From: Boudabousia tangfeifanii
GTDB taxonomy: Bacteria > Actinomycetota > Actinomycetes > Actinomycetales > Actinomycetaceae
Assembly (NCBI RefSeq): GCF_001856685.1
Contig: NZ_CP017812.1
Coordinates: forward strand, 248,001-312,000
DNA: 64,000 nt
Reading direction: 5' to 3'
Shown here: piece after piece, positions 1 to 64,000 of the stretch
How positions within the stretch are numbered: the first letter of the stretch is position 1
How the letters are laid out: each line of letters begins with the position of its first letter
Program-made: the position numbers and the translations under genes
The notes under the pieces: generated by a model
Told to the model about the DNA's origin: nothing
Databases searched by the model: none
Seen by the model: only the letters and a program-made list of their open reading frames with translations

Positions 1-1
1 G

Positions 2-2155
2 AGTCCGGCCGCAATGCCAGAAAGTACTTCACCTGAGGCCGAAAGCCAGCGAGGGGAGTCTGATTCTGCGGCAAAGCCGGTTGAAACTCAGCCTGCTGAA
101 AGTCGGTCAGTTGAGCGTGAGGTAAGCGAGTCCGTTTCTTCGGCTGTGGTTCCACCGGCACCAGTTGAGGCGGTGTTTTCGCCAGCTTCTGAGATGCCTA
201 CGCAGACTGCTCCGGCAAATGCGCCGACTGAGGCTACGTCAACGCCGGCGGCTACGTCAACGCCGGTGGTCGCAGAGTCTGCAAAGACTGACACACCAGC
301 TCCCGCAACCTCTGAGCAGGCCTCTGCTACGGCAGGTGCTGCTGGCACAGCACAAGGTGGGGATGCTGATTTACTGCGTTCCTTGAAGGCTCGTTGGCCA
401 GAGATTATCGAAGCCACTCGCGAGTTCTCGATTGTGGCTGGCACGCTTTTGCAGCAGAATGCTCGTCCATACGAGGTAGTTGACGGCTTGGTTTACATTG
501 AGATGGCGAACCCAATGATTGTGGCTCAGCTTGAGCGACACCAAGCAGCCGTACTGCAGGGGCTGGCCAAGGTACTCGGTCGCCAAGTTGAAATTAAGGG
601 TGGGGCAGAACAACAACTGCACGCCATGATTTCGGAAGCAAAGGCGGCCTCGCCAAACCCTACTGAACCCGCTTCCTCAAACAATGAAGAAGCGGGAAAC
701 ACCCCAGATAGCGCCCCAGTCCTAGCCTCGGCACACGTCACTCCAACTGCCGCCGACCAGGATGACACAGACCAAGATGACAGCGATCAGTCGCAGGTGG
801 AAGCAAGCACTGAGAGTGTGACCGAGGACGATAGTGCTGACGACCTCGCCCAGAATATTGCGCCACAGGCTCCTGTTGATCCACAGGCACAGGTGGAACT
901 GCATCCAGAATCCGCCTTGGACACTGATGAATCTTTGGCAGAACGCTCAGCCGATTTCGGGGCAGAAGAACAGCCTGCTGGTCAAAGCGGTGAAACTGAG
1001 GAAGGCCAGTCGCCCGCTCAAGTAATGGCCGCGGAAACTGAAATTCCAGCAGACACCCCGTTGGCAGAGACTACTCCACAGGCTTTTGCCGCCTCGGCAG
1101 AAAACCTAGTCGAGTTGCCCGAAACGGGAGTCGAATTCGAAAACGGTTGCCAAGCAAAAACCGAACCCGAACCAGACCCCTTTGCCAACTACGACCAAAA
1201 CCACCAGGCCGAGTTCGCGGCGGTCTCCAATGAACCATCGGCAGAGTACTCAGCCGAATCCGCAGAGACGACTAACTCGCAAGTAACTGCCGAAACAGTA
1301 GTAGCTCCTGCAGTTCAGCCTGAACCGGTAAGAGAAGAGGCTGCAGCACCTTCCGCGCCTAAGCCTCAGCCTGAACCTGTGTTCGAAGCTCAGCCTAAAC
1401 CAGAAACTCAGCAGGAACCGGTCACGGCCGTCCAACCTGAACCTGTCGTTGTAGTTGAACCTGAAGTCGGTGTGGCACCAGAACCCGAGCCTCAGCCCGA
1501 ACCTGCACTGGCTTCTCAGTCTGAACCTGAGCCCGCACCGGAGCCGACTGCTGAGCCCGCACCAGCACCCGAGCCTGTAGTTGCGTCTGAACCTGATGCT
1601 CAGACCCAGCCCGAGTCCGGACCGACTGTTCAGCCCGCACCCGAACCGGGACCAGAACCAGAACCAGAACCGGTTTTGTCGGAGGCGGATGCTTGGGGAC
1701 AGGCATTGGCACAGGCTCGCCAGAACCAGCTGAATGCTGATCGAACCGATAACCAGTTGGGCAATAGTGGCGTATCAGCTTTCGCCTCAGCTAATCCTTT
1801 CGGGGATGACGCAGCCGGCTCGTCCTCGGCCAGCAACGGAAACGGGAAGCCGCAAAGTGCTCAGAGCGACGAAGACCTGCCCATGTGGCAGCGACTTTTG
1901 GCGGAAACTGAAGCCGAAAAGGCTGATGAGGGTTCAAATCTCTCCGCTGCCAACACGAACCTAGGAATGGCCGGTGCCGCTGCTCCGCAAACTAACGCGG
2001 GTGCGCCAGCCGGTGGGGCCTTCTCCTTTGACGATGAAGTGTACTTAATCTCGGAAGAGGACGAAGAATACACAGGCGACTCGGAGGTTGCGGGCGTTGC
2101 CATTGCGGCAGAAGTCCTTGGCGCAAGTATCATCGAGGAAGTAATCGAATCCTGA
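2..2155 (+). CDS. dnaX: DNA polymerase III subunit gamma/tau, C-terminal part (cut by window edge)
   Basis: This is the C-terminal half of the clamp-loader subunit gamma/tau. The frame is open through the left edge, so the AAA+ ATPase domain lies outside and the ATG at 14 is not taken as the start. Residues about 120-205 form the one folded-looking segment, with RWPEIIEATREFS and GRQVEIKGG, typical of the tau region of actinobacterial DnaX. The rest is an acidic, low-complexity linker with a Pro-Glu repeat tract in its third quarter. recR follows 60 bases later; the small ybaB gene that often separates the two is absent. Assignment rests on the conserved segment plus the recR neighbour. Confidence 0.85.
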   Translation, partial: SPAAMPESTSPEAESQRGESDSAAKPVETQPAESRSVEREVSESVSSAVVPPAPVEAVFSPASEMPTQTAPANAPTEATSTPAATSTPVVAESAKTDTPAPATSEQASATAGAAGTAQGGDADLLRSLKARWPEIIEATREFSIVAGTLLQQNARPYEVVDGLVYIEMANPMIVAQLERHQAAVLQGLAKVLGRQVEIKGGAEQQLHAMISEAKAASPNPTEPASSNNEEAGNTPDSAPVLASAHVTPTAADQDDTDQDDSDQSQVEASTESVTEDDSADDLAQNIAPQAPVDPQAQVELHPESALDTDESLAERSADFGAEEQPAGQSGETEEGQSPAQVMAAETEIPADTPLAETTPQAFAASAENLVELPETGVEFENGCQAKTEPEPDPFANYDQNHQAEFAAVSNEPSAEYSAESAETTNSQVTAETVVAPAVQPEPVREEAAAPSAPKPQPEPVFEAQPKPETQQEPVTAVQPEPVVVVEPEVGVAPEPEPQPEPALASQSEPEPAPEPTAEPAPAPEPVVASEPDAQTQPESGPTVQPAPEPGPEPEPEPVLSEADAWGQALAQARQNQLNADRTDNQLGNSGVSAFASANPFGDDAAGSSSASNGNGKPQSAQSDEDLPMWQRLLAETEAEKADEGSNLSAANTNLGMAGAAAPQTNAGAPAGGAFSFDDEVYLISEEDEEYTGDSEVAGVAIAAEVLGASIIEEVIES

Positions 2156-2215
2156 CGGCCACCAAACCGTCTCTTGGCGGAACTCTGCCCGCCTGAGCAA
2201 ACTAAAGGAAGCTAA

Positions 2216-2809
2216 ATGTACGACGGCGCCTTGCAAGACCTAATCGACGAATTGGGAATGCTACCCGGGGTGGGCCCCAAATCGGCCCAGCGGATCGCTT
2301 TCCACATTCTCGACCAAGATCAGACCGAGGTCGACCGGCTCATTGCCGCCCTCAAAGCCGTCAAAGTTAAAGTGCACCACTGTGAAACCTGCGGCAACCT
2401 GTCCGAAAACGACCAGTGCCGCATCTGTGCCGATCCGCGGCGCGACAACAGCATCATCTGCGTGGTCGAACAAGCCCAAGACGTGCAAGCGATCGAACGC
2501 ACCCACGCATTCCGCGGACTCTACCATGTACTCGGCGGGGCCATCGACCCGATCCGTGGCATCGGCCCCGACCAGCTACGCGTCAAAGGCCTGCTGCAGC
2601 GTTTAGCTGATGGCACCGTTAAGGAAGTTGTGATCGCCACCGACCCCAATATCGAGGGCGAAGCAACCGCTACCTATCTGGCCCGAATGCTAGAAACCAT
2701 GGCCGTGCCAGCGTCTCGACTCGCCCTCGGCCTGCCAGTCGGCGGCGACCTCGAATATGCCGACGAAATTACCCTAGGACGCGCCTTCGAAGGACGCCGA
2801 CTACTCTAG
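2216..2809 (+). CDS. recR: Recombination mediator protein RecR
   Basis: RecR acts with RecO and RecF to load RecA on gapped DNA in recombinational repair. The 197-residue length is normal. A helix-hairpin-helix ([20 protein letters not shown]) is at the N-terminus, followed by a four-cysteine zinc motif ([16 protein letters not shown], about residues 58-73) and a Toprim domain with [12 protein letters not shown] near residues 142-153. The ATG follows AAGGAAGCTAA, a good ribosome binding site. It is probably co-transcribed with dnaX. Confidence 0.97.
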
Positions 2810-2868
2810 TCCAGCTGCAAAACAGCAGCCCAAAAAGGTCGAAAAATTCAGCCCAAAGGCCGTAATTT

Positions 2869-2990
2869 AACCGAAAATAACCCGGAATCTCAGGCGAAAA
2901 TAGGCCGGAAGTTTAGGCGACAAAAACCCGAAAACCCAGGCGACAAAAACCCAGAAGTACAGGCGACGAAAACCCGGAAGCTCAGGCGAC
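2869..2990. repeat. 23-bp tandem repeat between convergent genes
   Basis: Five consecutive 23-bp units start at 2869, 2892, 2915, 2938 and 2961, with a partial sixth from 2984. The consensus is close to AGGCGACAAAAACCCGGAAG. The array fills the space between recR and the converging ABC permease, and its last unit overlaps the permease stop codon. Unit identity is lowest at the left end. A fixed period with no coding frame suggests a small VNTR-like locus. Confidence 0.85.
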
Positions 2991-4157
2991 GCGAGTATTG
3001 CGCGGCAGCTTCCGCATCGGCAATTCCAGCCGTTTTGCCGCCTTAGTGTAAGTCAAATATCCGCCCACAAAGTAAAGCAGTAGGGCCAAGACCCACTCCA
3101 AATCCTGCAGGCCAGTTTCGCCGGTGTGCACGGTAAAGGCACGGAATTCAGGGCCTTGCGGAATCTCGTTGAAGACGATCTTCCCTTCCACACAAGCATC
3201 CTCATAAGCCTCGTGACCCGGACGGGACGACATTTGCTTCAAGGAGGAAACCCCAGAAATCAGGGGAGAAATTTCTTCCGGGGGAGTGCGGTCATTCATG
3301 CCGCGATTAAACACCTGGTTTTCCAGACGCCCCAAAGGCATGGCTGTTAACACGAAGGGATTAGCTAGGTTAACCCACCAAATGTACTGGTAGTTTTCCT
3401 GCTTCTCGGTCACCTTAATGGCCTGGCAGCGCCAACGATTACGTGGATTATCCTCGCTTGGACCACCCTGATCTACCCGATCATTCATCGGTTTCTTGCC
3501 GGGCACGTCCTCGATCAAACGGTGCGTTTCGTAGGTGTAAGTGATAGCCGAGGCCTTGCCGCCCAAGGTAGTGAGCACGACTGGAGCAAGCACAAGGCTG
3601 AGCACCACCAAGAAAGTAATCGAAGTGGAACTGGCCTGACGCGGCGTCACCGTTGAAAAGTAGACGCCCAGACAGCAAACCACCCACAACACCACCGAGG
3701 CCGTCAGAACCGCCAGAATGTGCGTGAAAAAGCCTAAACCGGACCACCAAGTAGCCACCAGCATGAACGGCAACGCCACCAGGTAGAAGCACATTGCCGC
3801 CACCCAGGCTGCCATAATCTTGCCGAGGACGATCTCCTTCGAAGACAACGGGGTCACCTGCAACACCGCCAAATTCTGGCTCCGCCGATCCCCATTAATC
3901 GCGGTGGCCGACAAAGTCGCCGTCACCAACAAAGTAATCGCCAAAGAGAAAACAAACAGGGCGTCGAAAACAACCACCCAATGCAAAGCATTCTGCTCGG
4001 AGACCCCAAAAAGCGGTTCAATGAAATACCGCAAAGTCATCAGCACCACGAACATAGCTAGTGCCCACAAACCCAGCGACAAACGCCAATTCGTGGCCCG
4101 GACACGCTGACGCAAATCCAGCTTAGCCACCAAGGCCACATTACTAAACTGCATCAT
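2982..4157 (-). CDS. ABC-2 type transporter permease
   Basis: This is the membrane subunit paired with the ATPase that overlaps it by 14 bases. It has an N-terminal membrane helix near residues 28-47, a cluster of four or more hydrophobic segments between about 85 and 210, a long soluble loop (about 220-350) and a final helix near 355-375. The N-terminus (SNVALVAKLDLRQRVRATNW) resembles ABC-2 permeases whose conserved part starts on the cytoplasmic side. GGAGGTGA precedes two adjacent ATGs (4157 and 4154), so the start is uncertain by one codon. The substrate is unknown; export of a lipid, drug or peptide is typical for the family. Confidence 0.8.
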   Translation of the reverse strand: MMQFSNVALVAKLDLRQRVRATNWRLSLGLWALAMFVVLMTLRYFIEPLFGVSEQNALHWVVVFDALFVFSLAITLLVTATLSATAINGDRRSQNLAVLQVTPLSSKEIVLGKIMAAWVAAMCFYLVALPFMLVATWWSGLGFFTHILAVLTASVVLWVVCCLGVYFSTVTPRQASSTSITFLVVLSLVLAPVVLTTLGGKASAITYTYETHRLIEDVPGKKPMNDRVDQGGPSEDNPRNRWRCQAIKVTEKQENYQYIWWVNLANPFVLTAMPLGRLENQVFNRGMNDRTPPEEISPLISGVSSLKQMSSRPGHEAYEDACVEGKIVFNEIPQGPEFRAFTVHTGETGLQDLEWVLALLLYFVGGYLTYTKAAKRLELPMRKLPRNTRVA

Positions 4158-5286
4158 TCACCTCCGGGATAGCTCGTTCTTCTTCTTTGGTTTTTGCTTG
4201 AAAGTCTTGTTCGCGACCGGGCTGTGCCGACATCTCGCTTTGCACAGGTTTTTCCGGCCCCAGATCGCCGGCTACCAGAGTTTCGCCCGTCGCTTCGGTT
4301 CGTGCCGGCAACTCGCCCTCGGCGATCGCCGCACTTTCGATGCGCGAAACAGCACTGTCGCGTTCCGAGCGTAGCGGCAAGGGGTCTTCGGGCTCAAGGC
4401 TGAGGAACTTGCGTTCCAGGCTTGACCCGTCATTAAACAGTTCTGAAATGTTGGCGCCCAACATTTCCATGGTCTGCCGCAACAAAGTGGCATCGTCATC
4501 GGTGGCCAGCATAATCTCGAAGTAGTCGCGTCCACGCTGTTTGCGCACCTGGTAGGGGAGTTCGAACTCCTCGGCCCAGTTGGTGAAAATCTCCGGCTTA
4601 TCAAGGCGCAAAAGCCAAGGGAACAGTTCAGCCTGATCTTCCTCGGGCACAACCACTTGGCCGTGGTTCATAAAAATCGTGTCGTCGCACATTTCCTCAA
4701 GTTCGGAAAGCACATGCGAACTGATCAAAATCGTGATGCCCTCGGCCGCCAGATCCTGCAGGATCCGCTTAAGTTCTAGCCGAGCAATCGGGTCGAGGCC
4801 GTTGGCCGGCTCGTCCAACAACAGCACTCGCGGCTTGCCCATCAGGGAGCGAGCCAAACCAAGGCGCTGCTTCTGCCCGCGCGAAAGCGTTTGGGCGCTA
4901 ACTCGCCGATAGTCTTCCATTTCCACCAGCGCGAGCACATGCGCAATCTGGTGCAAAAGTTCCGAGCCGCGCAAACCATAGGCCTGCCCAAAAGCTTCCA
5001 AGATCTCAAAAACGGTCAGAGATTCCCACACACCGAAGTCGTCAGGCATCCACCCCAACAATTTGCGGGCCGAGGACGGATTCGCCGACATGCTCACGCC
5101 CTCGATCTCAATTTCGCCCTCGTCAGGTGCTAACAAGCCCGACAGTAGTAGCAATAGGGTGGTTTTGCCGGCTCCGTTTGGGCCAACTAGGCCAGTAATT
5201 TGCCCGGAAGAAAGATTTAAGGAGACGCCAGAAACCACGGTTTTGTCCCCGAATGTGCGGGTCAGATTTCTGGCTTTGATACTCAT
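4144..5286 (-). CDS. ABC transporter ATP-binding protein with C-terminal extension
   Basis: This is the energising subunit of the exporter formed with the downstream permease. The nucleotide-binding domain occupies residues 1-220: Walker A GPNGAGKTT, signature LSRGQKQRLGLARSL, Walker B VLLLDEPANGLD, and the switch histidine in ISSHVLSELEE. Residues about 225-380 form an extra region rich in Glu and Ala with no recognised fold. An ABC ATPase of this class is often about 230-310 residues, so the tail is long. The gene starts the operon. Confidence 0.9.
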   Translation of the reverse strand: MSIKARNLTRTFGDKTVVSGVSLNLSSGQITGLVGPNGAGKTTLLLLLSGLLAPDEGEIEIEGVSMSANPSSARKLLGWMPDDFGVWESLTVFEILEAFGQAYGLRGSELLHQIAHVLALVEMEDYRRVSAQTLSRGQKQRLGLARSLMGKPRVLLLDEPANGLDPIARLELKRILQDLAAEGITILISSHVLSELEEMCDDTIFMNHGQVVVPEEDQAELFPWLLRLDKPEIFTNWAEEFELPYQVRKQRGRDYFEIMLATDDDATLLRQTMEMLGANISELFNDGSSLERKFLSLEPEDPLPLRSERDSAVSRIESAAIAEGELPARTEATGETLVAGDLGPEKPVQSEMSAQPGREQDFQAKTKEEERAIPEVNDAV

Positions 5287-5300
5287 GGGGCTTACTCTAG

Positions 5301-5312
5301 CACAGCGCTGTG
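5301..5312. promoter_or_regulatory. 12-bp palindrome upstream of the ABC-2 operon
   Basis: The perfect palindrome CACAGCGCTGTG lies 15 bases upstream of the ATPase start, inside what must be its promoter or leader. Its position suits a repressor operator. No regulator gene is adjacent, so the binding protein is unknown. Confidence 0.35.
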
Positions 5313-5342
5313 ATGTCTTAGGTTAATGTCGCCCTCGGCAAT

Positions 5343-5386
5343 AAAAATAGCGGGTGGCAGCCCTGAGAGATCGGCTGCCACCCGCT
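5343..5386 (-). terminator. Rho-independent terminator after the MacB/FtsX-type pair
   Basis: A perfect 14-bp inverted repeat (AGCGGGTGGCAGCC and its complement) encloses a 10-base loop. Read on the minus strand it is followed by ATTTTTA, giving a classic terminator just beyond the stop of the ABC gene at 5401. Confidence 0.9.
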
Positions 5387-5400
5387 AAGACTGGGTAGGA

Positions 5401-6084
5401 TCACTTGTCCTTGGTTAGTACCCCGTCCTCCATGCGGTAGACGGAGTCGACGTGTTCGATCAGGCGCTCGTCGTGAGTCACCATAATGATGCAGGTGCCG
5501 CGGGTCTTCGCCTGGTCGTGCAAAAGCTCGGCAACCTCGAAGGCGCGCTTGGAGTCCAAAGCGGCGGTTGGTTCGTCAGCCAAAATCACGTCAGGCTTGG
5601 CGTAAAGGGCGCGAGCAATGGCTGCGCGCTGCTTTTCACCGCCGGAAAGGTCCGACTTGTACTTGTTCTTGAGCTTCAAAATGCCCAAAGAATCAAAGAG
5701 TTCGTCGCGATCCTTTTGGGTGTGGCCTTCCTTGCCCTTGGTTTTAGCTACCCGGTCGAACAATTCGAGCTGGTCGTTAACGGTCAAGTAGGGGACCAAG
5801 TTGGCGGACTGCAAGATGAAACCAATGGTGGTCAAACGGGTCTTGGCGCGCTGACGATCGGACAGGTTGGTTAGGTCCTTGTCACCAATGCGGACCGTGC
5901 CGCCGGTTGGTGCCTGCAAACCACCAAGGATGGTGAGCATGGTGGACTTACCCGAGCCCGAAGGGCCAATCAGAGCGATGAACTCGCCGGCCTCGGCAGT
6001 GAAGTTAGTTTTGCGTAGTGCGTGAATGGTTTCCTCACCCTGAGTGAAGTCCTTGTAAACGTCTTTCATTTCAATAATCGGCAT
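5401..6084 (-). CDS. ABC transporter ATP-binding protein, MacB/LolD type
   Basis: This is the ATPase of a type VII (MacB/FtsX) transporter. At 227 residues it has the family's usual length. It shows Walker A GPSGSGKST (about 41-49), the Q-loop FILQSANLVP, signature LSGGEKQRAAIARAL, Walker B VILADEPTAALD and the H-loop VTHDERL. The ATG follows the FtsX gene by 18 bases, so the two form one transcription unit ending at the terminator at 5343. Such pairs handle envelope substrates, peptides or antibiotics by mechanotransmission; the substrate here cannot be inferred. Confidence 0.92.
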   Translation of the reverse strand: MPIIEMKDVYKDFTQGEETIHALRKTNFTAEAGEFIALIGPSGSGKSTMLTILGGLQAPTGGTVRIGDKDLTNLSDRQRAKTRLTTIGFILQSANLVPYLTVNDQLELFDRVAKTKGKEGHTQKDRDELFDSLGILKLKNKYKSDLSGGEKQRAAIARALYAKPDVILADEPTAALDSKRAFEVAELLHDQAKTRGTCIIMVTHDERLIEHVDSVYRMEDGVLTKDK

Positions 6085-6102
6085 GATGTTAACCTTTCTG
6101 GC

Positions 6103-7155
6103 TCACTTGAGGGCGATGAGCGGGTCAATGCGGGTAGCGGAGCGAACCGAGAAGAGGGCGCCCAGCAAGCTGAACAGCACCATGACGGCTCCGATGATGC
6201 CGAAGAGTAGCCACGGCACGGTGAAGGGAACGGCCTCAGGCATGGCTGCGGCGGTGGCCAAAGTGATCGCGACGGCGAAAATCGAACCGAAGATTGACAA
6301 GAAAGCGGTCTGCCAAATCACCGACCAGCCCAAAGTGGCATTGTCGATACCTTGTGCTTTCATCACGCCAAAGACACGACGCTTCTGCAAGGTAAGGACG
6401 AAGATGAACACCCCGAGGATGACAGCGGAAACCACAATCAAGGCCCCAACCATCAAGGCGAAGGTCAAGTTCTGGGCGGAAACACCAGGAATGTTGTTGT
6501 TGAAATCCTTCACGGACTGTAGCTTCAAGTTAGCATCGCTGACCGAATCCTGGTCGACAGAACCCTTGGTGGCAACAGCAGAAACGGCGTCCTTGAACTG
6601 GATGCCAGTTTCACGCCAATCCTTCAAGTTCATGAACACGATTGGGTAGGAAGAGTAGGTGGCGTTCTTGGTGAAACCAACAATCTTGAAAGTTTCATCG
6701 CCCTGGGTGACCTTGATTTCGTCGCCCAACTTGTAGCCGTCAGTCTTGAACTTCGAGTCGACGACAACTTCCTTGTCAGCAAGGTACATTTTGCCTTCGC
6801 TGACCTCAGGGGCAGTGAACGAGTTCGGTTCCATCCCGAAAGCGAAAGCGGTGAGCTGCGTGTCTGCATCCTTCTTAATGGTCAAAGCGGAAAGACCCAG
6901 CAAAGAAACCTCGTCAGCCTTCAACTTTTCGGCATTCTTGGTGGGGATGATGGATGCCTGCACCGAATCATTAGCAGAGTCTGACAGGGCAATATCGTCA
7001 GCGCCAAGGTTGGTGATCCCTTGGGTCATGATGGTCATGAGACCCACAGCCAAACCGGTCAAAAAGAAAACTAAGATACCAACGAGGGAAATCACGGCAG
7101 TGATTAGCCCGAAGTGGCGCTTGTCGTGCTTGATTTCTCGCCAAGCCAGAAACAT
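6103..7155 (-). CDS. FtsX-family ABC transporter permease
   Basis: This 350-residue protein has the MacB-like layout: one membrane helix near residues 20-45, a large extracytoplasmic domain (about 50-225), then three helices near 230-255, 280-310 and 315-340. The N-terminus MFLAWREIKHDKRHFG is the cytoplasmic lead typical of this family. It is the first gene of the pair with the ATPase at 5401. An ATGACA-GAG-TGTCAT operator candidate lies in its promoter region. Confidence 0.9.
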   Translation of the reverse strand: MFLAWREIKHDKRHFGLITAVISLVGILVFFLTGLAVGLMTIMTQGITNLGADDIALSDSANDSVQASIIPTKNAEKLKADEVSLLGLSALTIKKDADTQLTAFAFGMEPNSFTAPEVSEGKMYLADKEVVVDSKFKTDGYKLGDEIKVTQGDETFKIVGFTKNATYSSYPIVFMNLKDWRETGIQFKDAVSAVATKGSVDQDSVSDANLKLQSVKDFNNNIPGVSAQNLTFALMVGALIVVSAVILGVFIFVLTLQKRRVFGVMKAQGIDNATLGWSVIWQTAFLSIFGSIFAVAITLATAAAMPEAVPFTVPWLLFGIIGAVMVLFSLLGALFSVRSATRIDPLIALK

Positions 7156-7188
7156 TTATAAACCTCCAGATAATTCAATAATTCGATT

Positions 7189-7203
7189 ATGACAGAGTGT
7201 CAT
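7189..7203. promoter_or_regulatory. Operator-like palindrome before the FtsX/ABC pair
   Basis: ATGACAGAGTGTCAT is a perfect palindrome with a 3-base centre, 34 bases upstream of the FtsX start. On the minus strand it overlaps a CATAAT -10-like hexamer. Operators of this shape are common for TetR-type regulators of export operons; that is inference. Confidence 0.5.
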
Positions 7204-7530
7204 TAAAGTTGGGAGAATGAAAATCGTTTTTGTGGCTAAACTCAAGCAGGTGTGTTTTCGCCGAAATTTTTAGTTATTGTCTGGTTTTTAGGGGAGTTTG
7301 CTGGGCTGGGCCGAGGTCGACCTCGGCCGGTTTGGTCGGCGGTCGGAAGATGGAACTAGGGCTGGCGAATGGTGGCCAACCTTAAAAATTGGGTGCTTTT
7401 TGAGCAGGTCGTAAAGCGCGGAAAACTGGTAAAGTTTGAGCGTAAAGTGGCTTACTCTGGCCAACCGTTTTGGCTGGTTAGAATTTGCCGCATTTTCACC
7501 AGGTATCTCACGCTTGAAACGGGGTCATAA
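7204..7530. other. Intergenic region before purL
   Basis: This stretch separates the divergent FtsX and purL genes. It holds no open frame that looks coding. I see no PurR-box, riboswitch or strong hairpin that I could defend, and no clear Shine-Dalgarno in front of the purL ATG. Confidence 0.5.
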
Positions 7531-9927
7531 ATGACTGCTAGCAACCCAACTGGGGCTACAGAAGAAAAGTACGACACGATTGCTGATGCGGCAGCCACGG
7601 CTGACCAGCCGATGCCTTATCGCGAACTTGGTTTGAAGGATGACGAATACCAGGCAATCAAGGATTTGCTGGGCCGCCGTCCTACTAACGCAGAATTGGC
7701 TATGTATTCCGTAATGTGGTCGGAGCACTGCTCGTACAAGTCTTCGAAGAAGCACTTGCGTCAGTTCGGCGAGAAGACGAATGAGAACATGCGCAAGCAC
7801 TTGCTGGTCGGCATGGGTGAAAATGCTGGCGTGGTAGACATTGGGGATGGTTACGCGGTTACCTTTAAGGTGGAATCGCACAACCATCCCTCTTTTGTTG
7901 AGCCCTATCAGGGTGCAGCAACTGGTGTGGGCGGCATTGTTCGCGACATTATTTCGATGGGTGCGCGCCCAGTAGCGGTAATGGATCAGCTACGTTTTGG
8001 TGCGGTTGATCATCCTGATACTGCCCGCGTAGTGCACGGCGTGGTTGCCGGCGTGGGCGGCTACGGTAACTGCTTGGGCCTGCCAAACATTGGCGGCGAA
8101 ACCGAGTTTGATCCTTCCTACCAAGGCAACCCGCTGGTTAACGCCTTGTGCATTGGCGTGCTCAAGCACGAGGATATCCACTTGGCTTCCGCCACCGGCG
8201 TGGGCAACAAGGTGGTTTTGTTCGGTGCTCGCACCGGTGGTGACGGCATTGGCGGTGCCTCCATCTTGGCTTCGGAAACTTTCGAGGACGGCATGCCAGC
8301 CAAGCGTCCTTCCGTGCAGGTGGGCGACCCCTTCATGGAGAAGGTACTGATTGAATGCTGCCTTGAATTGTTTGCCGAGGGCGTGGTTGACGGTATCCAG
8401 GACTTGGGTGCTGCCGGTATTTCTTGTGCTACCTCAGAACTTGCTTCTAACGGTGGTTCGGGCATGCACGTCGATTTGGAAACCGTACTGTTGCGTGACC
8501 CCACTTTGACCGCCGGCGAAATCTTGATGTCGGAATCCCAAGAACGCATGATGTGCGTGGTCACCCCAGAAAAGCTCGACCAGTTCAAGCAGATTGTGGA
8601 CAAGTGGGATGTGGAATACTCGGTAATCGGTGAGGTTACCGGCGATGGCCGTTTGACCATTGACCACCACGGCCAGCGCATTGTGGATGTGGATCCTAAG
8701 ACGGTGGCCCACGAGGGCCCAGAATATGATCGTCCTTATGCTCGTCCAGCTTGGTTGGACGAGTTGCAAGCCAATACTTCTGAAAACCTAGAGCGCTCGA
8801 ATGATCCGGGCGTCCTCGGCCAGCAAATTTTGGACCTGGTGGGCAGCGCTAACCAGGCCGGCAAGAACTGGGTGACTGACCAGTATGACCGTTACGTGCA
8901 GGGCAATACCGCTTTGGCACAGCCGGATGATGCCGGCGTGATTCGCGTGGTGGAAGATACGAACCGTGGCGTGGCCTTGGCAACCGATGCGAATGGCTGG
9001 TTCACGAAGCTCGATCCTTACACTGGCGCGCAGCAGGCTTTGGCCGAGTCGTACCGCAACGTGTGCACGGTGGGTGCGCGCCCGCTGGCCGTCACTGACT
9101 GCTTGAACTTTGGTAACCCTGAGGATTCGGATGCCATGTGGCAGCTCGTGCAGGCAATCACCGGTTTGGCTGATGCTTGTAAGGAACTTGAGGTGCCGGT
9201 AACCGGCGGTAACGTTTCGCTTTACAACTCTTCTGGCACGGTCAAGGGCCAGCCAAACTCGTCGATTAACCCGACCCCTGTGGTGGGCGTTTTGGGTGTG
9301 ATGGACGATGTGACTCGGGCGAACCCTTCGGGCTGGCGTGAGGAAGGCCTGGCCGTTTACTTGTTGGGTGACACTCAGGCCGAGTTGGATGGTTCCGCTT
9401 GGGCACGCGAACTTCATGATCACTTTGGTGGTTTGCCACCGAAGGTTGATTTGGCTGCCGAGGCCGCTTTGGGTCGCGTCTTGTTGGCTTTGAGTGAAGC
9501 TCAGGCCGAGGACGGGGGCCGCGTTTTGGAGGCCGCCCACGACTGCTCGACCGGTGGTTTGGCCCAGACTTTGGCCGACTGCGTGATGCGTTTCGGGGTG
9601 GGTGCATCCATCAACCTCGAGGGTGTTTGCGGTGGCTTTAAGTTGGATACCACCCAGGCTTTGTTCTCCGAGTCGGGTGCCCGTTGCGTGGTGGCTGTAC
9701 GTGAGGGCTTGGCTCCTGTGGTTGAGGCTGCCGCCCAGGCCGAGGGCGTTAATGCGCTGCGGATCGGTACCACTGGTGGCGACTTGTTGACCATTACCGG
9801 TCAGGCTCAGGCTAAGGGCTCGGATGAGGGCTTTGATGCCGGCGAACCAACCGAAGGCCCACTGATTGTTCTTGATGTGGAAGCACTAAAGTACGCTTCC
9901 GCAGCCACCTTGCCAAAGTACTTCTAA
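7531..9927 (+). CDS. purL: Phosphoribosylformylglycinamidine synthase subunit PurL
   Basis: PurL converts FGAR, ATP and glutamine-derived ammonia (from PurQ) to FGAM in purine biosynthesis. The 798-residue length fits the short PurL type. Hallmarks are [19 protein letters not shown] near residues 58-76, [20 protein letters not shown] near 112-131, the [15 protein letters not shown] segment, and a second half with [17 protein letters not shown] and TGGNVSLYN. It lies alone with the SCP-like gene behind it; purS and purQ are not in the window. Confidence 0.97.
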
Positions 9928-9939
9928 GCGGGGACCATT

Positions 9940-10383
9940 TTGGCGAATCGTAAGGTACCGGTGGCAGCTGGGAGCGCAGCGCTAAAAGCCTGCCAGGATG
10001 CTCTGAGCCAGTCTTTGGCGCAGCTGCCACCGGAAACCCGTCAAGCTTTGCCTGCCGACGAGGTGGCTACTGCTTTGCGTGAAGGGGGACGTCAGGTTCC
10101 CCGCATGCAGTTGTTTACGGCGGTGCGCTACACCTTGGAGGAATTGGCCGCGTCCTACCCAGGACGTGCCGTGGAAGTACGAGTGCCACCTGCAGGTGCC
10201 GTGCAAATCTTGGAAGGAACCGTGCATCGTCGCGGAACCCCACCTGCGGTGGTAGAAATGGATCCAGCCATTTGGTTGGCCTTGACTGTGGGCTTGGTTT
10301 CGTGGGATCTGATGCTTTCCGAGGGCGTGGTATCGGCCTCGGGCAACCGCTGCGACCTCGGCCCAATCCTGCCACTGTTTTAG
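9940..10383 (+). CDS. SCP-like (sterol carrier family) protein
   Basis: This is a 147-residue single-domain protein. Residues 60-145 (EVRVPPAGAVQILEGTVHRRGTP, PAIWLALTVGL, SASGNRCDLGPILPLF) look like the actinobacterial SCP-2-related family commonly annotated as sterol carrier family protein and found beside purine genes. The start is a TTG 12 bases after the purL stop, preceded by GCGGGGACC, so it is probably translated from the purL message. Its biochemical role is not established, and no sterol binding should be assumed. Confidence 0.75.
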   Translation: MANRKVPVAAGSAALKACQDALSQSLAQLPPETRQALPADEVATALREGGRQVPRMQLFTAVRYTLEELAASYPGRAVEVRVPPAGAVQILEGTVHRRGTPPAVVEMDPAIWLALTVGLVSWDLMLSEGVVSASGNRCDLGPILPLF

Positions 10384-10428
10384 GGGCAAGTGGGGCCTGA
10401 GGCGGCCGTGCTTTTAAGAAGAATCCAT

Positions 10429-10457
10429 TTGCCACTAGGTGGGGGAGTGTATTAGAC
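10429..10457 (+). promoter_or_regulatory. Promoter of tRNA-Gly
   Basis: TTGCCA at 10429-10434 and TTAGAC at 10452-10457 are separated by 17 bases. The -10 lies 30 bases before the tRNA 5' end, a fitting distance for a stable-RNA promoter. Confidence 0.55.
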
Positions 10458-10487
10458 TCTTACCCGTTCACCTTGGTGAATAAAACT

Positions 10488-10561
10488 GCGGACGTAGTTT
10501 AATGGTAAAACTGCAGCTTCCCAAGCTGCTGTCGCGGGTTCGATTCCCGTCGTCCGCTCCA
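10488..10561 (+). tRNA. tRNA-Gly (anticodon CCC)
   Basis: The cloverleaf folds fully. The acceptor stem GCGGACG pairs with CGTCCGC, the anticodon stem GCAGC/GCTGC encloses the loop TTCCCAA (anticodon CCC), and the T arm is GCGGGTTCGATTCCCGT. Discriminator T and CCA are encoded, ending at 10561. The prophage begins directly downstream, but the integration enzymes are serine recombinases, so the tRNA may be a neighbour and not the attachment site itself. Confidence 0.95.
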
Positions 10562-10670
10562 CTTGTTGACTAATTTGGATACAACGGGGCGCTTTCCCGG
10601 GGTTAGGCCAAAAATGGGTCGTTTTTATTTAGGGCGTGTTACCCCCGCTTTTCTTCCTTGTTGTGCAACG

Positions 10671-10715
10671 AAAAATCCCACCCTGCCACCGGTCGTGTTG
10701 CGGTGTTGGGTGGGA
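10671..10715 (-). terminator. Terminator after the recombinase genes
   Basis: A perfect 8-bp stem (TCCCACCC/GGGTGGGA) with a 24-base loop is followed on the minus strand by TTTTT. It lies 57 bases beyond the stop of the recombinase at 10772 and marks the left end of phage transcription. Confidence 0.75.
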
Positions 10716-10771
10716 GCCTTGATTGCCTGTCCGGCTAGGTGCCTGGCCTGTGTGTTGTGGCTGTCTGTTGG

Positions 10772-12376
10772 CTAGTTTTTGGTGGGTGTTGGCATGCTGA
10801 TTGTCTGCCCATCGTTGAGCGCGAAGACGATGGTGCCATTGTGGTTGATGGTGGCGTGGTCGATCAGGGTGCGCCACAGTACCGGCGTGAATTGCGTGGC
10901 GTCTTGCCCTTGGAGTTGTGTGAGGGTTTGTTGATAGCGGCGGTATTTCGCTGCGCGTTCTCGTAAATCGGTGAGGGCGGCCTCGGCCTGATGGTAGTCG
11001 GCAAGTGCCTGGTCATAGTCAGCCTCTAATCGTGCGGCCCTCGCTTCATAGTCCTTGCTGGTGAGGGCGGCCCTAGCGTTTTGGTAGGCCAGCGCGGTAA
11101 ACGCTTCCCTAGCGCGCTCAAGGCGAGCAGCACACTGGGCAAGGTGGGTTTCCGCCTGGGTGGTGTTGAAGGTGTCTGCGATGAGCTGGTCGAGCTGGGT
11201 GGCGACTTGTGTGGTGGTTACGAGTTGAGCGACTAGGTGGGTGAAGGTGGTGTGGATTTGTGCTTCGGTTAGGTGTGTGGTGGTGCAGTGGGTGTGGTTT
11301 TCGTATTTGTTGTTGCACCGCCAGATGGTGCGCTGGTATTTGGTGCCTGCGTGCCAGGTTTTTGACCCGTACCATCCCCCGCATTGTCCGCATTTGATGG
11401 TGCCCGACAGGGCATGCTTACGTGACTTCTTACCCCCAATTGTGCCTCGCTGGGTGGGTGGGTTGATAAGGGTTTGGGCGTAGTCCCACACGGCGGGTTC
11501 GATGATGGGCTCGTGGGAGCCGGTCACGTAGTATTGGGCGACCTCCCCTTGATTGGTGATGCGCTCTTTGGTGAGGAAGTCGCGGGTGTAGGTTTTTTGC
11601 AGCAGCGCATCACCTTTGTATTTCTCGTTGGTCAAGATGGAGCGGATGGTTGCTGCATGCCAGCGTTTCTTCCCCCTCGCGGTTGGCACACCAAGGTTTT
11701 GGAGGGTGGTGGCGATAGCACGGGGTGTTTTGCCTTCTAGACACAGAGCGTAAATCAGCCTGACTACTTTGGCTTGCTCAGGGTTGATTACAAGCCCTCC
11801 GTCTTGGCCTTTTTCGTAGCCGAGGAAAGAACCGTAAGGGATGGTCACCTTCCCATCGGCAAAGCGTTTCCTATGCCCCCAAGTCACGTTCTCGCTAATG
11901 GAGCGGGCTTCTTCTTGGGCCAGGGATGACATGATGGTGATGAGTAGTTCACCCTTGGAATCCAGAGTCCAAATATTCTCACGCTGAAAGTAGACCTCAA
12001 CCCCGGCATCTTTGAGCTTACGCACGGTGGTCAGGGAGTCGACGGTGTTACGGGCGAAGCGTGACACTGATTTGGTGACAATCAGGTCGATCTTGCCCGC
12101 CAGGGCGTCAGCAACCATGGTTCGGAAGCCTGCACGTTTCGCTGTGGAGGTGCCGGTGATGCCCTCATCGGTGTAGACCTTGACCAGTTCCCAACCCGGA
12201 TGGTCGGTGATGAAAGTGGTGTAGTAATCCACCTGCGCCTGATAACTCGAGGCCTGGTCTTCATTATCGGTTGACACTCGCGCATACCCCGCCACCCGCT
12301 TCGTTGTGGTGGCGGCGAGGGGTTTGCCGGTGTGTAAGGCGCGTGTGGCAGGAATCTTGGTAACAGTCGGACTCAC
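10772..12376 (-). CDS. Large serine recombinase (second of a tandem pair)
   Basis: This 534-residue large serine recombinase probably cuts and rejoins att sites for prophage integration or excision. The resolvase domain starts at VAGYARVSTDNED with the catalytic serine in YARVS (about residue 33), and continues with TKSVSRFARNTVDSL. A recombinase domain follows, then a zinc ribbon (IKCGQCGGWYG with later Cys/His) and a coiled coil near residues 400-490. Its ATG overlaps the stop of the upstream recombinase by 4 bases (ATGA), so both are made from one message. Confidence 0.9.
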   Translation of the reverse strand: MSPTVTKIPATRALHTGKPLAATTTKRVAGYARVSTDNEDQASSYQAQVDYYTTFITDHPGWELVKVYTDEGITGTSTAKRAGFRTMVADALAGKIDLIVTKSVSRFARNTVDSLTTVRKLKDAGVEVYFQRENIWTLDSKGELLITIMSSLAQEEARSISENVTWGHRKRFADGKVTIPYGSFLGYEKGQDGGLVINPEQAKVVRLIYALCLEGKTPRAIATTLQNLGVPTARGKKRWHAATIRSILTNEKYKGDALLQKTYTRDFLTKERITNQGEVAQYYVTGSHEPIIEPAVWDYAQTLINPPTQRGTIGGKKSRKHALSGTIKCGQCGGWYGSKTWHAGTKYQRTIWRCNNKYENHTHCTTTHLTEAQIHTTFTHLVAQLVTTTQVATQLDQLIADTFNTTQAETHLAQCAARLERAREAFTALAYQNARAALTSKDYEARAARLEADYDQALADYHQAEAALTDLRERAAKYRRYQQTLTQLQGQDATQFTPVLWRTLIDHATINHNGTIVFALNDGQTISMPTPTKN

Positions 12377-13674
12377 GACTGGCTCCTTCCAGGAAGTGTT
12401 TGAGTTTCTGGTGTTTTCGCCGCGTTCTCAGCTAGGTTGGCGGTCTCAAGCAGCGTTACGTGCCGCCTGGTGCCATCCTTCAGGTGGAAGTCCAGCTCAT
12501 CAGACGAGATAAGAATTGTTTTGACCTGCTCCCACACAGCCCTTTCATCGAATTCATCTAACTTGAGGACTGCCATGGTGGCGGTTTTCAGGTGGGCCTC
12601 ACGGATGTTTGGGGCTTTACAGGGGTTACCTTTACCTTGGCAGGCAGTGTGGCAACGCCAGTACTTATAGTCAGGTAGCCGGAAGCGCTGCTTGGTTTTA
12701 CGGTGAAACGCTTTGCCACACGCACCACAAATCACCCGCCCCGTAAAACATCCGGTGTTCAGGGATGGGACCGCGCCTTTCCCCAGGGTGCGTCGACGCT
12801 GAATCTCAGCCTGCACTGCCTTGAAAGTATCCCGGTCGATGATGGGCGGGTGCGTGTCTTTAGCGTAATATTTAGGAAGTTCACCTTTGTTCACGCGCTG
12901 TGGGCCACGGATACCATCAAGGTAGTGTTTTTGCATGAGCGTATCGCCCATGTAGCGTTCGTTTTCGAGCATCCGGCGGATAACCATCGCATCAATCTTT
13001 TTCCCCCGTTTGCCCCGTATCCCCTCACGGTAGAGTTGGTCGGCTAGTTTGTCTGGGGAAATACCCTCTAGGTAGGAGGCGAAAATGCGCCGCACGATGG
13101 GTGCCTCGACGGGGTTGATATGGAACTGGGTGCCATCCCAGTCATACCCGTACAAGTAGTGGCTATTGGGTTTACCCTGTTCATAGTTACGACGGATCGA
13201 CCACTTGACCGCCTCACTATTAGCCTCAGACTCACCTTGGGCGAAAGACGCCAGGAGGGTTAGGAGTAGTTCGCCGTCGGTGGTGGCCGTGGAAATGTTT
13301 TCGCGTTCGAACCGCAGTTCCACCCCCAAAGCGGTCAGTTCACGGCAGGTCGCCAGCACGTCCACCGTGTTACGCCCCAGACGACTAATCGACTTGGTGA
13401 GCACTAGGTCCACTTCACCTGCCCTACAGGCGGCCATGAGTTGTTTAAAGCCCTCGCGGTTTTGGTTGGTACCACTTTTACCGTTATCGATGAATACTCC
13501 GATGTAGCGCCATCCGGGGGTGTTTTGGATGAGGGTGGAGTAGTGGTGGATTTGGGCAGCCAAGGACTTTGGGGAGCGCTCGTTGACCGCGCTGATGCGC
13601 GCATAAGCTGCCACCCGCACCAGTGGTGGTTTTTCTTGTGGTGGCGGGGTAATACGCTTAATCTGCCTAGTCAT
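12373..13674 (-). CDS. Large serine recombinase (first of a tandem pair)
   Basis: This 433-residue enzyme has the resolvase core VAAYARISAVNERSPKSLAAQ (nucleophile in YARIS, about residue 27) and TKSISRLGRNTVDVL, a recombinase domain with LENERYMGDTLMQK, and a zinc ribbon ICGACGKAFHRKT. It lacks the long coiled coil of its partner. Two different large serine recombinases in tandem recall CcrA/CcrB-style pairs, in which both may be needed; that is inference. The small gene at 13691 ends 16 bases upstream. Confidence 0.9.
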   Translation of the reverse strand: MTRQIKRITPPPQEKPPLVRVAAYARISAVNERSPKSLAAQIHHYSTLIQNTPGWRYIGVFIDNGKSGTNQNREGFKQLMAACRAGEVDLVLTKSISRLGRNTVDVLATCRELTALGVELRFERENISTATTDGELLLTLLASFAQGESEANSEAVKWSIRRNYEQGKPNSHYLYGYDWDGTQFHINPVEAPIVRRIFASYLEGISPDKLADQLYREGIRGKRGKKIDAMVIRRMLENERYMGDTLMQKHYLDGIRGPQRVNKGELPKYYAKDTHPPIIDRDTFKAVQAEIQRRRTLGKGAVPSLNTGCFTGRVICGACGKAFHRKTKQRFRLPDYKYWRCHTACQGKGNPCKAPNIREAHLKTATMAVLKLDEFDERAVWEQVKTILISSDELDFHLKDGTRRHVTLLETANLAENAAKTPETQTLPGRSQS

Positions 13675-13690
13675 AGCCGGTTGTCTCCTT

Positions 13691-13918
13691 TTAGTCGTTC
13701 GGGTTTGTATCCGTCTGGTTCAATAACTCACTTGAAAGGGCTGGAAAATCCAGTCGAACCTGCGCAAGCAAGCCCACTAAAGACCCCGGCACGCTCGAAG
13801 TTAGGCGCTCAACGCACTTGGCTAGTTCATCCCTGGTGAGCACACCTTGATCGTTAAGGTGAAAGAGGTGCTCGAGGGCAAGCAATGAGCGGGCTTCACA
13901 GGGCAGGTCCAGTTCCAT
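13691..13918 (-). CDS. Small protein of the recombinase cassette
   Basis: This 75-residue acidic protein starts at an ATG overlapping the stop of the upstream zinc/HTH gene (TGATG); a start 12 bases further up is possible. It contains a helix-rich segment (ARSLLALEHLFHLNDQGVLTRDELAKCVERL) and no recognised domain. Tight packing between the DNA-binding protein and the recombinases suggests it works in integration or its control. A directionality factor is possible but unproven. Confidence 0.6.
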   Translation of the reverse strand: MELDLPCEARSLLALEHLFHLNDQGVLTRDELAKCVERLTSSVPGSLVGLLAQVRLDFPALSSELLNQTDTNPND

Positions 13919-14319
13919 CACTGGCCCCACCGGGTTTTTGTGTAGCAGGCGTGGCAGCAGTACTTCCGGCGCGCATCCCCATACACGCTTACCCGTATCC
14001 CGCAGCCTTTGCAGGTAAAAACCCGTTCTGGGCTACGATCGCCTGCCTCGGGATGCAGGTGCCACCAGGTGCGCCGGTGTGTTGGTGAGCAAAAACGTTG
14101 GGTTGAACGTGAAGGGTTAAAGTCGGCTCCGCAATACCTGCATACCCCCACGCCTAAAGGCTGGGCGGGTTTAGTACCTTCGGGTGTGATGTGTTGGCGG
14201 GATAGATACCCTTTGGCGGCATCACGCGATATACCAAGATGCGCGCTAATCTCGCTAAGCCCATAACCAGCCCGGCGCAGCCTAGTAAGTGCCTGTTTTT
14301 CTACCTGTGACAAGGCCAC
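13918..14319 (-). CDS. HTH and zinc-binding DNA-binding protein heading the recombinase cassette
   Basis: This 133-residue protein starts at GTG. Residues 5-45 (EKQALTRLRRAGYGLSEISAHLGISRDAAKGYLSR) form a helix-turn-helix. The rest holds two treble-clef-like zinc motifs, CRYCGADFNPSRSTQRFCSPTHR and CKGCGIRVSVYGDARRKYCCHAC (shown in part). It heads the four-gene unit ending with the two recombinases, and a copy of the 40-bp leader element lies 48 bases upstream. It may act as an architectural or regulatory factor for recombination. Confidence 0.7.
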   Translation of the reverse strand: MALSQVEKQALTRLRRAGYGLSEISAHLGISRDAAKGYLSRQHITPEGTKPAQPLGVGVCRYCGADFNPSRSTQRFCSPTHRRTWWHLHPEAGDRSPERVFTCKGCGIRVSVYGDARRKYCCHACYTKTRWGQ

Positions 14320-14366
14320 CTGTTAGCACCCCCTGTGTGCTAATTGGTGCCCCACCTCTTGGGGCT

Positions 14367-14406
14367 CTCACAAGCAGGTCAAAACCACCCCAAGAATTAA
14401 CCACCT
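14367..14406. repeat. 40-bp leader element, copy 1 of 3
   Basis: The sequence CACAAGCAGGTCAAAACCAC...AATTAACCACC recurs at 47006 and 54422. This copy lies in the leader of the recombinase cassette. In all three places the element is on the 5' side of a minus-strand unit. Confidence 0.8.
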
Positions 14407-14414
14407 CTAGGCAC

Positions 14415-14461
14415 GCAAAAAGCGCCCCCACCCAACCCACTGAAGGGTCAGGTGAGGGCGC
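14415..14461 (-). terminator. Terminator after the lysis cassette
   Basis: Inverted arms around GCGCCC.CACC and GGTGAGGGCGC are followed on the minus strand by CTTTTTGC. It lies 26 bases after the amidase stop and ends late-gene transcription. Confidence 0.85.
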
Positions 14462-14487
14462 ATGAAAAGGCTTGAAGCCAGGCTGTT

Positions 14488-15255
14488 TTAGTAGCCTAGC
14501 TTCTTGTTCACCAGGGCTTGGACCGCCTTGTAGTTGGCTCCCAGGCGGCGTCGGCGTTCGTCTCCGTTTCCGTACTCGCCTCGAATGACCGCATCAGCCA
14601 AAGCATTCAGGTCAGGACCTGAGGAGACGGGTGTGGAACCGTAACCCAGGCGCTGGTTCACAATCGCCTGCACCGCCGAATACTTCGAACCCAGCCGGCG
14701 CTTGCGTTCGTCACCGTTGCCATAGTCGCCGCGTAGTACCGCGTCTGCCAGGGCATTCAGGTCACCAGATGGAGAATCAACACCAGATGCCGAGCGCCCG
14801 TTGCCGCCTCCCCCTCCTAGCCATGGTGCGAGCACAGTGGTGGGTGGGTAGTAGCGTCCTGGGCAGTCCGTAGAGGAGCAATCCTTATGCCCCAGGATGG
14901 TCAGTGGCCCATGCTTAGCTTGCAGGTCTCGGATTAGTTCAGCCACGGTGGCTTTATCCGCGTCAGAGCAGCGGGGGTTGCACTCGATCCCGATGGACTC
15001 CAAATTCTTGACCCAGTTGCCGGCGTGGTAGGCGGTGTTTCCATCTGCGACGAGTTGGGCGACGCGTCCGGCCTCTGCCACGTAGTGGGCGGATGTGTTG
15101 TTGCCGCCGCGTTCGAACCAGCGGATAGTGCCCTCAAAGGTGGGGTGTTTGGCGGGGTCATCCCAGTGATGCACCACAATGTATTTAATGCGGTGGCCTT
15201 GGCGGCCTGTCGTGAAAGCGGTGGCGTCGTGGGAATGGTCAATCGTGTAAGACAT
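14488..15255 (-). CDS. Endolysin: N-acetylmuramoyl-L-alanine amidase with two CW_7 repeats
   Basis: The enzyme cleaves the amide bond between muramic acid and the stem peptide at lysis. Residues 1-145 form an Amidase_2 domain with zinc ligands visible in YIVVHHWDD and GHKDCSSTDCPGRYYPP. A Gly-rich linker leads to two near-identical Cpl-7-type wall-binding repeats (DLNALADAVLRGDYGNGDER and DLNALADAVIRGEYGNGDER). The start MSYTIDHSH is chosen because GGAG lies 6 bases ahead of it. There is no signal peptide, so release depends on the membrane proteins encoded upstream. Confidence 0.92.
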   Translation of the reverse strand: MSYTIDHSHDATAFTTGRQGHRIKYIVVHHWDDPAKHPTFEGTIRWFERGGNNTSAHYVAEAGRVAQLVADGNTAYHAGNWVKNLESIGIECNPRCSDADKATVAELIRDLQAKHGPLTILGHKDCSSTDCPGRYYPPTTVLAPWLGGGGGNGRSASGVDSPSGDLNALADAVLRGDYGNGDERKRRLGSKYSAVQAIVNQRLGYGSTPVSSGPDLNALADAVIRGEYGNGDERRRRLGANYKAVQALVNKKLGY

Positions 15256-15285
15256 GAGAATCTCCATGATGTAGTGGATGGGTTT

Positions 15286-15444
15286 TTAGGGTTGGACGAT
15301 CACGTGCAACCAAATCAGCGCGGTCAGGAGCGGGGTGATGGCCTGCTCCCACACCCACCAGGACAGAACGACCAGGCCAGCAACCATGAAGATGCTGGCC
15401 AAAGCAGTGAGGGTGGCTGGCAGGTGGGAGGCGGGTTTAGTCAC
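15286..15444 (-). CDS. Small two-helix membrane protein of the lysis cassette
   Basis: This 52-residue protein starts at one of four consecutive GTG codons inside the end of the holin gene (overlap about 8 bases). Its sequence is hydrophobic, with two likely helices (ATLTALASIFMVAGLVVLSWW and ITPLLTALIWLHVIV). The place between holin and amidase suggests a second holin component or antiholin. It is short enough to be missed by length cut-offs. Confidence 0.6.
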   Translation of the reverse strand: MTKPASHLPATLTALASIFMVAGLVVLSWWVWEQAITPLLTALIWLHVIVQP

Positions 15445-16012
15445 CACCACCACCTGTCTCGACTTCGGGCGCGGGTTTGGTGGTGTGGGCTAGAGGCTTA
15501 CGCACTTCTGCGATGTTGACTTCAGGGACATGTGGACGCGGCACCGCCACCGGCTCACTCGTGTTTGTTGCGGCGTGGCGGCCGTGGGCCGAGTTCAAAA
15601 GACCATCCGCCATGGTGCTTTCACGCTCGGTGAGGGTGGCTAAGGCCTGGCTGAACTTGGGTGGTACTGGCAGGCCTAGGACGGTGGCGTTTTCAATCAA
15701 GCTGATGCCTTCGTTGGCGATGTAGAAGAAGATCACCGCACCGCGAAGCACCCCCACCCCGCCGAGCACGTGGGTGTCCATCAACTGGGCCAGAGCAACA
15801 AAGGCGAGGATAAGCATTTTCCCGAACAGCCCCTTAAACCCAACAGCCGAGCTGAGGCGTCGGGTGGTGATGGCTGCCATCACCCCGGAGATGTAGTCGG
15901 CGGTGATGAAGGCGAGCAGGGTGTAGAGCAGGGCATCGGGGGTGCCAAACACCCAACCAGCAGCTCCGCCAATGATTCCGGCGATGGTGCGTAGATAGTG
16001 GTCTAGTGGCAT
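15437..16012 (-). CDS. Phage holin family protein
   Basis: This 191-residue protein has three or more hydrophobic segments in residues 5-105 (GIIGGAAGWVFG, YTLLAFITADYISGVMAAI, MLILAFVALAQLMD, VIFFYIANEGISLIENA). The TADYISGVMAA and NEGISLIENA motifs are typical of the TIGR01593-type toxin-secretion/lysis holin family. A Pro-rich soluble tail with a Gly run follows. It should form the membrane lesion that frees the amidase. Confidence 0.9.
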   Translation of the reverse strand: MPLDHYLRTIAGIIGGAAGWVFGTPDALLYTLLAFITADYISGVMAAITTRRLSSAVGFKGLFGKMLILAFVALAQLMDTHVLGGVGVLRGAVIFFYIANEGISLIENATVLGLPVPPKFSQALATLTERESTMADGLLNSAHGRHAATNTSEPVAVPRPHVPEVNIAEVRKPLAHTTKPAPEVETGGGGD

Positions 16013-16047
16013 GAGAAATCAGATCCTTCCAAGAAATGGGTAAGCGA

Positions 16048-16079
16048 AAGCCCCGAGGCTTTATTGGCCGTCGGGGCTT
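16048..16079 (-). terminator. Hairpin around the stop of the 44-residue gene
   Basis: AAGCCCCGA and TCGGGGCTT form a 9-bp perfect stem enclosing 14 bases that include the stop codon of the small upstream gene. The T-tract after it is weak, so it may only attenuate or protect the message before the holin gene. Confidence 0.5.
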
Positions 16080-16195
16080 GGTGGGATTGTGAAGATGTGG
16101 GTTTCAGGTTCCACCAGGGGCGGTGGTTCTGCTTCTTTTGGTGGCGTTAGTGGTTGAGCAACCACGCCTTCTGGCGGGGTGGGGTCAATCTCCAT
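16061..16195 (-). CDS. 44-residue Pro/Glu-rich phage protein
   Basis: An ATG overlaps the preceding stop (TGATG), giving a 44-residue product rich in Pro and Glu (PPKEAEPPPLVEPE). Small genes in this spot between tail fibre and holin are often XkdX-like, but no family motif is visible here. Coupled start and conserved position support it as a gene. Confidence 0.5.
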   Translation of the reverse strand: MEIDPTPPEGVVAQPLTPPKEAEPPPLVEPETHIFTIPPSPDGQ

Positions 16196-16629
16196 CAGGG
16201 CACCTCCATCACGGTGGCTTCCTCCAACGCGTCGGATAGCAGGTCGTAGGCAGTAGCGTCGCTGCCGGAAAAGGTACCCGGATAATCCACTAAGGCTTTG
16301 GTGAGGATGGCGTATTGATTCTCGTAGGTTTCGGGAACCAATACAGCCTCACCCATGAGGGCCTGGTGTTCGGCCTTGAACTCACTAGCTTGAACTGGAT
16401 CCTTGAGTGTGAACCCGCCGGCCTCATCAAGGACAATCTCGCCAGTTTCGTCGAGGGTGGCGTACTGGCGAGCCAACTCCACCTCAGATACTCCCAAGGC
16501 TTCAAGGTGAACAAGGAGCGAGGCGTGAAGTTTGGTTCTGGCCCTCGAGGTTGCCCCGGCCAGTTCTAGCCCCTCGAGCAACTGGCAGACACTGGGTATG
16601 TTGCGGTTTTCGATTTTCATCGTCGGCAT
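16195..16629 (-). CDS. Phage protein, DUF1617-like
   Basis: This 144-residue protein follows the tail spike gene by 20 bases and starts at an ATG after AAGGAGAATCC. The N-terminus MKIENRNIPSVCQLLEGLEL and the overall helix pattern resemble DUF1617 proteins, which occupy this slot in many Gram-positive siphophages. The role is unknown; a baseplate or host-range accessory is likely. The family call is tentative. Confidence 0.55.
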   Translation of the reverse strand: MPTMKIENRNIPSVCQLLEGLELAGATSRARTKLHASLLVHLEALGVSEVELARQYATLDETGEIVLDEAGGFTLKDPVQASEFKAEHQALMGEAVLVPETYENQYAILTKALVDYPGTFSGSDATAYDLLSDALEEATVMEVP

Positions 16630-16649
16630 GGATTCTCCTTGGGGATTGG

Positions 16650-19412
16650 TTAGCTGAGGTTGGTGGACATGGTCGATAGGCCGGTGTTCTTGTAGCTTGA
16701 CCAGGAGACTCTGCCGCCTCCGATGTCGTGGACTTCTTGGACCCAGCCCTTGTTCAGATAGGTGATGAGGTGGTTGACCCGCATAATCACCTCACTAAGG
16801 CGCTTGGTGATCTGGGTGACCGAGTACAGGTTGTTATCTGTCACTAGGAACAGTGCGCCGTTGGAGAAGGCGACCTGGGAATGAGTGTTCTCGCTACACC
16901 AAGCCGGCAGCATCGTGCGGTTAACGGTCGAATCAAGTAGTTTGATCCCACGCTTACCCGTTGTCATCACCTTGTTGCCACCCAGGTGCAGATCCACGCC
17001 CAGGTGCAAACCCCTAGCGCCCATCACTGAGCCCTTCGGGTCAAGAGTGAGGAGCACGAAGTGGTCATCAGACCCGGCCCCATACGTCCACGCCGCATAA
17101 GAAGCATCCTTGGACAGCATGGTGTTGAGGCCCTTGACGCTCTCAGGCTTGTTCTTAAAACCAGCCTCACCGATTTGTCCGATGAACTTTGTCCCGTAAT
17201 AAAACTGCAAGCCCATCGAAGAGACTTTGCCCGTCAGGGTGTTGCCGTTGTACCAACGAATCTCGGTAGGACTAATACGGATTGAAGATGACCACCCCGA
17301 TAAGCCAACTTGGATAGCATTCGTTGCGAGCTTATCGGCCGTAATAGTCCTAGCAGCGATACGCGAAGCAGACAGCGTGCCGGTGGTGATCTTGCCAGCA
17401 TCCAAGGAAGCAATTTTCGCGGAAGTAATCGCGGCATCCTTGATCATCGCACTGGTGATAAACCCATTGCGGATGGTGAGCTTCTCCGAAGTAATGCTTC
17501 CTGCCCGGATACGACCGGCATCGAGGTAGCCTGTCCTGATTTTGCCCGCATCCAGGGACGCGATTTTCGCGTTGTCGATCGAAGCGTCTTTGATCATCGC
17601 CCCCGTGATTACTGCCTGGTCAATGGTGGTTTGACCGGTGATGTGAACCTTGGCCCCATCAATCAAAATCCCCTCGGTGGAGATGTTGATTTGGTTGATG
17701 ACCTTCTCTTTTTCCACCCTTAGGTTCACAGCATCAGAAAGTTGGGTGATAGAAGATCTGGCCCCTTGGATGAGGCTGCCGACTACTACCTGGTAGTCCT
17801 CTAAGTGCTGGGCGTTCTCGGCTGCTTTATCAACTGCTTCTTGAGCTTTGACAGTAGCGAGTTTTGTTTCTCTTGCTACTTGACGCACACGAGCTTTAGC
17901 TTCACTACCAGACTTAGCTGCCTCATCAGCCACCCCCTTTACCTGGGAAACCACTACTTCAGCATTATCTAGACGCCACTTAGCTTCCTCCCACGTCAAA
18001 TCCGTCGAGATGGGATACCAGTCGTAACGGTTATTGACCTGCTTGTAGATCCAAATCTCCTGCTTCTCACCATTCGTTTTGAACCACACGTCACCCGGCT
18101 GCGGATCCTTAGGGGTATCGGTGCCGTAGTGGTTGCGGTTTTTACCATTCGCCGCCACCAACGCCTCATCCACACGCCCCGACAAACCCGAAACGCTACT
18201 GAATGCTTGGTCAGCCCTCGCCATAGCATTACCAGCCACGGTAGTGACCGCTCCGGCTTGGGCAGAGGCATCTAGGGCAGCGCCCATCGCGTTTCCTGCT
18301 ACCGCCATGGCCCTAGTAGCTTGGTTGGTAATCTTTGGGGCGAAGGAACCCAGCGTCACCTGCAGGTACCCTTCAGTGAGGGGGTTGTATTGGTAGGCCA
18401 CCACCCGCGCCGACACATCCACCCCAGCGTCCAGGTCTTTGACCGTGACCACGTCACCGATTGCCACGGTCTCTAAGGCACGCAGATGGGCATACTCCTT
18501 AGTTATGGCGAGGTCGACTAGGTTCACGCTCCAGGTTCGAGTTGGCTCATCAATGCGACGGAGCGTGAACTGTTCCTTGGCTGCCCGTCGTAGTGCTGCT
18601 TCGGCCTGTTTGGGTGGTAGTGCATCCTCAGCGCTGGCTCCGTTTGGGGTGGCGGTGGATTTGATGTGATCAAACTTCACCACCGCAATACGGGGGTGAG
18701 GGTATTGGCCAAGTTTTCTCGAGTCGACCCATTTCTCCGGAAGCATCAGCCCATCAAACCCGACCGGCACGATGCGGGTGACCACTGTTGAGTAGTCCAC
18801 TGACGCGGTCATGGACAGCAGGTTCTTACCTGCCCGGATTTGCACCCCGTTATCGCTACCGCGCCTGGCAACTAAAGAGAGGTGGGTGTTGTTGCGGATT
18901 AGCTCCCCACCCCAGCGGTTCACGATCCCGTTATCAAGGTCGGGGTCCATCAGGACTGATGCCACAGACACCCTAACGAGGCGGGCTGAGGCACGAGCAC
19001 TCAGGTTGCTGGTTGCGGTGAACGGGTGCTTAAACTGCGCCCCAGCAAGGACGCGCCTTAGTGCGCCGTTTGCGTCTTCGCCCACAAGGTTGGTATCCAT
19101 CAAAAGGTTTGCAGCCAAGTCATAAAACACATGCTGCGCCGTCACATGCACCTGGTGGTGTTCGTTGGTCTGAAGGTGGTGGATGCGGAAAAACTGGCCC
19201 CCAAATACTGGTGCTGGGCAGCGCACCAGGTTCCCCACCCGCAACGATGACGCTCCTCGTGCGGTGAGTGGGTAGTCAAACTCCAAGCAGAAAGCGCCAC
19301 CGAGCTCTTCAGTCACCACCGGGTTGATGATCTGGGCATCAAGGACGGCTAAGCCGTTGTCTGTCGTGACGTCCGTTTTGGGAACAGCGTTTGCGGGGTG
19401 TGTGGTGATCAT
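16650..19412 (-). CDS. Tail spike/minor structural protein (Tal-type, Prophage_tail)
   Basis: This 920-residue tail-tip protein would contact the host surface. Residues 1-360 match the prophage tail endopeptidase/minor structural family (GGAFCLEFDYPLTARG, GGQFFRIHHL). A coiled-coil region follows (about 370-560), then repeated beta-type segments ending in AKIASLDAGKI (residues about 600-710), and a C-terminal region with tryptophans that is probably receptor-binding. The start MITTHP is chosen because its ATG overlaps the Dit stop (ATGA) and GGTGGAG lies just ahead. Confidence 0.88.
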   Translation of the reverse strand: MITTHPANAVPKTDVTTDNGLAVLDAQIINPVVTEELGGAFCLEFDYPLTARGASSLRVGNLVRCPAPVFGGQFFRIHHLQTNEHHQVHVTAQHVFYDLAANLLMDTNLVGEDANGALRRVLAGAQFKHPFTATSNLSARASARLVRVSVASVLMDPDLDNGIVNRWGGELIRNNTHLSLVARRGSDNGVQIRAGKNLLSMTASVDYSTVVTRIVPVGFDGLMLPEKWVDSRKLGQYPHPRIAVVKFDHIKSTATPNGASAEDALPPKQAEAALRRAAKEQFTLRRIDEPTRTWSVNLVDLAITKEYAHLRALETVAIGDVVTVKDLDAGVDVSARVVAYQYNPLTEGYLQVTLGSFAPKITNQATRAMAVAGNAMGAALDASAQAGAVTTVAGNAMARADQAFSSVSGLSGRVDEALVAANGKNRNHYGTDTPKDPQPGDVWFKTNGEKQEIWIYKQVNNRYDWYPISTDLTWEEAKWRLDNAEVVVSQVKGVADEAAKSGSEAKARVRQVARETKLATVKAQEAVDKAAENAQHLEDYQVVVGSLIQGARSSITQLSDAVNLRVEKEKVINQINISTEGILIDGAKVHITGQTTIDQAVITGAMIKDASIDNAKIASLDAGKIRTGYLDAGRIRAGSITSEKLTIRNGFITSAMIKDAAITSAKIASLDAGKITTGTLSASRIAARTITADKLATNAIQVGLSGWSSSIRISPTEIRWYNGNTLTGKVSSMGLQFYYGTKFIGQIGEAGFKNKPESVKGLNTMLSKDASYAAWTYGAGSDDHFVLLTLDPKGSVMGARGLHLGVDLHLGGNKVMTTGKRGIKLLDSTVNRTMLPAWCSENTHSQVAFSNGALFLVTDNNLYSVTQITKRLSEVIMRVNHLITYLNKGWVQEVHDIGGGRVSWSSYKNTGLSTMSTNLS

Positions 19413-20095
19413 TGGTTTCTCCACCTAGGTTCAATGACAAGCTGGCTAATTCCAGGTCCGAGCTGCACATACGATTTCCCTGGACGGATGGTCGGGAATG
19501 GGCCTGTCATGTTTTGGTTTTGCGCCACATTGCCCTTCCGGCACTCCATCAGCGCGGAGTCGATGGTGAGTTGGTCGGAGTCGATTTTCAGATCCACCCG
19601 GTATCCGTTGGTCTCAAAAAACACCCTGCCACTGCCGTAGACCGTGAAGACCGGACGAGCAACAGCATTACCGGGGTTAGTGATGTTCCCGCTCTTGGTC
19701 AGCACGATGCGGTCGGCTTTGGTGAGGTAGGCGAAGGGATCGCAAAGGAGGGTGGCTTGGAACTGACCCATCATCGGAGACACCCTCACCAACTCAGTAA
19801 GGGTGGTGCTTTTGACCTGGTAGAACACGCCTGTGTCATGGCGGAAAGCAATCCGCTTCGCGTTTGACAACGCGGTGATGGCTATGCGCCATGACCCCAT
19901 CACATCACGGCTCCGGATGATCAGGTCGAGGGTGATGACCCGGTCATTCCACCCTTGCTCGCGCGTCAACGTGCCTTCACGTCCGGGAACCACGATCTGC
20001 TCCACCACCCGTCCCGCTGGACTCAGTTTCACTGGAGAAGCCAGGTGCAGGTTCAGGTCCCGACGCGCCTGAATGGTTCCATCCAACGTAAACAC
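19409..20095 (-). CDS. Distal tail protein (Dit)
   Basis: This 228-residue protein begins at GTG after GAAGGTGATTTCCA. It fits the siphovirus distal tail family, which forms the hub between tail tube and tip. Supporting features are the N-terminal GREGTLTREQGWNDRVITLDL-type segment (residues about 38-60), the LLCDPFAYLTKADR motif and its place between tape measure and spike genes. Confidence 0.85.
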   Translation of the reverse strand: MFTLDGTIQARRDLNLHLASPVKLSPAGRVVEQIVVPGREGTLTREQGWNDRVITLDLIIRSRDVMGSWRIAITALSNAKRIAFRHDTGVFYQVKSTTLTELVRVSPMMGQFQATLLCDPFAYLTKADRIVLTKSGNITNPGNAVARPVFTVYGSGRVFFETNGYRVDLKIDSDQLTIDSALMECRKGNVAQNQNMTGPFPTIRPGKSYVQLGPGISQLVIEPRWRNQ

Positions 20096-20132
20096 TGGAA
20101 ATCACCTTCTTTCAGATAGAACGCAGTAACCA

Positions 20133-22808
20133 CTAACTGATGGCAAGTAGCGGGTTGCGCCGGGCTAGTCCCGCCAGACTGGTATCGATGCGGGGTGCGA
20201 GGCGGCCGACCAGGGTGCCGTCATCAAGCACCACCCGAATATCCATACCCTTGAGCATCGAAGGCACAACCGCCTCCACCACAGAGCGCACACCATCACT
20301 CGAAAGGCCAGCATTGGTACTGGCTGATGTTGTTGGAGCAGCCAACTCCTTGCTTACCTGGTCGAGGTGAGCGAATTGCGCCTGGGTCTTGACATCGATT
20401 GGCACGTCCAGGCCTTCGGTGAGGTCGGCGAACGCGGCGTCGATATCAGAGGCCATTTCGTTGGCGGCTTTGGTGGCGCGCGCTGCGTTGTCGTCGATGC
20501 CGGAGGCGAGGCCTCGGGCGAGCATTTCACCGGCCCACGCCATCTTCCGGCTGGGTGAGTGGATACCGAAGAAGCTGGTGATTCCATCCCAAATGGATGA
20601 TGCCCAAGATGAGACTTGGTTCCATAGCCATCCGGCTAGGCCTTGGATGCCGTTCCACAAGCCCCGCACCAGATTCCCACCCACACTCACCATCTGGGAC
20701 ACGCCCTGCCCAAACGCCGATACGATCCCAGAAACAATCTGCGGAATCGCGGAGACGATCGTGGAAATGATCGTTGGCAGATTGCGGATGAGGGAGGTCA
20801 GTAGGGTGACGCCCATCATCATCAGCTGCGGAATATGGCTACTGATCGCGTTCAGCACCGAGCTGATGATTCTAGGGACGGCGGAGATGATGGTGGTGAT
20901 GATCGTCGGCAACGCCTGGATCAATGCAACGAACAGTTTGATGCCAGCGTCAATGAGCAGAGGCAGTGCTCCGAGGACGGCGTTGATGATCGCATCGATA
21001 ATCTGCGGCAACGCCGCCACAATCGTCTCAATGATCGTCGGCAGGGCCTCCACTAAGGAGGTGAGTAGGGTGATTCCGGCTTCGATGAGCTGCGGAATCG
21101 CACCCACCAAAAACTCCAACAGTGACTCAATGAGCGTTGGTAGTGCTTCGATAAGGACCGGGATTGCTTCGATAATGCCCTGGGCCAAACCCGTCACCAA
21201 CTGCAGTGCCGCATCAAGCAGCAACGGCAGATTGTCAATCAAGGCCTGGACGATCCCGACGATTGCTGCAATAGCAGCCGGAATCAACTCGGGTAGTGCC
21301 TCACCAATACCGGAGGCCAACGTGGCGACCATGGTCGCGGCCGCCGTCGTGAGCTCGGGCAGCAACTGCAGGATCCCTTGGATGAGGGCGATGAGTAGTC
21401 CGGTTGCGGCCTCGGTAATCGCAGGCAAAGCCTGAATCAAACCATCAGCCAAACTGGTGACAATCCGCAACGCCGCATCCAAGAAGGCAGGCAACTGTTC
21501 GCTGATGAAGGCGAGGGCTTCTTGGATGACCTGACCCAAAGCGGTGATCAGCCCATCCACACCATCCTTCTCAAACGCCTCCGAGAGAGCGCTTACCCAG
21601 CCGTTGACCATTGGCATCACCGAGCCCGAGAGCATTTCGGTCAGCCCACCGGCCAACTGGCCTTTGAGGTTGGCGACGCCATCTTGAAGTGTGGAGAGTT
21701 GCCCGTTGAAGGTTTTGGACTGATTCTCCATCGCCCCATAAAAACGCCCACCCTCAGCCGTAGCACTCTCAAAAGCCTGGGCGACCATCTCCGCTGAGAT
21801 AGCGCCCTTACTCATCTCCTCCTTGAGCTCACCAATACTCTTGCCGGTCTTACGGGAGATTTCCTCCAAAGGGTTGAAGCCAGCATTGATCATCTGCATC
21901 AAATCCTGGCCCGTGAGCTTGCCAGCAGAGGAGACCTGAGCAAACGCCAAAGACAGCGAAGAAAACTTCTCCTTATCGCCCTGGGCCACATCCCCAAGCA
22001 TCCCCATGTACTTTTGCGCGTCCTGGGCGCTGATACCAAAAGACATGAGGGTGCGGGTCGCATCAGCCAAATCCTGCATGCCATAAGGCGTGGAGGCGGC
22101 TTTGGCTTTGAGGTCGGCGACGAGTTGGTGGGCTTTGGCCTCATCACCGAGCATCGTAGTGAACGAGGCGGTGTAGGACTCCATCGTCGCGTTGTACTGG
22201 ATGCCATCTTTCATTGCGTCAACGAACCCGCGCCCTACGGCTTTGATCGCGCTGCCGATGGCGTTAACACTCGCAACGATTGCCTCACTAGCAAGGTTGG
22301 CTTTGAGCACGTCACCGAAGGAGAGGGCTTTCTTGCCGCTTGAGTCCATCTCGTCACCGAGATCATCAACTGCCGTCTCTAGGCGGCCGGTGTCTTTGGC
22401 TGCGTCCCGTGCGTCATCTCCAGCATCATCAGCATTGTCGCCGAAGGTGTTGAGGGCTTTGTTGTTGTCCTCCAACTCGCCCTCAAGGTCAGCCAACGCC
22501 GCCTTCGCATTATTCAACTGGGTTTGCCAGGCCAGGGTGCGCCGGTCAGTCTCCCCGAAGTTCGTGGCCGCGTTTTTCAGGGCGGCTTCGAGGGTGTTGA
22601 TCTTGTCCCGCTGAGCGCTGATTTGCTCTGCCAACACTTTGCCTTTAGCAGCGTACTTGGCCTGAGCATCATCAGAGCGTTTGAACTGGGCATCCACCAG
22701 TTTCATCTCAGAGCCGAGCACGCGGAAGGACGCGTTGATCTCGGTGATAGCGCGTTTGAACTCCCGCTCACCCTGGAGTGCGATTTTTAGTCCGAAATCT
22801 TCAGCCAT
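20133..22808 (-). CDS. Tail tape measure protein
   Basis: This 891-residue protein sets tail length and is ejected with the DNA. An N-terminal coiled coil covers residues 1-165. The TMP domain lies at about 195-390 (TMLGDEAKAHQLVADLKAKA, TPYGMQDLADATRTLMSFG, GKLTGQDLMQMINAGFNPL). Then come over ten hydrophobic repeats of the form ALPTIIETIVAALPQIIDAI (about 430-700) and a Trp-containing turn (GWLWNQVSSWASSIWDGI). It is downstream of the G/GT chaperone genes as usual, with a plus-strand DsrE-like gene between. Confidence 0.95.
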   Translation of the reverse strand: MAEDFGLKIALQGEREFKRAITEINASFRVLGSEMKLVDAQFKRSDDAQAKYAAKGKVLAEQISAQRDKINTLEAALKNAATNFGETDRRTLAWQTQLNNAKAALADLEGELEDNNKALNTFGDNADDAGDDARDAAKDTGRLETAVDDLGDEMDSSGKKALSFGDVLKANLASEAIVASVNAIGSAIKAVGRGFVDAMKDGIQYNATMESYTASFTTMLGDEAKAHQLVADLKAKAASTPYGMQDLADATRTLMSFGISAQDAQKYMGMLGDVAQGDKEKFSSLSLAFAQVSSAGKLTGQDLMQMINAGFNPLEEISRKTGKSIGELKEEMSKGAISAEMVAQAFESATAEGGRFYGAMENQSKTFNGQLSTLQDGVANLKGQLAGGLTEMLSGSVMPMVNGWVSALSEAFEKDGVDGLITALGQVIQEALAFISEQLPAFLDAALRIVTSLADGLIQALPAITEAATGLLIALIQGILQLLPELTTAAATMVATLASGIGEALPELIPAAIAAIVGIVQALIDNLPLLLDAALQLVTGLAQGIIEAIPVLIEALPTLIESLLEFLVGAIPQLIEAGITLLTSLVEALPTIIETIVAALPQIIDAIINAVLGALPLLIDAGIKLFVALIQALPTIITTIISAVPRIISSVLNAISSHIPQLMMMGVTLLTSLIRNLPTIISTIVSAIPQIVSGIVSAFGQGVSQMVSVGGNLVRGLWNGIQGLAGWLWNQVSSWASSIWDGITSFFGIHSPSRKMAWAGEMLARGLASGIDDNAARATKAANEMASDIDAAFADLTEGLDVPIDVKTQAQFAHLDQVSKELAAPTTSASTNAGLSSDGVRSVVEAVVPSMLKGMDIRVVLDDGTLVGRLAPRIDTSLAGLARRNPLLAIS

Positions 22809-22875
22809 CAGGGTGTGCCTTTCTCTATTGAGTTTTCGCTGCGACTAGTACACGCGTTGTCGGTAGACTTGGTGA

Positions 22876-23211
22876 ATGAGCGAACCAAAGTATCTTTTGC
22901 ACGTCACCGAGGCAGATAAATGGCCTAGGGTGCTGAGCAATCTGGGAAATCTAACTGCCTTAGGGCTTGCAAGCCGCATCCGGGTAATGATTAACGGGAC
23001 TGCTATCTATGTAATCCAAGGAGATAACGACTGGACTCAGGCTATGCAGCAAGCATCTGAGGCAGGAGCAATCTTCGAGGTTTGCGAGAAGTCACTGATC
23101 AACCACGGAATCGATTTCAACTCAATTCCTAACTGGATTACTCCGATTTGGGCTGCAGTACCAGTCATCGCCGAACACGTTGCTGAGGGATACACCTACA
23201 TAAAGCCCTGA
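22876..23211 (+). CDS. DsrE/DsrF-like protein (prophage cargo gene)
   Basis: This 111-residue protein is on the plus strand, opposite to its neighbours. The alternating beta-alpha pattern (YLLHVTEADKWPRVLSNLGNL, IRVMINGTAIYVIQG, AIFEVCEKSLINHGI) fits the DsrE-like fold, with a cysteine (Cys79) where sulfurtransfer members carry one. Sitting between the tape measure and its chaperones, it looks like a moron with its own promoter. No partner genes (DsrF/H, TusE) are near, so sulfur transfer is unproven. Confidence 0.6.
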   Translation: MSEPKYLLHVTEADKWPRVLSNLGNLTALGLASRIRVMINGTAIYVIQGDNDWTQAMQQASEAGAIFEVCEKSLINHGIDFNSIPNWITPIWAAVPVIAEHVAEGYTYIKP

Positions 23212-23250
23212 CAAACTAAAGGTGCCATTAGTACAAACGCCTTCTATGGA

Positions 23251-23864
23251 TCAAACACCGTATGGGATGACGTCATCAATGAATGTCTCCCGCAAAGGGG
23301 TTGCGGTGCCGTTCATTTGGCGGTGACATTCGATGAGGTCGAGTAGGAGGCCGAGGGGCATGTGCCAGGTTTCCGCCTGCCCCAACCCGAGAACCGTGGT
23401 TCCCCAGTGGAGCAGGCGGATGAACGTGGCCTCATCACTGTCAGTTACTCGGCCTGCTGGTCTTTTCCCACCGGAGCCTCAGAGACAACCTCGCGCCGCG
23501 TGCCGTTGACCAGTGCCTGGGTGATGGCCTCACGGTAGTCCGCCAGGTCGGCAGGACAGGTTAAGAGCTCCACCAGGTCTTCGGTGAGCAGCTCCTGCTT
23601 GTCATCAGGATGAGCAAAGTTGTGGATCTGGACGCCCTGGTTAGCCAGCAGGGTGACGATCCAGATGATCTCACCCAAGGCTTGGTCCATGTCTTCACCC
23701 GTGAGGAGTTTTTCACCAAGCTGGTCTAGGCCGCCATAGCGGGCGGCAATCTTACGTGTTGCTCCCGTCGAGAGGACGAGGGTGTACTCACGCCCTGCGA
23801 TGGTGACGGTGGCGGTGCGGCCTTCTAGTGAAGGGTTTTCTAAGACGATGTTTTCAGTGCTCAT
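23251..23864 (-). CDS. Tail assembly chaperone GT fusion made by -1 frameshift
   Basis: Ribosomes that slip -1 at GGGAAAA (23463-23469) would extend the 139-residue G-type protein into the overlapping frame. The result is about 204 residues: 134 shared, then 70 that start RPAGRVTDSDEAT and end FIDDVIPYGV. The -1 frame is open from the slip site to the stop at 23251 and has no start codon with a ribosome binding site. This is the classic lambda G/GT arrangement, which uses GGGAAAG. The fusion recruits the tape measure protein and tail tube subunits. Confidence 0.85.
23445..23864 (-). CDS. Tail assembly chaperone G-type protein
   Basis: The in-frame product is 139 residues (MSTENIVLENPSLEGRTATV...), the size normal for the short chaperone. 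It begins at an ATG after AGGAGAACCTGAACCA, 22 bases past the major tail protein stop. It has a beta-rich N-terminus and a helical C-terminus (DLVELLTCPADLADYREAI). It keeps the tape measure protein soluble before tube polymerisation. Confidence 0.8.
   Translation of the reverse strand: MSTENIVLENPSLEGRTATVTIAGREYTLVLSTGATRKIAARYGGLDQLGEKLLTGEDMDQALGEIIWIVTLLANQGVQIHNFAHPDDKQELLTEDLVELLTCPADLADYREAITQALVNGTRREVVSEAPVGKDQQAE
23463..23469 (-). promoter_or_regulatory. -1 ribosomal slippery heptamer GGGAAAA
   Basis: In the G frame the codons read GTG GGA AAA GAC, so the heptamer G GGA AAA has the canonical X XXY YYZ form. It lies 15 bases before the G stop codon. Confidence 0.85.
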
Positions 23865-23886
23865 TGGTTCAGGTTCTCCTTCTCAT

Positions 23887-24477
23887 TCAGGCTTTGGACG
23901 GTAGAGAAGGCTCGTAAACCTTCGTGTACCACTCTTTGATAGTGGCCGGTTTCGCCCCGGCAGTGTCTTCGGTGGCTTCGGCTTTCCACGGGTGTAGGCC
24001 GTTCTTCTCGGCCTTATTACGTCGCATGATCGTCCCCTCAATCGAAGGGGTCGCAAAGCTAATCGAATCGCCCTTGGTATTGAGGGATGTGGCTGGTGGT
24101 GCGAACTTGACGCGGTAGAGCCAGAAATACGTGTATTTGCCGTTTGAGCGGCGGGCGCGGAATGCGATCGCGACTGGCTTGGCCCCATCCTCACTTGTGG
24201 CGACTAGGACCTTGTTGTCATCGAGGGTGCAGCCGGTTAGTTCAGCTGCGACCTCGGGCTTGAGATCATCAATGCCCAGGGTGAGGGTGCCGGATTTGAA
24301 CTCCTTGACCACCTCACTAGCCCCGTCGTCGGCATAGAGGATGGCTTCTGCCAGTTCGACAGATAACTCTGCGGAGATGGCTTTAGCTAGGGGTTTGGGG
24401 GTGGCGTAGGTTTCTTCCCCTTCGGGGTTTTCGGTGATGGTTGCGTAGTAGAGCTTGTCAAGACCAATCGTGGCCAT
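23887..24477 (-). CDS. Major tail protein (phi13/TP901-1-like)
   Basis: This 196-residue tail tube subunit starts at an ATG after AGGAGGCATTCCC. The N-terminus MATIGLDKLYYATITENPEGEET (first 20 residues typical) and the phrase LTLGIDDLKPEVAAELTG match the TIGR01603-type phi13 major tail family. It stands between the head-tail joining genes and the chaperones, as expected. Confidence 0.88.
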   Translation of the reverse strand: MATIGLDKLYYATITENPEGEETYATPKPLAKAISAELSVELAEAILYADDGASEVVKEFKSGTLTLGIDDLKPEVAAELTGCTLDDNKVLVATSEDGAKPVAIAFRARRSNGKYTYFWLYRVKFAPPATSLNTKGDSISFATPSIEGTIMRRNKAEKNGLHPWKAEATEDTAGAKPATIKEWYTKVYEPSLPSKA

Positions 24478-24527
24478 GGGAATGCCTCCTAAAAAGGTTT
24501 TTGAGTGGATATGGGAAGACCCCCGTA

Positions 24528-24875
24528 CTAGTGGGGGTCAGTGGTGAGTGCGACTTCAACGGCGTAGTGGTGGTAACCAGTCTCGGGGTCGTGGCCGATG
24601 TAGCGGCGCTCAGTAATCGTCAGGTCTTTTTGGCGTAAGAGCGGTAGGAGCCGGTGGACTAGGGGCAGGTAGTTTTCTTGGCTGAACAGGTTGATTCTGA
24701 CGTATTGGATTTCGACGCTGGGAGTGTTATCTGCGTGTAGGTCGTAGATGTCCACTAGGGGTAGTAGGACGGCGTAGTCGCTTGCCGGTAGTGCTGGCCA
24801 GGTGCCGGTGAACACTTGGAGTCCCAGGCGCTGAAAGACACCAACGAGGATTTCAAGGCACTCCACCACTATCAC
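24528..24875 (-). CDS. Tail completion/terminator-like protein (DUF806-like)
   Basis: This 115-residue protein is the last of four small head-tail joining genes and overlaps its neighbour by 4 bases (ATGA). The pattern LEILVGVFQRLGLQVFTGTWP, YAVLLPLVDIYDLHADNTPS and FSQENYLPLVHRLLPLLRQK suits tail terminator proteins of the gpU/DUF806 type. Call is based mainly on order. Confidence 0.6.
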   Translation of the reverse strand: MIVVECLEILVGVFQRLGLQVFTGTWPALPASDYAVLLPLVDIYDLHADNTPSVEIQYVRINLFSQENYLPLVHRLLPLLRQKDLTITERRYIGHDPETGYHHYAVEVALTTDPH

Positions 24876-25303
24876 CTGCCCTTCATCCGGTTTTGCAGGA
24901 CATGTTTCATTGCCTCAAGGCACGCCCGCCGACTCGAGGCACGCGCGGGGCGCAGGAACGGGCGGGGCGTTTGCCCGGCCTTGCCGTATTCGAGGACGTT
25001 GGCGATCAGTGCGTTGGGTCTGCCGTCGCGTCGGTTTTCGGTGAACCCGACTTTTACGTTGTGATCCCCCTTGCGGTCCACTTTCGCAGGAGACAAACCC
25101 AAAGCGCCCAGCAACTGCCCCGTAGAGCGGGACTTACCCTTCGTGCCAGAACCGATTGCGCCGCTCAGGTTGGCCCGGACCCGTTCTTCTACGACCCGTC
25201 CGCCGGCTGTGACGGCCTCGTCGGCAATCTCGGGCATGGCTGTGGTCAGGTGAGCGAATTGTTCAAGGGTTTTGGTAGGCATCTTGATTTGCGTTCTAGC
25301 CAC
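24872..25303 (-). CDS. HK97 gp10-like head-tail joining protein
   Basis: The product is 143 residues from a GTG preceded by GGGAGGTGCATC; longer upstream starts would overlap the previous gene too far. GGRVVEERVRANLSG, KVGFTENRRDGRPNALIANV and LEYGKAGQTPRPFLRPA are typical of the gp10 family. It overlaps the upstream closure gene by 8 bases. Confidence 0.85.
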   Translation of the reverse strand: MARTQIKMPTKTLEQFAHLTTAMPEIADEAVTAGGRVVEERVRANLSGAIGSGTKGKSRSTGQLLGALGLSPAKVDRKGDHNVKVGFTENRRDGRPNALIANVLEYGKAGQTPRPFLRPARASSRRACLEAMKHVLQNRMKGR

Positions 25304-25628
25304 GATGCACCTCCCTCTTAAGGAACAAGACCAGGTAGCGGCCCCTGCCTTTGACGTTTTCAATGCCCGTAATCGTGAATGGCTTGTCATCGACAATGAC
25401 TTTTTGGCCTGTGACCGGGACGTGGTGTGGTTGGGTGCGGATCCGTGCGATTGCGTCTACTTGTTCGAATCCGGCCAGGTGTGCCCAGCGGGTGGTGGCA
25501 GAACGCTCCTCGAATACCCCACGACAGGTAAAACCCGCTAGGGCAGGTTTCGTGTGGAAGCCCTGGCGGTCACTGTTCACCATGTCGTCAACAAACAACA
25601 GTTCAGTTCGAAGTAGCCCAAGTCCCAT
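25296..25628 (-). CDS. Head closure/head-tail adaptor protein
   Basis: The product is about 110 residues. The ATG at 25628 is favoured over the GTG at 25631 because GGAAGG lies 8 bases ahead. It has a beta-strand-rich composition (FTCRGVFEER, DAIARIRTQPHHVPVTGQKV, GRYLVLFLKRE). Position three in the four-gene connector block and size fit a head closure protein. Confidence 0.6.
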   Translation of the reverse strand: MGLGLLRTELLFVDDMVNSDRQGFHTKPALAGFTCRGVFEERSATTRWAHLAGFEQVDAIARIRTQPHHVPVTGQKVIVDDKPFTITGIENVKGRGRYLVLFLKREVHRG

Positions 25629-25631
25629 CAC

Positions 25632-25961
25632 TCATACCTTCCAGTCCCTGTCGAGAATTAGTAGTCGGTTGACGGCTTCCCATACGCGGGCGGCTGCGTG
25701 CGTGTTATCAGCGAAAAACCCGCCGGTTGACCCGTCCCTGGATTCGTAGAAGTGGGTGGCCAGCATGATCACCGCACGGTATGTGGACTCCGACAACGGG
25801 TGATTCTCATAGTGGCCTGGGACCAGGTGTTGGTAGGAGGTGGCGTAGTCCAGTCCCGCCTGAATCAACTCACCCAAAAGTTCATCATCTTGGCTGTGCT
25901 CAAGCACCAGGTTCGCCTTGAGGGCCTCGATGAACTGGGCTTGGTTAAACGCGCGTGCCAT
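25632..25961 (-). CDS. Head-tail connector, gp6-like
   Basis: This 109-residue helical protein follows the capsid gene by 39 bases. LIQAGLDYATSYQH, STYRAVIMLATHFYESRDGS and AAARVWEAVNRLLILDR match the HK97 gp6/phage QLRG DNA-packaging family that forms the connector ring under the portal. Confidence 0.82.
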   Translation of the reverse strand: MARAFNQAQFIEALKANLVLEHSQDDELLGELIQAGLDYATSYQHLVPGHYENHPLSESTYRAVIMLATHFYESRDGSTGGFFADNTHAAARVWEAVNRLLILDRDWKV

Positions 25962-26000
25962 GGCTTTACGCCACCCCCTTCTCCAACACTTGGCAGTGGA

Positions 26001-27221
26001 TTACTGCTTCTGAACAAGAACCTTGACTGCCTCGGGCAAGATGAGTTTGCCGTCGACGCGCTGGGTTGCCATGAACCCCACCTGACCAGTGGTCGCAAAC
26101 AACTCATTCAAACGCTTGAAAGAGCGTCCAGCACGGTCAGCAATCCAGTAATAAGACAAATCCCCAAACGCCACGGTCTTTGCCCCGGCCTTAATCTCCG
26201 GCACAAAGCTGGAGGTATAAATGGGGCGGCCTAGGATCATGTCCGGGGAACCTGCTGTGAGGGCGGGCTGCCACAAGTACTGGCCCTGATTATCCTTAAG
26301 CTTCCGAATTGCTTTGACCGTGGAGTCGTTGGTCAGCCACACGGCGTTCTTGCGATACGGGCTACGGAGCGCATAGAACAAATCGATGAGTTCATCTGCG
26401 GTGATAGCGGTCTGGCCGGCAGCCTTGAGGCCTTCTTCAGCTCCGCCGGTCTTGTAGAAGATACCGGTGGGCTTATTAGACCCATCCCCAACAAGGAACG
26501 CTTCTTCTTCAGCAGCACCGATACGACGGCCGAACTCGTTTGCCAGATAGGCCTCGATGTTGAACGCAGAGTCAGCCAAGAGTTCTTCACTGACCTTGAT
26601 GAAGGTGGAGAGTTTATAAGCCCCCAGCGTGACTTGCTTGAACGCTTCGTCAGACTCTTGGACTGCTGCCCCTTCATCGAGCCAGTTAGCCTTACCGTGG
26701 GTCGCCACGACGGGGATCTTGCGATCACCCGATGTGGTGGTAATCCGCTTAGCCAGAGAACGAATAATGTTCTCCTCGTTGAGCGCTTCGACCAAAGTGC
26801 GTTCGAACTCGTCCGGTACTAGGTAGCCGCCTTCAGTGTCAGCACCTTCCTTCAAGGCGTTGCGTACTTCGAAGGGGTTGGTGGCCATGCGCATGGCGTT
26901 CCAAAAGTTCTCGCGGTATTCATCCGTAGCCCTGAAAGGAACAGGCTTACCAGCCGGTTCTGGGGTGACGGTGCCGGGCATGGCAGCAATCGGAGAAGCG
27001 ACCGGCTTAGACAACTGTGCGTCAAGTTCGGCGGCGCGTTCTGCTCGGGCAATTTCACGACCGAAGGCTTCGATTTCGGCTTCCATACGAGCGTAAGCCT
27101 CATCATCCTCAGCCGTCAGGATCCCGTTGTTCGCGCTTTGGCGTTCAGTGAGGAAGGCCTTGGCCTTCTCCCAGGTCTCAGCACGCCGGGTTCGCAGGTC
27201 ATTAATCATCGTTGTAGTCAT
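26001..27221 (-). CDS. Major capsid protein, HK97 family
   Basis: The 406-residue product starts at the ATG behind AAAGGACACACACAACC. Residues 1-105 form a charged coiled coil (the delta/scaffold-like segment removed by the protease). The HK97 core follows: NALKEGADTEGGYLVPDEF, SLAKRITTTSGDRKIPVVA, ANEFGRRIGAAEEEAFLVGDG and WLTNDSTVKAIRKLKD. Protease and portal genes are directly upstream. Confidence 0.96.
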   Translation of the reverse strand: MTTTMINDLRTRRAETWEKAKAFLTERQSANNGILTAEDDEAYARMEAEIEAFGREIARAERAAELDAQLSKPVASPIAAMPGTVTPEPAGKPVPFRATDEYRENFWNAMRMATNPFEVRNALKEGADTEGGYLVPDEFERTLVEALNEENIIRSLAKRITTTSGDRKIPVVATHGKANWLDEGAAVQESDEAFKQVTLGAYKLSTFIKVSEELLADSAFNIEAYLANEFGRRIGAAEEEAFLVGDGSNKPTGIFYKTGGAEEGLKAAGQTAITADELIDLFYALRSPYRKNAVWLTNDSTVKAIRKLKDNQGQYLWQPALTAGSPDMILGRPIYTSSFVPEIKAGAKTVAFGDLSYYWIADRAGRSFKRLNELFATTGQVGFMATQRVDGKLILPEAVKVLVQKQ

Positions 27222-27271
27222 GGTTGTGTGTGTCCTTTCAAAACACAAAGGAGTGGATTGGGTATGAGAAA

Positions 27272-27298
27272 AGCCCCGGCGCATCGGGCGCTAGGGCT
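27272..27298 (-). terminator. Hairpin between protease and capsid genes
   Basis: Arms AGCCCcgGCGC / GCGCtaGGGCT are followed on the minus strand by TTTCTC. The stem overlaps the protease stop codon. It probably trims or stabilises messages so that capsid is made in excess. Confidence 0.6.
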
Positions 27299-28073
27299 TC
27301 AAGGAATCGAGAGCGGATAACAGGTCGCTGACCGCGCGGCCAGCAGGCGGCGGATCAGGAGGCTGAGACTTACGTTCTGGCGTCTCAGCGTTGATGGCGT
27401 TCAGCAGACTGTTGGTGACGGCGCGGCGGGAGAACACCATCGCCGCCACGGGTTTCTCAGGCTGTGCGGCTGGGAAAGGGCTGACGGGGCTGATCAGGCC
27501 GTCTGCGAAACCCAGCTCAATGGCTTTTTTCGCGTCCATCCAGGTCTCCGCATCCATCAACTCACTGAGCTCCGCACGGTCCATGTCCGTTTTGAGCTCG
27601 TAGGCGTTGAGGATGGATTCTTTGACTTCAGCCAGCATGGATACAGCGCGGAGCATCTCGTCTGAGTCGCCGATAGCGGCGGTCATGGGGTTGTGAATCA
27701 TCAACATCGCCACCGGGCTCATCAACACTTCTGTCCCAGCCATCGCGATGACGGATGCTGCGCTGGCTGCGAGGCCGTCGATTTTGACGGTGACGTGTCC
27801 TGGGTAGCCCATGAGCATCGAATAAATCTCTGCAGCCGCAATCACATCCCCGCCAGGGCTATTGATCCACACAACAATGTCGCCACTGCCGGAGAACAGC
27901 TCGTCCCGGAAGGCGGCGGGTGTGGTTTCGTCTCCGAACCAGGACTCCGGCGCGATCGGGCCACGCAGTTCTAGCACGCGCTTACCATCCGGGCTGGTGG
28001 CATAGTCCCAAAAACGCCTGGCACTACTGGGTGTTTTCTGTGCTGTGGGGTCGGCTCTCATTGTCGCCGTCAT
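27291..28073 (-). CDS. Prohead protease, ClpP-like
   Basis: The 260-residue product starts at the ATG behind GAGGAGG, overlapping the portal gene by 50 bases. The ClpP-type serine protease fold is clear: INSPGGDVIAAAEIYSML, nucleophile Ser104 in GLAASAASVIAMAG, and His127 in MLMIHNPMT. It would cleave the capsid delta domain during maturation. The tail (about 215-260) is Pro-rich. Confidence 0.93.
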   Translation of the reverse strand: MTATMRADPTAQKTPSSARRFWDYATSPDGKRVLELRGPIAPESWFGDETTPAAFRDELFSGSGDIVVWINSPGGDVIAAAEIYSMLMGYPGHVTVKIDGLAASAASVIAMAGTEVLMSPVAMLMIHNPMTAAIGDSDEMLRAVSMLAEVKESILNAYELKTDMDRAELSELMDAETWMDAKKAIELGFADGLISPVSPFPAAQPEKPVAAMVFSRRAVTNSLLNAINAETPERKSQPPDPPPAGRAVSDLLSALDSLKP

Positions 28074-29373
28074 CTGCATCCTCCTCGTTTTCACTATTGA
28101 TGTCGTTTTCTTGTGCTGGTTGGGTATCCCGCATCTGGCGGTGGGTGTAGTAGCTACCAGCCTGGTTGAGCGGGAGCATGTTGCCGTTGACCAGGTAGAG
28201 GTCCCCACCATCCTCAGTTGGGATGAGGTCGAGGTTTTCGAGTTGGCGGATGTCGTTGGCACTCATCCACCCGTTCTGCCGAGCAACCGCATACCCCTGC
28301 ATCCGCGACGCGTAATCCCCACGCAACAGGCCCTCAAGGTTGAACGCGATCGAATACTTCTCCCGGTCAGCCCCGGTGAGCAGGGTTTTAGTGAGGGCTT
28401 GTTCCCACCTGATCACCCACGGGTCAAGCGTGTACTTCACAAACTCGAGCGACTGCTGCTCAATGTTGCTGAAACTCGATTTTTCGAGGTCGCCGACCAT
28501 GTGCGGTGGAATGCGGAAAATACGGGCAATCTCGTTGATCTGGAACTTGCGGGTCTCCAAGAACTGCGCCTGCTCCGGCGAAATGCCGATAGGCGTGTAC
28601 TTCATCCCCTCCTCGAGCACCGCGATCTTGCCGGCGTTCTCGGAGCCGCCAAAGGTCGACTGCCACGACTCCCTTACCCGCGCTGGGTCACGAATCGTCC
28701 CCGGATGCTCCAACACCCCACCAGGGGCGGCCCCGTTAGCAAAGAACCGTGCCCCGTATTCCTCACAGGCCAGTCCCATGCCAATCGCGTTCCTCGCCAT
28801 CTGAATCGGGTTGTAACCGACTAGACCGTCAAACCCGAGCCCGGGGATGTGGAGGACGTCGGCTGGGGATAAAACAACCACCGGCGGCTTACCGGTGGTC
28901 TGAGGGCGGTAGGTATACCTAAGTAGCCCAGTGTCGGGGTCGCGGTCTACCACCATTTGGGAGGGCAGCAACGGGTAGAGACCGATGACCTCACCCCGCC
29001 CGTTACGGATAACCTGCGCATAAGCATTACCCCACAACAGCAGGTGCGTCATGAGGGTCTCGCGGAACACAAACGACGTCATCTCCGCATTCGGCTCATC
29101 ATGCAACACCCGATACAACGAATGACCCACCGCCCGCTCAGATCCACCAGTGCTGCCTTCACGCTGCTGATACAAATGCAACGGCAACGAAGCGATGGCC
29201 TCAGCCAGAATGCGGACACACGCGTAGACGGCGGTCATCTGCATAGCCGAGCGCTCCGTCACCGACTTACCCGAAGACGTGGGGCTGGCGAAGAACTCGG
29301 TGTTCGTTAGCGACCAGTTGTTCTGTGGTGATGGCGAGTCGGGTTTGAGGCCGAGCCAAGATAGAAAACCCAT
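28024..29373 (-). CDS. Portal protein, HK97 family
   Basis: This 449-residue protein forms the dodecameric DNA gate. Diagnostic segments are TAVYACVRILAEAIASLPLH, LLLWGNAYAQVIRNGRGEV, GLVGYNPIQMARNAIGMGL and INEIARIFRIPPHMVGDLE. The last about 45 residues are acidic (SENEEDADDGDNES), where the same DNA also encodes the start of the protease. Confidence 0.96.
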   Translation of the reverse strand: MGFLSWLGLKPDSPSPQNNWSLTNTEFFASPTSSGKSVTERSAMQMTAVYACVRILAEAIASLPLHLYQQREGSTGGSERAVGHSLYRVLHDEPNAEMTSFVFRETLMTHLLLWGNAYAQVIRNGRGEVIGLYPLLPSQMVVDRDPDTGLLRYTYRPQTTGKPPVVVLSPADVLHIPGLGFDGLVGYNPIQMARNAIGMGLACEEYGARFFANGAAPGGVLEHPGTIRDPARVRESWQSTFGGSENAGKIAVLEEGMKYTPIGISPEQAQFLETRKFQINEIARIFRIPPHMVGDLEKSSFSNIEQQSLEFVKYTLDPWVIRWEQALTKTLLTGADREKYSIAFNLEGLLRGDYASRMQGYAVARQNGWMSANDIRQLENLDLIPTEDGGDLYLVNGNMLPLNQAGSYYTHRQMRDTQPAQENDINSENEEDADDGDNESRPHSTENTQ

Positions 29374-29423
29374 TGCGCTTACCTTTCTGGGATAATTGAC
29401 TAAACAAAGATGGAGGTGTTGCC

Positions 29424-29744
29424 ATGGCCAGTGACGAGTCGTACTTGGAGTACGTCCTTGACTTGCTCTCCGAGGTTGAGCAGGTGTCGAGTCGAAAGAT
29501 GATGGGCGAATACCTGCTCTACACAGGCGGCATCCTTTTCGGCGGGATTTATGACAACCGCTTCATGTTGAAAGACACGCCCTCCGCTCGAGCCCTTCTC
29601 GAACAGCCCGTACTGGAATCCCCGTATCCTGGCGCGAAGGACATGGTTGTCGTTGATACCGATGATCCTGAGCAGATTGCGGCAACCATCGCAGCTATGC
29701 TGCCCGAACTACCCAAACCCAAGTCCCGAGCTAAGAAGCGCTAG
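29424..29744 (+). CDS. TfoX N-terminal domain protein (prophage cargo gene)
   Basis: This 106-residue protein is encoded against the flow of the head genes, between portal and TerL; its stop overlaps the TerL stop region by 4 bases. SSRKMMGEYLLYTGGILFGGIYDNRFMLKDTPSA is the hallmark of the TfoX_N family, followed by a basic C-terminal tail (KPKSRAKKR). GGAGGTGTTGCC precedes the ATG. TfoX_N proteins are linked to competence regulation in some bacteria, but most single-domain members are uncharacterised. Confidence 0.8.
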   Translation: MASDESYLEYVLDLLSEVEQVSSRKMMGEYLLYTGGILFGGIYDNRFMLKDTPSARALLEQPVLESPYPGAKDMVVVDTDDPEQIAATIAAMLPELPKPKSRAKKR

Positions 29745-31348
29745 AGGAGGAGAAGTCCTCGCTGGTCGTACACCGACTCAGAGGCTGGCCCTGCGCCGCA
29801 TCTAATCGCTCGGTCTAGGCCCATGATGGTGGCAACGACCCCGTCGATCTTCTCGGTGGATTTTTCTTTGTCGGGTTTGATGTTCCCGGCAGGGTCTTGG
29901 CGGATGAAGATGTTGTCCATCATCCACCGCAAAACCGGATGACCATCATGGGCCAACTTGCCCTCCAACACGAGCTTCATCAGCTCCTTGGTTGGTGGAC
30001 TCATGTCTTTAAAGCCTTGGCCGAACGGGACGACGGTAAGGCCCATGGCATCGAGGTTTTGGGTCATTTGGACAGCACCCCACCGATCGAACGCCACCTC
30101 CCGAAGGTCGTACTCCTCCGAGATTTGCTCGATGGCCTGTTCGATGGCGGCGTAGTGGACCACGTTCCCCTCGGTGAGGTTCAAGTGGCCTTGGCGTGCC
30201 CAGAGGTCGTATGGGACCCGGTCGCGCAGGACGCGGCGGTCAATGTTGTCCTCGGGAATCCAAAAGTGCGGGAGGACAAAGTAGGGCTCATCAACGTCTT
30301 CTGGTGGGAAGACTTGGACGAACGCCGTGATGTCCGTGGTGGATGAGAGGTCGAGGCCGCCGTAGCAGACCCGGCCCCGCAGTTGCTCCGGCCGGAAGTC
30401 GCGCTTGCATGCGTCCCAGGCTGCCATGGGCATCCACCGAACACTTTGTTTCACCCACTGATTCAACCGCAACTGGCGGAAGGAGTTTTCCTCTGCCGGG
30501 TTCTGCTTCGCACTCTCACACGCCGCCCGGACTTTATCTATCCCTACGGTGATGCCTAGGGATGGGTTGGCTTTCGCCCACACAGCCTCATCGGTCCAGT
30601 CGTCCTCGGTGTCTGCGCCGTAGATGACTGGGTAGAAGGTCGGGTCGATCTTCCTACCCTCCAAAATGTCCTGAGCCTTCTGATGCGTCTCATAGCAAAT
30701 GCTGTTCGTATCGCTGCCGGCTGTGGTGATCAGGAAATACAGGGGCTGGGTGCGTGCATCCCCACTGCCTTTGGTCATGACGTCGAATAGGCGGCGGTCG
30801 GGCTGGGTGTGCAGTTCGTCAAAGACCACGCCGTGGATATTGAACCCATGCTTGGAATACGCCTCGGCAGAGAGCACTTGGTAGAAGCTGTTGGTGGGCT
30901 GGAAAACGATCCGCTTCTGGCTGGCGAGGATTTTGACGCGGCGGGATAAGGCGGGTGAGTTGCGGACCATGTCGGCTGCGACCTCGAACACGATGGAGGC
31001 TTGCTGTCGGTCTGCAGCGCAACCGTAGACCTCAGCCCGCTCCTCACTATCCCCACACGTCAGCAACAAGGCCACTGCTGCGGCGAGCTCGCTCTTGCCC
31101 ATCTTTTTGGGGATTTCAACGTAGGCGGTGTTGAACTGACGGTAGCCATCCGCCTTGAGGGTGCCGAACAGGTCACGAATGATGCGCTCTTGCCAGTCGA
31201 TCAGTTCGAAGGGTTTGCCTGCCCAGCGGCCCTTGGTGTGGGTTAGGGCCTGGATGAACGCAACCGCGTAATCAGCAGCCCTTTTGTCGTAGTGGGAGCC
31301 GTCTGCCATGAAACGAGTTGGCTCATAGCTGCTAAGGCGACGCATCAT
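29741..31348 (-). CDS. Terminase large subunit
   Basis: The 535-residue packaging motor has ATPase Walker A KKMGKSE at residues 81-87, Walker B GVVFDEL near 173-179, and the nuclease half with GGLDLSSTTDITAFVQVF (about 330-347) and a late acidic cluster. The sequence belongs to the Terminase_1/HK97-like group. AAGGGAGCTAACC precedes the ATG. It is separated from TerS (37009) by about 6 kb of methylase, MetK and leader-element genes, which is unusual. Confidence 0.95.
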   Translation of the reverse strand: MMRRLSSYEPTRFMADGSHYDKRAADYAVAFIQALTHTKGRWAGKPFELIDWQERIIRDLFGTLKADGYRQFNTAYVEIPKKMGKSELAAAVALLLTCGDSEERAEVYGCAADRQQASIVFEVAADMVRNSPALSRRVKILASQKRIVFQPTNSFYQVLSAEAYSKHGFNIHGVVFDELHTQPDRRLFDVMTKGSGDARTQPLYFLITTAGSDTNSICYETHQKAQDILEGRKIDPTFYPVIYGADTEDDWTDEAVWAKANPSLGITVGIDKVRAACESAKQNPAEENSFRQLRLNQWVKQSVRWMPMAAWDACKRDFRPEQLRGRVCYGGLDLSSTTDITAFVQVFPPEDVDEPYFVLPHFWIPEDNIDRRVLRDRVPYDLWARQGHLNLTEGNVVHYAAIEQAIEQISEEYDLREVAFDRWGAVQMTQNLDAMGLTVVPFGQGFKDMSPPTKELMKLVLEGKLAHDGHPVLRWMMDNIFIRQDPAGNIKPDKEKSTEKIDGVVATIMGLDRAIRCGAGPASESVYDQRGLLLL

Positions 31349-31437
31349 GGTTAGCTCCCTTCAAGGTTGGTGGCGGCAAGTTCTCCGTGCGGGAACCGGC
31401 TGGACTTCCTGGCGTGTTTAAGTGATTGCGGGGTATA

Positions 31438-31516
31438 GAAAAGGCCCCACCAACTTGGTGGAGCGTCAGTGTTGTGAAAAGAGGGCCAGCCCGCCCGTTA
31501 TCGGGGTGGGTCTGGC
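31438..31516 (-). terminator. Two hairpins between the 191-residue gene and TerL
   Basis: Read on the minus strand, GCCAGACCC...GGGCTGGC followed by CCTCTTTTC comes first, then CCACC-AAGTT-GGTGG followed by GGCCTTTTC. Both look like Rho-independent terminators, so TerL should have its own promoter in 31349-31437. Confidence 0.6.
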
Positions 31517-31527
31517 TAGTGGGCCGC

Positions 31528-32103
31528 TTAGGCGTTCTTGATTGCCCAGGTCAGGGCTTCTGGGTAGCCTTCGGCGCGCATCCGGTTGAAGTCGAAGCCT
31601 TCTTCGTTCCAGGTGGCTAGCTGGTAGGTGCCACCGGGTTGTTTGGTGTAGATGGCGGGGACTTTGCGCCACCCGGTCGCATTGGCCCAGGTGGTGTAGA
31701 TCAGCGCGTACTTGTCGGTACCAACCGGGATCCAGACGTTGTCGATGCCGTGGGTTCCCACCCGGGCTGCCTCGTCTTCATCGTTGATGGTTTGTGGGGC
31801 GGGGTCGATGACGTGGTAGTCGGCTTCGGTGTAGACCTCTTCGCTTGGCACCACCGTGGTGATGCCCCGTTTGTGTGCAGCATCCAGGCCGGCTTCGAAG
31901 GAGTTCTTCATCAACCGCAGCAGCGTGGTGACGCTCATTTCCGCCCAGTCGAAGCCGTCCGAGCCCCGGCTCAGGAGGGTGTCGATGCCGGCGTATTCGT
32001 CAGCGATCGCGATGTCTTCGAGCAGGCGGCGCAGCTCCCCGGTGCTGATGACCTCACTCTTAGCTGCCTCACCGGTGGTCTTGGAGGTGTTCTTGGTGTT
32101 CAT
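31528..32103 (-). CDS. Uncharacterised phage protein in the leader-element block
   Basis: This 191-residue protein matches no family that I recognise. It has a helical N-terminal half (TGELRRLLEDIAIADEYAG, TTLLRLMKNSFEAGLDAAHK) and a beta-type C-terminal half with several tryptophans (YALIYTTWANATGWRKVP). It ends in LTWAIKNA, reminiscent of the AIAWAMNN end of the 92-residue protein encoded next upstream. A copy of the roughly 70-bp leader element lies 67 bases before the ATG. Confidence 0.65.
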   Translation of the reverse strand: MNTKNTSKTTGEAAKSEVISTGELRRLLEDIAIADEYAGIDTLLSRGSDGFDWAEMSVTTLLRLMKNSFEAGLDAAHKRGITTVVPSEEVYTEADYHVIDPAPQTINDEDEAARVGTHGIDNVWIPVGTDKYALIYTTWANATGWRKVPAIYTKQPGGTYQLATWNEEGFDFNRMRAEGYPEALTWAIKNA

Positions 32104-32170
32104 CGTGGTTACCCTTTCGTTCTCTCAGGGGCTTGTGCCCCTGTGCTCTTCGTTGTGTAACCATTACCCC

Positions 32171-32237
32171 TTAGAAACACAGTTATATCCAGTCGAAAAC
32201 CGCTTATTCATAACGAAAAGTAGCGGTGTACATCTCT
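32171..32237. repeat. Leader element, copy 1 of 4
   Basis: The conserved core on the plus strand is TTATATCCAGTCGAAAACCG, then CTTATTC, and AAAAGTAGCGGTGTACATCT. CCGCT and AGCGG half-sites form a dyad. This copy precedes the gene ending at 31528. Confidence 0.85.
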
Positions 32238-32261
32238 AACCCAGCACCCCGGTTTTGGGTG

Positions 32262-32299
32262 TAAAAAGACCGCAGCCACCATCATTTGGCGGGTGCGGT
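32262..32299 (-). terminator. Terminator after the 92-residue gene
   Basis: ACCGCAcCCGCC and GGtGGcTGCGGT pair, followed on the minus strand by CTTTTTAC. It isolates the gene at 32321 from the next leader element. Confidence 0.75.
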
Positions 32300-32320
32300 G
32301 CACTGGCCGGGGCGCGGCTT

Positions 32321-32599
32321 TTAGTTGTTCATGGCCCAGGCGATCGCGCTGCCGTTGTCAGCGAAGTACTCCTCGCTAGCGGCCAGTAGTTCGAGGGCGC
32401 ATTCGCTCGCACTACGGGCGTCCTTGCCCCAGCCGGGGATCGGTGCCTCAGCCAGGCGGTAGGTTTCGGCCTGCCAGCCGTTGTCCTTGCCGCTCAGGTA
32501 GCGGTAGGTGGCGACCAGGACACGCTCCCCATATTGGAGGATGATGCGCTGGGCGGTGGTATCAGCCAGGGTCTCCATCGTGGTCTTCGTGGTGTTCAT
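32321..32599 (-). CDS. Uncharacterised small phage protein in the leader-element block
   Basis: The product is 92 residues, starting at the ATG after AAGGACA (an upstream in-frame start is less likely because it would lie in the leader element). It contains RIILQYGERVLVATYRYLSG and a helical end with ASECALELLAASEEYFADNG. No known family is recognised. It is flanked by its own leader element and its own terminator, so it is a single-gene unit. Confidence 0.65.
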   Translation of the reverse strand: MNTTKTTMETLADTTAQRIILQYGERVLVATYRYLSGKDNGWQAETYRLAEAPIPGWGKDARSASECALELLAASEEYFADNGSAIAWAMNN

Positions 32600-32649
32600 T
32601 GTCCTTGCCTTTCGGTGTAGGTGCTTTGTTCTTGTGTAACTATTAGTCA

Positions 32650-32718
32650 CTTACACCGGCGGTTTTATCCAGTCGTTTCCCGCTTTATAACAAGGTTTTT
32701 CTAGAGGTGTGCATCTCT
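32650..32718. repeat. Leader element, copy 2 of 4
   Basis: This is the most divergent copy: TTTTATCCAGTCGTTTCCCG, CTTTATAAC, CTAGAGGTGTGCATCTCT. It precedes the 92-residue gene, and its far end overlaps the stop codon of the gene at 32717. Confidence 0.8.
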
Positions 32719-33040
32719 AGTTCACGGCCTGTGCGTGGGCGAAGCCGATGCGGTAGGCGTCAATGAGCATGGCACGCAACTCAACCGTGTCGATTTCGAA
32801 CGGCCCGAGCTCCTCACACCTAGTTGGGGTCAGGGTGATGAAGTCGGGTTCGTAGTCCTCGCAAACCACTTCGAGGGCGCGAATCACTTCAGCGGGCGCT
32901 TGGCCCTGCTCAGCGGCGTACCAGGCGGTGGCCCACTCGGGCAGTCCCAGGCGGGCCAGACCCTCAGGCAGCTCGCTGGCGGCCGAAGGTGCGGCGTAGT
33001 TGGCGCTCAAGGTGGGTGCGGGGATGGTTGCGGTCGTCAT
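32717..33040 (-). CDS. Uncharacterised phage protein in the leader-element block
   Basis: This 107-residue acidic protein starts at an ATG behind TGGAGGCAACA. A flexible N-terminus is followed by helices (ARLGLPEWATAWYAAEQGQ, AEVIRALEVVCEDYEPDF, VELRAMLIDAYRIGFAHA). No family is recognised. A leader element copy lies 66 bases upstream. Confidence 0.65.
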   Translation of the reverse strand: MTTATIPAPTLSANYAAPSAASELPEGLARLGLPEWATAWYAAEQGQAPAEVIRALEVVCEDYEPDFITLTPTRCEELGPFEIDTVELRAMLIDAYRIGFAHAQAVN

Positions 33041-33106
33041 TGTTGCCTCCAGTTTTCTCGGTGGTCAGCGGGTGCTGGCCGTTGGTTGTGTCAACAACAA
33101 TCAACG

Positions 33107-33176
33107 CTTACTTCCACAGTTATATCCAGCCTAAAAGCCGCTTATTCACCGGTTAAAAGTAGCGGTGTGAATCTCT
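33107..33176. repeat. Leader element, copy 3 of 4
   Basis: It shares CAGTTATATCCAG, GCCGCTTATTCA and AAAAGTAGCGGTGTGAATCT with copy 1. It lies in the leader of the 107-residue gene. Confidence 0.85.
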
Positions 33177-33189
33177 TGCAAAACACCAA

Positions 33190-33215
33190 CCAGCACCCCG
33201 GGGGTGGGCGCTGGT
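33190..33215 (-). terminator. Hairpin after the DUF4314 gene
   Basis: CCAGC...GCTGG arms with a GC-rich inner stem (CCAGCGCCCACC / GGGGTGCTGG on the minus strand) are followed by TTGGTGTTTT. It ends the unit of the gene at 33226. Confidence 0.55.
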
Positions 33216-33225
33216 CAGCGGTGCT

Positions 33226-34146
33226 TTAGAGGAGCGTGTAGGAGTCCTCCCCAGGAACTAGCCCCAGGGTGGAACCGTTATCCCAAGTCACGTGGATGGT
33301 CCCAAGGTCATCAACATGGTTGATAGTGCCCTCCGCTCCTGGGGTGAGGCTGGTGTAAGGGTCACTCGTGTCCTCGAGGCGGATCCTGCGCCCCACCAGT
33401 GAGCATTCTTTGGTGTCCGCTTCTTTTGGTGGGGTGCGCCAGGCAGCCGACCCAGGAAGCCCACCCATCAACGTCTTGCGTAGCCCTTTGTGTTCGGGGC
33501 CGATGAAGCCCAGGCGGAGCAGGAAGCAGCGCATCACATAGCGAGGATTGCTTTCCTCCTTGGGTTTGGCGGTCACGCGTTTGGCATCCCTCGCCATGGT
33601 GAGCATCGCCCCAATCAACTCGGTGAGGGCATGAGCCTGGGCTGGAGTGCAGGGGCGAGCGATCCAAGGCATCGAAACCGTCTCGTCGGTGACCTCGATG
33701 GGCAGGTCCTCAAGGTTCAGAGCAGCCTGAATCAGCGGACCCTTGGCCGTAACCAGGGCCTTGAACCGCTCCAAGGCGGCGTCGGTGAGGGTGGCGCGTG
33801 GGATGGTGACAGTCACGCCGTCAGCTACCAATTCTTCTGGCTCTACTTCGGCGGGTGTGGTGGTTCGGGGTTGTTTGGTTTCGAGCCAGTGGCGTAGGTC
33901 GAAGAGGTTGTCTGGGTAGAAGTCATCCTCCCCAAGCAGCCCCAGCAGGTCTCGCACATCCTTCCTTGACGGCTGCTTACCCTCCCACCTGATCGTGCCG
34001 TTACGGGCGACGATTGCAGGTCCGACCTGGTACTCATAACTGGGCGCTCCCAGGTACTGAGCCTTAGTGTCGTAGAGAGCTTGGAGATTAGTGACGATTG
34101 TGCCGCGTTTACCAGCCGGCAGGTCGTACTCGAAGGTGACGTTCAT
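33226..34146 (-). CDS. Phage protein with C-terminal DUF4314-like domain
   Basis: This 306-residue protein starts at the ATG after GGGAGAACAACC. Residues 1-115 form an uncharacterised domain (NVTFEYDLPAGKRGTIVTNL). About 120-235 hold another region of the kind annotated virulence-related in Firmicutes phages (MPWIARPCTPAQAHALTELI). Residues 250-306 (GRRIRLEDTSDPYTSLTPGA, GTIHVTWDNGSTLGLVPGED) form a DUF4314-type SH3-like barrel. It is the first gene of the leader-element block. Confidence 0.7.
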   Translation of the reverse strand: MNVTFEYDLPAGKRGTIVTNLQALYDTKAQYLGAPSYEYQVGPAIVARNGTIRWEGKQPSRKDVRDLLGLLGEDDFYPDNLFDLRHWLETKQPRTTTPAEVEPEELVADGVTVTIPRATLTDAALERFKALVTAKGPLIQAALNLEDLPIEVTDETVSMPWIARPCTPAQAHALTELIGAMLTMARDAKRVTAKPKEESNPRYVMRCFLLRLGFIGPEHKGLRKTLMGGLPGSAAWRTPPKEADTKECSLVGRRIRLEDTSDPYTSLTPGAEGTINHVDDLGTIHVTWDNGSTLGLVPGEDSYTLL

Positions 34147-34195
34147 GGTTGTTCTCCCTTGTGGCTTGTCGGGTTTTTCTGTCAACAACATGAAC

Positions 34196-34260
34196 CCTTA
34201 GAAACACAGGTTTATCCAGTCCAAAACCGGCTTAAACGCCAGGAAATGTAGCGGTCTCAA
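34196..34260. repeat. Leader element, copy 4 of 4
   Basis: It shares CCCTTAGAAACACAGG, TTTATCCAGTCCAAAACCG and TGTAGCGGT with the other copies. It lies 50 bases before the DUF4314-like gene. Confidence 0.85.
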
Positions 34261-34289
34261 GCACACCCCAACATGAGGCTGCTTGGCTG

Positions 34290-34322
34290 CCCCGGATAAG
34301 TGGTGGCTTCACTTATCCGGGG
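34290..34322. terminator. 13-bp perfect inverted repeat after the methyltransferase gene
   Basis: CCCCGGATAAGTG and its exact complement enclose 7 bases. There is no T-tract on either side, so it could be a Rho-independent-like block, an RNA stability hairpin or a protein site between the methyltransferase and leader-element units. Confidence 0.5.
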
Positions 34323-34353
34323 CCAAAATGCCAGCCAGTTCCCACACAGAGAA

Positions 34354-35640
34354 CTACCCCTCACCCTCATCGACATCATCATCTTCGGCGTCACCCTCAC
34401 TGTCGGCGTCGGGTTGTGCCTGCTCGAACGAGAGTTCCTGCCCATCACGGATGACCTTGATGCCGCTGGTGGCTCCGGCGAGCTCGCGGTAGCGGTTGAT
34501 GATGACATCGGCGTACTTCGGGTCAAGTTCAACCAACCTGGCTACGCGCCCGGTCTGCTCAGCTGCAATTAGAGTCGAACCGCTGCCGCCGAAAGCATCA
34601 AGCACCACCTGATTGCTCAGAGAAGAGTTGAGGATTGGGTATGCGATCAGCTCGACCGGCTTCATCGTGGGATGATCCGTGTTCTTACGGGGCTTATCGA
34701 AACGCCAGATGGTGGATTCCTTGCGCCCGGTGTACCACTGGTGGCGACCCTTTTTCTTCCACCCAAAAAGCACCGGCTCATGCTGCCACTGATAAGGCGA
34801 ACGCCCCAACACAATGGACTGCTTGACCCAAATACAGCAGCCTGAGAGGTAGAACCCGGCGTCGTCGAAGGCCTTACGGAACGCATAACCCCCGGTATCG
34901 GAGTGGAAGACGTAAATGCTGGCGTCATCAGCCATCACCGTCTCAAGGGCAGTGAAGGCTTTGGTGAGGAAAGCGACGAAGGAGTCGTTGTCCATATGAT
35001 CGTTGGCGATTTTGCCCGCGCTGCCCTCATAGTTGACGTTGTAGGGCGGGTCAGTGACCACCAAATTCGCCTTCTCACCTGCCATCAACGTTGCGAAGGT
35101 GTCTGGGTCGGTGGAGTCCCCAACAATGAGGCGATGCCTGCCGAGCTGCCAGATGTCCCCGGTGCGGGACATGGCGGGTTTGGCCAGTTCTGCCTCGACA
35201 TCAAAATCATCTTCCTCAATCCCACCGGCTAACTGGTCGCGGAACAGGGCGTCGACTTCAGCGGGGTCGAAACCCGTCAAGGTCACATCGAAGTCCTCAG
35301 CCGTAAGGTCAGCAATCAACAAGGCCAACTTGGATTCATCCCACTCACCCTTAACCTTATTCAAGGCAACGTTGAGCGCCTTCTCCTTCGATTCCTCCAG
35401 GTCAACGACCACACATTCGATTACCTCATGGCCAAGTGCGGTGAGGACTTTCAATCGCTGGTGACCACCAACCACACGGCCGGTCGCCTCATTGAAAATG
35501 ACCGGCTCGACGTAACCAAACTCCTCAACCGACCTCTTCAACTTTTCGAACTCAGGGTCACCAGGCTGGAGGTCTTTGCGTGGGTTGTAATCCGCAGCCT
35601 GCAACTGCTCGACAGGGATGGTTTTGATGTTCATGCTCAT
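34354..35640 (-). CDS. ParB-like domain fused to N6/N4 DNA methyltransferase
   Basis: This 428-residue protein (start ATG overlapping the MetK stop as TGATG, GAGGAGG ahead) joins a ParB/Srx nuclease-like domain (residues 1-95, GRVVGGHQRLKVL) to a DNA amino-methyltransferase with DPPY near 197-200 and the AdoMet-binding FGGSGST near 350-356. Such proteins modify phage DNA, probably against host restriction; the ParB-like part may guide or process DNA. The tail is highly acidic. No restriction endonuclease is adjacent, so it is an orphan methylase. Confidence 0.92.
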   Translation of the reverse strand: MSMNIKTIPVEQLQAADYNPRKDLQPGDPEFEKLKRSVEEFGYVEPVIFNEATGRVVGGHQRLKVLTALGHEVIECVVVDLEESKEKALNVALNKVKGEWDESKLALLIADLTAEDFDVTLTGFDPAEVDALFRDQLAGGIEEDDFDVEAELAKPAMSRTGDIWQLGRHRLIVGDSTDPDTFATLMAGEKANLVVTDPPYNVNYEGSAGKIANDHMDNDSFVAFLTKAFTALETVMADDASIYVFHSDTGGYAFRKAFDDAGFYLSGCCIWVKQSIVLGRSPYQWQHEPVLFGWKKKGRHQWYTGRKESTIWRFDKPRKNTDHPTMKPVELIAYPILNSSLSNQVVLDAFGGSGSTLIAAEQTGRVARLVELDPKYADVIINRYRELAGATSGIKVIRDGQELSFEQAQPDADSEGDAEDDDVDEGEG

Positions 35641-36905
35641 CACTGCGCCTCCTCGTTGCTTTCGCCGTGGCGGGCCTTAGCGTGATCGATAACGTGGGCT
35701 TTGAGGTTCCACGAACCGGTGGTGCTTTCCCACCCGGGGTACGCACCGTTTACATACCCGAAGTGTCCATAGGCTGAGTAGCGGGCGAAGCCATGACGGC
35801 GCAGGTGGAAGCGGTCAATGATCGCTCCCGGCCGCAACGAATAGAACTCCATCAATGCCAGGCGAATATCCTCATCAGTGACCTCTGGGATGTGGGTGCC
35901 ATGGGTGTCGATATCGAAGGCAACCGGGTCGGCCTTGCCAATCGCGTAGGAAATGCTGACCGTGCACCGCTTAGCAAGACGGCCCGCCACCACCTGCTTA
36001 GCCAGAAACCTGGCCATGTAAGCACCCGTGCGGTCGACCTTCGTCGCATCCTTACCACTAAACGCTCCACCACCATGGGGTGCATGACCACCATAGGTGT
36101 CAACCATCAACTTGCGACCCGTCAGGCCCGTGTCTGCTCTAGGTCCGCCCTTGACGAAGCGGCCCGAAGGGTTCACCAGCACGGTGGTGTAAGTCAGCGT
36201 CGGAATGCCGATGGCCTCAAGGGACGGGGCAACAATCTTGCTCACGACTTCACGGCGCAACTCCTCCAGGTCCTTGGCCGCATCATGCTGGATGGATACC
36301 ACGACGGTCGGGGCGGTGATTGGTGTGCCATTCTCATCGACTGTGAGGGTGACTTGGGCTTTTCCATCCGGGCCGATACCAGCAATGGTTCCTTGCTCAC
36401 GCGCCTGATCTAAGCGGGCGCAAATCTCATGCGCAGCCACCAGTGAAGCAGGCAGGAAATCCTTGGTGGCAGCGGTCGCGTAACCATAGACGGTGCCTTG
36501 GTCACCCGCGCCAAGGTCAGAGAAGGCCCCAGCCTGTTCCGCGCCACCATCTCGGGTCTCCAACGCCGTGTCCACACCGCCGGCAATGTCGGTGGACTGC
36601 TTCGTGACGTTGACACTGACGAGGTATTTCCAGGGCTGGTAGCCAAGCCTAGCTAGGGTCGAGCGCACCACCTGACGAATCCGCACCCGCCCGTTGCAGG
36701 TGATCTGCCCGGCAACGGTGATGAGGTGGTTGGAGGCCATGACCTCCACCGCACACCGAGCCGCCGGATCCTCCCAAAGACAAGCATCGAGAATCTCATC
36801 GCTAATCCGGTCACAAAGTTTGTCTGGGTGACCGGCACAAACAGACTCGGATGTCTCTAAGCGGATGGCGGGTGGGCTGTATGGGGTGAGAGCGCTTGAA
36901 GGCAT
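35640..36905 (-). CDS. metK: S-adenosylmethionine synthetase (phage-borne MetK)
   Basis: The enzyme makes AdoMet from methionine and ATP. The 421-residue product has all hallmarks: SVCAGHPDKLCDRISDEILD near residues 20-39, the GAGDQG loop, and GGGAFSGKDATKVDRTGAY. The frame runs open upstream, but the MetK homology begins at the ATG at 36905, which I choose. It is translationally coupled to the DNA methyltransferase that uses its product, so it is phage-owned metabolism and not a host gene. Confidence 0.93.
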   Translation of the reverse strand: MPSSALTPYSPPAIRLETSESVCAGHPDKLCDRISDEILDACLWEDPAARCAVEVMASNHLITVAGQITCNGRVRIRQVVRSTLARLGYQPWKYLVSVNVTKQSTDIAGGVDTALETRDGGAEQAGAFSDLGAGDQGTVYGYATAATKDFLPASLVAAHEICARLDQAREQGTIAGIGPDGKAQVTLTVDENGTPITAPTVVVSIQHDAAKDLEELRREVVSKIVAPSLEAIGIPTLTYTTVLVNPSGRFVKGGPRADTGLTGRKLMVDTYGGHAPHGGGAFSGKDATKVDRTGAYMARFLAKQVVAGRLAKRCTVSISYAIGKADPVAFDIDTHGTHIPEVTDEDIRLALMEFYSLRPGAIIDRFHLRRHGFARYSAYGHFGYVNGAYPGWESTTGSWNLKAHVIDHAKARHGESNEEAQ

Positions 36906-36947
36906 GGCGTGTAATCCTTTGAATCGTCTAGTTGGTGAAAACAGGTA

Positions 36948-36973
36948 GGCCCCCACCAGCACGGGTGGAGGCC
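36948..36973 (-). terminator. Hairpin after TerS
   Basis: GGCCTCCACC / GGTGGGGGCC arms are followed on the minus strand by TACCTGTTTTC. It lies between TerS and metK. Confidence 0.5.
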
Positions 36974-37008
36974 AAACAAAGAAAAAGATGAAAGCGGAGC
37001 CGGATTGG

Positions 37009-37575
37009 TTAGCGGCCCTGCAAGAGCCGCTCCATCGGGTCGGATGGGAGGGGCGTGTAGTCGGTGGTGCAGTTGGCTTTGACAATGTCGAAAATCTCGT
37101 ACCACAACACATTCGCCTGCTTCTGAAACGACTGCGACATGGCCACAAACGGGCTGGCGATCGCAGCCCCAGTTGTCGGGTGTTTGCCGAGCAGACCGAA
37201 ATCACTGATGGCTTTTTCGCATTGGATGAAGCGGGCGAACGACTGCGCATACGCCTCAAGCAAGCGTTTGGAAACAAACTGGGTACAGCCCTTATCGGCC
37301 AGCCACTCCCACGTCTCACGGTAAATCTCATCAGCCCCAAGCGGAGTACCGTCACGCTGCTGTGCCGCCAAATACGCGCTCGGCTCGGGCATATCCACAC
37401 CAGACAGGAGTGCGCCCTCGTCCGTGTCGATCCCGGTGAAGTCATACGGCTCAGGCGGACCATCAACGCTCAGCACCCGCCCGGTGCGTCCATCGGCCAG
37501 ACGGTCTACGAGGGGTTCGGGTTTGGATCCTGCGCGGACGCGGCGTCCGCCCCTGTTCGTGCCATCACGAGCCAT
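37009..37575 (-). CDS. Terminase small subunit, P27-like
   Basis: The 188-residue product starts at MARDGTNRGG behind GGAGGTGAATGATCGT. A basic N-terminus (GRRVRAGSKPEP) leads to a helical domain with YRETWEWLADKGCTQFVSKR, LEAYAQSFARFIQCEKAI and GAAIASPFVAMSQSFQKQAN, the pattern of the P27 (Terminase_4) family that binds pac or cos DNA. It follows the HNH gene in gene order but is separated from it by the wall-enzyme cassette. Confidence 0.85.
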   Translation of the reverse strand: MARDGTNRGGRRVRAGSKPEPLVDRLADGRTGRVLSVDGPPEPYDFTGIDTDEGALLSGVDMPEPSAYLAAQQRDGTPLGADEIYRETWEWLADKGCTQFVSKRLLEAYAQSFARFIQCEKAISDFGLLGKHPTTGAAIASPFVAMSQSFQKQANVLWYEIFDIVKANCTTDYTPLPSDPMERLLQGR

Positions 37576-37621
37576 ACGATCATTCACCTCCAAACAGGCC
37601 AGATAAACGCGAAATAACGGG

Positions 37622-37659
37622 CAAAAACCCGCACGTTGGCGGGCCAGAAGCGTGCGGGT
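37622..37659 (-). terminator. Terminator after the wall-enzyme cassette
   Basis: A perfect 9-bp stem ACCCGCACG/CGTGCGGGT is followed on the minus strand by a T run (GGGTTTTTGCCC). It closes the two-gene cassette 37802-40562. Confidence 0.85.
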
Positions 37660-37801
37660 GGGAAAAGCGAGGGGGTTAATACCCTGTTTGATTCGGGGAG
37701 TTTGTGCGCGAGGGGCCACGCCCGCTGAAACGCTGAACGCCTCCAGAGATCTTGACCGCCCCTCCCCAGCAAGGGGCCAGGGTCAGGCAAGTGCACGCGA
37801 G

Positions 37802-38272
37802 TTATTTGGGGTCTAACGGTTCGGGGGTTGGCGCATTGATGTCAATAAATGACACATGCCCGCCATTGATAATCTGGAGTGTGCCAGGGGTAACTTCACC
37901 CCAAATATCCCAGTCAGCACCAACTACACCAGGATCATCTCGATCAACATTTTCCCAGTTCTTATTAGTCCAGGTTAAATAAATATTGTCAGCAATTAGT
38001 TGTCCAGGGTAGTCCAAGCACTCATAGACTGGTCTGTCCTTAGGATTTGCTGAGTAAGTATCCATACAGACTTGCTTGCCGTTTTGGTAGAAGTCGACGT
38101 GATCATCATGAGTGGTGGAGAATGTCGCTACAAGACGGCCTTCGCGAGGAGGGTGCGTAGCGGGGGTGCGTTTGAATTGTGTGAACCAGACGGCTGCAAG
38201 GATCAGGCAGAAGGCGAGTAGTGCTAACACACCCACAACGAGAGAATGTTTTTTATCCCCGAGTGCATGCAT
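37802..38272 (-). CDS. Membrane-anchored protein of the wall-enzyme cassette
   Basis: The 156-residue protein has a short cytoplasmic start, one strong membrane helix (residues about 11-32, LVVGVLALLAFCLILAAVWF), then an extracellular domain with tryptophans and acids (DDHVDFYQNGKQVCMDTYS, ADNIYLTWTNKNWENVDRDD). No family is recognised. It ends the two-gene unit behind the glycoside-hydrolase-like protein and is bounded by terminators on both sides, so it may act with that protein at the cell surface. Confidence 0.65.
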   Translation of the reverse strand: MHALGDKKHSLVVGVLALLAFCLILAAVWFTQFKRTPATHPPREGRLVATFSTTHDDHVDFYQNGKQVCMDTYSANPKDRPVYECLDYPGQLIADNIYLTWTNKNWENVDRDDPGVVGADWDIWGEVTPGTLQIINGGHVSFIDINAPTPEPLDPK

Positions 38273-38327
38273 TGCCGTATCCTCACCTTCTGCCTGTATC
38301 TCCTTCTAGTTTAGCCGAATGGGACGG

Positions 38328-40562
38328 TTACAGGACGGCAAGCCCAGCCAATCCTTCAAGTAGTGCTCCTTCTGCTGGGATCGCCGTACCACCACTAGCC
38401 ACAGCACCGGCAACGAACAGTACGGCCAAAGCAACCACAGCAACGCCTACGAGCGCCCCGTCAACACTGACTTCCGGCAGATGAAAATCAGGAGAAGTAT
38501 GGGGATGGAACGTAACCTCGTAACTAAGTGTCACTGTTACATGTTCACTCAACCCTGATCCTTTCGGCGCAAGCTCAGGGGAAGTCACAGTAATACTCCC
38601 GGTGAAATTAGTCGGACCGCTAGAGGTTAACGAAGTGGAGATATTCCCACCCTTGATAGAGGCAGCAATCGATGTGATGCGCTGCGAGAAGTCAAGATTT
38701 GTTCCCAAATCCTTGACCTTGAATTTCGCGCTTGCTGAACTAATCGCACTACGTGTACCAGCGGTCAGCGTGCCATCGTTGTTGACTTTGATATCGATTG
38801 CATTCGGGTTCGAAGACGTCGTACCGATACCGACGGAAGCAACCATGGATGTCACGATCGTTACATCCCGGCCATTGAAAGTATTTAAGGGAATCTTTTG
38901 ATCAAACCTCCAATGGATAGTGCTGAGCTGCTCGAAGAGATTTAGTGGTTCCAAGACCGCTTGAACGAATGCCTTCTTGGCCGCATCGATTAGCCGAAAT
39001 GCGTTGTCATACTCAAGTGAGTGAGCTGACTTATAGGGAACCTTGTCAAAGGTTTTCGTTGCCTTGTCCCTTCCCGAATAAGCGTCCTTATCCAGCGGGA
39101 AAGCGGGCGATGAGTGGAAAGTGAACTCGTGGAACTGGTCGAAGGCCCAGTTGCGTGGGATCGGGTAGCCAAGATTGCCAGAAAATCCCGTAGACATGTC
39201 AGCAACGAACGAGTACGAGGCGTACCCTGCTTCAGTAACCTTCGAACACACCAGTCGAGGCCCATAAATACCAACCTTGTACGCTTTACTGTTTTCAGCT
39301 GAATTGAAAGCAGCTTTAATGCGTTTAAAGTAAGGCAGAATCAACTTGTCGATCTGGAATTCGTAAGCATCGAAATCCACCGCGAAATAGATCGTAGTTC
39401 CACGTGGGAAGCCCAATGCCTTTGCCGCTCCGATCGCCGTTAGTCCATCGATGTTGCCTTGCCCCGCGTAACTGAAATAGTCCGAGTAGTAGCCGCCATC
39501 TTGGTAGATAGGGAACACCGATAAGCCAGTGGCAGTGATGTTCTTAATCTCATCAATGTTTAGTGCCTTGGAGCGGCGCTCTTTACCCACCGTACCGGTG
39601 AGGTAACGCCCGACGTGTGTATATCCAGCGTTTTTCAGGTCTTTAGCCTGGCGAGCACTTAAAACAGTGGCACAGTCACAAGCTTTCGCCACGCGATCAG
39701 GGTTACCTTTAGAAGTCAGCAAACTCATCCATGTGGTGGTGTCTACTACACCTGTTACCGGCAGAGCGTAATCTTTCTGGAAAGATTTGACAGCATTTGC
39801 CATCGAGTTATCCCAGGTGCTGGTTACTTGGACAGCTTTACGGTTGCAAACCAAGGCAGCGCTAGCCAGCCACACCCATTCACCAGAAGATGATGAGGAT
39901 ACGGTTTTAAGATTCTTACGAGTCCCAGCACCAAAATTACCCGTGGCCTGGGAAGGACTGTATCCCTCCAATTTCTGCAGCACCTGGATAAGGGCGGTGT
40001 TCATCTGCCGCCCATACAGACCATCAGCAGGAATGATTCCCGTGTAGGTACGATATTTACCGTTCAGGGTTTGCTGAATGTTACGCACAGATGAGTTTGC
40101 TCCATGTCGGACCAGGAGTTTGAACTGATCCATTGACAACAGACTCTTCATGGTCAAAACATCAACATGAGAATCTCCACCGATGCCCATGTCAGCTTTC
40201 ATCTTCTTAATCGCTGCGCCGGTGCCGCCATAGAAATGCGTGGTGATCTCGGCTGATCCCACTGAATATCCCTTGCACCATAAAGCGCCTTGGATAATCG
40301 CATACACATTGCTTGTATCTTTTGCACCAGCAGCTTGCTGGGCGATTCCTGAAGGCCACCGTGATTTGAACCGGCTCGTAGTACCTGGTCCAAAATTATT
40401 CACTGTCTGGGTAATACCCAGCTCAATTTGCAGCGCTCGAATCAGAGCGTTAATCGTCTCCCAGCCTGTGGCCCCATCTTCAGTAACGCTGCCAAAGTTG
40501 TAGCGTCCCTTATAGGTCTTGTTCAGCCACTGCTGTGTTTTCAGCACCATCATGTCAGTCAT
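38328..40562 (-). CDS. Large protein with peptidoglycan-binding-like repeats and Rv2525c-type glycoside hydrolase-like domain
   Basis: The 744-residue product starts at MTDMMVLKTQQWL behind GAGGAG. Residues 1-290 contain three or four repeats of peptidoglycan-binding character (NFGSVTEDGATGWETINALI, IIPADGLYGRQMNTALIQVL, VKSFQKDYALPVTGVVDTTT). About 305-515 form a DUF1906/Rv2525c-like glycoside hydrolase-like domain (GYTHVGRYLTG, TIYFAVDFDAYEFQIDKLI, NWAFDQFHEFTF). The C-terminus has a Ser/Thr-rich region and a final hydrophobic helix (VGVAVVALAVLFVAGAVASG). No signal peptide is evident. It sits among packaging genes, where wall enzymes are not expected. Confidence 0.8.
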   Translation of the reverse strand: MTDMMVLKTQQWLNKTYKGRYNFGSVTEDGATGWETINALIRALQIELGITQTVNNFGPGTTSRFKSRWPSGIAQQAAGAKDTSNVYAIIQGALWCKGYSVGSAEITTHFYGGTGAAIKKMKADMGIGGDSHVDVLTMKSLLSMDQFKLLVRHGANSSVRNIQQTLNGKYRTYTGIIPADGLYGRQMNTALIQVLQKLEGYSPSQATGNFGAGTRKNLKTVSSSSSGEWVWLASAALVCNRKAVQVTSTWDNSMANAVKSFQKDYALPVTGVVDTTTWMSLLTSKGNPDRVAKACDCATVLSARQAKDLKNAGYTHVGRYLTGTVGKERRSKALNIDEIKNITATGLSVFPIYQDGGYYSDYFSYAGQGNIDGLTAIGAAKALGFPRGTTIYFAVDFDAYEFQIDKLILPYFKRIKAAFNSAENSKAYKVGIYGPRLVCSKVTEAGYASYSFVADMSTGFSGNLGYPIPRNWAFDQFHEFTFHSSPAFPLDKDAYSGRDKATKTFDKVPYKSAHSLEYDNAFRLIDAAKKAFVQAVLEPLNLFEQLSTIHWRFDQKIPLNTFNGRDVTIVTSMVASVGIGTTSSNPNAIDIKVNNDGTLTAGTRSAISSASAKFKVKDLGTNLDFSQRITSIAASIKGGNISTSLTSSGPTNFTGSITVTSPELAPKGSGLSEHVTVTLSYEVTFHPHTSPDFHLPEVSVDGALVGVAVVALAVLFVAGAVASGGTAIPAEGALLEGLAGLAVL

Positions 40563-40632
40563 GAAAAACTCCTCAAAATAGATGTGGGCCACCTGATGTG
40601 TGTCTACTGGTGCCCTCTGGTTAAAGGGCAAG

Positions 40633-40667
40633 AAAAAATCCCCAAGCCGTATCTACGGCTCGAGGAT
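40633..40667 (-). terminator. Terminator after HNH, before the wall-enzyme cassette
   Basis: ATCCTCGAGCCGTA and TACGGCTTGGGGAT pair around two bases, then TTTTTT on the minus strand. It separates the HNH gene from the next unit, which therefore needs its own promoter. Confidence 0.9.
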
Positions 40668-40733
40668 CAGGACAAGGCCAAGAAAACTCGCTTCTCTTGG
40701 TTATTTACAACATTAAACGTCCAATGCAACATA

Positions 40734-40755
40734 CGCATCCGCGTTTTTACTCACC
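40734..40755. repeat. 22-bp direct repeat flanking HNH, copy 1
   Basis: CGCATCCGCGTTTTTACTCA-CC matches 41230-41251 in 19 of 22 positions. It overlaps the HNH stop codon. Confidence 0.7.
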
Positions 40756-41116
40756 GGCCACGGCGCCTCCACCGATCACCATCAAGAGCTGTCTGCCTCG
40801 AGTGGCAGGGCTTGCACAGGCTCATGAGGTTGTCTTCGTCGTGGGTGCCGCCGTGTGCGAGGGGGCGGATGTGGTGGACCTCAGCCACCGGCGTCAACCT
40901 GCCCTCAGCCTCGCACTGTTCACACAGTGGGTGCTTGGCAACGTACTGCGCGCGGATCTTGCGCCACGCACTGCCGTAGCGTTTGTTGATCTCGGGGTCG
41001 CGCTCGTAGCGTCGGTAGTTGGTGTCGGCTTCCTTGGCGTGGGCTTCACAGTAGCGTTTGTCGGTGAGGGCTGGGCAGCCAGGCCAACGGCACGGAGTCT
41101 TAGGTCGACGAGGCAC
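40751..41116 (-). CDS. HNH endonuclease
   Basis: The 121-residue nuclease has paired CXXC motifs (CEQCEAEG and CKPCHSRQ) around the HNH core VAEVHHIRPLAHGGTHDEDNL, plus an N-terminal CRWPGC...YCEAHA zinc element. HNH proteins in this position upstream of TerS assist DNA packaging in many HK97-like phages. Here, two 22-bp direct repeats bracket it, so a mobile origin is also possible. Confidence 0.93.
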   Translation of the reverse strand: MPRRPKTPCRWPGCPALTDKRYCEAHAKEADTNYRRYERDPEINKRYGSAWRKIRAQYVAKHPLCEQCEAEGRLTPVAEVHHIRPLAHGGTHDEDNLMSLCKPCHSRQTALDGDRWRRRGR

Positions 41117-41229
41117 TGGTGCTCACCACCTTCCACACGGGAACGCCCGAGCCCCAGCAACCAAACTGGCTACTGGGGCTCCGGATATATTTTCAACTGC
41201 TTACAGTATAGCGGGCCTGCAAGCGCAAA

Positions 41230-41251
41230 CGCGTCCGCGATTCTACTCACC
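41230..41251. repeat. 22-bp direct repeat flanking HNH, copy 2
   Basis: CGCGTCCGCGATTCTACTCA-CC lies just past the stop of the regulator gene at 41264 and matches the copy at 40734. Confidence 0.7.
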
Positions 41252-41263
41252 AAGCATCGGCAT

Positions 41264-41743
41264 TCACCTCCCGTAGAGCAGGGTCGCAAAGTGACTGAGC
41301 GCCCGGTTCTTCTTGTTGTAAGCCGAGCTGCGTTCGATGTGGAAACGGTCGCAAATGGCGATGATGGCATCGGTTTGCATGGTGTCCTCACCTAGATAAC
41401 AGGATTCAAGCATCCACCTCTCGTCATCAGACAGGGCTGCCCAGGCTGGGAGGAACCAGTCCATGTAATCCTTGGCTTGGAGGTAGCGACGCTGGCGGTT
41501 ATCAATCCGCTCTAGGTGCGCCATGATCCGGTCCTCGCTGCCGTGGGGGTTGAATCCACCACCGGGCATCCCATCCAACTTCGGGCTGGAGATGGTTGAA
41601 ATATCCTCCGACAGTGCCTTCAGGTCGTCGTCGGTGGTGTCGATGATGGTTTGCATGGTCGAAAAGTCCCGCAGTGCGTTAATGGCTGCCGCGCGGCGGT
41701 CGACGTATTTCCAGGTGATGTCAGTACCGAGAACAGCAGTCAT
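41264..41743 (-). CDS. Late transcription regulator-like protein (DUF1492/sigma region 4-like)
   Basis: This 159-residue helical protein ends in a sigma-region-4-like HTH (LSDDERWMLESCYLGEDTM, DAIIAICDRFHIERSSAYNK, KNRALSHFATLLYG). Small phage proteins of this type (ArpU, RinA, DUF1492) activate late operons and stand just before packaging genes, as here. The ATG overlaps the helicase stop by 4 bases. Confidence 0.7.
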   Translation of the reverse strand: MTAVLGTDITWKYVDRRAAAINALRDFSTMQTIIDTTDDDLKALSEDISTISSPKLDGMPGGGFNPHGSEDRIMAHLERIDNRQRRYLQAKDYMDWFLPAWAALSDDERWMLESCYLGEDTMQTDAIIAICDRFHIERSSAYNKKNRALSHFATLLYGR

Positions 41744-43104
41744 CGGCCTACTCCTTCCATAGTGATGGTTGCTTTGACCGCGTCAATCAACGCGGCCTGT
41801 GTGGTGTCCTTGACCGCCAGGGCGGAAAGGATTTTCTGGTCAATCGAGTCCTTGGCAGCAAGGTGGTGGATAACCACCGGCTCTTGCTGGCCTTGGCGGT
41901 GCAATCTCGCGTTGGTCTGCTGGTAGAGCTCCAAGGACCAGGTCAGCGTGAACCAGATGAGCGTTGACCCTCCTGCCTGGAGGTTCAGGCCATGACCTGC
42001 CGATGCGGGGTGAATCAGCGCCAACGGCAATTCGCCGTTGTTCCACGCCTCCATGTCCGCCCCTGTTTTGAGCAGCCTCGCTTCAGGGAAACGGGCTAGT
42101 ATGCGTTCGAGGTCGTGCGCGTACCAGTAGGCCACCAGCACTGGCTTCCCATTCGCGCCTTCGATGAGGTCTTCGAGTGCGTCGAGTTTGGCGTCATGGA
42201 TGAGGTGCCAGTTGCCGTCTTCGTCATAGAGCGCACCGGATGCCATCTGGGTGAGCTTGCCCGATAGTGCTGCCGCGTTAGCAGCCGTCACCTCAGTGCC
42301 CTCCAGCTCCAACACCAAGTCCTTGAGCATCCGCTCGTAAGCCCGCCGCCCCTTCTCACCCATAGGGATTTCAACCGTGTTGTAGGTGACCTCAGGCAGA
42401 GTGAGGTGGTCGCAGGTCCGCATCGAAATGGTGACGTCACTGATGCGCTGGTAGATCTCGTCTTCCGCACCCGGCTTGGGTTTGTAGGAGAAGACCTGCA
42501 TACCGTTTCGTTTGTCGGGGTCGAAGAACTCGCGGCGGTAATGCGTGATATAACGCCCGAGCCGTTCACCCATGTCTAGGAGCCGGAATTGTGCCCAAAG
42601 ATCCTCTAGACCGTTGGCTGCCGGCGTCCCCGTCAGCCCGACGATCCTGCGAACTAGTGGGCGGGCTTTGAGTAGTGAGCGGAAGCGCTTGGCCTGGTGA
42701 TTCTTGAAGCTGGAGAGCTCGTCGATGACCACCATGTCCCACTGCCACTGGACACCGGAGCGCTCAATGAGCCAGGTGACGTTTTCACGGTTAATCACCG
42801 TCACATCAGCCCCAGCGTTCAGGGCCTGGAGGCGTTTGGCCTCAGGGCCGACGGCTATTGCCATGGTGAGGGCTGCTAGGTGGTCCCATTTCTGTTGTTC
42901 TGCTGGCCAGGTATCCCGAGCCACCCGCAGAGGAGCCACCACCAGCACGCGCTGGACTTCGAAGTAGTCGTACATGAGGTTCCAGATTGCCGTTAGGGCG
43001 ATCGAACTCTTGCCAAGTCCCATCTCTAGTAGGAGGGCTGCGATGGGGTGGGTTTCGACGAAGTTGATGGCGGTGGTCTGGTAGTTATGCGGCTTGTAGA
43101 GCAT
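41740..43104 (-). CDS. SNF2-type DEAD/DEAH helicase
   Basis: The 454-residue protein starts at MLYKPHNYQTTA (upstream start unlikely). It has the Q-like motif, Walker A LLEMGLGKSSIA, motif II VVIDELSSFKN (DELS instead of DEAH), GLTGTPAANGLEDLW, and motifs V-VI ASAGHGLNLQAGG and QTNARLHRQGQ. Family members translocate on DNA in phage replication or recombination. It overlaps the VRR-NUC gene by 20 bases. Confidence 0.93.
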   Translation of the reverse strand: MLYKPHNYQTTAINFVETHPIAALLLEMGLGKSSIALTAIWNLMYDYFEVQRVLVVAPLRVARDTWPAEQQKWDHLAALTMAIAVGPEAKRLQALNAGADVTVINRENVTWLIERSGVQWQWDMVVIDELSSFKNHQAKRFRSLLKARPLVRRIVGLTGTPAANGLEDLWAQFRLLDMGERLGRYITHYRREFFDPDKRNGMQVFSYKPKPGAEDEIYQRISDVTISMRTCDHLTLPEVTYNTVEIPMGEKGRRAYERMLKDLVLELEGTEVTAANAAALSGKLTQMASGALYDEDGNWHLIHDAKLDALEDLIEGANGKPVLVAYWYAHDLERILARFPEARLLKTGADMEAWNNGELPLALIHPASAGHGLNLQAGGSTLIWFTLTWSLELYQQTNARLHRQGQQEPVVIHHLAAKDSIDQKILSALAVKDTTQAALIDAVKATITMEGVGR

Positions 43105-43363
43105 CGCACACCTCCTGGATCCCATCTGGGTGGTCGAGGACGATGCAGGTGAAGCCCTGACGCTCGAGCTCCCTCATCCGGGCGACTTGTAGTGGGCGGG
43201 GGTGTTTGCCGGTGGTTTTGACTTCCACAAACACGCATTTACCGTCCATCATGCAGATGCGGTCTGGGACGCCCGTCAGGCCGGGGGATGTGAATTTCCA
43301 GCAGATGCCGCCGATGCGGCGAATAGCCCGACATAGGCGGGTTTCGAGTTGTTGTTCTTTCAT
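43085..43363 (-). CDS. VRR-NUC domain nuclease
   Basis: The 92-residue product is a stand-alone VRR-NUC domain of the PD-(D/E)XK superfamily. Catalytic residues are visible in GLTGVPDRICMMDGKCVFVE (D and E) and VKTTGKHPRPLQ. Phages place it beside an SNF2 helicase, suggesting a joint role at branched DNA. Confidence 0.92.
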   Translation of the reverse strand: MKEQQLETRLCRAIRRIGGICWKFTSPGLTGVPDRICMMDGKCVFVEVKTTGKHPRPLQVARMRELERQGFTCIVLDHPDGIQEVCDALQAA

Positions 43364-43399
43364 TGAGACTTTTCCTTGGAATCAGGGCTGTCCAAGGGG

Positions 43400-43502
43400 G
43401 TGTGTCAGGTCCGCTAGATGGTGTTCTACCTTCTATATAGACATTGTTAAATTCTTCTTTTCCTATATAAAGGGTTAGAAAGACTTGACGGACCTGACAC
43501 AC
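43400..43502. promoter_or_regulatory. 14-bp inverted repeat bracketing an AT-rich segment
   Basis: GTGTGTCAGGTCCG at 43400-43413 has its exact complement at 43489-43502. The 75 bases between them are AT-rich, with CTATATAGA and CCTATATAAAG elements. It lies in the 243-base gap between the YozE-like gene and VRR-NUC; no gene is seen there. An operator pair, a promoter with two control sites or a replication element are all possible. Confidence 0.6.
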
Positions 43503-43606
43503 ACCAGATCTAGGTGGGGGCTAGGAACGTTGATTTCTCAGGCGAAACTAGCCCCCAGCATGGATGGTTTTTCACCCCTTTGGGTGACAGCCCTATAGCG
43601 GGTTTT

Positions 43607-44152
43607 TTATCGGCGCTCTGGGTTGAATGCGGGCGAGAGCGGGTGCAGCCGGTAGCAGTGGTTCAACGCTTTGATGTTCTTTGGCTGGTAGCCGGCGATG
43701 ATCATGGCGTCCTTGAACTGGGCGTTAGTCACGTAATGACCGGTGTCTCGCTCGAAGAGGTGCTTGAGCCCGTAACTGGTCTTGGAACACCAGTCCCGAC
43801 CGTGGGTCAGGTCGGTGCGAATCCACTCCATGAGGGCTTGCTGACGCTCCTTATCGAGGGTGAGGAAGGTTCCTTGGTTGGAGTCTTCCCACCTGCCAAT
43901 CAACGGCCTCGGCGCTTTCAATGGGCGGCGTTTGGAGCGTCGATTCCGGGTGGGGCTGGTGAGGTATTCGCGCCAGCATTCCTCGAAGGTCTCGATGCAC
44001 GCATCGATTGCTCCGCACTCGTGGAGGTGAGCCAGGATGGCTTGGTGGGTGTAGGGGCCGGTGTAGAAATCGGCCTCCATGTCGGCGGCCAGGTGGCTGG
44101 CCGGTCCGGTGCCATCATGGTGGGTTTGGATCATCCAGTCGTAGAAGTTCAC
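43607..44152 (-). CDS. Phage protein with N-terminal YozE SAM-like segment
   Basis: This 181-residue protein overlaps the primase stop by 4 bases. The first 65 residues (NFYDWMIQTHHDG, GPASHLAADMEADF, HQAILAHLHECGAI) resemble the YozE SAM-like domain, also found at the start of some phage replication proteins. Residues 75-181 are basic and helical (RRSKRRPLKAPRPLIGRWED). Function is unknown; its coupling to the primase-helicase suggests a replication accessory role. Confidence 0.6.
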   Translation of the reverse strand: MNFYDWMIQTHHDGTGPASHLAADMEADFYTGPYTHQAILAHLHECGAIDACIETFEECWREYLTSPTRNRRSKRRPLKAPRPLIGRWEDSNQGTFLTLDKERQQALMEWIRTDLTHGRDWCSKTSYGLKHLFERDTGHYVTNAQFKDAMIIAGYQPKNIKALNHCYRLHPLSPAFNPERR

Positions 44153-46443
44153 CGTTGCGCCTCCCCAACAAACACTTCCGCTTCGAGGGTGGGGGCATCA
44201 TCGAAGTCGTTTTTTAGGCGCAGCCCGGTAATCAGGCGCATGGTGCGGGTGCGTTTCTTCTCGAAGCCTGCCCTGTCGAGGGCTGCGTAGAAGTCGGCAG
44301 CGTTTTTGACCCACTCGCGCCTGGATTCAGCCCATACCCGATAGGTGTCATAGAGGGCCTTGGAGCTTTCGGTGAATTCCTCACCGACTTGGCAGCATCC
44401 TTCGAGGAAGTGCCCGAACCAGTCGTTTTGCCGACGGTAGTCAGCACACGCTTGTTGCACACACGGCGGTGGCACCAGTTTGTAGTCCTCGGCGTGTATG
44501 AGCCTTGCGCCTTCCATGATCCAGGCTAGGACCGCGCCGCCAGCGTTCTCGAAGAGGTAGTCGGCGTAGTTCTTCACATCATCGCTACCGGTGATGGTTG
44601 CGTTGAACGGGATCACGATCAAGCGTCGCCAGATGCCGGTGTCTAGCCCAGTGACCTTTGGCAGGTGGTTGGTGTAGAGGATCAGCATGTGGGAGGGGGT
44701 GAAGGAGAAGGGATCTTTGTACTTCTTCTCCGCCGCGATCTTGTCTGTTGACGCCAGCTGCTTGGCTGACGAGCTCGATAGCCTTACGCCTTCGTCGTTT
44801 TCACCCGCAATCAACAACCGGCGGCCTCTGGTTTGGGCCATGTCGTTCTTCGCGTTGTTTTTCTTTCCCGCGATCAGCACCTCAGCCGATATGGTTTCGG
44901 CGTAGGAGCCAAGGACGCGGGCGATGGTGTTCCAGAACGTGGACTTGCCGTTGCTGCCATCCCCGTAGGCGATTACCAGGCTTTCGACCATGACCTTGCC
45001 GATTGCTGCCAGCCCGCAGATGCGCTGGACGTAGTCGATGAGTTCGGTGTCGCCTTGGAAGATGGTGTTGAGGCAGTCAACCCAAATGTCCATCCCCTCA
45101 TTGCTGGGGGTGACGGTGGTCTTTTTGGTGAGCAGGTCGAACGGGTCATGAGGGCGCAGGCTGGACAGGCCGATCCTTAGGTCGTAGGTGCCGCCGGGGG
45201 TGTTGAACATGTAGGGGTCTTTGTCCAAATCCTCCGGGTCGATCAGCACCAGGGAGCGGGCTTGGCGCATGGCGGCTTGGATACCACGATCCGAGCGGGC
45301 CTTATAAGCAAACTTCACCCATGCTTCTTCGGCAAGAACTTGCTCGTAAGCACTATGTTGTTCTGGGCTGAAGGCAGAGAGAGCTTTGGCTTTGCTCATC
45401 ACGCTCATCATCCCTAACGCACCAGTTTCACTGGCATGTTGTTTAGCTATCTCCAGTGCTTTCTCAGCCTGTGCGAGCTGGCGGGTAGTGAAATCCTGGA
45501 ACACCCGCTGGGCCTTGGGCTCGGATTCATCCCACACACCTTTGCCATACGCCGCCCACCCAGTTGAGGGTGAGAAGCACACCTTGTCCGCGCATTCCCC
45601 GGCGATTAGGGTGGCTTGGCCGACGTCGGTGAAATCCTCCGGCTTAAGGCTGGTCAGCTGGGCATAGGCCTCAGGAGACACATAGTTCGGATCTTCGGCT
45701 ACCTTTTCCGCGAACCTGGTGGCTGAGGCCCAAATCTGCTCCACCTCCGCCGATGGCAGGGGCGGGTCGCACAATGCGGCCTTTTGCTCAAACAGTTCAC
45801 GGGCGCGCTCGGTGTTGCCGTAGCGGATGAGCACCCGCCCAGCGAAACGAGACAAAGTTGCGTTCCTACTGCCTTCACCAATCAGGGTGGAGGCTTGGTC
45901 GAACTCGGCAAACAAGTCCCTAGCCAGCCACTCATCCACCAGGCTCTCACCCTCGATGGCGGTGGTTTTCGCCTCGGGGTTGCCGTAGATAAACCGCCCA
46001 GCATCCAACGCGTTTTGATCGAACACTGGCACCTTGGCTGCGAGCTGACGTTTGAGCGCCTGGTAGGCTTCTGCGTCCGTTATCGGGTTGATGGGTAGGT
46101 AGACGTGGAACCTCGGCCGCGCAGAACTGGCACCTTTGGGTTTCATGTGGTTGCGTGACGTTGCCGCCATGAATGGCACGCCGGGCATCAGCTCGGCAAG
46201 GCGTTGCGGGGTTACCCACTCCGTCTCGATCTCGGAGTGATCGTTATCGACGTCCATTACCAGACAGTCCGAGGTTAGGAAGCGGGAGTTGCCGCGCTGT
46301 CCACCCTCATACTTAGCAACCACGTGGTCGAAGGCTACGACGTTCTTGAGGTCATCAAGGCTGGCCACAACATGTTGGTGTGGGTAGTGGGTGTTTTGTG
46401 CCTGCCCGGTTACCTGGGAGGCGTACATGGTCATGGGGTTCAT
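44149..46443 (-). CDS. Phage primase-helicase (AEP primase plus SF3/D5-type helicase)
   Basis: The 764-residue protein has an N-terminal prim-pol-type domain (acidic motif LVMDVDNDHSE near 61-71, RFHVYLPINP near 111-120), a linker, and a C-terminal D5-type superfamily 3 helicase with Walker A GDGSNGKST near residue 500 and later TNHLPKVTGLDTGIWRRLIV. It would open the origin and prime synthesis for the phage polymerase. It overlaps the DUF4406-like gene by 4 bases. Confidence 0.92.
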   Translation of the reverse strand: MNPMTMYASQVTGQAQNTHYPHQHVVASLDDLKNVVAFDHVVAKYEGGQRGNSRFLTSDCLVMDVDNDHSEIETEWVTPQRLAELMPGVPFMAATSRNHMKPKGASSARPRFHVYLPINPITDAEAYQALKRQLAAKVPVFDQNALDAGRFIYGNPEAKTTAIEGESLVDEWLARDLFAEFDQASTLIGEGSRNATLSRFAGRVLIRYGNTERARELFEQKAALCDPPLPSAEVEQIWASATRFAEKVAEDPNYVSPEAYAQLTSLKPEDFTDVGQATLIAGECADKVCFSPSTGWAAYGKGVWDESEPKAQRVFQDFTTRQLAQAEKALEIAKQHASETGALGMMSVMSKAKALSAFSPEQHSAYEQVLAEEAWVKFAYKARSDRGIQAAMRQARSLVLIDPEDLDKDPYMFNTPGGTYDLRIGLSSLRPHDPFDLLTKKTTVTPSNEGMDIWVDCLNTIFQGDTELIDYVQRICGLAAIGKVMVESLVIAYGDGSNGKSTFWNTIARVLGSYAETISAEVLIAGKKNNAKNDMAQTRGRRLLIAGENDEGVRLSSSSAKQLASTDKIAAEKKYKDPFSFTPSHMLILYTNHLPKVTGLDTGIWRRLIVIPFNATITGSDDVKNYADYLFENAGGAVLAWIMEGARLIHAEDYKLVPPPCVQQACADYRRQNDWFGHFLEGCCQVGEEFTESSKALYDTYRVWAESRREWVKNAADFYAALDRAGFEKKRTRTMRLITGLRLKNDFDDAPTLEAEVFVGEAQR

Positions 46444-46919
46444 TTGGCCTCACCACCCTGGCATTCCTCGCAACCCTCACAAGGCACAAAGCCATTAGCT
46501 GGTGGGGTGGTTTCTTGGATACCCACGATTTCGTGACCATCAGGGGCAACTGTGTTGAAGGTGGCGAAGGTGCGCACTTCGATACCTAAGGCGAGGGCGG
46601 CCTTCCACTCAGCGACCATCCCTTCGGTGAGGTGGCCAAAGATCCAGATCTCATCACACAGGCTGAGCAAGATGGTGGCTTGGGTCAGTGCCTTCTCGCG
46701 TTCAGTTTCCTCATCCATGAACTGCGGCAGCAGGAGGTGGGAGGCGATTGGCGTGTAGCCTTCTTCGAGGGCGTGGCGGGCATAGCAGGATGCCAAATGC
46801 GTGTTGCGCCTAGTGTCACCACTGTAGGGCGAGCAGATGTAGACCACGCGGGCGCGCTCGGTGGCGTCCAGGCGGGCTTGGATGTCGGGTTCAAACCACT
46901 GGGGTTTGCGTGTTTTCAT
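46440..46919 (-). CDS. DUF4406-like (nucleoside deoxyribosyltransferase fold) protein
   Basis: This 159-residue protein contains VVYICSPYSGDTRRNTHLAS near residues 25-44, IASHLLLPQFMDEETEREKA and CDEIWIFGHLTEGMVAEWKA, the pattern of DUF4406/DUF7768 proteins related to nucleoside 2-deoxyribosyltransferases. The end (CEGCEECQGG) carries a Cys cluster. It may affect nucleotide pools. A 40-bp leader element lies about 90 bases upstream. Confidence 0.8.
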   Translation of the reverse strand: MKTRKPQWFEPDIQARLDATERARVVYICSPYSGDTRRNTHLASCYARHALEEGYTPIASHLLLPQFMDEETEREKALTQATILLSLCDEIWIFGHLTEGMVAEWKAALALGIEVRTFATFNTVAPDGHEIVGIQETTPPANGFVPCEGCEECQGGEAK

Positions 46920-47005
46920 GGTGGCTTCTCCTTGTGAAGCTCAAAACTCTGCAACCACCACAATCTGGTGAAGACTGTGTGGTTGGAGGCCACCCAAGAC
47001 GGGGG

Positions 47006-47046
47006 CTTCACAGGTAGGTCAAAGCCACCCAAAAAATTAACCACCC
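47006..47046. repeat. 40-bp leader element, copy 2 of 3
   Basis: TCACAGGTAGGTCAAAGCCA...ATTAACCACCC. It lies between the divergent DUF4406-like gene and the Panacea gene, oriented toward the former. Confidence 0.8.
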
Positions 47047-47211
47047 TTGGGATGGGGAAGCGTATATGCAAATTGGAGAGTGTTGGAAGAAGCGTTTGCG
47101 CCAAATGCGCTTTAATCTTTGTAGTAACTCACTCACATCTGCTGTTTGGTTTGCGTCTACAGGTAATTTGAGCACTCAACTGCTGAGCAAGAATGACGTT
47201 GGCGCCTCAAA

Positions 47212-47240
47212 TTGACATGTGCGTTAAGATTGAATTAACT
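47212..47240 (+). promoter_or_regulatory. Promoter and dyad operator of the Panacea pair
   Basis: TTGACA at 47212 and TTAACT at 47235 are 17 bases apart. GTTAA-N7-TTAAC (47223-47239) forms a dyad over the -10, a typical layout for an autoregulated toxin-antitoxin operon. Confidence 0.65.
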
Positions 47241-47266
47241 GACAACTCGGGAAGGAGGAGAATCCT

Positions 47267-47722
47267 ATGCAAACTGCAACTAGCGCGCACAACGTTGCTG
47301 CATACATCGTTAAAAAACTTGGATCAGTTACAACGATGAAACTTCAAAAGCTCCTCTACTACTCCCAAGGGTGGTCCTTGGCCTGGGACGAGCAGCCGCT
47401 ATTTACAGAAGAGATTCAGGCTTGGGCGAACGGCCCTGTCGTCTACGACGTGTTCAAGAAGCACCGTGGAGAGTTTAAAGTTTCCAGTTGGCCATCTGGC
47501 AATCCTGAAGAACTCTCCAGCGAACAGCGAGACACTGTTGATGCTGTTCTTGAAGCATACGGCGCTCTGAGTGGGCAGCAGCTTAGCGACAAAACGCATC
47601 ATGAACCCCCTTGGCTCGAAGCGCGAAAGGGTACTCCTATTGGGGCATACTCAGATAATGCATTGAGTTTGGACACCATGCAGGAGTACTTTGGGTCACT
47701 CGACCAGTTAGTCAATAAGTAA
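47267..47722 (+). CDS. Panacea (SocA-like, DUF4065) antitoxin
   Basis: The 151-residue protein is a Panacea-domain antitoxin: VTTMKLQKLLYYSQGWSLAW, LFTEEIQAWANGPVVYDVFK, and a C-terminal SDKTHHEPPWLEARKGTPIG. A strong GGAAGGAGGAG precedes the ATG. It is transcribed against the phage early genes from its own promoter. Panacea proteins neutralise many unrelated toxins, here most likely the product of the next gene. Confidence 0.9.
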   Translation: MQTATSAHNVAAYIVKKLGSVTTMKLQKLLYYSQGWSLAWDEQPLFTEEIQAWANGPVVYDVFKKHRGEFKVSSWPSGNPEELSSEQRDTVDAVLEAYGALSGQQLSDKTHHEPPWLEARKGTPIGAYSDNALSLDTMQEYFGSLDQLVNK

Positions 47723-47725
47723 CTC

Positions 47726-48250
47726 TTGGCTAAGAAAAAGCGACTGCCCAAGCAGTCAGGTAACGTTAATGCGTCCAAAAAAGCAGAGATTAAGGCCCAC
47801 GCTGCTAATGTTGGCCGTCGTGGAAAACATGTTTCTGCAGATGCTCGTAAACCAGTATCCTCCTTGGAAGATACCTTCAAATGGTCTGCAAAAATGTTGG
47901 ATCACGCACATGATGGCAGCTGGAATTGGAAGCTGGCTCCCACGGAACTCCGAGAACTATTTTGCTTCATTGAAGAAATGTCCTGCCTTGCTTGGAAAGA
48001 TATTCTTCAACAGACATCTGGAGGGCATAATAAGCATCATACTCAGAAGACCGACTCCCTTGAAAAGGAAGCACAAGATCGTCTCTACGAGGTAATGTCC
48101 AAAGAAAATGAAGACTTCCCTGAGGAAGTATTCAGATTTAGACTCAACGCAAAAACAAGATTATGGGGAATCCGAACCGGGTCTATCTTCCGTATCTTGT
48201 GGTATGACAGGGACCACGCAGTCTATCGAGTGAAAAAACGACATACCTAA
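47726..48250 (+). CDS. Putative toxin partner of the Panacea antitoxin
   Basis: The 174-residue basic protein follows in the same reading frame, separated only by the stop TAA and one codon; the TTG at 47726 has no clear ribosome binding site, so translation is probably coupled. A Lys-rich N-terminus leads to a C-terminal segment FRFRLNAKTRLWGIRTGSIF-RILWYDRDHAVYRVKK that resembles the end of small RNase-like toxin folds. The family was not recognised with certainty. Confidence 0.65.
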   Translation: MAKKKRLPKQSGNVNASKKAEIKAHAANVGRRGKHVSADARKPVSSLEDTFKWSAKMLDHAHDGSWNWKLAPTELRELFCFIEEMSCLAWKDILQQTSGGHNKHHTQKTDSLEKEAQDRLYEVMSKENEDFPEEVFRFRLNAKTRLWGIRTGSIFRILWYDRDHAVYRVKKRHT

Positions 48251-51129
48251 TCCTTCCGATAGTAGTCACACCCGTAACCATCCGCGTCTAACGGCAACCC
48301 CTCTGCCCAGGAGGGTGCTTGGCACATGGCTGCCGCTACTTCCTCGACCGTCACAGTGTCTTTGGGAATCTCGATGACGATTTCATCGTGGACATGCATG
48401 ACCACTGGCCACCCTTTGGCTTCCACCGTGTGGATCGCGTGGACCAATAAATCTCGGGCGGTGGCTTGGACAATGTTCTCCACAAGCTTGGGTCCGTAGG
48501 TCTCAATCCAGTCCCAACGCTTCGCCGTGTTCTGCCCTTGATACGTGATGACGTCGCGACCGAACCTGCCGGTAGTGATGGTCGCTCCTGGGTATGCCAA
48601 GCGACGCCCTGAGGGTAAACAGCAGAAGAGGATTCCGGCCTTGCGGGTGAAAGTGATGCCATGTGTGCTGGCAGGGCGACCTGTGGTAAGGCAGCGCTGG
48701 GCAGCAGCATCGATGGCCCACCAAAACTCCACGATGGCTGGGTTGGCTTCCCTCCACGCACTCACCAGCCCCGGTAGTTCGTCGGCCTGTAAACCCATGC
48801 GGAGGGCTCCCATGTTTTCTAGCGCGCCGACGGAGCCGCCGTATCCGCAGTTGTGGACGAGGTGTCCCGATACGGTGTAACGGTGATGCTTTCCGGCATT
48901 TCGTATGTCATAAAGTCGAGCCGTGCGCTGATGGTTGGCCAGGCTTTGCGTCGCTCGATCATTGCTTTGCGTGCTTGTTCGATGATTTGCTCGCGACTGT
49001 AACCTTGGGAGAGTTTTCTCGTGACAACTGGCCGGCTGTAGGGCCAGTAGCGGGGTTCGTAACGGGAGAGCACGGTGTTCCTGCGGTTGGCCAGGTTTTC
49101 TTTCCTGGTGACCATGCGTAGGTTTCCCGGCTCGTAATGTCCATTGGTGTCGATCCGATCCAACTCTAACGCTGGGTTGAGCGGCTGAAGATTGTCCATC
49201 ACCCACAAGCCGGCTGCTTGGATGGAGGGGAAACGGAACTCGATGCCCCGTCCGCCATACCTGGCGTAGTTCGGGTCGTTGGGGTTCGTGCACCGTTGTT
49301 TGGCAGCAGTCAAACGTTGATCCAACCACTTGGGCACAATCCTGGGTTTCGAACAAGATTGGCAGCCCTTGGACACGCCACGTTGCAGGTTGTTGAGTTC
49401 GATCCAAGAGATTTTCCCGCACCCCACACACTGGGTGAGTACTCGGCAGTGGTTCCAGTTCTTGGACCAGCGTTTTTCTGGGCTGATGATTTTCACCCAC
49501 CCGTATTGGGTGCCTACCATCTGCGGAGATTGTGAGATGTGCGCCGCTGGTGGCAGCTTGCCCGAATGGTACGGGCTCAGATTGCCCTTCAACCCATACG
49601 AGGTGGTCCGGGGTGGCTGTGAGCCCTTGATAGGTGATGACATGACGTTCTCCTTTGTAAATAACTCCTTCATGGCTAACCCACGCGGTTCCATCCCAGA
49701 CTTTCTGGGCGCGCGTGACTTCTTCGATAGGCACCAGCCCGTGATCAGTAAGCACCAGCTCGCCCTGGGCAATGCAGGCGAGTTCTGCGATCTTCCCCTT
49801 CTGTCGCAAATGAGCGTTGGCCCCGTGTTTCTCGACAGGGATGCCGAACATTTGGGAGGCTGACTGGCAGTAAATATCCCCACCCCGCCCAAACAGGTCG
49901 AGCCGCCAGTTTTCTCCGGCCAGCCAGGCAATCACGCGGGCTTCGATAGCCGAGTAATCGGCAACAATGAACTCACACCCCTCCCGTGGGATAAACGCGG
50001 TCCGGATGAGTTGGCTGAGGACATCTGGTACGGAGTCGTACAGCATTTCCAGTGCGGTCAGGTTGCGGTCTTTGACGAGGGCTCTGGCGGCGTCGAGGTC
50101 GGGTAGGTAGTTGCGCGGCAGGTTTTGCACTTGGATCAACCTGCCTGCCCAGCGTCCGGTTCTGGCGGCCCCGTGGAACTGCATCAACCCCCGCGCCCGT
50201 TGGTCGGTCGGGTTGGCGCTGGTGGTCATAGCCTCGTACTTGCGCACCGAAGACTTTGAGAGCTCAAGCCGCAAGGCAAGTACTTCTTTGACTACCGGGT
50301 CGCTGGTGGAGGTGAGGGTGTCTTGGACTTCTTGTTTACCCATGGTGGCCATGGTGATGCCGCGTTGGTTGGCCCAGTCTTTGAGCTGTAACGGGCTGTT
50401 GGGGTTATCCAAGCCGGTGAGCTGGCTGGAGCGGGCGAGGTTCTTCTCCCGCACCTGCTTATCCAACTCAATCGCCGCACTGGCCAGGTCGAGGTCAAGG
50501 TGGATGCCTCGGTCGTTGATGGTCTGGTCATCCCAGTACTCGCGCCACAACTGCTCAGGCAACGGAAACGGCGAAAGCTTCGCGTGCAGTTCTAGTTCTG
50601 CCTCCACGTCCCTGGCGTTGTAGGTCTTGAACTGCTCCCACTTGTCTGGCGCATGGCCGGGCAGGTTTCTGTTCAGACCGTTGTTGAGAAGGGAGGGATT
50701 GGCTGGAACGGAGAAGAAGCGGATGAGGTCCTTGCCGGTAGCCAGCTTCCCAGACTCTAGTTTGAGTGCTTTGGATACGCCGTCTAGGGAGAGTGGGAGT
50801 CCGAGGGCTGCGGCCCAGACCATGTGACACCGCCAACCCACAGGCTGCAACTGACGCCCCAAATGAGCGGAAAGGCAGGTGCGTTCGAAAGCAGCGTTAA
50901 ACGCCCACTTCGTGATTTCCGGGTCATCAAGTGCGGCCAACACGTCAGCCGGGATGGCCTCGCCTGAGGCGATGTCGATGTTTTGTACTGGTCCTGTGTC
51001 CCAGGAGTAGGACAAGAGCAGGACTTCGAAGGTGGGGTCTTGGGCGTAGCGGTACATGCCCGCCTTACCGAGGTTCACCGTGGAAAATGTTTCGATATCG
51101 AGTATCAAGGAAGTGTGGTTTGTGGTCAT
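48247..51129 (-). CDS. Family A DNA polymerase with intein
   Basis: The 960-residue precursor is the phage replicative polymerase. Residues 5-185 form a 3'-5' exonuclease (LILDIETFS, NARDVEAELELH). The polymerase domain has motif A DYSAIEARVIAWLAG near 391-405, motif B RQKGKIAELA/CGYGG split by the intein at residue 452, and motif C VMHVHDEIVIE near 920. The intein covers 452-760, so the mature enzyme is about 651 residues. The stop overlaps the plus-strand toxin stop. Confidence 0.93.
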   Translation of the reverse strand: MTTNHTSLILDIETFSTVNLGKAGMYRYAQDPTFEVLLLSYSWDTGPVQNIDIASGEAIPADVLAALDDPEITKWAFNAAFERTCLSAHLGRQLQPVGWRCHMVWAAALGLPLSLDGVSKALKLESGKLATGKDLIRFFSVPANPSLLNNGLNRNLPGHAPDKWEQFKTYNARDVEAELELHAKLSPFPLPEQLWREYWDDQTINDRGIHLDLDLASAAIELDKQVREKNLARSSQLTGLDNPNSPLQLKDWANQRGITMATMGKQEVQDTLTSTSDPVVKEVLALRLELSKSSVRKYEAMTTSANPTDQRARGLMQFHGAARTGRWAGRLIQVQNLPRNYLPDLDAARALVKDRNLTALEMLYDSVPDVLSQLIRTAFIPREGCEFIVADYSAIEARVIAWLAGENWRLDLFGRGGDIYCQSASQMFGIPVEKHGANAHLRQKGKIAELACIAQGELVLTDHGLVPIEEVTRAQKVWDGTAWVSHEGVIYKGERHVITYQGLTATPDHLVWVEGQSEPVPFGQAATSGAHLTISADGRHPIRVGENHQPRKTLVQELEPLPSTHPVCGVRENLLDRTQQPATWRVQGLPILFETQDCAQVVGSTFDCCQTTVHEPQRPELRQVWRTGHRVPFPLHPSSRLVGDGQSSAAQPSVRVGSDRHQWTLRAGKPTHGHQERKPGQPQEHRALPLRTPLLALQPASCHEKTLPRLQSRANHRTSTQSNDRATQSLANHQRTARLYDIRNAGKHHRYTVSGHLVHNCGYGGSVGALENMGALRMGLQADELPGLVSAWREANPAIVEFWWAIDAAAQRCLTTGRPASTHGITFTRKAGILFCCLPSGRRLAYPGATITTGRFGRDVITYQGQNTAKRWDWIETYGPKLVENIVQATARDLLVHAIHTVEAKGWPVVMHVHDEIVIEIPKDTVTVEEVAAAMCQAPSWAEGLPLDADGYGCDYYRKD
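48819..49643 (-). CDS. HNH homing endonuclease nested in the intein in another frame
   Basis: This frame is offset from the polymerase frame and encodes a recognisable HNH homing endonuclease: CVGCGKISWIELNNLQRG with CQSC, then RLTAAKQRCTNPNDPNYARY-GGRGIEF, LELDRIDTNGHYEPGNLRMV and TRKENLANRRN. The start at 49643 follows AAAGGAGAACGTC, a strong ribosome binding site; the conserved part begins near an ATG at 49520. The frame ends at 48819, just past the intein border. Whether it is translated separately or is a relic displaced by frameshifts cannot be decided here. Confidence 0.75.
   Translation of the reverse strand: MSSPIKGSQPPRTTSYGLKGNLSPYHSGKLPPAAHISQSPQMVGTQYGWVKIISPEKRWSKNWNHCRVLTQCVGCGKISWIELNNLQRGVSKGCQSCSKPRIVPKWLDQRLTAAKQRCTNPNDPNYARYGGRGIEFRFPSIQAAGLWVMDNLQPLNPALELDRIDTNGHYEPGNLRMVTRKENLANRRNTVLSRYEPRYWPYSRPVVTRKLSQGYSREQIIEQARKAMIERRKAWPTISARLDFMTYEMPESITVTPYRDTSSTTADTAAPSAR
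48850..49776 (-). other. Intein (HINT splicing element) in DNA polymerase motif B
   Basis: The 309-residue intein starts with Cys452 (CIAQGELVLTDHGLVPIEEV, block A), has block B GLTATPDHLVWV, and ends LYDIRNAGKHHRYTVSGHLV-HN (blocks F/G) before extein Cys761. All splicing residues are present: Cys1, the TxxH of block B, the final His-Asn and Cys+1. The stretch between about residues 550 and 735 in this frame is low-complexity and not domain-like, because the same DNA carries the HNH sequence in another frame. Confidence 0.9.
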
Positions 51130-51178
51130 TATTTGGCTCCAAATTTAGAGGCGAAAAAGGAATGTCATGACAGGGCTG

Positions 51179-51838
51179 GTTTGTATGTGGGAATCTGCAT
51201 GCAATATCCGAGCCCTAACAGCACAGGGCCGACATAAGGATTCCTCTATGTCGATAGATGCCGACATACGGTTTTTCGCATGTCGGCCTATCTGCACATC
51301 TATCGACAGGCCGAAACAGCCCAGAAAGTAGAGCGGATGAGGGCTAAAAGGGGTGGAAATATACGGAATATGGCCGGTTTTGAGGGCTTTGGATGCTTGG
51401 TGTGTATGTCGAAATCTGTATGCAATTTGGATGCTGAAAAACATGCGACCCGAAAGAGTGTCGACATATCCCGACAGATACCTACATACGATTTTCCGTA
51501 TGTCGACAGGAGGCGCATACAGATTTTTCGTATGTCGACAGAACCCGCATACTGTCTTTCGACTCTCGCCCTATCTGCCCGCATGTCGATAGCCCCAAAG
51601 CAGGGAAACCCGCATATGTTCAGCCCAGTTTGACCCCGAAACCCCTAGTTTCTTAGGTGTTTTGTGCCTGCCCGGACTGTCGCGGCAGGGCAACATGCGA
51701 AACGGCGTATGTGAATAGGAGCGACATACAGATTGGCGTATGTACCCCCAGGGCACACACTATTTTTCGTATGTCCCTAAAGGGTGCATACGTTTTTCTG
51801 TATGTAGCCAGAGGCGACATATGGTTTTTCGACTGTTG
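51179..51838. repeat. Array of about a dozen dyad repeats; candidate replication origin
   Basis: The 797-base gene-free region between the polymerase and ssDNA-binding genes holds repeats of the form GCATAC-N6-8-GTATGTCG. Examples begin at 51179, 51230, 51260, 51402, 51484, 51513, 51545, 51691, 51721, 51753, 51784 and 51813. The best dyads are ACATACGATTTTCCGTATGT (51484) and GACATACGGTTTTTCGCATG (51262). Spacing is irregular (30-150 bases). Short frames across the region are artefacts of the repeats. Origin iterons or a regulator array are the likely uses. Confidence 0.85.
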
Positions 51839-51926
51839 CCCCAGCCGGGATATGCCGTTGGGGTGTGGAGCGCGAGAGAGGAATGATTCTCACAACGCCC
51901 CACACCACCACAAGCACCGCTACCGA

Positions 51927-52496
51927 TTAGGACAGGAAGTCATCCCCACCAGCAGGTGTGGCGAATGGGTCGGTGAACGGGGTGAACTCCGTCTCCGCCG
52001 ATACGCGGCCGCCCAGGGGTTCGCCATCGCGAATCTTTTGGATGTTGCGTAGTCCGCAGGCCACGCCCTTGTTCCCGTTGGTGTTGAAGGCGTAGAAGCC
52101 GAGTGTTACGCGGGCGTAGACACCGGAGTACATCTCAGAGCGCTCAATGATGGGCTGCACGTTGGCGTCCACGATGCCGGGCTGGATGGTGGAGTTGGCG
52201 TTCACAAACATCGCACCTTGGTAGGCTTCGTCGTCGCGTTCAATATCCCCATCACGCAATGGAAGTTTGAGGGCTCCCTTGGGTGGGATTTTGCCGCCGA
52301 ACTTACCCACACCCTCCTTGATCGCGGCATCGATAGCCGCCTGAATCTTGTTCAGGGTGTCGGTGTCGGTTTTGGGGATGATGATCGAGGCCGAATACTT
52401 CGGCTTACTTCCCTGGATGCTCTTGGGTTCGAAGCAGTTCAAGTACGAAAGACGCACGATGCCGGTCATCACGATCTTGGGGTCGTTGGTTGTCAT
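51927..52496 (-). CDS. DUF2815-type ssDNA-binding protein
   Basis: This 189-residue protein matches the DUF2815 family, thought to bind single-stranded [43 protein letters not shown], and [20 protein letters not shown] with an OB-like strand pattern. The last residues are acidic (GGDDFLS), like SSB tails. It overlaps the RecB-like gene by 4 bases. Confidence 0.85.
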
Positions 52497-53686
52497 TTGT
52501 TGTCTCCTTGTTTTGAAATGGATCCTGTGGCAGCGGTGTTGCTGTCATCAGGTTGGATTGGTGTGAACTCTTCAGCCGCCGTAGCAACAGTGAGTTCGGG
52601 TCTTGGGTCAGTAGCCGGGACCAGGGTTGGTTTGCCGGTGGGTTTGGTGATGAGGTTGGCGAGGATGTTGTTGAAGGTTTTCTTGCCCATGAGTTTTTCC
52701 ATGGCGGTTACCGGCAACAGGCTCTGCTTGTAGATCTCGGTGTATCCGGCATCCTGGGCGGCTTTGGCTACTGCGTCCTCGTCGGTGTATTTGCGTACCG
52801 AGCGGCCAGCAACCACCTTGAACCCTGGATAGTGTTTGCCGTGATCCAGAGCCTGGCTCAGGGCGTGGGCTTGAACGTCAGACGCCCATTTGGTGAGCTC
52901 GGGAATCCTTGTGAGCACGTCAGCGACTTCCGCATCGGTGAGGGTGGCTGCTTGCCTGAACTCATACTTCGCCAACTCCAACTGGTGGTTGGCGCGGGCG
53001 CGGCAGGTGGGTGCGAGTTTGCAAAACCTGCACCAACTACCGGGACAAAACTGCCCACCACCTCTAGCTGCCAGTTCGGCCGCAGCTAGGAGGTCGTTCT
53101 TCGCCCACCGGTACAACTCTGGGACACTGATGGTCCAGGTGGAGACGTTTTGTCGGCGGGGTTGGAAGATCGTCATCGCCACGCTCTTGATGTCCCACAG
53201 ATGCGCGAACATATGCAGGGCACCCAGGGCGTAGAGCTTCATCTGCGGGTTATCCCTAGCGTCAACTTGGACGCCTTGACCGTATTTGAAGTCGATAACA
53301 TGCAGGGTCGGTTCTGCGACGATGACGCAGTCACCGGTGCCGAACCCGCCTGGCACCCAGGTCGAGTAGTCCAGGCGCTGCTCAATCATCACCTTGCTAT
53401 CTGGACAGGACTGGCGAGCCTGGGCGAGTTGTTCGAGCACGAAACTGACGTAATCGTCCGTATGCTCTTCCATCTGCCCATCAACCAACTCCGAGACCGG
53501 CCGGGTGCTCTTGCGACTCAGTGCCTTGCGGAGTTTGTGTTCAGCCAAAGCATGGGCGACCGTACCCTCAGCAGCAGCAGCACTTTCCTGATCTGGCAGG
53601 TCTGCTTCCAAAAGTGCTGATGGGGTGCAATGAAGCCACCGGTGCGAAGAAGACGCCGAAAGCAAAGCATGTTTACTTGGGGTCAT
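52493..53686 (-). CDS. DUF2800-type RecB/Cas4-like nuclease
   Basis: The 397-residue PD-(D/E)XK nuclease shows [17 protein letters not shown] at the N-terminus, catalytic [21 protein letters not shown] near residues 116-136, [12 protein letters not shown], and a Cys set [17 protein letters not shown] that could hold an iron-sulfur cluster as in Cas4/AddB. It and DUF2815 form the usual phage recombination/replication pair. Confidence 0.88.
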
Positions 53687-54074
53687 CGGTCTTCAACCCC
53701 CTCGCCGCCTCTAGTAGTGCCCCGAGGTCATGCTCAGCCACCTCAGACAAACGAGACGCGCCAAAAGACTCAATGAGCGCCTTGATCTGTGCGGTGAGCC
53801 CCGCGCGGGAGAGCTCGGCCAGAACCGCGCGTACCTCTTCGATCGGCACGTAAGCGGGTGGATCCTCAACCATCGGGGCAGCCTGCTGGTCGGGTGCCGG
53901 CTTTGATGCGGTCCCGTTTTCTGCCGGTGATTCGGGGCGGGTGCCAGTGGCTTCTGCGTGGTCTTCGACGCCCTCCCACGCCAAATCACTCATGAGTTGC
54001 GCTAACTCGTGGGCGGCCTGGGAAATCTGGTTGAGGGCGTTGATTGCCGTGTTGAACTGACTGGTGCGGTTCAT
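53673..54074 (-). CDS. Small phage protein with [12 protein letters not shown] helix motif
   Basis: This 133-residue protein overlaps the nuclease gene by 14 bases. The N-terminal half is helical ([20 protein letters not shown]), the middle a Pro/Ala linker, and the end [35 protein letters not shown] matches a small phage family (mislabelled rRNA biogenesis rrp5 in some genomes) found in this exact position. Role unknown. Confidence 0.7.
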
Positions 54075-54346
54075 CGAGCCTCACCACCCTGGGCTACGTC
54101 GTTACCCTTGTTGGTCGCGGTTGTTGGGGTTTCGCGCATGACGCCGGCGGCTTTAGCCAGGGCGAGCAGGTCATTGTCGTCGCCGGTTTGGGTGACTTTG
54201 ACGCTGCTAATCCCGGATGCCGGAACACTGATCGATACTGGCACCACACCCAGGCCAAGCCGGTGGGCAAGACGCTTAAACCACGAGGGCTTGGGTTTGG
54301 CGTGGCGGGGAGTGTGGATGCGGATGTTGATCTGGTTATCAGCCAT
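54071..54346 (-). CDS. Small uncharacterised early protein
   Basis: The 91-residue protein starts at MADNQINIRIHTPRHAKPKP; an earlier in-frame ATG would translate the 40-bp leader element and is rejected. It is basic at the N-terminus (KPSWFKRLAHRLG) and contains a beta-rich middle (VVPVSISVPASGISSVKVTQ). Its stop overlaps the next gene by 4 bases. No family recognised. Confidence 0.6.
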   Translation of the reverse strand: MADNQINIRIHTPRHAKPKPSWFKRLAHRLGLGVVPVSISVPASGISSVKVTQTGDDNDLLALAKAAGVMRETPTTATNKGNDVAQGGEAR

Positions 54347-54421
54347 CGGATGGGCCTCGTTTCTACTAGTTCGAAAAAGGCCCCCACCTGCCGGGCTGGC
54401 TGGTAGTACTTGAAGGCTCTC

Positions 54422-54462
54422 TTTCACAGGTAGGTCAAGACCGCCCCGAAAATTAACCACCC
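54422..54462. repeat. 40-bp leader element, copy 3 of 3
   Basis: TTTCACAGGTAGGTCAAGAC...AATTAACCACCCC. It lies about 80 bases before the 91-residue gene and just after the sigma-like gene. Confidence 0.8.
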
Positions 54463-54468
54463 CATTCA

Positions 54469-54978
54469 TTAGCGCTCTGTCCCTTGTGTGGTGGGCCAGC
54501 CTGTAAAGCCCAGTTCGGCCAAAAGACGCTGGACTTCTTCCAAGGATTTGCTGTGCTGTTTCGAGACAGACGCGGGGGTCTTGCCGCGGCGGGCAGCTAG
54601 CTCTTTGCTCTTGATCTGCTCGTCATAAAGCGCTTTTAGGAGCTCGCGCCGTTCATCCGATAAGCGGTCGAGTACTTCGTGGAGGGCGTTGATTAGGGCA
54701 TCGGTGGGATCAAGTTCCTCGAGGGCTTGTTCGCAGGGGTTCACGCCGGTGGTTAGGTGTTTGTCTTCGGGGTCGAGGGCTTCGAAGGAGACGTGGCGTG
54801 AGCGCTTGGTTTTCTCATCGAAGCGGGTGCGCTCGGTTTGGTTGTTGTTCGCTTCCTGGCGGTCGAGGTCGATGAGGATTTCGCGCATCTGCTCGCTGAC
54901 ATTGATGGTGACTTGGGAGTCTGCGAAGTTGTAGGTGTAGGAAGTGGTTGGGGCATTGTTGTTGTTGGCGTGTGCCAT
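54469..54978 (-). CDS. Sigma-70 region 4-like regulator
   Basis: The 169-residue protein ends in LDRLSDERRELLKALYDEQI-KSKELAARRGKTPASVSKQHSKSLEEVQRLL (shown in part), a sigma region 4 type HTH. The N-terminal half is charged (EKTKRSRHVSFEALDPED), as in phage sigma-like DUFs. It lies at the head of the early operon and may control early or middle genes. Confidence 0.75.
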   Translation of the reverse strand: MAHANNNNAPTTSYTYNFADSQVTINVSEQMREILIDLDRQEANNNQTERTRFDEKTKRSRHVSFEALDPEDKHLTTGVNPCEQALEELDPTDALINALHEVLDRLSDERRELLKALYDEQIKSKELAARRGKTPASVSKQHSKSLEEVQRLLAELGFTGWPTTQGTER

Positions 54979-55034
54979 GGTTGGGTTTCCTTTGCGAATC
55001 GAGTTGGGGTTCGATCCGCAAAGGGCCCTTTGGT

Positions 55035-55145
55035 CTCATCCGAGATAGAAAAAGACGGGCACGAAGAACACGACCCATCTGCCCCTGATGTAGGGGTGGT
55101 GGTTTTCGTGTTCATCCATGCCCGTCTTGCGGTTCTGCGGATGAG
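55035..55145. ncRNA. Long multi-stem hairpin in the early leader
   Basis: Three stacked inverted repeats share one centre: CTCATCCG/CGGATGAG (55035/55138), AGACGGGCA/TGCCCGTCT (55053/55119) and GAACACGA/TCGTGTTC (55066/55106), with a small inner CCCCT/AGGGG stem. It fills most of the 305-base gap between the 75-residue gene and the sigma-like gene. It could be a leader RNA, an attenuator or a non-coding RNA. Confidence 0.55.
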
Positions 55146-55283
55146 CCCCAAAAACATGTGTGTTGTTTTTGGTTGCATGTATTGAATTGTGTCGTTGACC
55201 CACCTGTTTCTTGGTGGGGGCGGTTTGTTGGGTAGGGGCCTGGCGCAGCTCTGGTCTGTCTCAAACCTCAGCCCATACGCGAT

Positions 55284-55511
55284 CTACCTGCCAGAAGGCA
55301 CTGACTTCGGCGGTGGCCTGGTGGCACGTGGTGGCGGGCTGGTGATGACTTGATGAGCGTGGCATTGCCCGTGCTCGTCAAACCAAATCTGGGTGACCTG
55401 ACCGTGAACACAAATCTCAATACGCTGAGTGTGTAGGTTTGCCCGGCAAATAAGTTTGCCTGCCGCGTTTTTAATCGGCACAAACACTCCCGCCTCGCCT
55501 TTAGGTTCCAT
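55284..55511 (-). CDS. Small uncharacterised protein near the immunity genes
   Basis: The 75-residue protein starts at MEPKGEAGVFVPIKN behind GGAGGGAAGAAACACTA. It has a beta-strand pattern (GKLICRANLHTQRIEICVHG, VTQIWFDEHGQCH) and a Pro-rich end. No family recognised. The 202 bases between it and the ImmA-type gene contain a 20-bp direct repeat (CCTTCATTGCT.C.GCCAAC at 55550 and 55672) and no other gene. Confidence 0.55.
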   Translation of the reverse strand: MEPKGEAGVFVPIKNAAGKLICRANLHTQRIEICVHGQVTQIWFDEHGQCHAHQVITSPPPRATRPPPKSVPSGR

Positions 55512-55713
55512 TAGTGTTTCTTCCCTCCCTTCCTGCATCGATCGTCGGGCCTTCATTGCTACCGCCAACGGGCCTTACTGTGTTAACTTCGCTGAGTTGG
55601 CAGTAAATGTGAACTTGTGTGGTGTAAAAATAAGCGGTCACCCCTAGTAGTGGGGTGCCACCGTTAGGCCGCCCTTCATTGCTGCGGCCAACATGTAAAA
55701 CCTTAAGGGCCTG

Positions 55714-56397
55714 TTATGTGGAGGTCTCTAGGTCTCTGACTAGGCTAACGCCCATGTGTTTGAGTCGTTTCGCCATGGCCTGGTGGGAGACTTCAAAAAC
55801 ATCACACAGTGTGGCTATGCCGTCAAAATCCACAACCGGCCTACCCTGCTTTCGCCTAGCCACCTCCGGTAGTGCTTTCTTGAGTGCTGGGGTTGGCATT
55901 AGTAGGTAGGCAGCCATCACGTCTGCTTGCCATTCCATCCACCAGCCCTCACCACGCAGCCCACCATTTTCACGGTTCTCAATTTCTTTCTTTGACAGGC
56001 TGTTGACCAGCACCCTCGGCTCGCCAATCTCCCCTGGATGAGGCTTGTGCAAGATCAGGTGTGAGCATTCATGTGCCAAAGTAAAGCGCTTGCGCCCATT
56101 GCAAGAGCCTTCTTCGGCGGTCTCGTCTAGGAAGATCATGTCTACTAGGCCTTGGCGAATGATTGGGGTGGTGCGGGTTTCATCCCAAGTCTGCACTTCG
56201 GTCTCACCAAGGCACGACAAACCTAGAATGTCACCATCAGGTGAAAGCGGCTCATACTGAAGTGAAGCACCAAGATAGAACTCGGCAAAATGCTCCACAT
56301 CCAACGCACCAGGATTGAGGAGCAGATCAGGCTGGTAATCGCGTAAGACCGCCTGGGCGCGAGCATCCAAACCCGCCTTGGAGAATCTAGAAACCAT
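55714..56397 (-). CDS. ImmA/IrrE family metallopeptidase
   Basis: The 227-residue protein has the zinc motif HECSH at residues 109-113 (RFTLAHECSHLILHK) and WQADVMAAYLLMP, typical of ImmA/IrrE. In ICEBs1 the homologue cleaves the ImmR repressor after DNA damage; this gene follows its repressor directly (stop of one, start of the other adjacent). It likely drives induction of the prophage. An HTH-like end (IATLCDVFEVSHQAMAKRLK) is also present. Confidence 0.92.
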   Translation of the reverse strand: MVSRFSKAGLDARAQAVLRDYQPDLLLNPGALDVEHFAEFYLGASLQYEPLSPDGDILGLSCLGETEVQTWDETRTTPIIRQGLVDMIFLDETAEEGSCNGRKRFTLAHECSHLILHKPHPGEIGEPRVLVNSLSKKEIENRENGGLRGEGWWMEWQADVMAAYLLMPTPALKKALPEVARRKQGRPVVDFDGIATLCDVFEVSHQAMAKRLKHMGVSLVRDLETST

Positions 56398-56799
56398 CTA
56401 CACCCCGCCACCATCAACGCCCTGGTCGGGGTATTGCTCGTCGAGCATTTCAATGACCCGCTCCCAGGTGTCATTAGGCACCCCGCGCTTACGGGCTTTA
56501 CGAAGCGCCACCCGCGCGAGGTCGGTTTTGCGCACATAGCCCACAATGTCAGGTGCTAACTGGTTTTCGCGTGCGCAGGCCGCAAGGTCGATCATGTGCA
56601 AACGCCCCGCCTCGTCCAACTGGAGTATCTCGGCTAGGGTGCCGAAATGCTTCTCGGGTGGGTAGCGGCGTCCGTTCTCAATATCTGACATGTACGGGGT
56701 GCCAACACCCATCGCGTCAGCCAGCTTCTTAGCCGTGAGCCCAAGCTCCTTACGGCGACTCTCAATGAACCGGCCAAAAGCCCGGTAGTCCTCATCCAT
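56398..56799 (-). CDS. XRE-family phage repressor
   Basis: The 133-residue protein starts at MDEDYRAFGRFIE behind GAAGGAGG; upstream in-frame ATGs would lie in the operator region. The HTH is RRKELGLTAKKLADAMGVGT-PYMSDIENGRRYPP near residues 13-46. It is probably the CI-like repressor cleaved or controlled by the ImmA-type partner. It is transcribed away from the right phage end. Confidence 0.88.
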   Translation of the reverse strand: MDEDYRAFGRFIESRRKELGLTAKKLADAMGVGTPYMSDIENGRRYPPEKHFGTLAEILQLDEAGRLHMIDLAACARENQLAPDIVGYVRKTDLARVALRKARKRGVPNDTWERVIEMLDEQYPDQGVDGGGV

Positions 56800-56830
56800 G
56801 CAACATGCGCCTCCTTCAACAACATCGCAA

Positions 56831-56851
56831 TGTTCGCTTCCTGTGCGAACA
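56831..56851. promoter_or_regulatory. Operator dyad downstream of the repressor -10
   Basis: TGTTCGC-N7-GCGAACA is a perfect 7-bp inverted repeat, 32 bases before the repressor ATG. It probably binds the repressor itself for autoregulation. Confidence 0.65.
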
Positions 56852-56876
56852 ATGATAACCCAAGAGAACGTGCTTG

Positions 56877-56892
56877 TCGAACAGTTGTTCGA
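56877..56892. promoter_or_regulatory. SOS (LexA-type) box over the repressor promoter -35
   Basis: TCGAACAGTTGTTCGA is a perfect 16-bp palindrome and matches the actinobacterial LexA consensus TCGAAC-N4-GTTCGA exactly. It overlaps a -35-like TTCGAC whose TATCAT -10 lies 18 bases downstream on the minus strand. The rest of 56800-57036 shows no gene. Confidence 0.75.
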
Positions 56893-57036
56893 GATGGGGA
56901 GTGTGTGTCTTGCAATGGGATATGTCCCGCCATCTAGATCTAAGCCACCAATAATTTGGAAAGACATAAAATTGAGGGAAATTAAATTGCATCGCACTGA
57001 ACGGTACTACTACGATGCCGGTTGTAAAAAGTTTGC

Positions 57037-57065
57037 TTGACATGTAAATAGATGTTGGCTACCAT
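57037..57065 (+). promoter_or_regulatory. Promoter of the bacteriocin operon
   Basis: TTGACA at 57037-57042 and TACCAT at 57060-57065 with a 17-base spacer, 54 bases before the ATG of the bacteriocin gene. Confidence 0.7.
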
Positions 57066-57118
57066 TTGGAAAGTAAGCACTAGACTTGCGTCAAAGTTGA
57101 CGGAAAGGAAATGAACCA

Positions 57119-57441
57119 ATGAGGTTAAAGAAAAGATTGCTTCTATAACACTTGCGGCAGCTCTCGCTTTGGGAGGTGCAGGCACTGCTTACGCTGCTAC
57201 CTTTGGTAATAATCTAAACGGTGCATCTTCGGTTGAAGTGTTGCAAGTTAAGTACAATGGGGCGGCTTGGAACTATGCTGGCTCCGGCTACAAGAACGCG
57301 TGGTTTAAATATTCGCGCAACGGAAAGACTCTGATGTACAAAACCGTGAATCGAGGCCGTGTTACCGGTTCTGTTTGGGATAACCTTTGGGACTGGAGCA
57401 AAAGCCAAACTACGAAGTTCAATTGGGGACACAGTAAGTAG
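57119..57441 (+). pseudogene. Lactococcin-972-like bacteriocin precursor with frameshift in the signal peptide
   Basis: An ATG at 57119 behind AAAGGAA begins MRLKKR and soon stops. One base back in frame, the DNA reads KIASITLAAALALGGAGTAY-A, a perfect signal peptide, then a mature 82-residue peptide with VKYNGAAWNYAGSGYKNAWF and a final FNWGHSK. A single lost A in the A-rich tract at 57131-57134 would explain it. Size, secretion signal, Tyr/Trp/Asn/Gly-rich mature part and the ABC genes behind fit the lactococcin 972 family. It may be a real inactivation, phase variation or a sequencing error. Confidence 0.65.
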
Positions 57442-57539
57442 AATCAGTTGAAGTTCGATTGTCATTGTTTTCGATGTAAGTCTAGTGCTTCTTAAATATC
57501 GCTAAAAACTAACATGGATTTGCGCACAGGAGTGTCTTC

Positions 57540-57989
57540 ATGGGAGACATATTCACTAAATCTCCATTGAGGAAGACAACCCTTATAAAACTTGGTTTTT
57601 TGTATGCCGGATGTTTTTTGCTGACAGGTGTTTTGCTTTTTGTTGAAAGAGAATCAAATCGTTCCTACGTGATGATGAGGTTTTTGCGATTTTTGATAGA
57701 TTACCAAGTCGCTATTATTTTAGCGTTTTCGGTAGTTGTCATGATCTTTCATTATCAGCAGGTGAATGAGTCTAAAGATGAGGTGAAATGTCGGATAATC
57801 GTAGGGGATAGGTTGTGGCTGATTAGACTGAGGTATGCTTTCGCATGCTCGGCAGTTTTGGCTATTTGTTTTATGCTATCTTGTTCTCTATTTTATCTTT
57901 TTTCATACTCTTTGAAGAACTGTTTTTACTTACTGCCTGTTTTGGTGGGTTATATTTTACTTAGCGCATTGCTGTTGAGGGCGAAATGA
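57540..57989 (+). CDS. Four-helix membrane protein of the bacteriocin operon
   Basis: The 149-residue protein has four hydrophobic segments (LGFLYAGCFLLTGVLLF, YQVAIILAFSVVVMIF, YAFACSAVLAICFMLSCSLF, YLLPVLVGYILLSALLL). DNA is AT-rich. The ATG follows AGGAGTGTCTTC, and the stop overlaps the next gene (ATGA). It may be immunity or part of the exporter; no family recognised. Confidence 0.65.
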   Translation: MGDIFTKSPLRKTTLIKLGFLYAGCFLLTGVLLFVERESNRSYVMMRFLRFLIDYQVAIILAFSVVVMIFHYQQVNESKDEVKCRIIVGDRLWLIRLRYAFACSAVLAICFMLSCSLFYLFSYSLKNCFYLLPVLVGYILLSALLLRAK

Positions 57990-59212
57990 AAATTTTTAGA
58001 TTTTTTCTAGTTCGTATATTTTTCAAAAAACCAATCGTTGCAGTTACTATGCTCGTATTGTTGTTGCTGACGAACTATATTGCGTTTTCAACGACCCGCA
58101 CTATTGTTTCTACAAGTGAGGGCTACAGTCAAGTAAGTAGGTTAAATGTTCCTGGCGTTTATATTGCCAATTTGGATCCAAATTCAGACATTGATATAGA
58201 CAGCATTAAGGTCAAATCTATGCAAGATGTGTACGACCGCCTTAATGACACTTACCGGTATGGGCTGTTTACTGATGGCTATATTGTTGACCTCAAGAAT
58301 AGCTATGACATCAAAGTCCCACTAGCGTACATGAATGAAAAATATGCGGAACTTAATCCTTTTGAATGTGCAGAAGGTAGTGGACTCACCTATCAATATT
58401 CACTAGATAGTGAAACAGTGTTACCGGTTTTAATTGGACGAGGGTTAGCTGACGAATATCCGGTTGGCACCCAGTTTGGTGTTCACGATCCGGTTTTAGA
58501 TCGTGAAATTCAGTACAAAGTTTCAGGAATACTTAAAGAAAATTCAGCTCATTCTAATCTGTATGCTCTTGATTCCAAGCAGTACTACAATTTTTCTATA
58601 GTTGTACCTATTAATGAAACTTTCATCAAAGAAGCCAATATCCCATTTAAAATTAATGGATTAATGGATCTCGTAGTGACGGACACAAACAAGCGGGAAA
58701 TATCCAAATTAGCTGATGATATTCATAAGACAGTAGGGATTAAACTAAATTTCTATAGTCAACAGGAGAACATCGACTTTTACAACGAGTATTTCGTCTC
58801 GTCATTATGGTTTTTGTGTATAGTAACAGCAATTTTGCTTGCAATACTTGTGATCGTATCCGTATGGAGCTCGCTTGTAGCAGTCAAATTGATGATTAAA
58901 GACTTCACCATCAATTTGCTGGTTGGCTTAAGCTATAGTGGAGTCCGAAAGGTTTTTTACGGGTTTTATCTCACGCTAACTTCTATTTCTTTAACCGGTA
59001 TTTGTGCTGTGGCGGCGTACTATCGTTATCAAAGCTGGATTTTTAAAGACCCTTTGTTCATCACATTCGGTTTTGCAGGCGGTTTGGTTATGATGGATTG
59101 GCTGGCGTTGTTAGTCGCTTTATTAGTTGATTTGTTTCTTTCTTTGGTTATTGTCCAGGTGCTCATGTGGCGTATTAAGCGCGTGCCGATCTCAGTGGGA
59201 GTGTTGCAATGA
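57986..59212 (+). CDS. FtsX-like permease, bacteriocin-associated
   Basis: The 408-residue protein has an N-terminal membrane helix (residues about 16-35), an extracytoplasmic domain (40-265), and three C-terminal helices (WFLCIVTAILLAILVIVSVW and others), the MacB/FtsX plan. It fits the integral membrane proteins that accompany lactococcin-972-type bacteriocins, though shorter than the about 700-residue members. It overlaps the ATPase gene by 4 bases. Confidence 0.75.
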   Translation: MKIFRFFLVRIFFKKPIVAVTMLVLLLLTNYIAFSTTRTIVSTSEGYSQVSRLNVPGVYIANLDPNSDIDIDSIKVKSMQDVYDRLNDTYRYGLFTDGYIVDLKNSYDIKVPLAYMNEKYAELNPFECAEGSGLTYQYSLDSETVLPVLIGRGLADEYPVGTQFGVHDPVLDREIQYKVSGILKENSAHSNLYALDSKQYYNFSIVVPINETFIKEANIPFKINGLMDLVVTDTNKREISKLADDIHKTVGIKLNFYSQQENIDFYNEYFVSSLWFLCIVTAILLAILVIVSVWSSLVAVKLMIKDFTINLLVGLSYSGVRKVFYGFYLTLTSISLTGICAVAAYYRYQSWIFKDPLFITFGFAGGLVMMDWLALLVALLVDLFLSLVIVQVLMWRIKRVPISVGVLQ

Positions 59213-59880
59213 TGAACGAAATTATCGGTCTAGATATTGAACGGAAGATATACAAAAAGCGCGCTTCAACTGTTACGCTACTGCAAAATTTTTCTTTGAA
59301 TGTGCAAGAGGGAGAAAAAATTGCGATCGTAGGAGAGTCCGGCGTTGGCAAAAGTACTCTACTGAATATCATCGGTTTAATCGACCGTGATTATGCTGGA
59401 ACATACCATCTTTTTGGTCAGGATGTAGCTGAACTATCTGATCGAGAACTAGCATATTTGAGAAACCAGAAAATAGGCTTTGTGTTGCAAGAATCAGCCC
59501 TGATAAACTCGCTTAGTTTAGCCGATAATATCAAACTGCCTTTTCTTTACTCCAAAGACCCTAAACGACATTTAGCTGAACGATTCGATGAGGTAGTAAC
59601 TACTTTAGGGATTGAGCCAATTCTTAGTAAAAAACCACTAGATTGTTCGGGAGGAGAGAAAGCGAGAGCTGTCTTTGCGCGGGCAATCGTGATGAGCCCA
59701 GAAATCGTTCTAGCTGACGAGCCGACCGCTTCTCTCGATATTGATAATCGCGAAAAAATACTCGATTTGATTTTCAAACTTAATGAAGAAAACGGGTCCA
59801 CCGTTCTTACAGTTACTCATGATCTCTATGTAGCTCAACGTCATGATCGCGTAGTTACACTGCAAAGAAAGGAAATCTGA
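59209..59880 (+). CDS. ABC transporter ATP-binding protein, lactococcin 972 group
   Basis: The 223-residue ATPase has Walker A GESGVGKST (about 46-54), Q-loop FVLQESALINSLSL, a shortened signature CSGGEKARAVFARAI, Walker B IVLADEPTASLDI and VTHDLYV. Length and sequence fit ATPases linked to lactococcin-972 clusters. It would power the permease for export or for immunity. Confidence 0.9.
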   Translation: MMNEIIGLDIERKIYKKRASTVTLLQNFSLNVQEGEKIAIVGESGVGKSTLLNIIGLIDRDYAGTYHLFGQDVAELSDRELAYLRNQKIGFVLQESALINSLSLADNIKLPFLYSKDPKRHLAERFDEVVTTLGIEPILSKKPLDCSGGEKARAVFARAIVMSPEIVLADEPTASLDIDNREKILDLIFKLNEENGSTVLTVTHDLYVAQRHDRVVTLQRKEI

Positions 59881-60035
59881 TGGGTTTTGCAGTCATGGTA
59901 CTTTCAGCCATCCTAGGATTGATCCTAATTATTTTGGGTGCATCAAAGGCTAAAGAAAACAGACTATGGAGTCTTGCTGTTTTAGCTGGTGTTTTAAGTT
60001 TTGCGCTTGCTATTTGGCTAGCATGGCCCAAGTAG
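59880..60035 (+). CDS. 51-residue two-helix membrane protein, possible immunity protein
   Basis: The ATG overlaps the ATPase stop (TGATG). The product has two membrane helices (VMVLSAILGLILIILGAS and SLAVLAGVLSFALAIWLAW) joined by a charged turn (KAKENR). Small membrane proteins at the end of bacteriocin operons often give self-immunity; this is inference from position and shape. Confidence 0.65.
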   Translation: MGFAVMVLSAILGLILIILGASKAKENRLWSLAVLAGVLSFALAIWLAWPK

Positions 60036-60151
60036 GGAATAAAACCAATACCAGTTACTAAGGTCTGGCGACGCATGTAAGAAGTGGCACGTTGCCGCCT
60101 AAATATCTATCAGCGGTTTACCTCTAGACAATATGCAGCTTATGTATATTC

Positions 60152-60370
60152 GTAACCCCGAAACGCAAGCAGTGGCCAACCTGTCAAACCGGGTCGCTTA
60201 TTTTGTATCGACGAACTAAGTGCTACTAGGTGACTGCAGTATAACCATAGCGACCGATTCCCGTCGGACTGAGCAAGTGGCCCTTTCCCGTGATATTAAG
60301 CGAAAATGCCCATACGAAAGCGGTTTCGCTAGGGCTTCATCTTGTATCCAAATTGTCTAGAAAGTATCCA
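60152..60370. repeat. 219-bp intergenic element, copy A
   Basis: It begins GTAACCCCGAAACGCAAGCA and ends around AATTGTCTAGAAAGTATCCA. It fills most of the 382-base gap after the bacteriocin operon. Copy B at 60801 has the same length, with strongest identity at both ends. Confidence 0.8.
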
Positions 60371-60417
60371 CTTAATCGCTGGACACTAAAACCGTAAATA
60401 TTAGTGTGAGAGTATAG

Positions 60418-60726
60418 ATGTTTGCAAGAATTCGCCTGCTCACCAACAAGAGATATGCTGAACAGATTCTATGGGAATATGCGACGCTAGTTAGGGAAGT
60501 TGGGAAAAATGACTTTTGGGCTGAAGCAATTGAAAAACAAGCCGTGTCTTTACGTGAGGCTTCAACATTTAGGGAAATTCTTGAAGTCAAAAAGAGAGTC
60601 CGAATGATGTGGAGAGGAAGTGGTTCTTTAGCAGATGTGCCTCTTCCGACTGAAGTTATTAGGGAAAGCCCTTCTAAGGAGGCGCTGCTATCGAGAGAGT
60701 TCTTCAAATACTTTATCGCTATCTAA
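60418..60726 (+). CDS. Small protein, paralogue of 61968-62261
   Basis: The 102-residue helical protein contains LWEYATLVREVGKNDFWAEA, VSLREASTFREILEVKKRVR and a Gly-Ser turn (MWRGSGSLADVPLP). The 97-residue protein at 61968 has the same plan, including YSLGYGGPLDFAP. Both resemble proteins annotated DUF6966, which I state with low confidence. It is framed by the two copies of the 219-bp element. Confidence 0.65.
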   Translation: MFARIRLLTNKRYAEQILWEYATLVREVGKNDFWAEAIEKQAVSLREASTFREILEVKKRVRMMWRGSGSLADVPLPTEVIRESPSKEALLSREFFKYFIAI

Positions 60727-60800
60727 AGTGTTGCGCACCAATCGTGTGGCACTATATGACCCTTCTTCTATCTTGACTATCATGTCTTAAATGTGCGTTT

Positions 60801-61020
60801 GTAAACCCCGAAACGCAAGCAGTGGCCATCCCGCTCAAATGGGTCGTTTGTTTCGTATCACCATGAAAGGTGTCTTCCAGTAACTTTGAAGATATCAGAG
60901 TAGCCTACTCGCATCAGTCTAAGCAAGTACTACTTTCTCGTGTTATCAAACGAAAAGCCCAAATAAGAGCGTTCTCGACAAGGCGCTACTCTGTATCGAA
61001 ATTGTATAGAAAGTATCAAA
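60801..61020. repeat. 219-bp intergenic element, copy B
   Basis: It begins GTAAACCCCGAAACGCAAGC and ends with GTATCGAAATTGTATAGAAA. It lies 75 bases after the gene at 60418 and is followed at once by a terminator. The remaining bases of the 643-base gap up to 61369 show no convincing gene. Confidence 0.8.
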
Positions 61021-61025
61021 CGTAA

Positions 61026-61050
61026 AGTCTCACAACATCGTTGATTGATG
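61026..61050 (+). terminator. Rho-independent terminator
   Basis: AGTCTCACAACATC and GATGTTGTGAGACT form a perfect 14-bp stem with a 7-base loop, then TTTTTTGTTTTTT. It ends the transcript of the 60418 gene. Confidence 0.92.
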
Positions 61051-61369
61051 TTGTGAGACTTTTTTGTTTTTTCGTTTGGGAGCCTTGGGATATGCGGGCA
61101 TTACGGGGTGTTTATTGCTCAGTATGTCTTGGGGGATTGATTTATTTTTCGCTTCAAACGGATGTGCCACAGGAGCATCTATTCTTTGAGCGCCTCATAT
61201 CAGCAGAAAAGTGCTTCATTGCTGTGTTCAGTGTGAAGATTACTCAACTCGCGAATGAGTAGTCGATTACTTCAGATAGTTTTCTGCTGCCAATTTTGCG
61301 TTATCAGTAGTCAAACTAACCTGTAGCAGGTATAACTTTGGAGAACCCAAGTATCAAAGGAGAATTTGT

Positions 61370-61933
61370 TTGAGTTTTGACCTTACTGCCCAATCGGGGA
61401 ATGTCACGATCCGACCGTTGCAAAGTGCAGATTATGAGGAATGGTTCGCTGGTTTTGACAATCGTCTACCATCGCAGAACGCATTCGATGACGGGAAAAT
61501 GGATATGTCTATTTGTACCCTCGATTGGTTTAACGGCCTGGTTGAAAAGCATCAGGATTTTGCTCGAAACGACAACCAGTACATTTTCGGGGTTTTTAAT
61601 TCTGAGGGGGAGCATCTGGGCATGTTAGATGTGGTTACGCTGGAGCGTGGCTCATTCCAATGGTGCGAGATCGGGTATTTGATCCACAATTAACATTGGC
61701 GTCAGGGATACGCATACAATGCGTTAAAAGCTCTTCTTGAAATTTTGGATAGTCACTTGGGTTACCACCGAGTCGAAGCACACGTTAGTGATGGAAATGA
61801 ACCTTCTATGGGCTTGCTTAAGAAGCTAGGCTGCGAATACGAAGGCTTAAGAAAGTTCTTTATTTACGAGGGCGATACGTGGGTCGACAAACACATCTAT
61901 TCACTCGTATTAAATGATCGTGAACCGGCATAG
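61370..61933 (+). pseudogene. GNAT N-acetyltransferase with internal nonsense codon
   Basis: A TTG behind AAAGGAG opens a GNAT domain (VTIRPLQSADYEEWFAGFD, GVFNSEGEHLGMLDVVTLER). The frame meets TAA at 61691-61693 where the family has the start of the acetyl-CoA loop; beyond it the same frame reads HWRQGYAYNALKALLEILDS, YHRVEAHVSDGNEPSMGLLK and KLGCEYEGLRKFFIYEG. One C-to-T change of CAA would create the stop. All other features are intact, so the inactivation is recent or the stop is suppressed. Confidence 0.85.
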
Positions 61934-61967
61934 TATTTGCCGCTGCTTTAACCCACCGCGATTCTGC

Positions 61968-62261
61968 TTAGAAGTAGTAGTTGACTTTTTTCTCGGCTGA
62001 GGCATAACGTTCCAACAGATTTTTGTTCCTTGCACTTGGAGCAAAGTCTAAAGGTCCACCATACCCAAGGCTATACAGATGGCTGATTTTGTTTTTAACC
62101 CGCTGGGCTTCCACAAACGAAGCGGTTTTCATCTGCTCTGCCAGTTCAAAGAAATACTCTGCTAGGTCAGGTTTGTCGCAGTAGTTTAGTACCTGGGCAA
62201 ACTCTGACAGGGCCGCAACTGCTTCTTCTCGATGCTTAATCCGGCGGATAGCTTTGAACAT
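61968..62261 (-). CDS. Small protein, paralogue of 60418-60726
   Basis: The 97-residue helical protein (MFKAIRRIKHREEAVAALSE, FAQVLNYCDKPDLAEYFFEL, VKNKISHLYSLGYGGPLDFA) shares its plan with the protein at 60418 but is on the other strand. A conserved Gly-Gly turn precedes the C-terminus. Possibly DUF6966-like; function unknown. Confidence 0.7.
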   Translation of the reverse strand: MFKAIRRIKHREEAVAALSEFAQVLNYCDKPDLAEYFFELAEQMKTASFVEAQRVKNKISHLYSLGYGGPLDFAPSARNKNLLERYASAEKKVNYYF

Positions 62262-62335
62262 TACGCTATTTCCTAGCTTCTTTGAGAATATTTGGAATAA
62301 TCAGCTTATTACATTAAAGGTGATGGGAGCGAAAG

Positions 62336-63079
62336 ATGTCGACAAATAACACCTCAGACTTAAGCTGGCAGGAGTTAGTGGAGTTGTTAGCTAGCCCAGA
62401 TCCAAAAATTCGGGATGGGTGGGCACTGGAAACGTTGGCCGAGGGCGTGCTTACCGGTCGTTGGAAGCAGGCTGAAGCTGAAATATTGGATGCTGCCATC
62501 AGGATGTTATCGCACCCGCAGATTCAAGGGCGTGCGTTTGCACCCCTATTGCTGTGTTGGCTGATGCAAACCGGAGTAAAAGATCGCAAAATCTTCGATG
62601 CTTGCTCGCATTGGTACCTAACAGAAACAGATGAAAGAGGATATGACCAAACCTTAGGGTGGTTGCACTCGATCGCACACGGGGCAGACGCCCTCGGCTA
62701 TTGTGCTCAGTACCAAATAGCTACAGGCGAGGAAGTGCTGGCCATATTTGCCAGAAAAATAAGCGGAAGTAAAACAGTGTGGCAAGGGGGAGAAAATGAA
62801 CGAATCGTTGCTGCGATTACTCGCACCCTTCACTTCCAACCGCAAACAGACTCGGATGCTTTCTTCCATGCGCTACCAACGAACCTCCTACCGCAGCTTG
62901 ACCCACGCGAGCCTAATGCGCCCTTGCAAATCAACCTAAAGACAGTCCTATCAACTTGGTATCTTTGTATAGTCGAGGGCGCAAAAGTCGATGACCAAAA
63001 GGTGCACATAGCAAACTCAAAGAATCTTAAGGCGAAGATTATCGCCAGCTTACAAGTAGTTGCTGGATGGCTAATCTGA
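62336..63079 (+). CDS. DUF2785 family protein
   Basis: The 247-residue helical-repeat protein has DPKIRDGWALETLAEGVLTG near residues 22-41, FAPLLLCWLMQTG, YLTETDERGYDQTLGWLHSI and AHGADALGYCAQY, the signature of DUF2785. Its role is unknown; some members accompany resistance or stress genes. The ATG follows GGGAGCGAAAG. Confidence 0.88.
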   Translation: MSTNNTSDLSWQELVELLASPDPKIRDGWALETLAEGVLTGRWKQAEAEILDAAIRMLSHPQIQGRAFAPLLLCWLMQTGVKDRKIFDACSHWYLTETDERGYDQTLGWLHSIAHGADALGYCAQYQIATGEEVLAIFARKISGSKTVWQGGENERIVAAITRTLHFQPQTDSDAFFHALPTNLLPQLDPREPNAPLQINLKTVLSTWYLCIVEGAKVDDQKVHIANSKNLKAKIIASLQVVAGWLI

Positions 63080-63106
63080 CAAACTCCACATCCAACGTGA
63101 GCAATT

Positions 63107-63685
63107 TTAATCTATTAGCAAGTATGAAATTGCTTCTTTGATAACTTCATGTGCATTTTTTAGGTGAAACGTTTCCGGTGATCCTAGAAGCTGTAGGACT
63201 GTTCCGTTAATAATAATAGTTAAGAATTCAGCTCCTTGTTCTGGAGTTCGACTTAGATGGTAGCCTTGATTTTCAATAATTCGTAGCCATCGCATTGTGG
63301 CGTTTTGACTGTTTCTGAGAATTTGTGTGAAGTCTTTGGGGCCAATAAACTGCCCGTCTTCGAAGCATGAACTATAGATTGCAACGAATGTTTCAAGTTG
63401 TGCCAATGAGTCGTCGCTCGGAGGAAGAAACTGTTCAAGGCATTCAAAGAGTCTAAGTTTTGGGCTAAGCGTGGAATCAGAAATTCTTCTATCGCTTAAC
63501 ATATTTTCGAGAAGTGCCTCAGAGACCGCTGAGAGTAACTCTCGATGTGTTGGAAAATAGTGGCGTAGTGTTGATGCACCAATACCGCTAGATGTAGCAA
63601 CTTTTCTTACAGTGACTCCTTCCATACCATGTTCTGCCACGATATTTAGAGCTGCAGAAATGATTTCTTTGCGTCTATCTCCCAT
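63107..63685 (-). CDS. TetR-family transcriptional regulator
   Basis: The 192-residue regulator starts at MGDRRKEIISAALNIVAEHG; the longer frame would run into its operator. The HTH is VTVRKVATSSGIGASTLRHYF. The C-terminal ligand domain contains FVAIYSSCFEDGQFIGPKDF. It is divergent to a small multidrug export gene, with a 46-bp palindrome between them, so it probably represses both. Confidence 0.92.
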   Translation of the reverse strand: MGDRRKEIISAALNIVAEHGMEGVTVRKVATSSGIGASTLRHYFPTHRELLSAVSEALLENMLSDRRISDSTLSPKLRLFECLEQFLPPSDDSLAQLETFVAIYSSCFEDGQFIGPKDFTQILRNSQNATMRWLRIIENQGYHLSRTPEQGAEFLTIIINGTVLQLLGSPETFHLKNAHEVIKEAISYLLID

Positions 63686-63711
63686 TGTGTTTCCAGTCTT
63701 AGTGTTTTTAT

Positions 63712-63757
63712 AACACACTTTAGTACACTGTGCTGGCACAGTGTACTAAAGTGTGTT
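63712..63757. promoter_or_regulatory. 46-bp palindrome, TetR operator
   Basis: Two perfect 22-bp arms (AACACACTTTAGTACACTGT-GC and its complement) flank a TG centre. It lies 27 bases upstream of the TetR start and directly before the -35 of the divergent gene. Confidence 0.9.
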
Positions 63758-63761
63758 AGTC

Positions 63762-63790
63762 TTGAAAAACATTGTACAAGCCCACAATAT
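63762..63790 (+). promoter_or_regulatory. Promoter of the small multidrug export gene
   Basis: TTGAAA (63762-63767) and CAATAT (63785-63790) with a 17-base spacer start 4 bases after the palindrome, so a bound dimer would block polymerase. Confidence 0.7.
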
Positions 63791-63815
63791 CGTTTGAGTT
63801 AGATTTGGAGGAGTC

Positions 63816-64000
63816 ATGATTCAGTCTATGTTTGAATCCTTGCATGAATTTGTGCACTCGTTGCCTGTTGGTTTGCAGTGGTTGGGTGTGATGTTGATTG
63901 CTGCAATCCCATTTGTTGAATCTTATGGGGCTACAGCAATTGGAATTGCGGTAGGAGTTCATCCTCTTTTGGTTATACCAGCAGCAATTCTTGGGAATGT
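63816..64000 (+). CDS. Small multidrug export protein family (cut by window edge)
   Basis: The first 61 residues are visible, behind GGAGGAGTC. They hold a short amphipathic lead (MIQSMFESLHEFVHSLPVGL), then a membrane segment with the characteristic IAAIPFVESYGATAIGIAVG, and a second one starting LLVIPAAILGN. This fits the Sm_multidrug_ex (PF06695-type) family. The true substrate is unproven in most members. Likely repressed by the TetR protein encoded next to it. Confidence 0.8.
   Translation, partial: MIQSMFESLHEFVHSLPVGLQWLGVMLIAAIPFVESYGATAIGIAVGVHPLLVIPAAILGN

Follow-up and report, generated by a model that had tools for sequence, protein, structure and literature searches.

An intein of phage family-A DNA polymerases overlapped by a putative HNH endonuclease gene in a second, conserved reading frame

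The phage family-A DNA polymerase gene found in the window, the whole stretch of 64,000 nucleotides of the Boudabousia tangfeifanii genome analysed here, very probably carries a mobile intein, the homing endonuclease of which is the product of a separate gene, overlapping in the +1 frame, and not a domain of the intein. Judged by comparison of sequences, it is a real, conserved two-frame element, composed of an intein and an overlapping, apparently separately started HNH gene, and a variant of the endonuclease-bearing inteins. The integrity of both frames in distant phages suggests that one protein can do the splicing and another the spreading. According to the proposed mechanism, the mRNA, read in the polymerase frame, would give a precursor containing the intein as two splicing halves and an unstructured linker of about 185 residues, from which the intein would excise itself. 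Ribosomes would also start at an internal ribosome binding site (RBS) and ATG, making, as a free-standing protein, an HNH endonuclease that contains two CxxC pairs; this may cut polymerase alleles lacking the intein, into which repair would copy it. The features of the locus are reported in Table 1.

Table 1. Features of the polymerase locus, in window positions
Feature	Position	Strand	Basis and remarks
Phage family-A DNA polymerase ORF	48247..51129	-	960 codons including the intein; Pfam DNA_pol_A 2.5e-21, phrog_17 1.7e-130
Intein, 309 codons	48850..49776	-	motifs, inteinless alleles, model match to solved inteins
N splicing domain, intein codons 1-95	49492..49776	-	pLDDT; selection in the intein frame
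Intein-frame linker, codons 96-283, beneath the HNH core	48928..49491	-	open, residues unconstrained; pLDDT, pN/pS
C splicing domain, codons 284-309	48850..48927	-	pLDDT; motifs
AAAGGAG, putative RBS of the HNH gene	49650..49656	-	6 nt 5' of the ATG; similar signal kept in relatives
Putative nested HNH endonuclease gene, +1 frame, 274 aa	48819..49643	-	TAG 31 nt past the intein border; PHROG, stop avoidance, selection

The insert begins with Cys1 (49776) and ends with Asn309 (48850), the next codon being Cys+1, and is in frame with the polymerase. It includes the motifs TPDH (block B, 49614-49603), YDIRNAGKHHRYTV (48912-48871) and LVHN (48861-48850). With Cys1, a TxxH in block B, a C-terminal His-Asn, Cys+1 and continuity of the host frame, it is, as judged by its motifs, presumably a class 1 intein. 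The host sequence is continuous without the insert in L007, L008, L010/L011 and G001. An earlier note on this DNA had described a complete splicing domain with its catalytic residues in the polymerase frame, open over 309 codons, and both the motifs and the open 960-codon ORF agree with it. The only PHROG match below 0.01 for the 309-aa frame is an N-domain family of unknown function (4.5e-9). In the predicted structure, pLDDT is 91-97 over codons 1-90 and 95-96 over codons 291-309, the whole of 284-309 being confident, and falls to about 33-50 over codons 101-280, the linker being disordered at 102-281 except for a short stretch. The top Foldseek matches of the model are the inteins Npu DnaE, Mtu RecA and gp41-1, with a probability of 1.00 and a best E-value of 5.9e-3, none reaching 0.001; the joined halves are therefore predicted to adopt a HINT-type fold.

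The removal of the insert as an RNA intron is hardly credible: introns of phages commonly carry HNH genes that do not share the frame of the exons, but no Rfam match to a group I or II intron was found at E up to 1 over positions 48000-51400, and the splicing motifs, the confident intein-like model and the insert frame, kept open, all speak for an intein.

The nested ORF starts 6 nt after AAAGGAG (read from 49656 to 49650) and sits at +1 relative to the intein, so that no endonuclease occupies the intein reading frame itself. Its coordinates and its PHROG match confirm that an HNH ORF in a different frame, with its own ATG behind AAAGGAG, ends just past the intein border. CVGCGK, CQSC, YGGRGIEF and ELDRIDTNGHYEPGNLRMV are all contained in it. 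When the two frames were searched separately, the nested one matched the HNH endonuclease families phrog_374 (4.1e-26) and phrog_3377 (1.2e-20), and the intein frame matched the N-domain family only. Pfam and NCBIfam searches named no HNH family for the nested frame. The residues C72, C75, C94, C97, R163 and N186 are invariant in 43 aligned HNH members; the assignment of the ORF as a putative nuclease rests on the PHROG families and the motifs. Its predicted structure has a pLDDT mostly of 80-95 over residues 31-250, falling locally to 67 and 74; residues 1-23 and 257-274 are disordered. Foldseek found no match in the PDB at E 0.001 or better, and the HNH profile nothing of note there, ribosomal S27 alone being returned at 0.12-0.45. 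In four phage records (L001-L004), DNA polymerase alone is annotated at the HNH location.

Several observations are consistent with mobility of the element. The same genome contains a further polymerase allele, which lacks the intein and is 91% and 88% identical, and two more inteinless alleles (92/87% and 89/88%) are found in the genome of a sister species, the polymerase being present in two of the four genomes searched in the genus, that of the window included. Presence of the intein is scattered among relatives. The intein frame remains open in copies with an interrupted HNH frame (L003, L069) and in those from which most of the HNH has been deleted (L005, L098, L131), and such loss of the HNH with an open intein frame fits a homing cycle. 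Among 347 pairs with an intein identity of 0.80-0.999, the intein is more alike than the extein in 329, by up to 0.19; this count is biased, since some loci occur in several pairs and intein identity was the criterion of selection, and extein identities were taken from aligned flanks, the ungapped ones being unreliable for distant pairs. It seems unlikely that the HNH protein, although translated, has lost its part in homing or has another role, but this is the best placed of the alternatives. In its favour, the empty allele of the same genome has stayed empty in spite of a near-identical site: a single mismatch is found over the 27 nt preceding the insertion point, and the 26 nt that follow it match throughout. 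Silence of the gene in the lysogen, or a recent arrival, would leave the site empty as well, and the scattered presence, the derivatives deleted for the HNH and, within the bias just described, the pair comparison argue for homing.

The start signals of the HNH gene are placed within codons of the splicing domain, and were compared with the values expected by recoding with the extein codon usage of each copy, an RBS being defined as at least 4 nt at a distance of 4-13 nt. In 59 of 65 HNH-bearing copies (33.1 expected), a short segment of the splicing domain contains an HNH-frame ATG, which is accompanied by an RBS in 54 of the 65 (20.0 expected). The Glu codon before the ATG is GAG in 46/53 copies, with 24.8 expected, and the Tyr codon is TAT in 51 of 60 HNH-bearing copies, with 27.6 expected. 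In most relatives, an ATG preceded by an RBS is found close to the place of 49643. In the window's own copy, as in L014, L015, L018, L048 and L171, the usual ATG is absent, and an alternative one lies about four codons upstream; no ATG at all is found in 6/65 (L025, L046, L070, L088, L173, L176). Among the best 120 of 1750 HNH proteins (E up to 1e-10), none has a Pfam domain, and many are of 257 or 270 aa, as predicted by a start near 49643. The mini-inteins without HNH, considered as a clean negative control, had to be rejected as such, as they are also enriched: ATG with RBS is found in 8 of the 15 scored (3.5 expected), two further ones being unscorable, and TAT in 12/13 (6.5 expected). The contrast with the HNH-bearing copies is modest (P = 0.034; P = 0.086 for the ATG alone), and part of the start signal may therefore be due to ancestry or to another constraint; some mini-inteins are perhaps HNH deletions (L098, L142), which would account for their enrichment. 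A rival start at Met 49520 (MVG..) was also rejected: it corresponds to HNH residue 42, by which point the predicted fold has already begun, and the equivalent codon is ATT or ATC in some relatives.

The same region bears on whether the HNH protein could arise through a programmed shift of ribosomes out of the intein frame, rather than from a start of its own. The two frames overlap over the N splicing domain, and the copies lacking the usual ATG would be accommodated in this way. In many copies, however, the +1 frame is closed by a stop just 5' of the ATG, at 38-40 codons from the conserved MVG, which would confine any shift to that short stretch, and RBS and ATG are enriched; frameshifting is accordingly considered improbable, and an HNH gene with its own start is preferred.

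In order to evaluate selection, 165 delimited inteins were dereplicated to 84, of which 66 have a long open +1 frame, 16 are mini-inteins and 2 are others. A stop arises in the intein frame whenever an HNH codon ending in T precedes AAN, AGN or GAN. This pattern is found in 0 of 2852 instances within the HNH core of the 66 dereplicated HNH-bearing copies, unfiltered for stops, and T-ending HNH codons make up 2272 of 6627 in other contexts of the same copies. (An earlier count, on 38/46 copies, was limited to stop-free inteins, and the unfiltered one is used instead.) Across 56 distinct HNH relatives that are free-standing, 889/2308 instances show this pattern, the corresponding frame has a mean of 16.0 stops, and it is open in none of the 56. 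For the copy in the window, synonymous shuffling of the HNH codons produced a mean of 5.1 intein-frame stops, with zero stops in 0.2% of 1000 shuffles; its open intein frame exceeds chance.

Median pN/pS values, calculated as Nei-Gojobori proportions on 48 copies, change along the intein. Over codons 97-280 they are 0.31 for the HNH frame versus 1.37 for the intein frame, and the HNH frame is under purifying selection. The intein frame has a value of 0.28 over codons 1-46; both frames have 0.56 over codons 47-92; over codons 284-308 the intein frame has 0.41 and the HNH frame 0.70. Where the HNH overlaps the splicing domains, for about 46 codons on the N side and 25 on the C side, there is a two-frame constraint. 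Diversity at fourfold sites is similar in the HNH core (0.685) and in the extein (0.708). It follows from these figures that the linker residues are nearly free, and that only openness is kept. The earlier suggestion that the absence of stops favours selection on both frames is correct as far as stop avoidance is concerned, but most residues of the seemingly meaningless frame are unselected, its openness alone being maintained. Since the intein frame over the HNH core need only stay open, splicing and homing would evolve nearly separately.

The constancy of the +1 offset was evaluated on the sets in which the HNH was located in any frame, since the dereplicated HNH class, being defined by a long open +1 frame, cannot itself show it; all counts refer to copies sharing ancestry, and not to independent events. 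A tblastn search of 50,697 phage records gave seven with at least 80% of the HNH covered at one place, namely six Streptococcus phages (61.0%) and Gardnerella phage vB_Gva_AB1 (55.6%), all within an annotated DNA polymerase; the polymerase was matched over 99-100% in one piece in these records. The intein frame is open, with the HNH at +1, in L001-L004, L003 having a stop in the HNH frame. In L005, which has kept the intein, most of the HNH is gone; the intein of L006 contains no HNH, and L007 and L008 have no intein. An HNH profile search added 35 viral-contig and 53 genome-contig loci, the titles of which refer, among others, to isolates of Actinomycetota and Bacillota and to MAGs called Spirochaetaceae and Synergistales, MAG labels that may be wrong. 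The HNH start is present in 89 of the 97 sequences examined, remnants counted, and lies at +1 in 88 of these; in L073 it reads 0 because a frameshift splits the N-domain. The intein frame is stop-free in 87/89, the exceptions being L028, the upstream half of which is replaced, and L073. Among the best 80 of 590 loci from an intein N-domain search, an HNH match lies inside the intein in 66, outside it in 2 and is absent in 12; all 66 internal matches, remnants included, are at +1, many of the contigs being shared with the HNH profile search. A profile search with a cut-off of E up to 1 detected an in-frame HNH in none of the best 120 of 2101 polymerases retrieved with the intein region.

These data bear on the two readings left open by the earlier note. 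A frameshifted relic or a sequencing error, in which an in-frame HNH intein would have suffered indels in this copy, is very improbable. In its favour, the inteins so far described seldom have their endonuclease out of frame. PMC6801210, in which endonucleases are treated as nested domains, points the same way. Against it, many distant copies show this offset, a length of 309 codons and an open intein frame, which excludes a relic of this copy; the HNH frame is conserved, and no relative with an in-frame endonuclease, which would have told against the present reading, was met among those examined. The alternative of a nested independent gene is upheld by the start signals with RBS, by purifying selection on the HNH frame and by stop avoidance.

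Split inteins with a separate endonuclease gene, the host gene being itself split, were reportedly described as "fractured genes" by Dassa et al. in 2009. The present element is like them in that splicing and endonuclease would be separate proteins, and differs in having an uninterrupted host frame. It shares its sequence family with the phage HNH endonucleases of PHROG 374/3377, from which it is distinguished by being nested in an intein, with a second frame kept open. As in the fused-endonuclease inteins treated in PMC6801210, the host is a replication gene and the endonuclease lies between N and C splicing halves; unlike in them, it is in another frame, with its own start and stop, outside the intein polypeptide. 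An out-of-frame endonuclease in an intein is not described in the available portions of PMC6293099, PMC10410586, PMC6801210 and PMC10448857. Within the open-access full-text literature searched, the only close precedent found is the ShiLan domain of actinobacteriophage DNA methylases, an insert with an out-of-frame HNH, predicted by the authors to stay in the methylase (PMC11855218). The two cases share an HNH in another frame, an insert open in the host frame and a scattered presence. The ShiLan insert has no splicing domain and no recognised RBS, whereas in the present one both splicing halves are complete, an RBS is present and the family is much wider. The literature also includes a further phage methylase in which the HNH is out of frame (PMC12613952).

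Inteins are usually described with a fused endonuclease, and here a widespread group would split the two functions by reading frame. Separate frames would remove the structural coupling of splicing and endonuclease, and the endonuclease could decay, or be deleted in frame, leaving the polymerase unharmed. The layout also hides the endonuclease from annotation, and surveys limited to the host frame will miss such endonucleases. It may serve as a natural test case of overlapping genes, with one frame selected mainly for openness.

Distant relatives indicate that the copies described above are part of a larger family. The +1 layout is found at 30-45% HNH identity in L171, L174, L176 and L180, the hosts of which are, by eye, family-A polymerases with the insertion in motif B. 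Among the best 80 of 567 distant HNH loci, there are 17 inteins with the HNH at +1, some on contigs of the earlier sets, 2 at +2, one at +1 cut by the contig end, and 60 loci with HNH only. Another forward frame spanning the HNH was found in none of these 60, one of which (L191) is on the contig of L028, an intein with its N half lost. It is likely that a whole class of dual-frame inteins exists in phage family-A polymerases across bacterial phyla, where two overlapping frames would encode two proteins, with start signals within splicing-domain codons and, presumably, at least two origins (+1 and +2). A search started from the +2 pair yielded, among the best 80 of 523 loci, 10 polymerase inteins with the HNH at +2, a number that includes the pair itself. 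Stops in the intein frame are absent from all nine that have a complete HNH, whereas shuffling predicts 2.8-6.9; in the tenth (L269), the HNH is partly lost and the intein frame retained.

In the window, an HNH endonuclease frame overlaps the intein of the family-A polymerase. In ten other loci (L261-L270) the HNH lies in the +2 frame of polymerase inteins; in one of them, L269, the HNH is partly deleted and the intein frame is retained. On the contig to which both L028 and L191 refer, the polymerase N half and the intein N-domain are replaced, and the HNH frame is fused in frame to an upstream ORF, which, judged by eye, resembles a sigma factor. At L293, an HNH relative is crossed by another open forward frame (256 aa), and no intein domain was recognised around it; this is perhaps a case like ShiLan, the insertion in actinobacteriophage DNA methylases with an out-of-frame HNH and no splicing domain (PMC11855218).

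The genome of the window carries a second, prophage-type polymerase allele, whose insertion site is nearly identical yet empty, although the intein is resident in that genome. In two related polymerases, a second intein-like N-domain occupies a different site of the same protein. The N and C parts of this second domain in L088 are in differing frames; for the one in L051, no C part was observed.

Features accompanying the polymerase and its relatives
Feature	Location	Strand	Remark
SocA/Panacea antitoxin-domain gene	window 47267-47722	+	beside the 174-aa ORF
174-aa ORF	window 47726-48250	+	no Pfam match; beside the SocA/Panacea gene
27-nt repeats	window 51230-51841		nine copies
Empty polymerase allele	G000 (same genome), contig C1: 1749053-1751005		
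Second intein-like N-domain	L051: 1884-2108		
Second intein-like N-domain	L088: 2982-3236		
HNH relative	L293: 3962-4477		

Two genes, together spanning 47267-48250, are convergent with the polymerase end, and look like a toxin-antitoxin pair. Between the polymerase and the gene for an Enc34-type ssDNA-binding protein, palindrome-like repeats of the type CGACATACG..TTTTTCG.ATGTCG, spaced by 31-32 nt inside clusters, may form an iteron or operator array.
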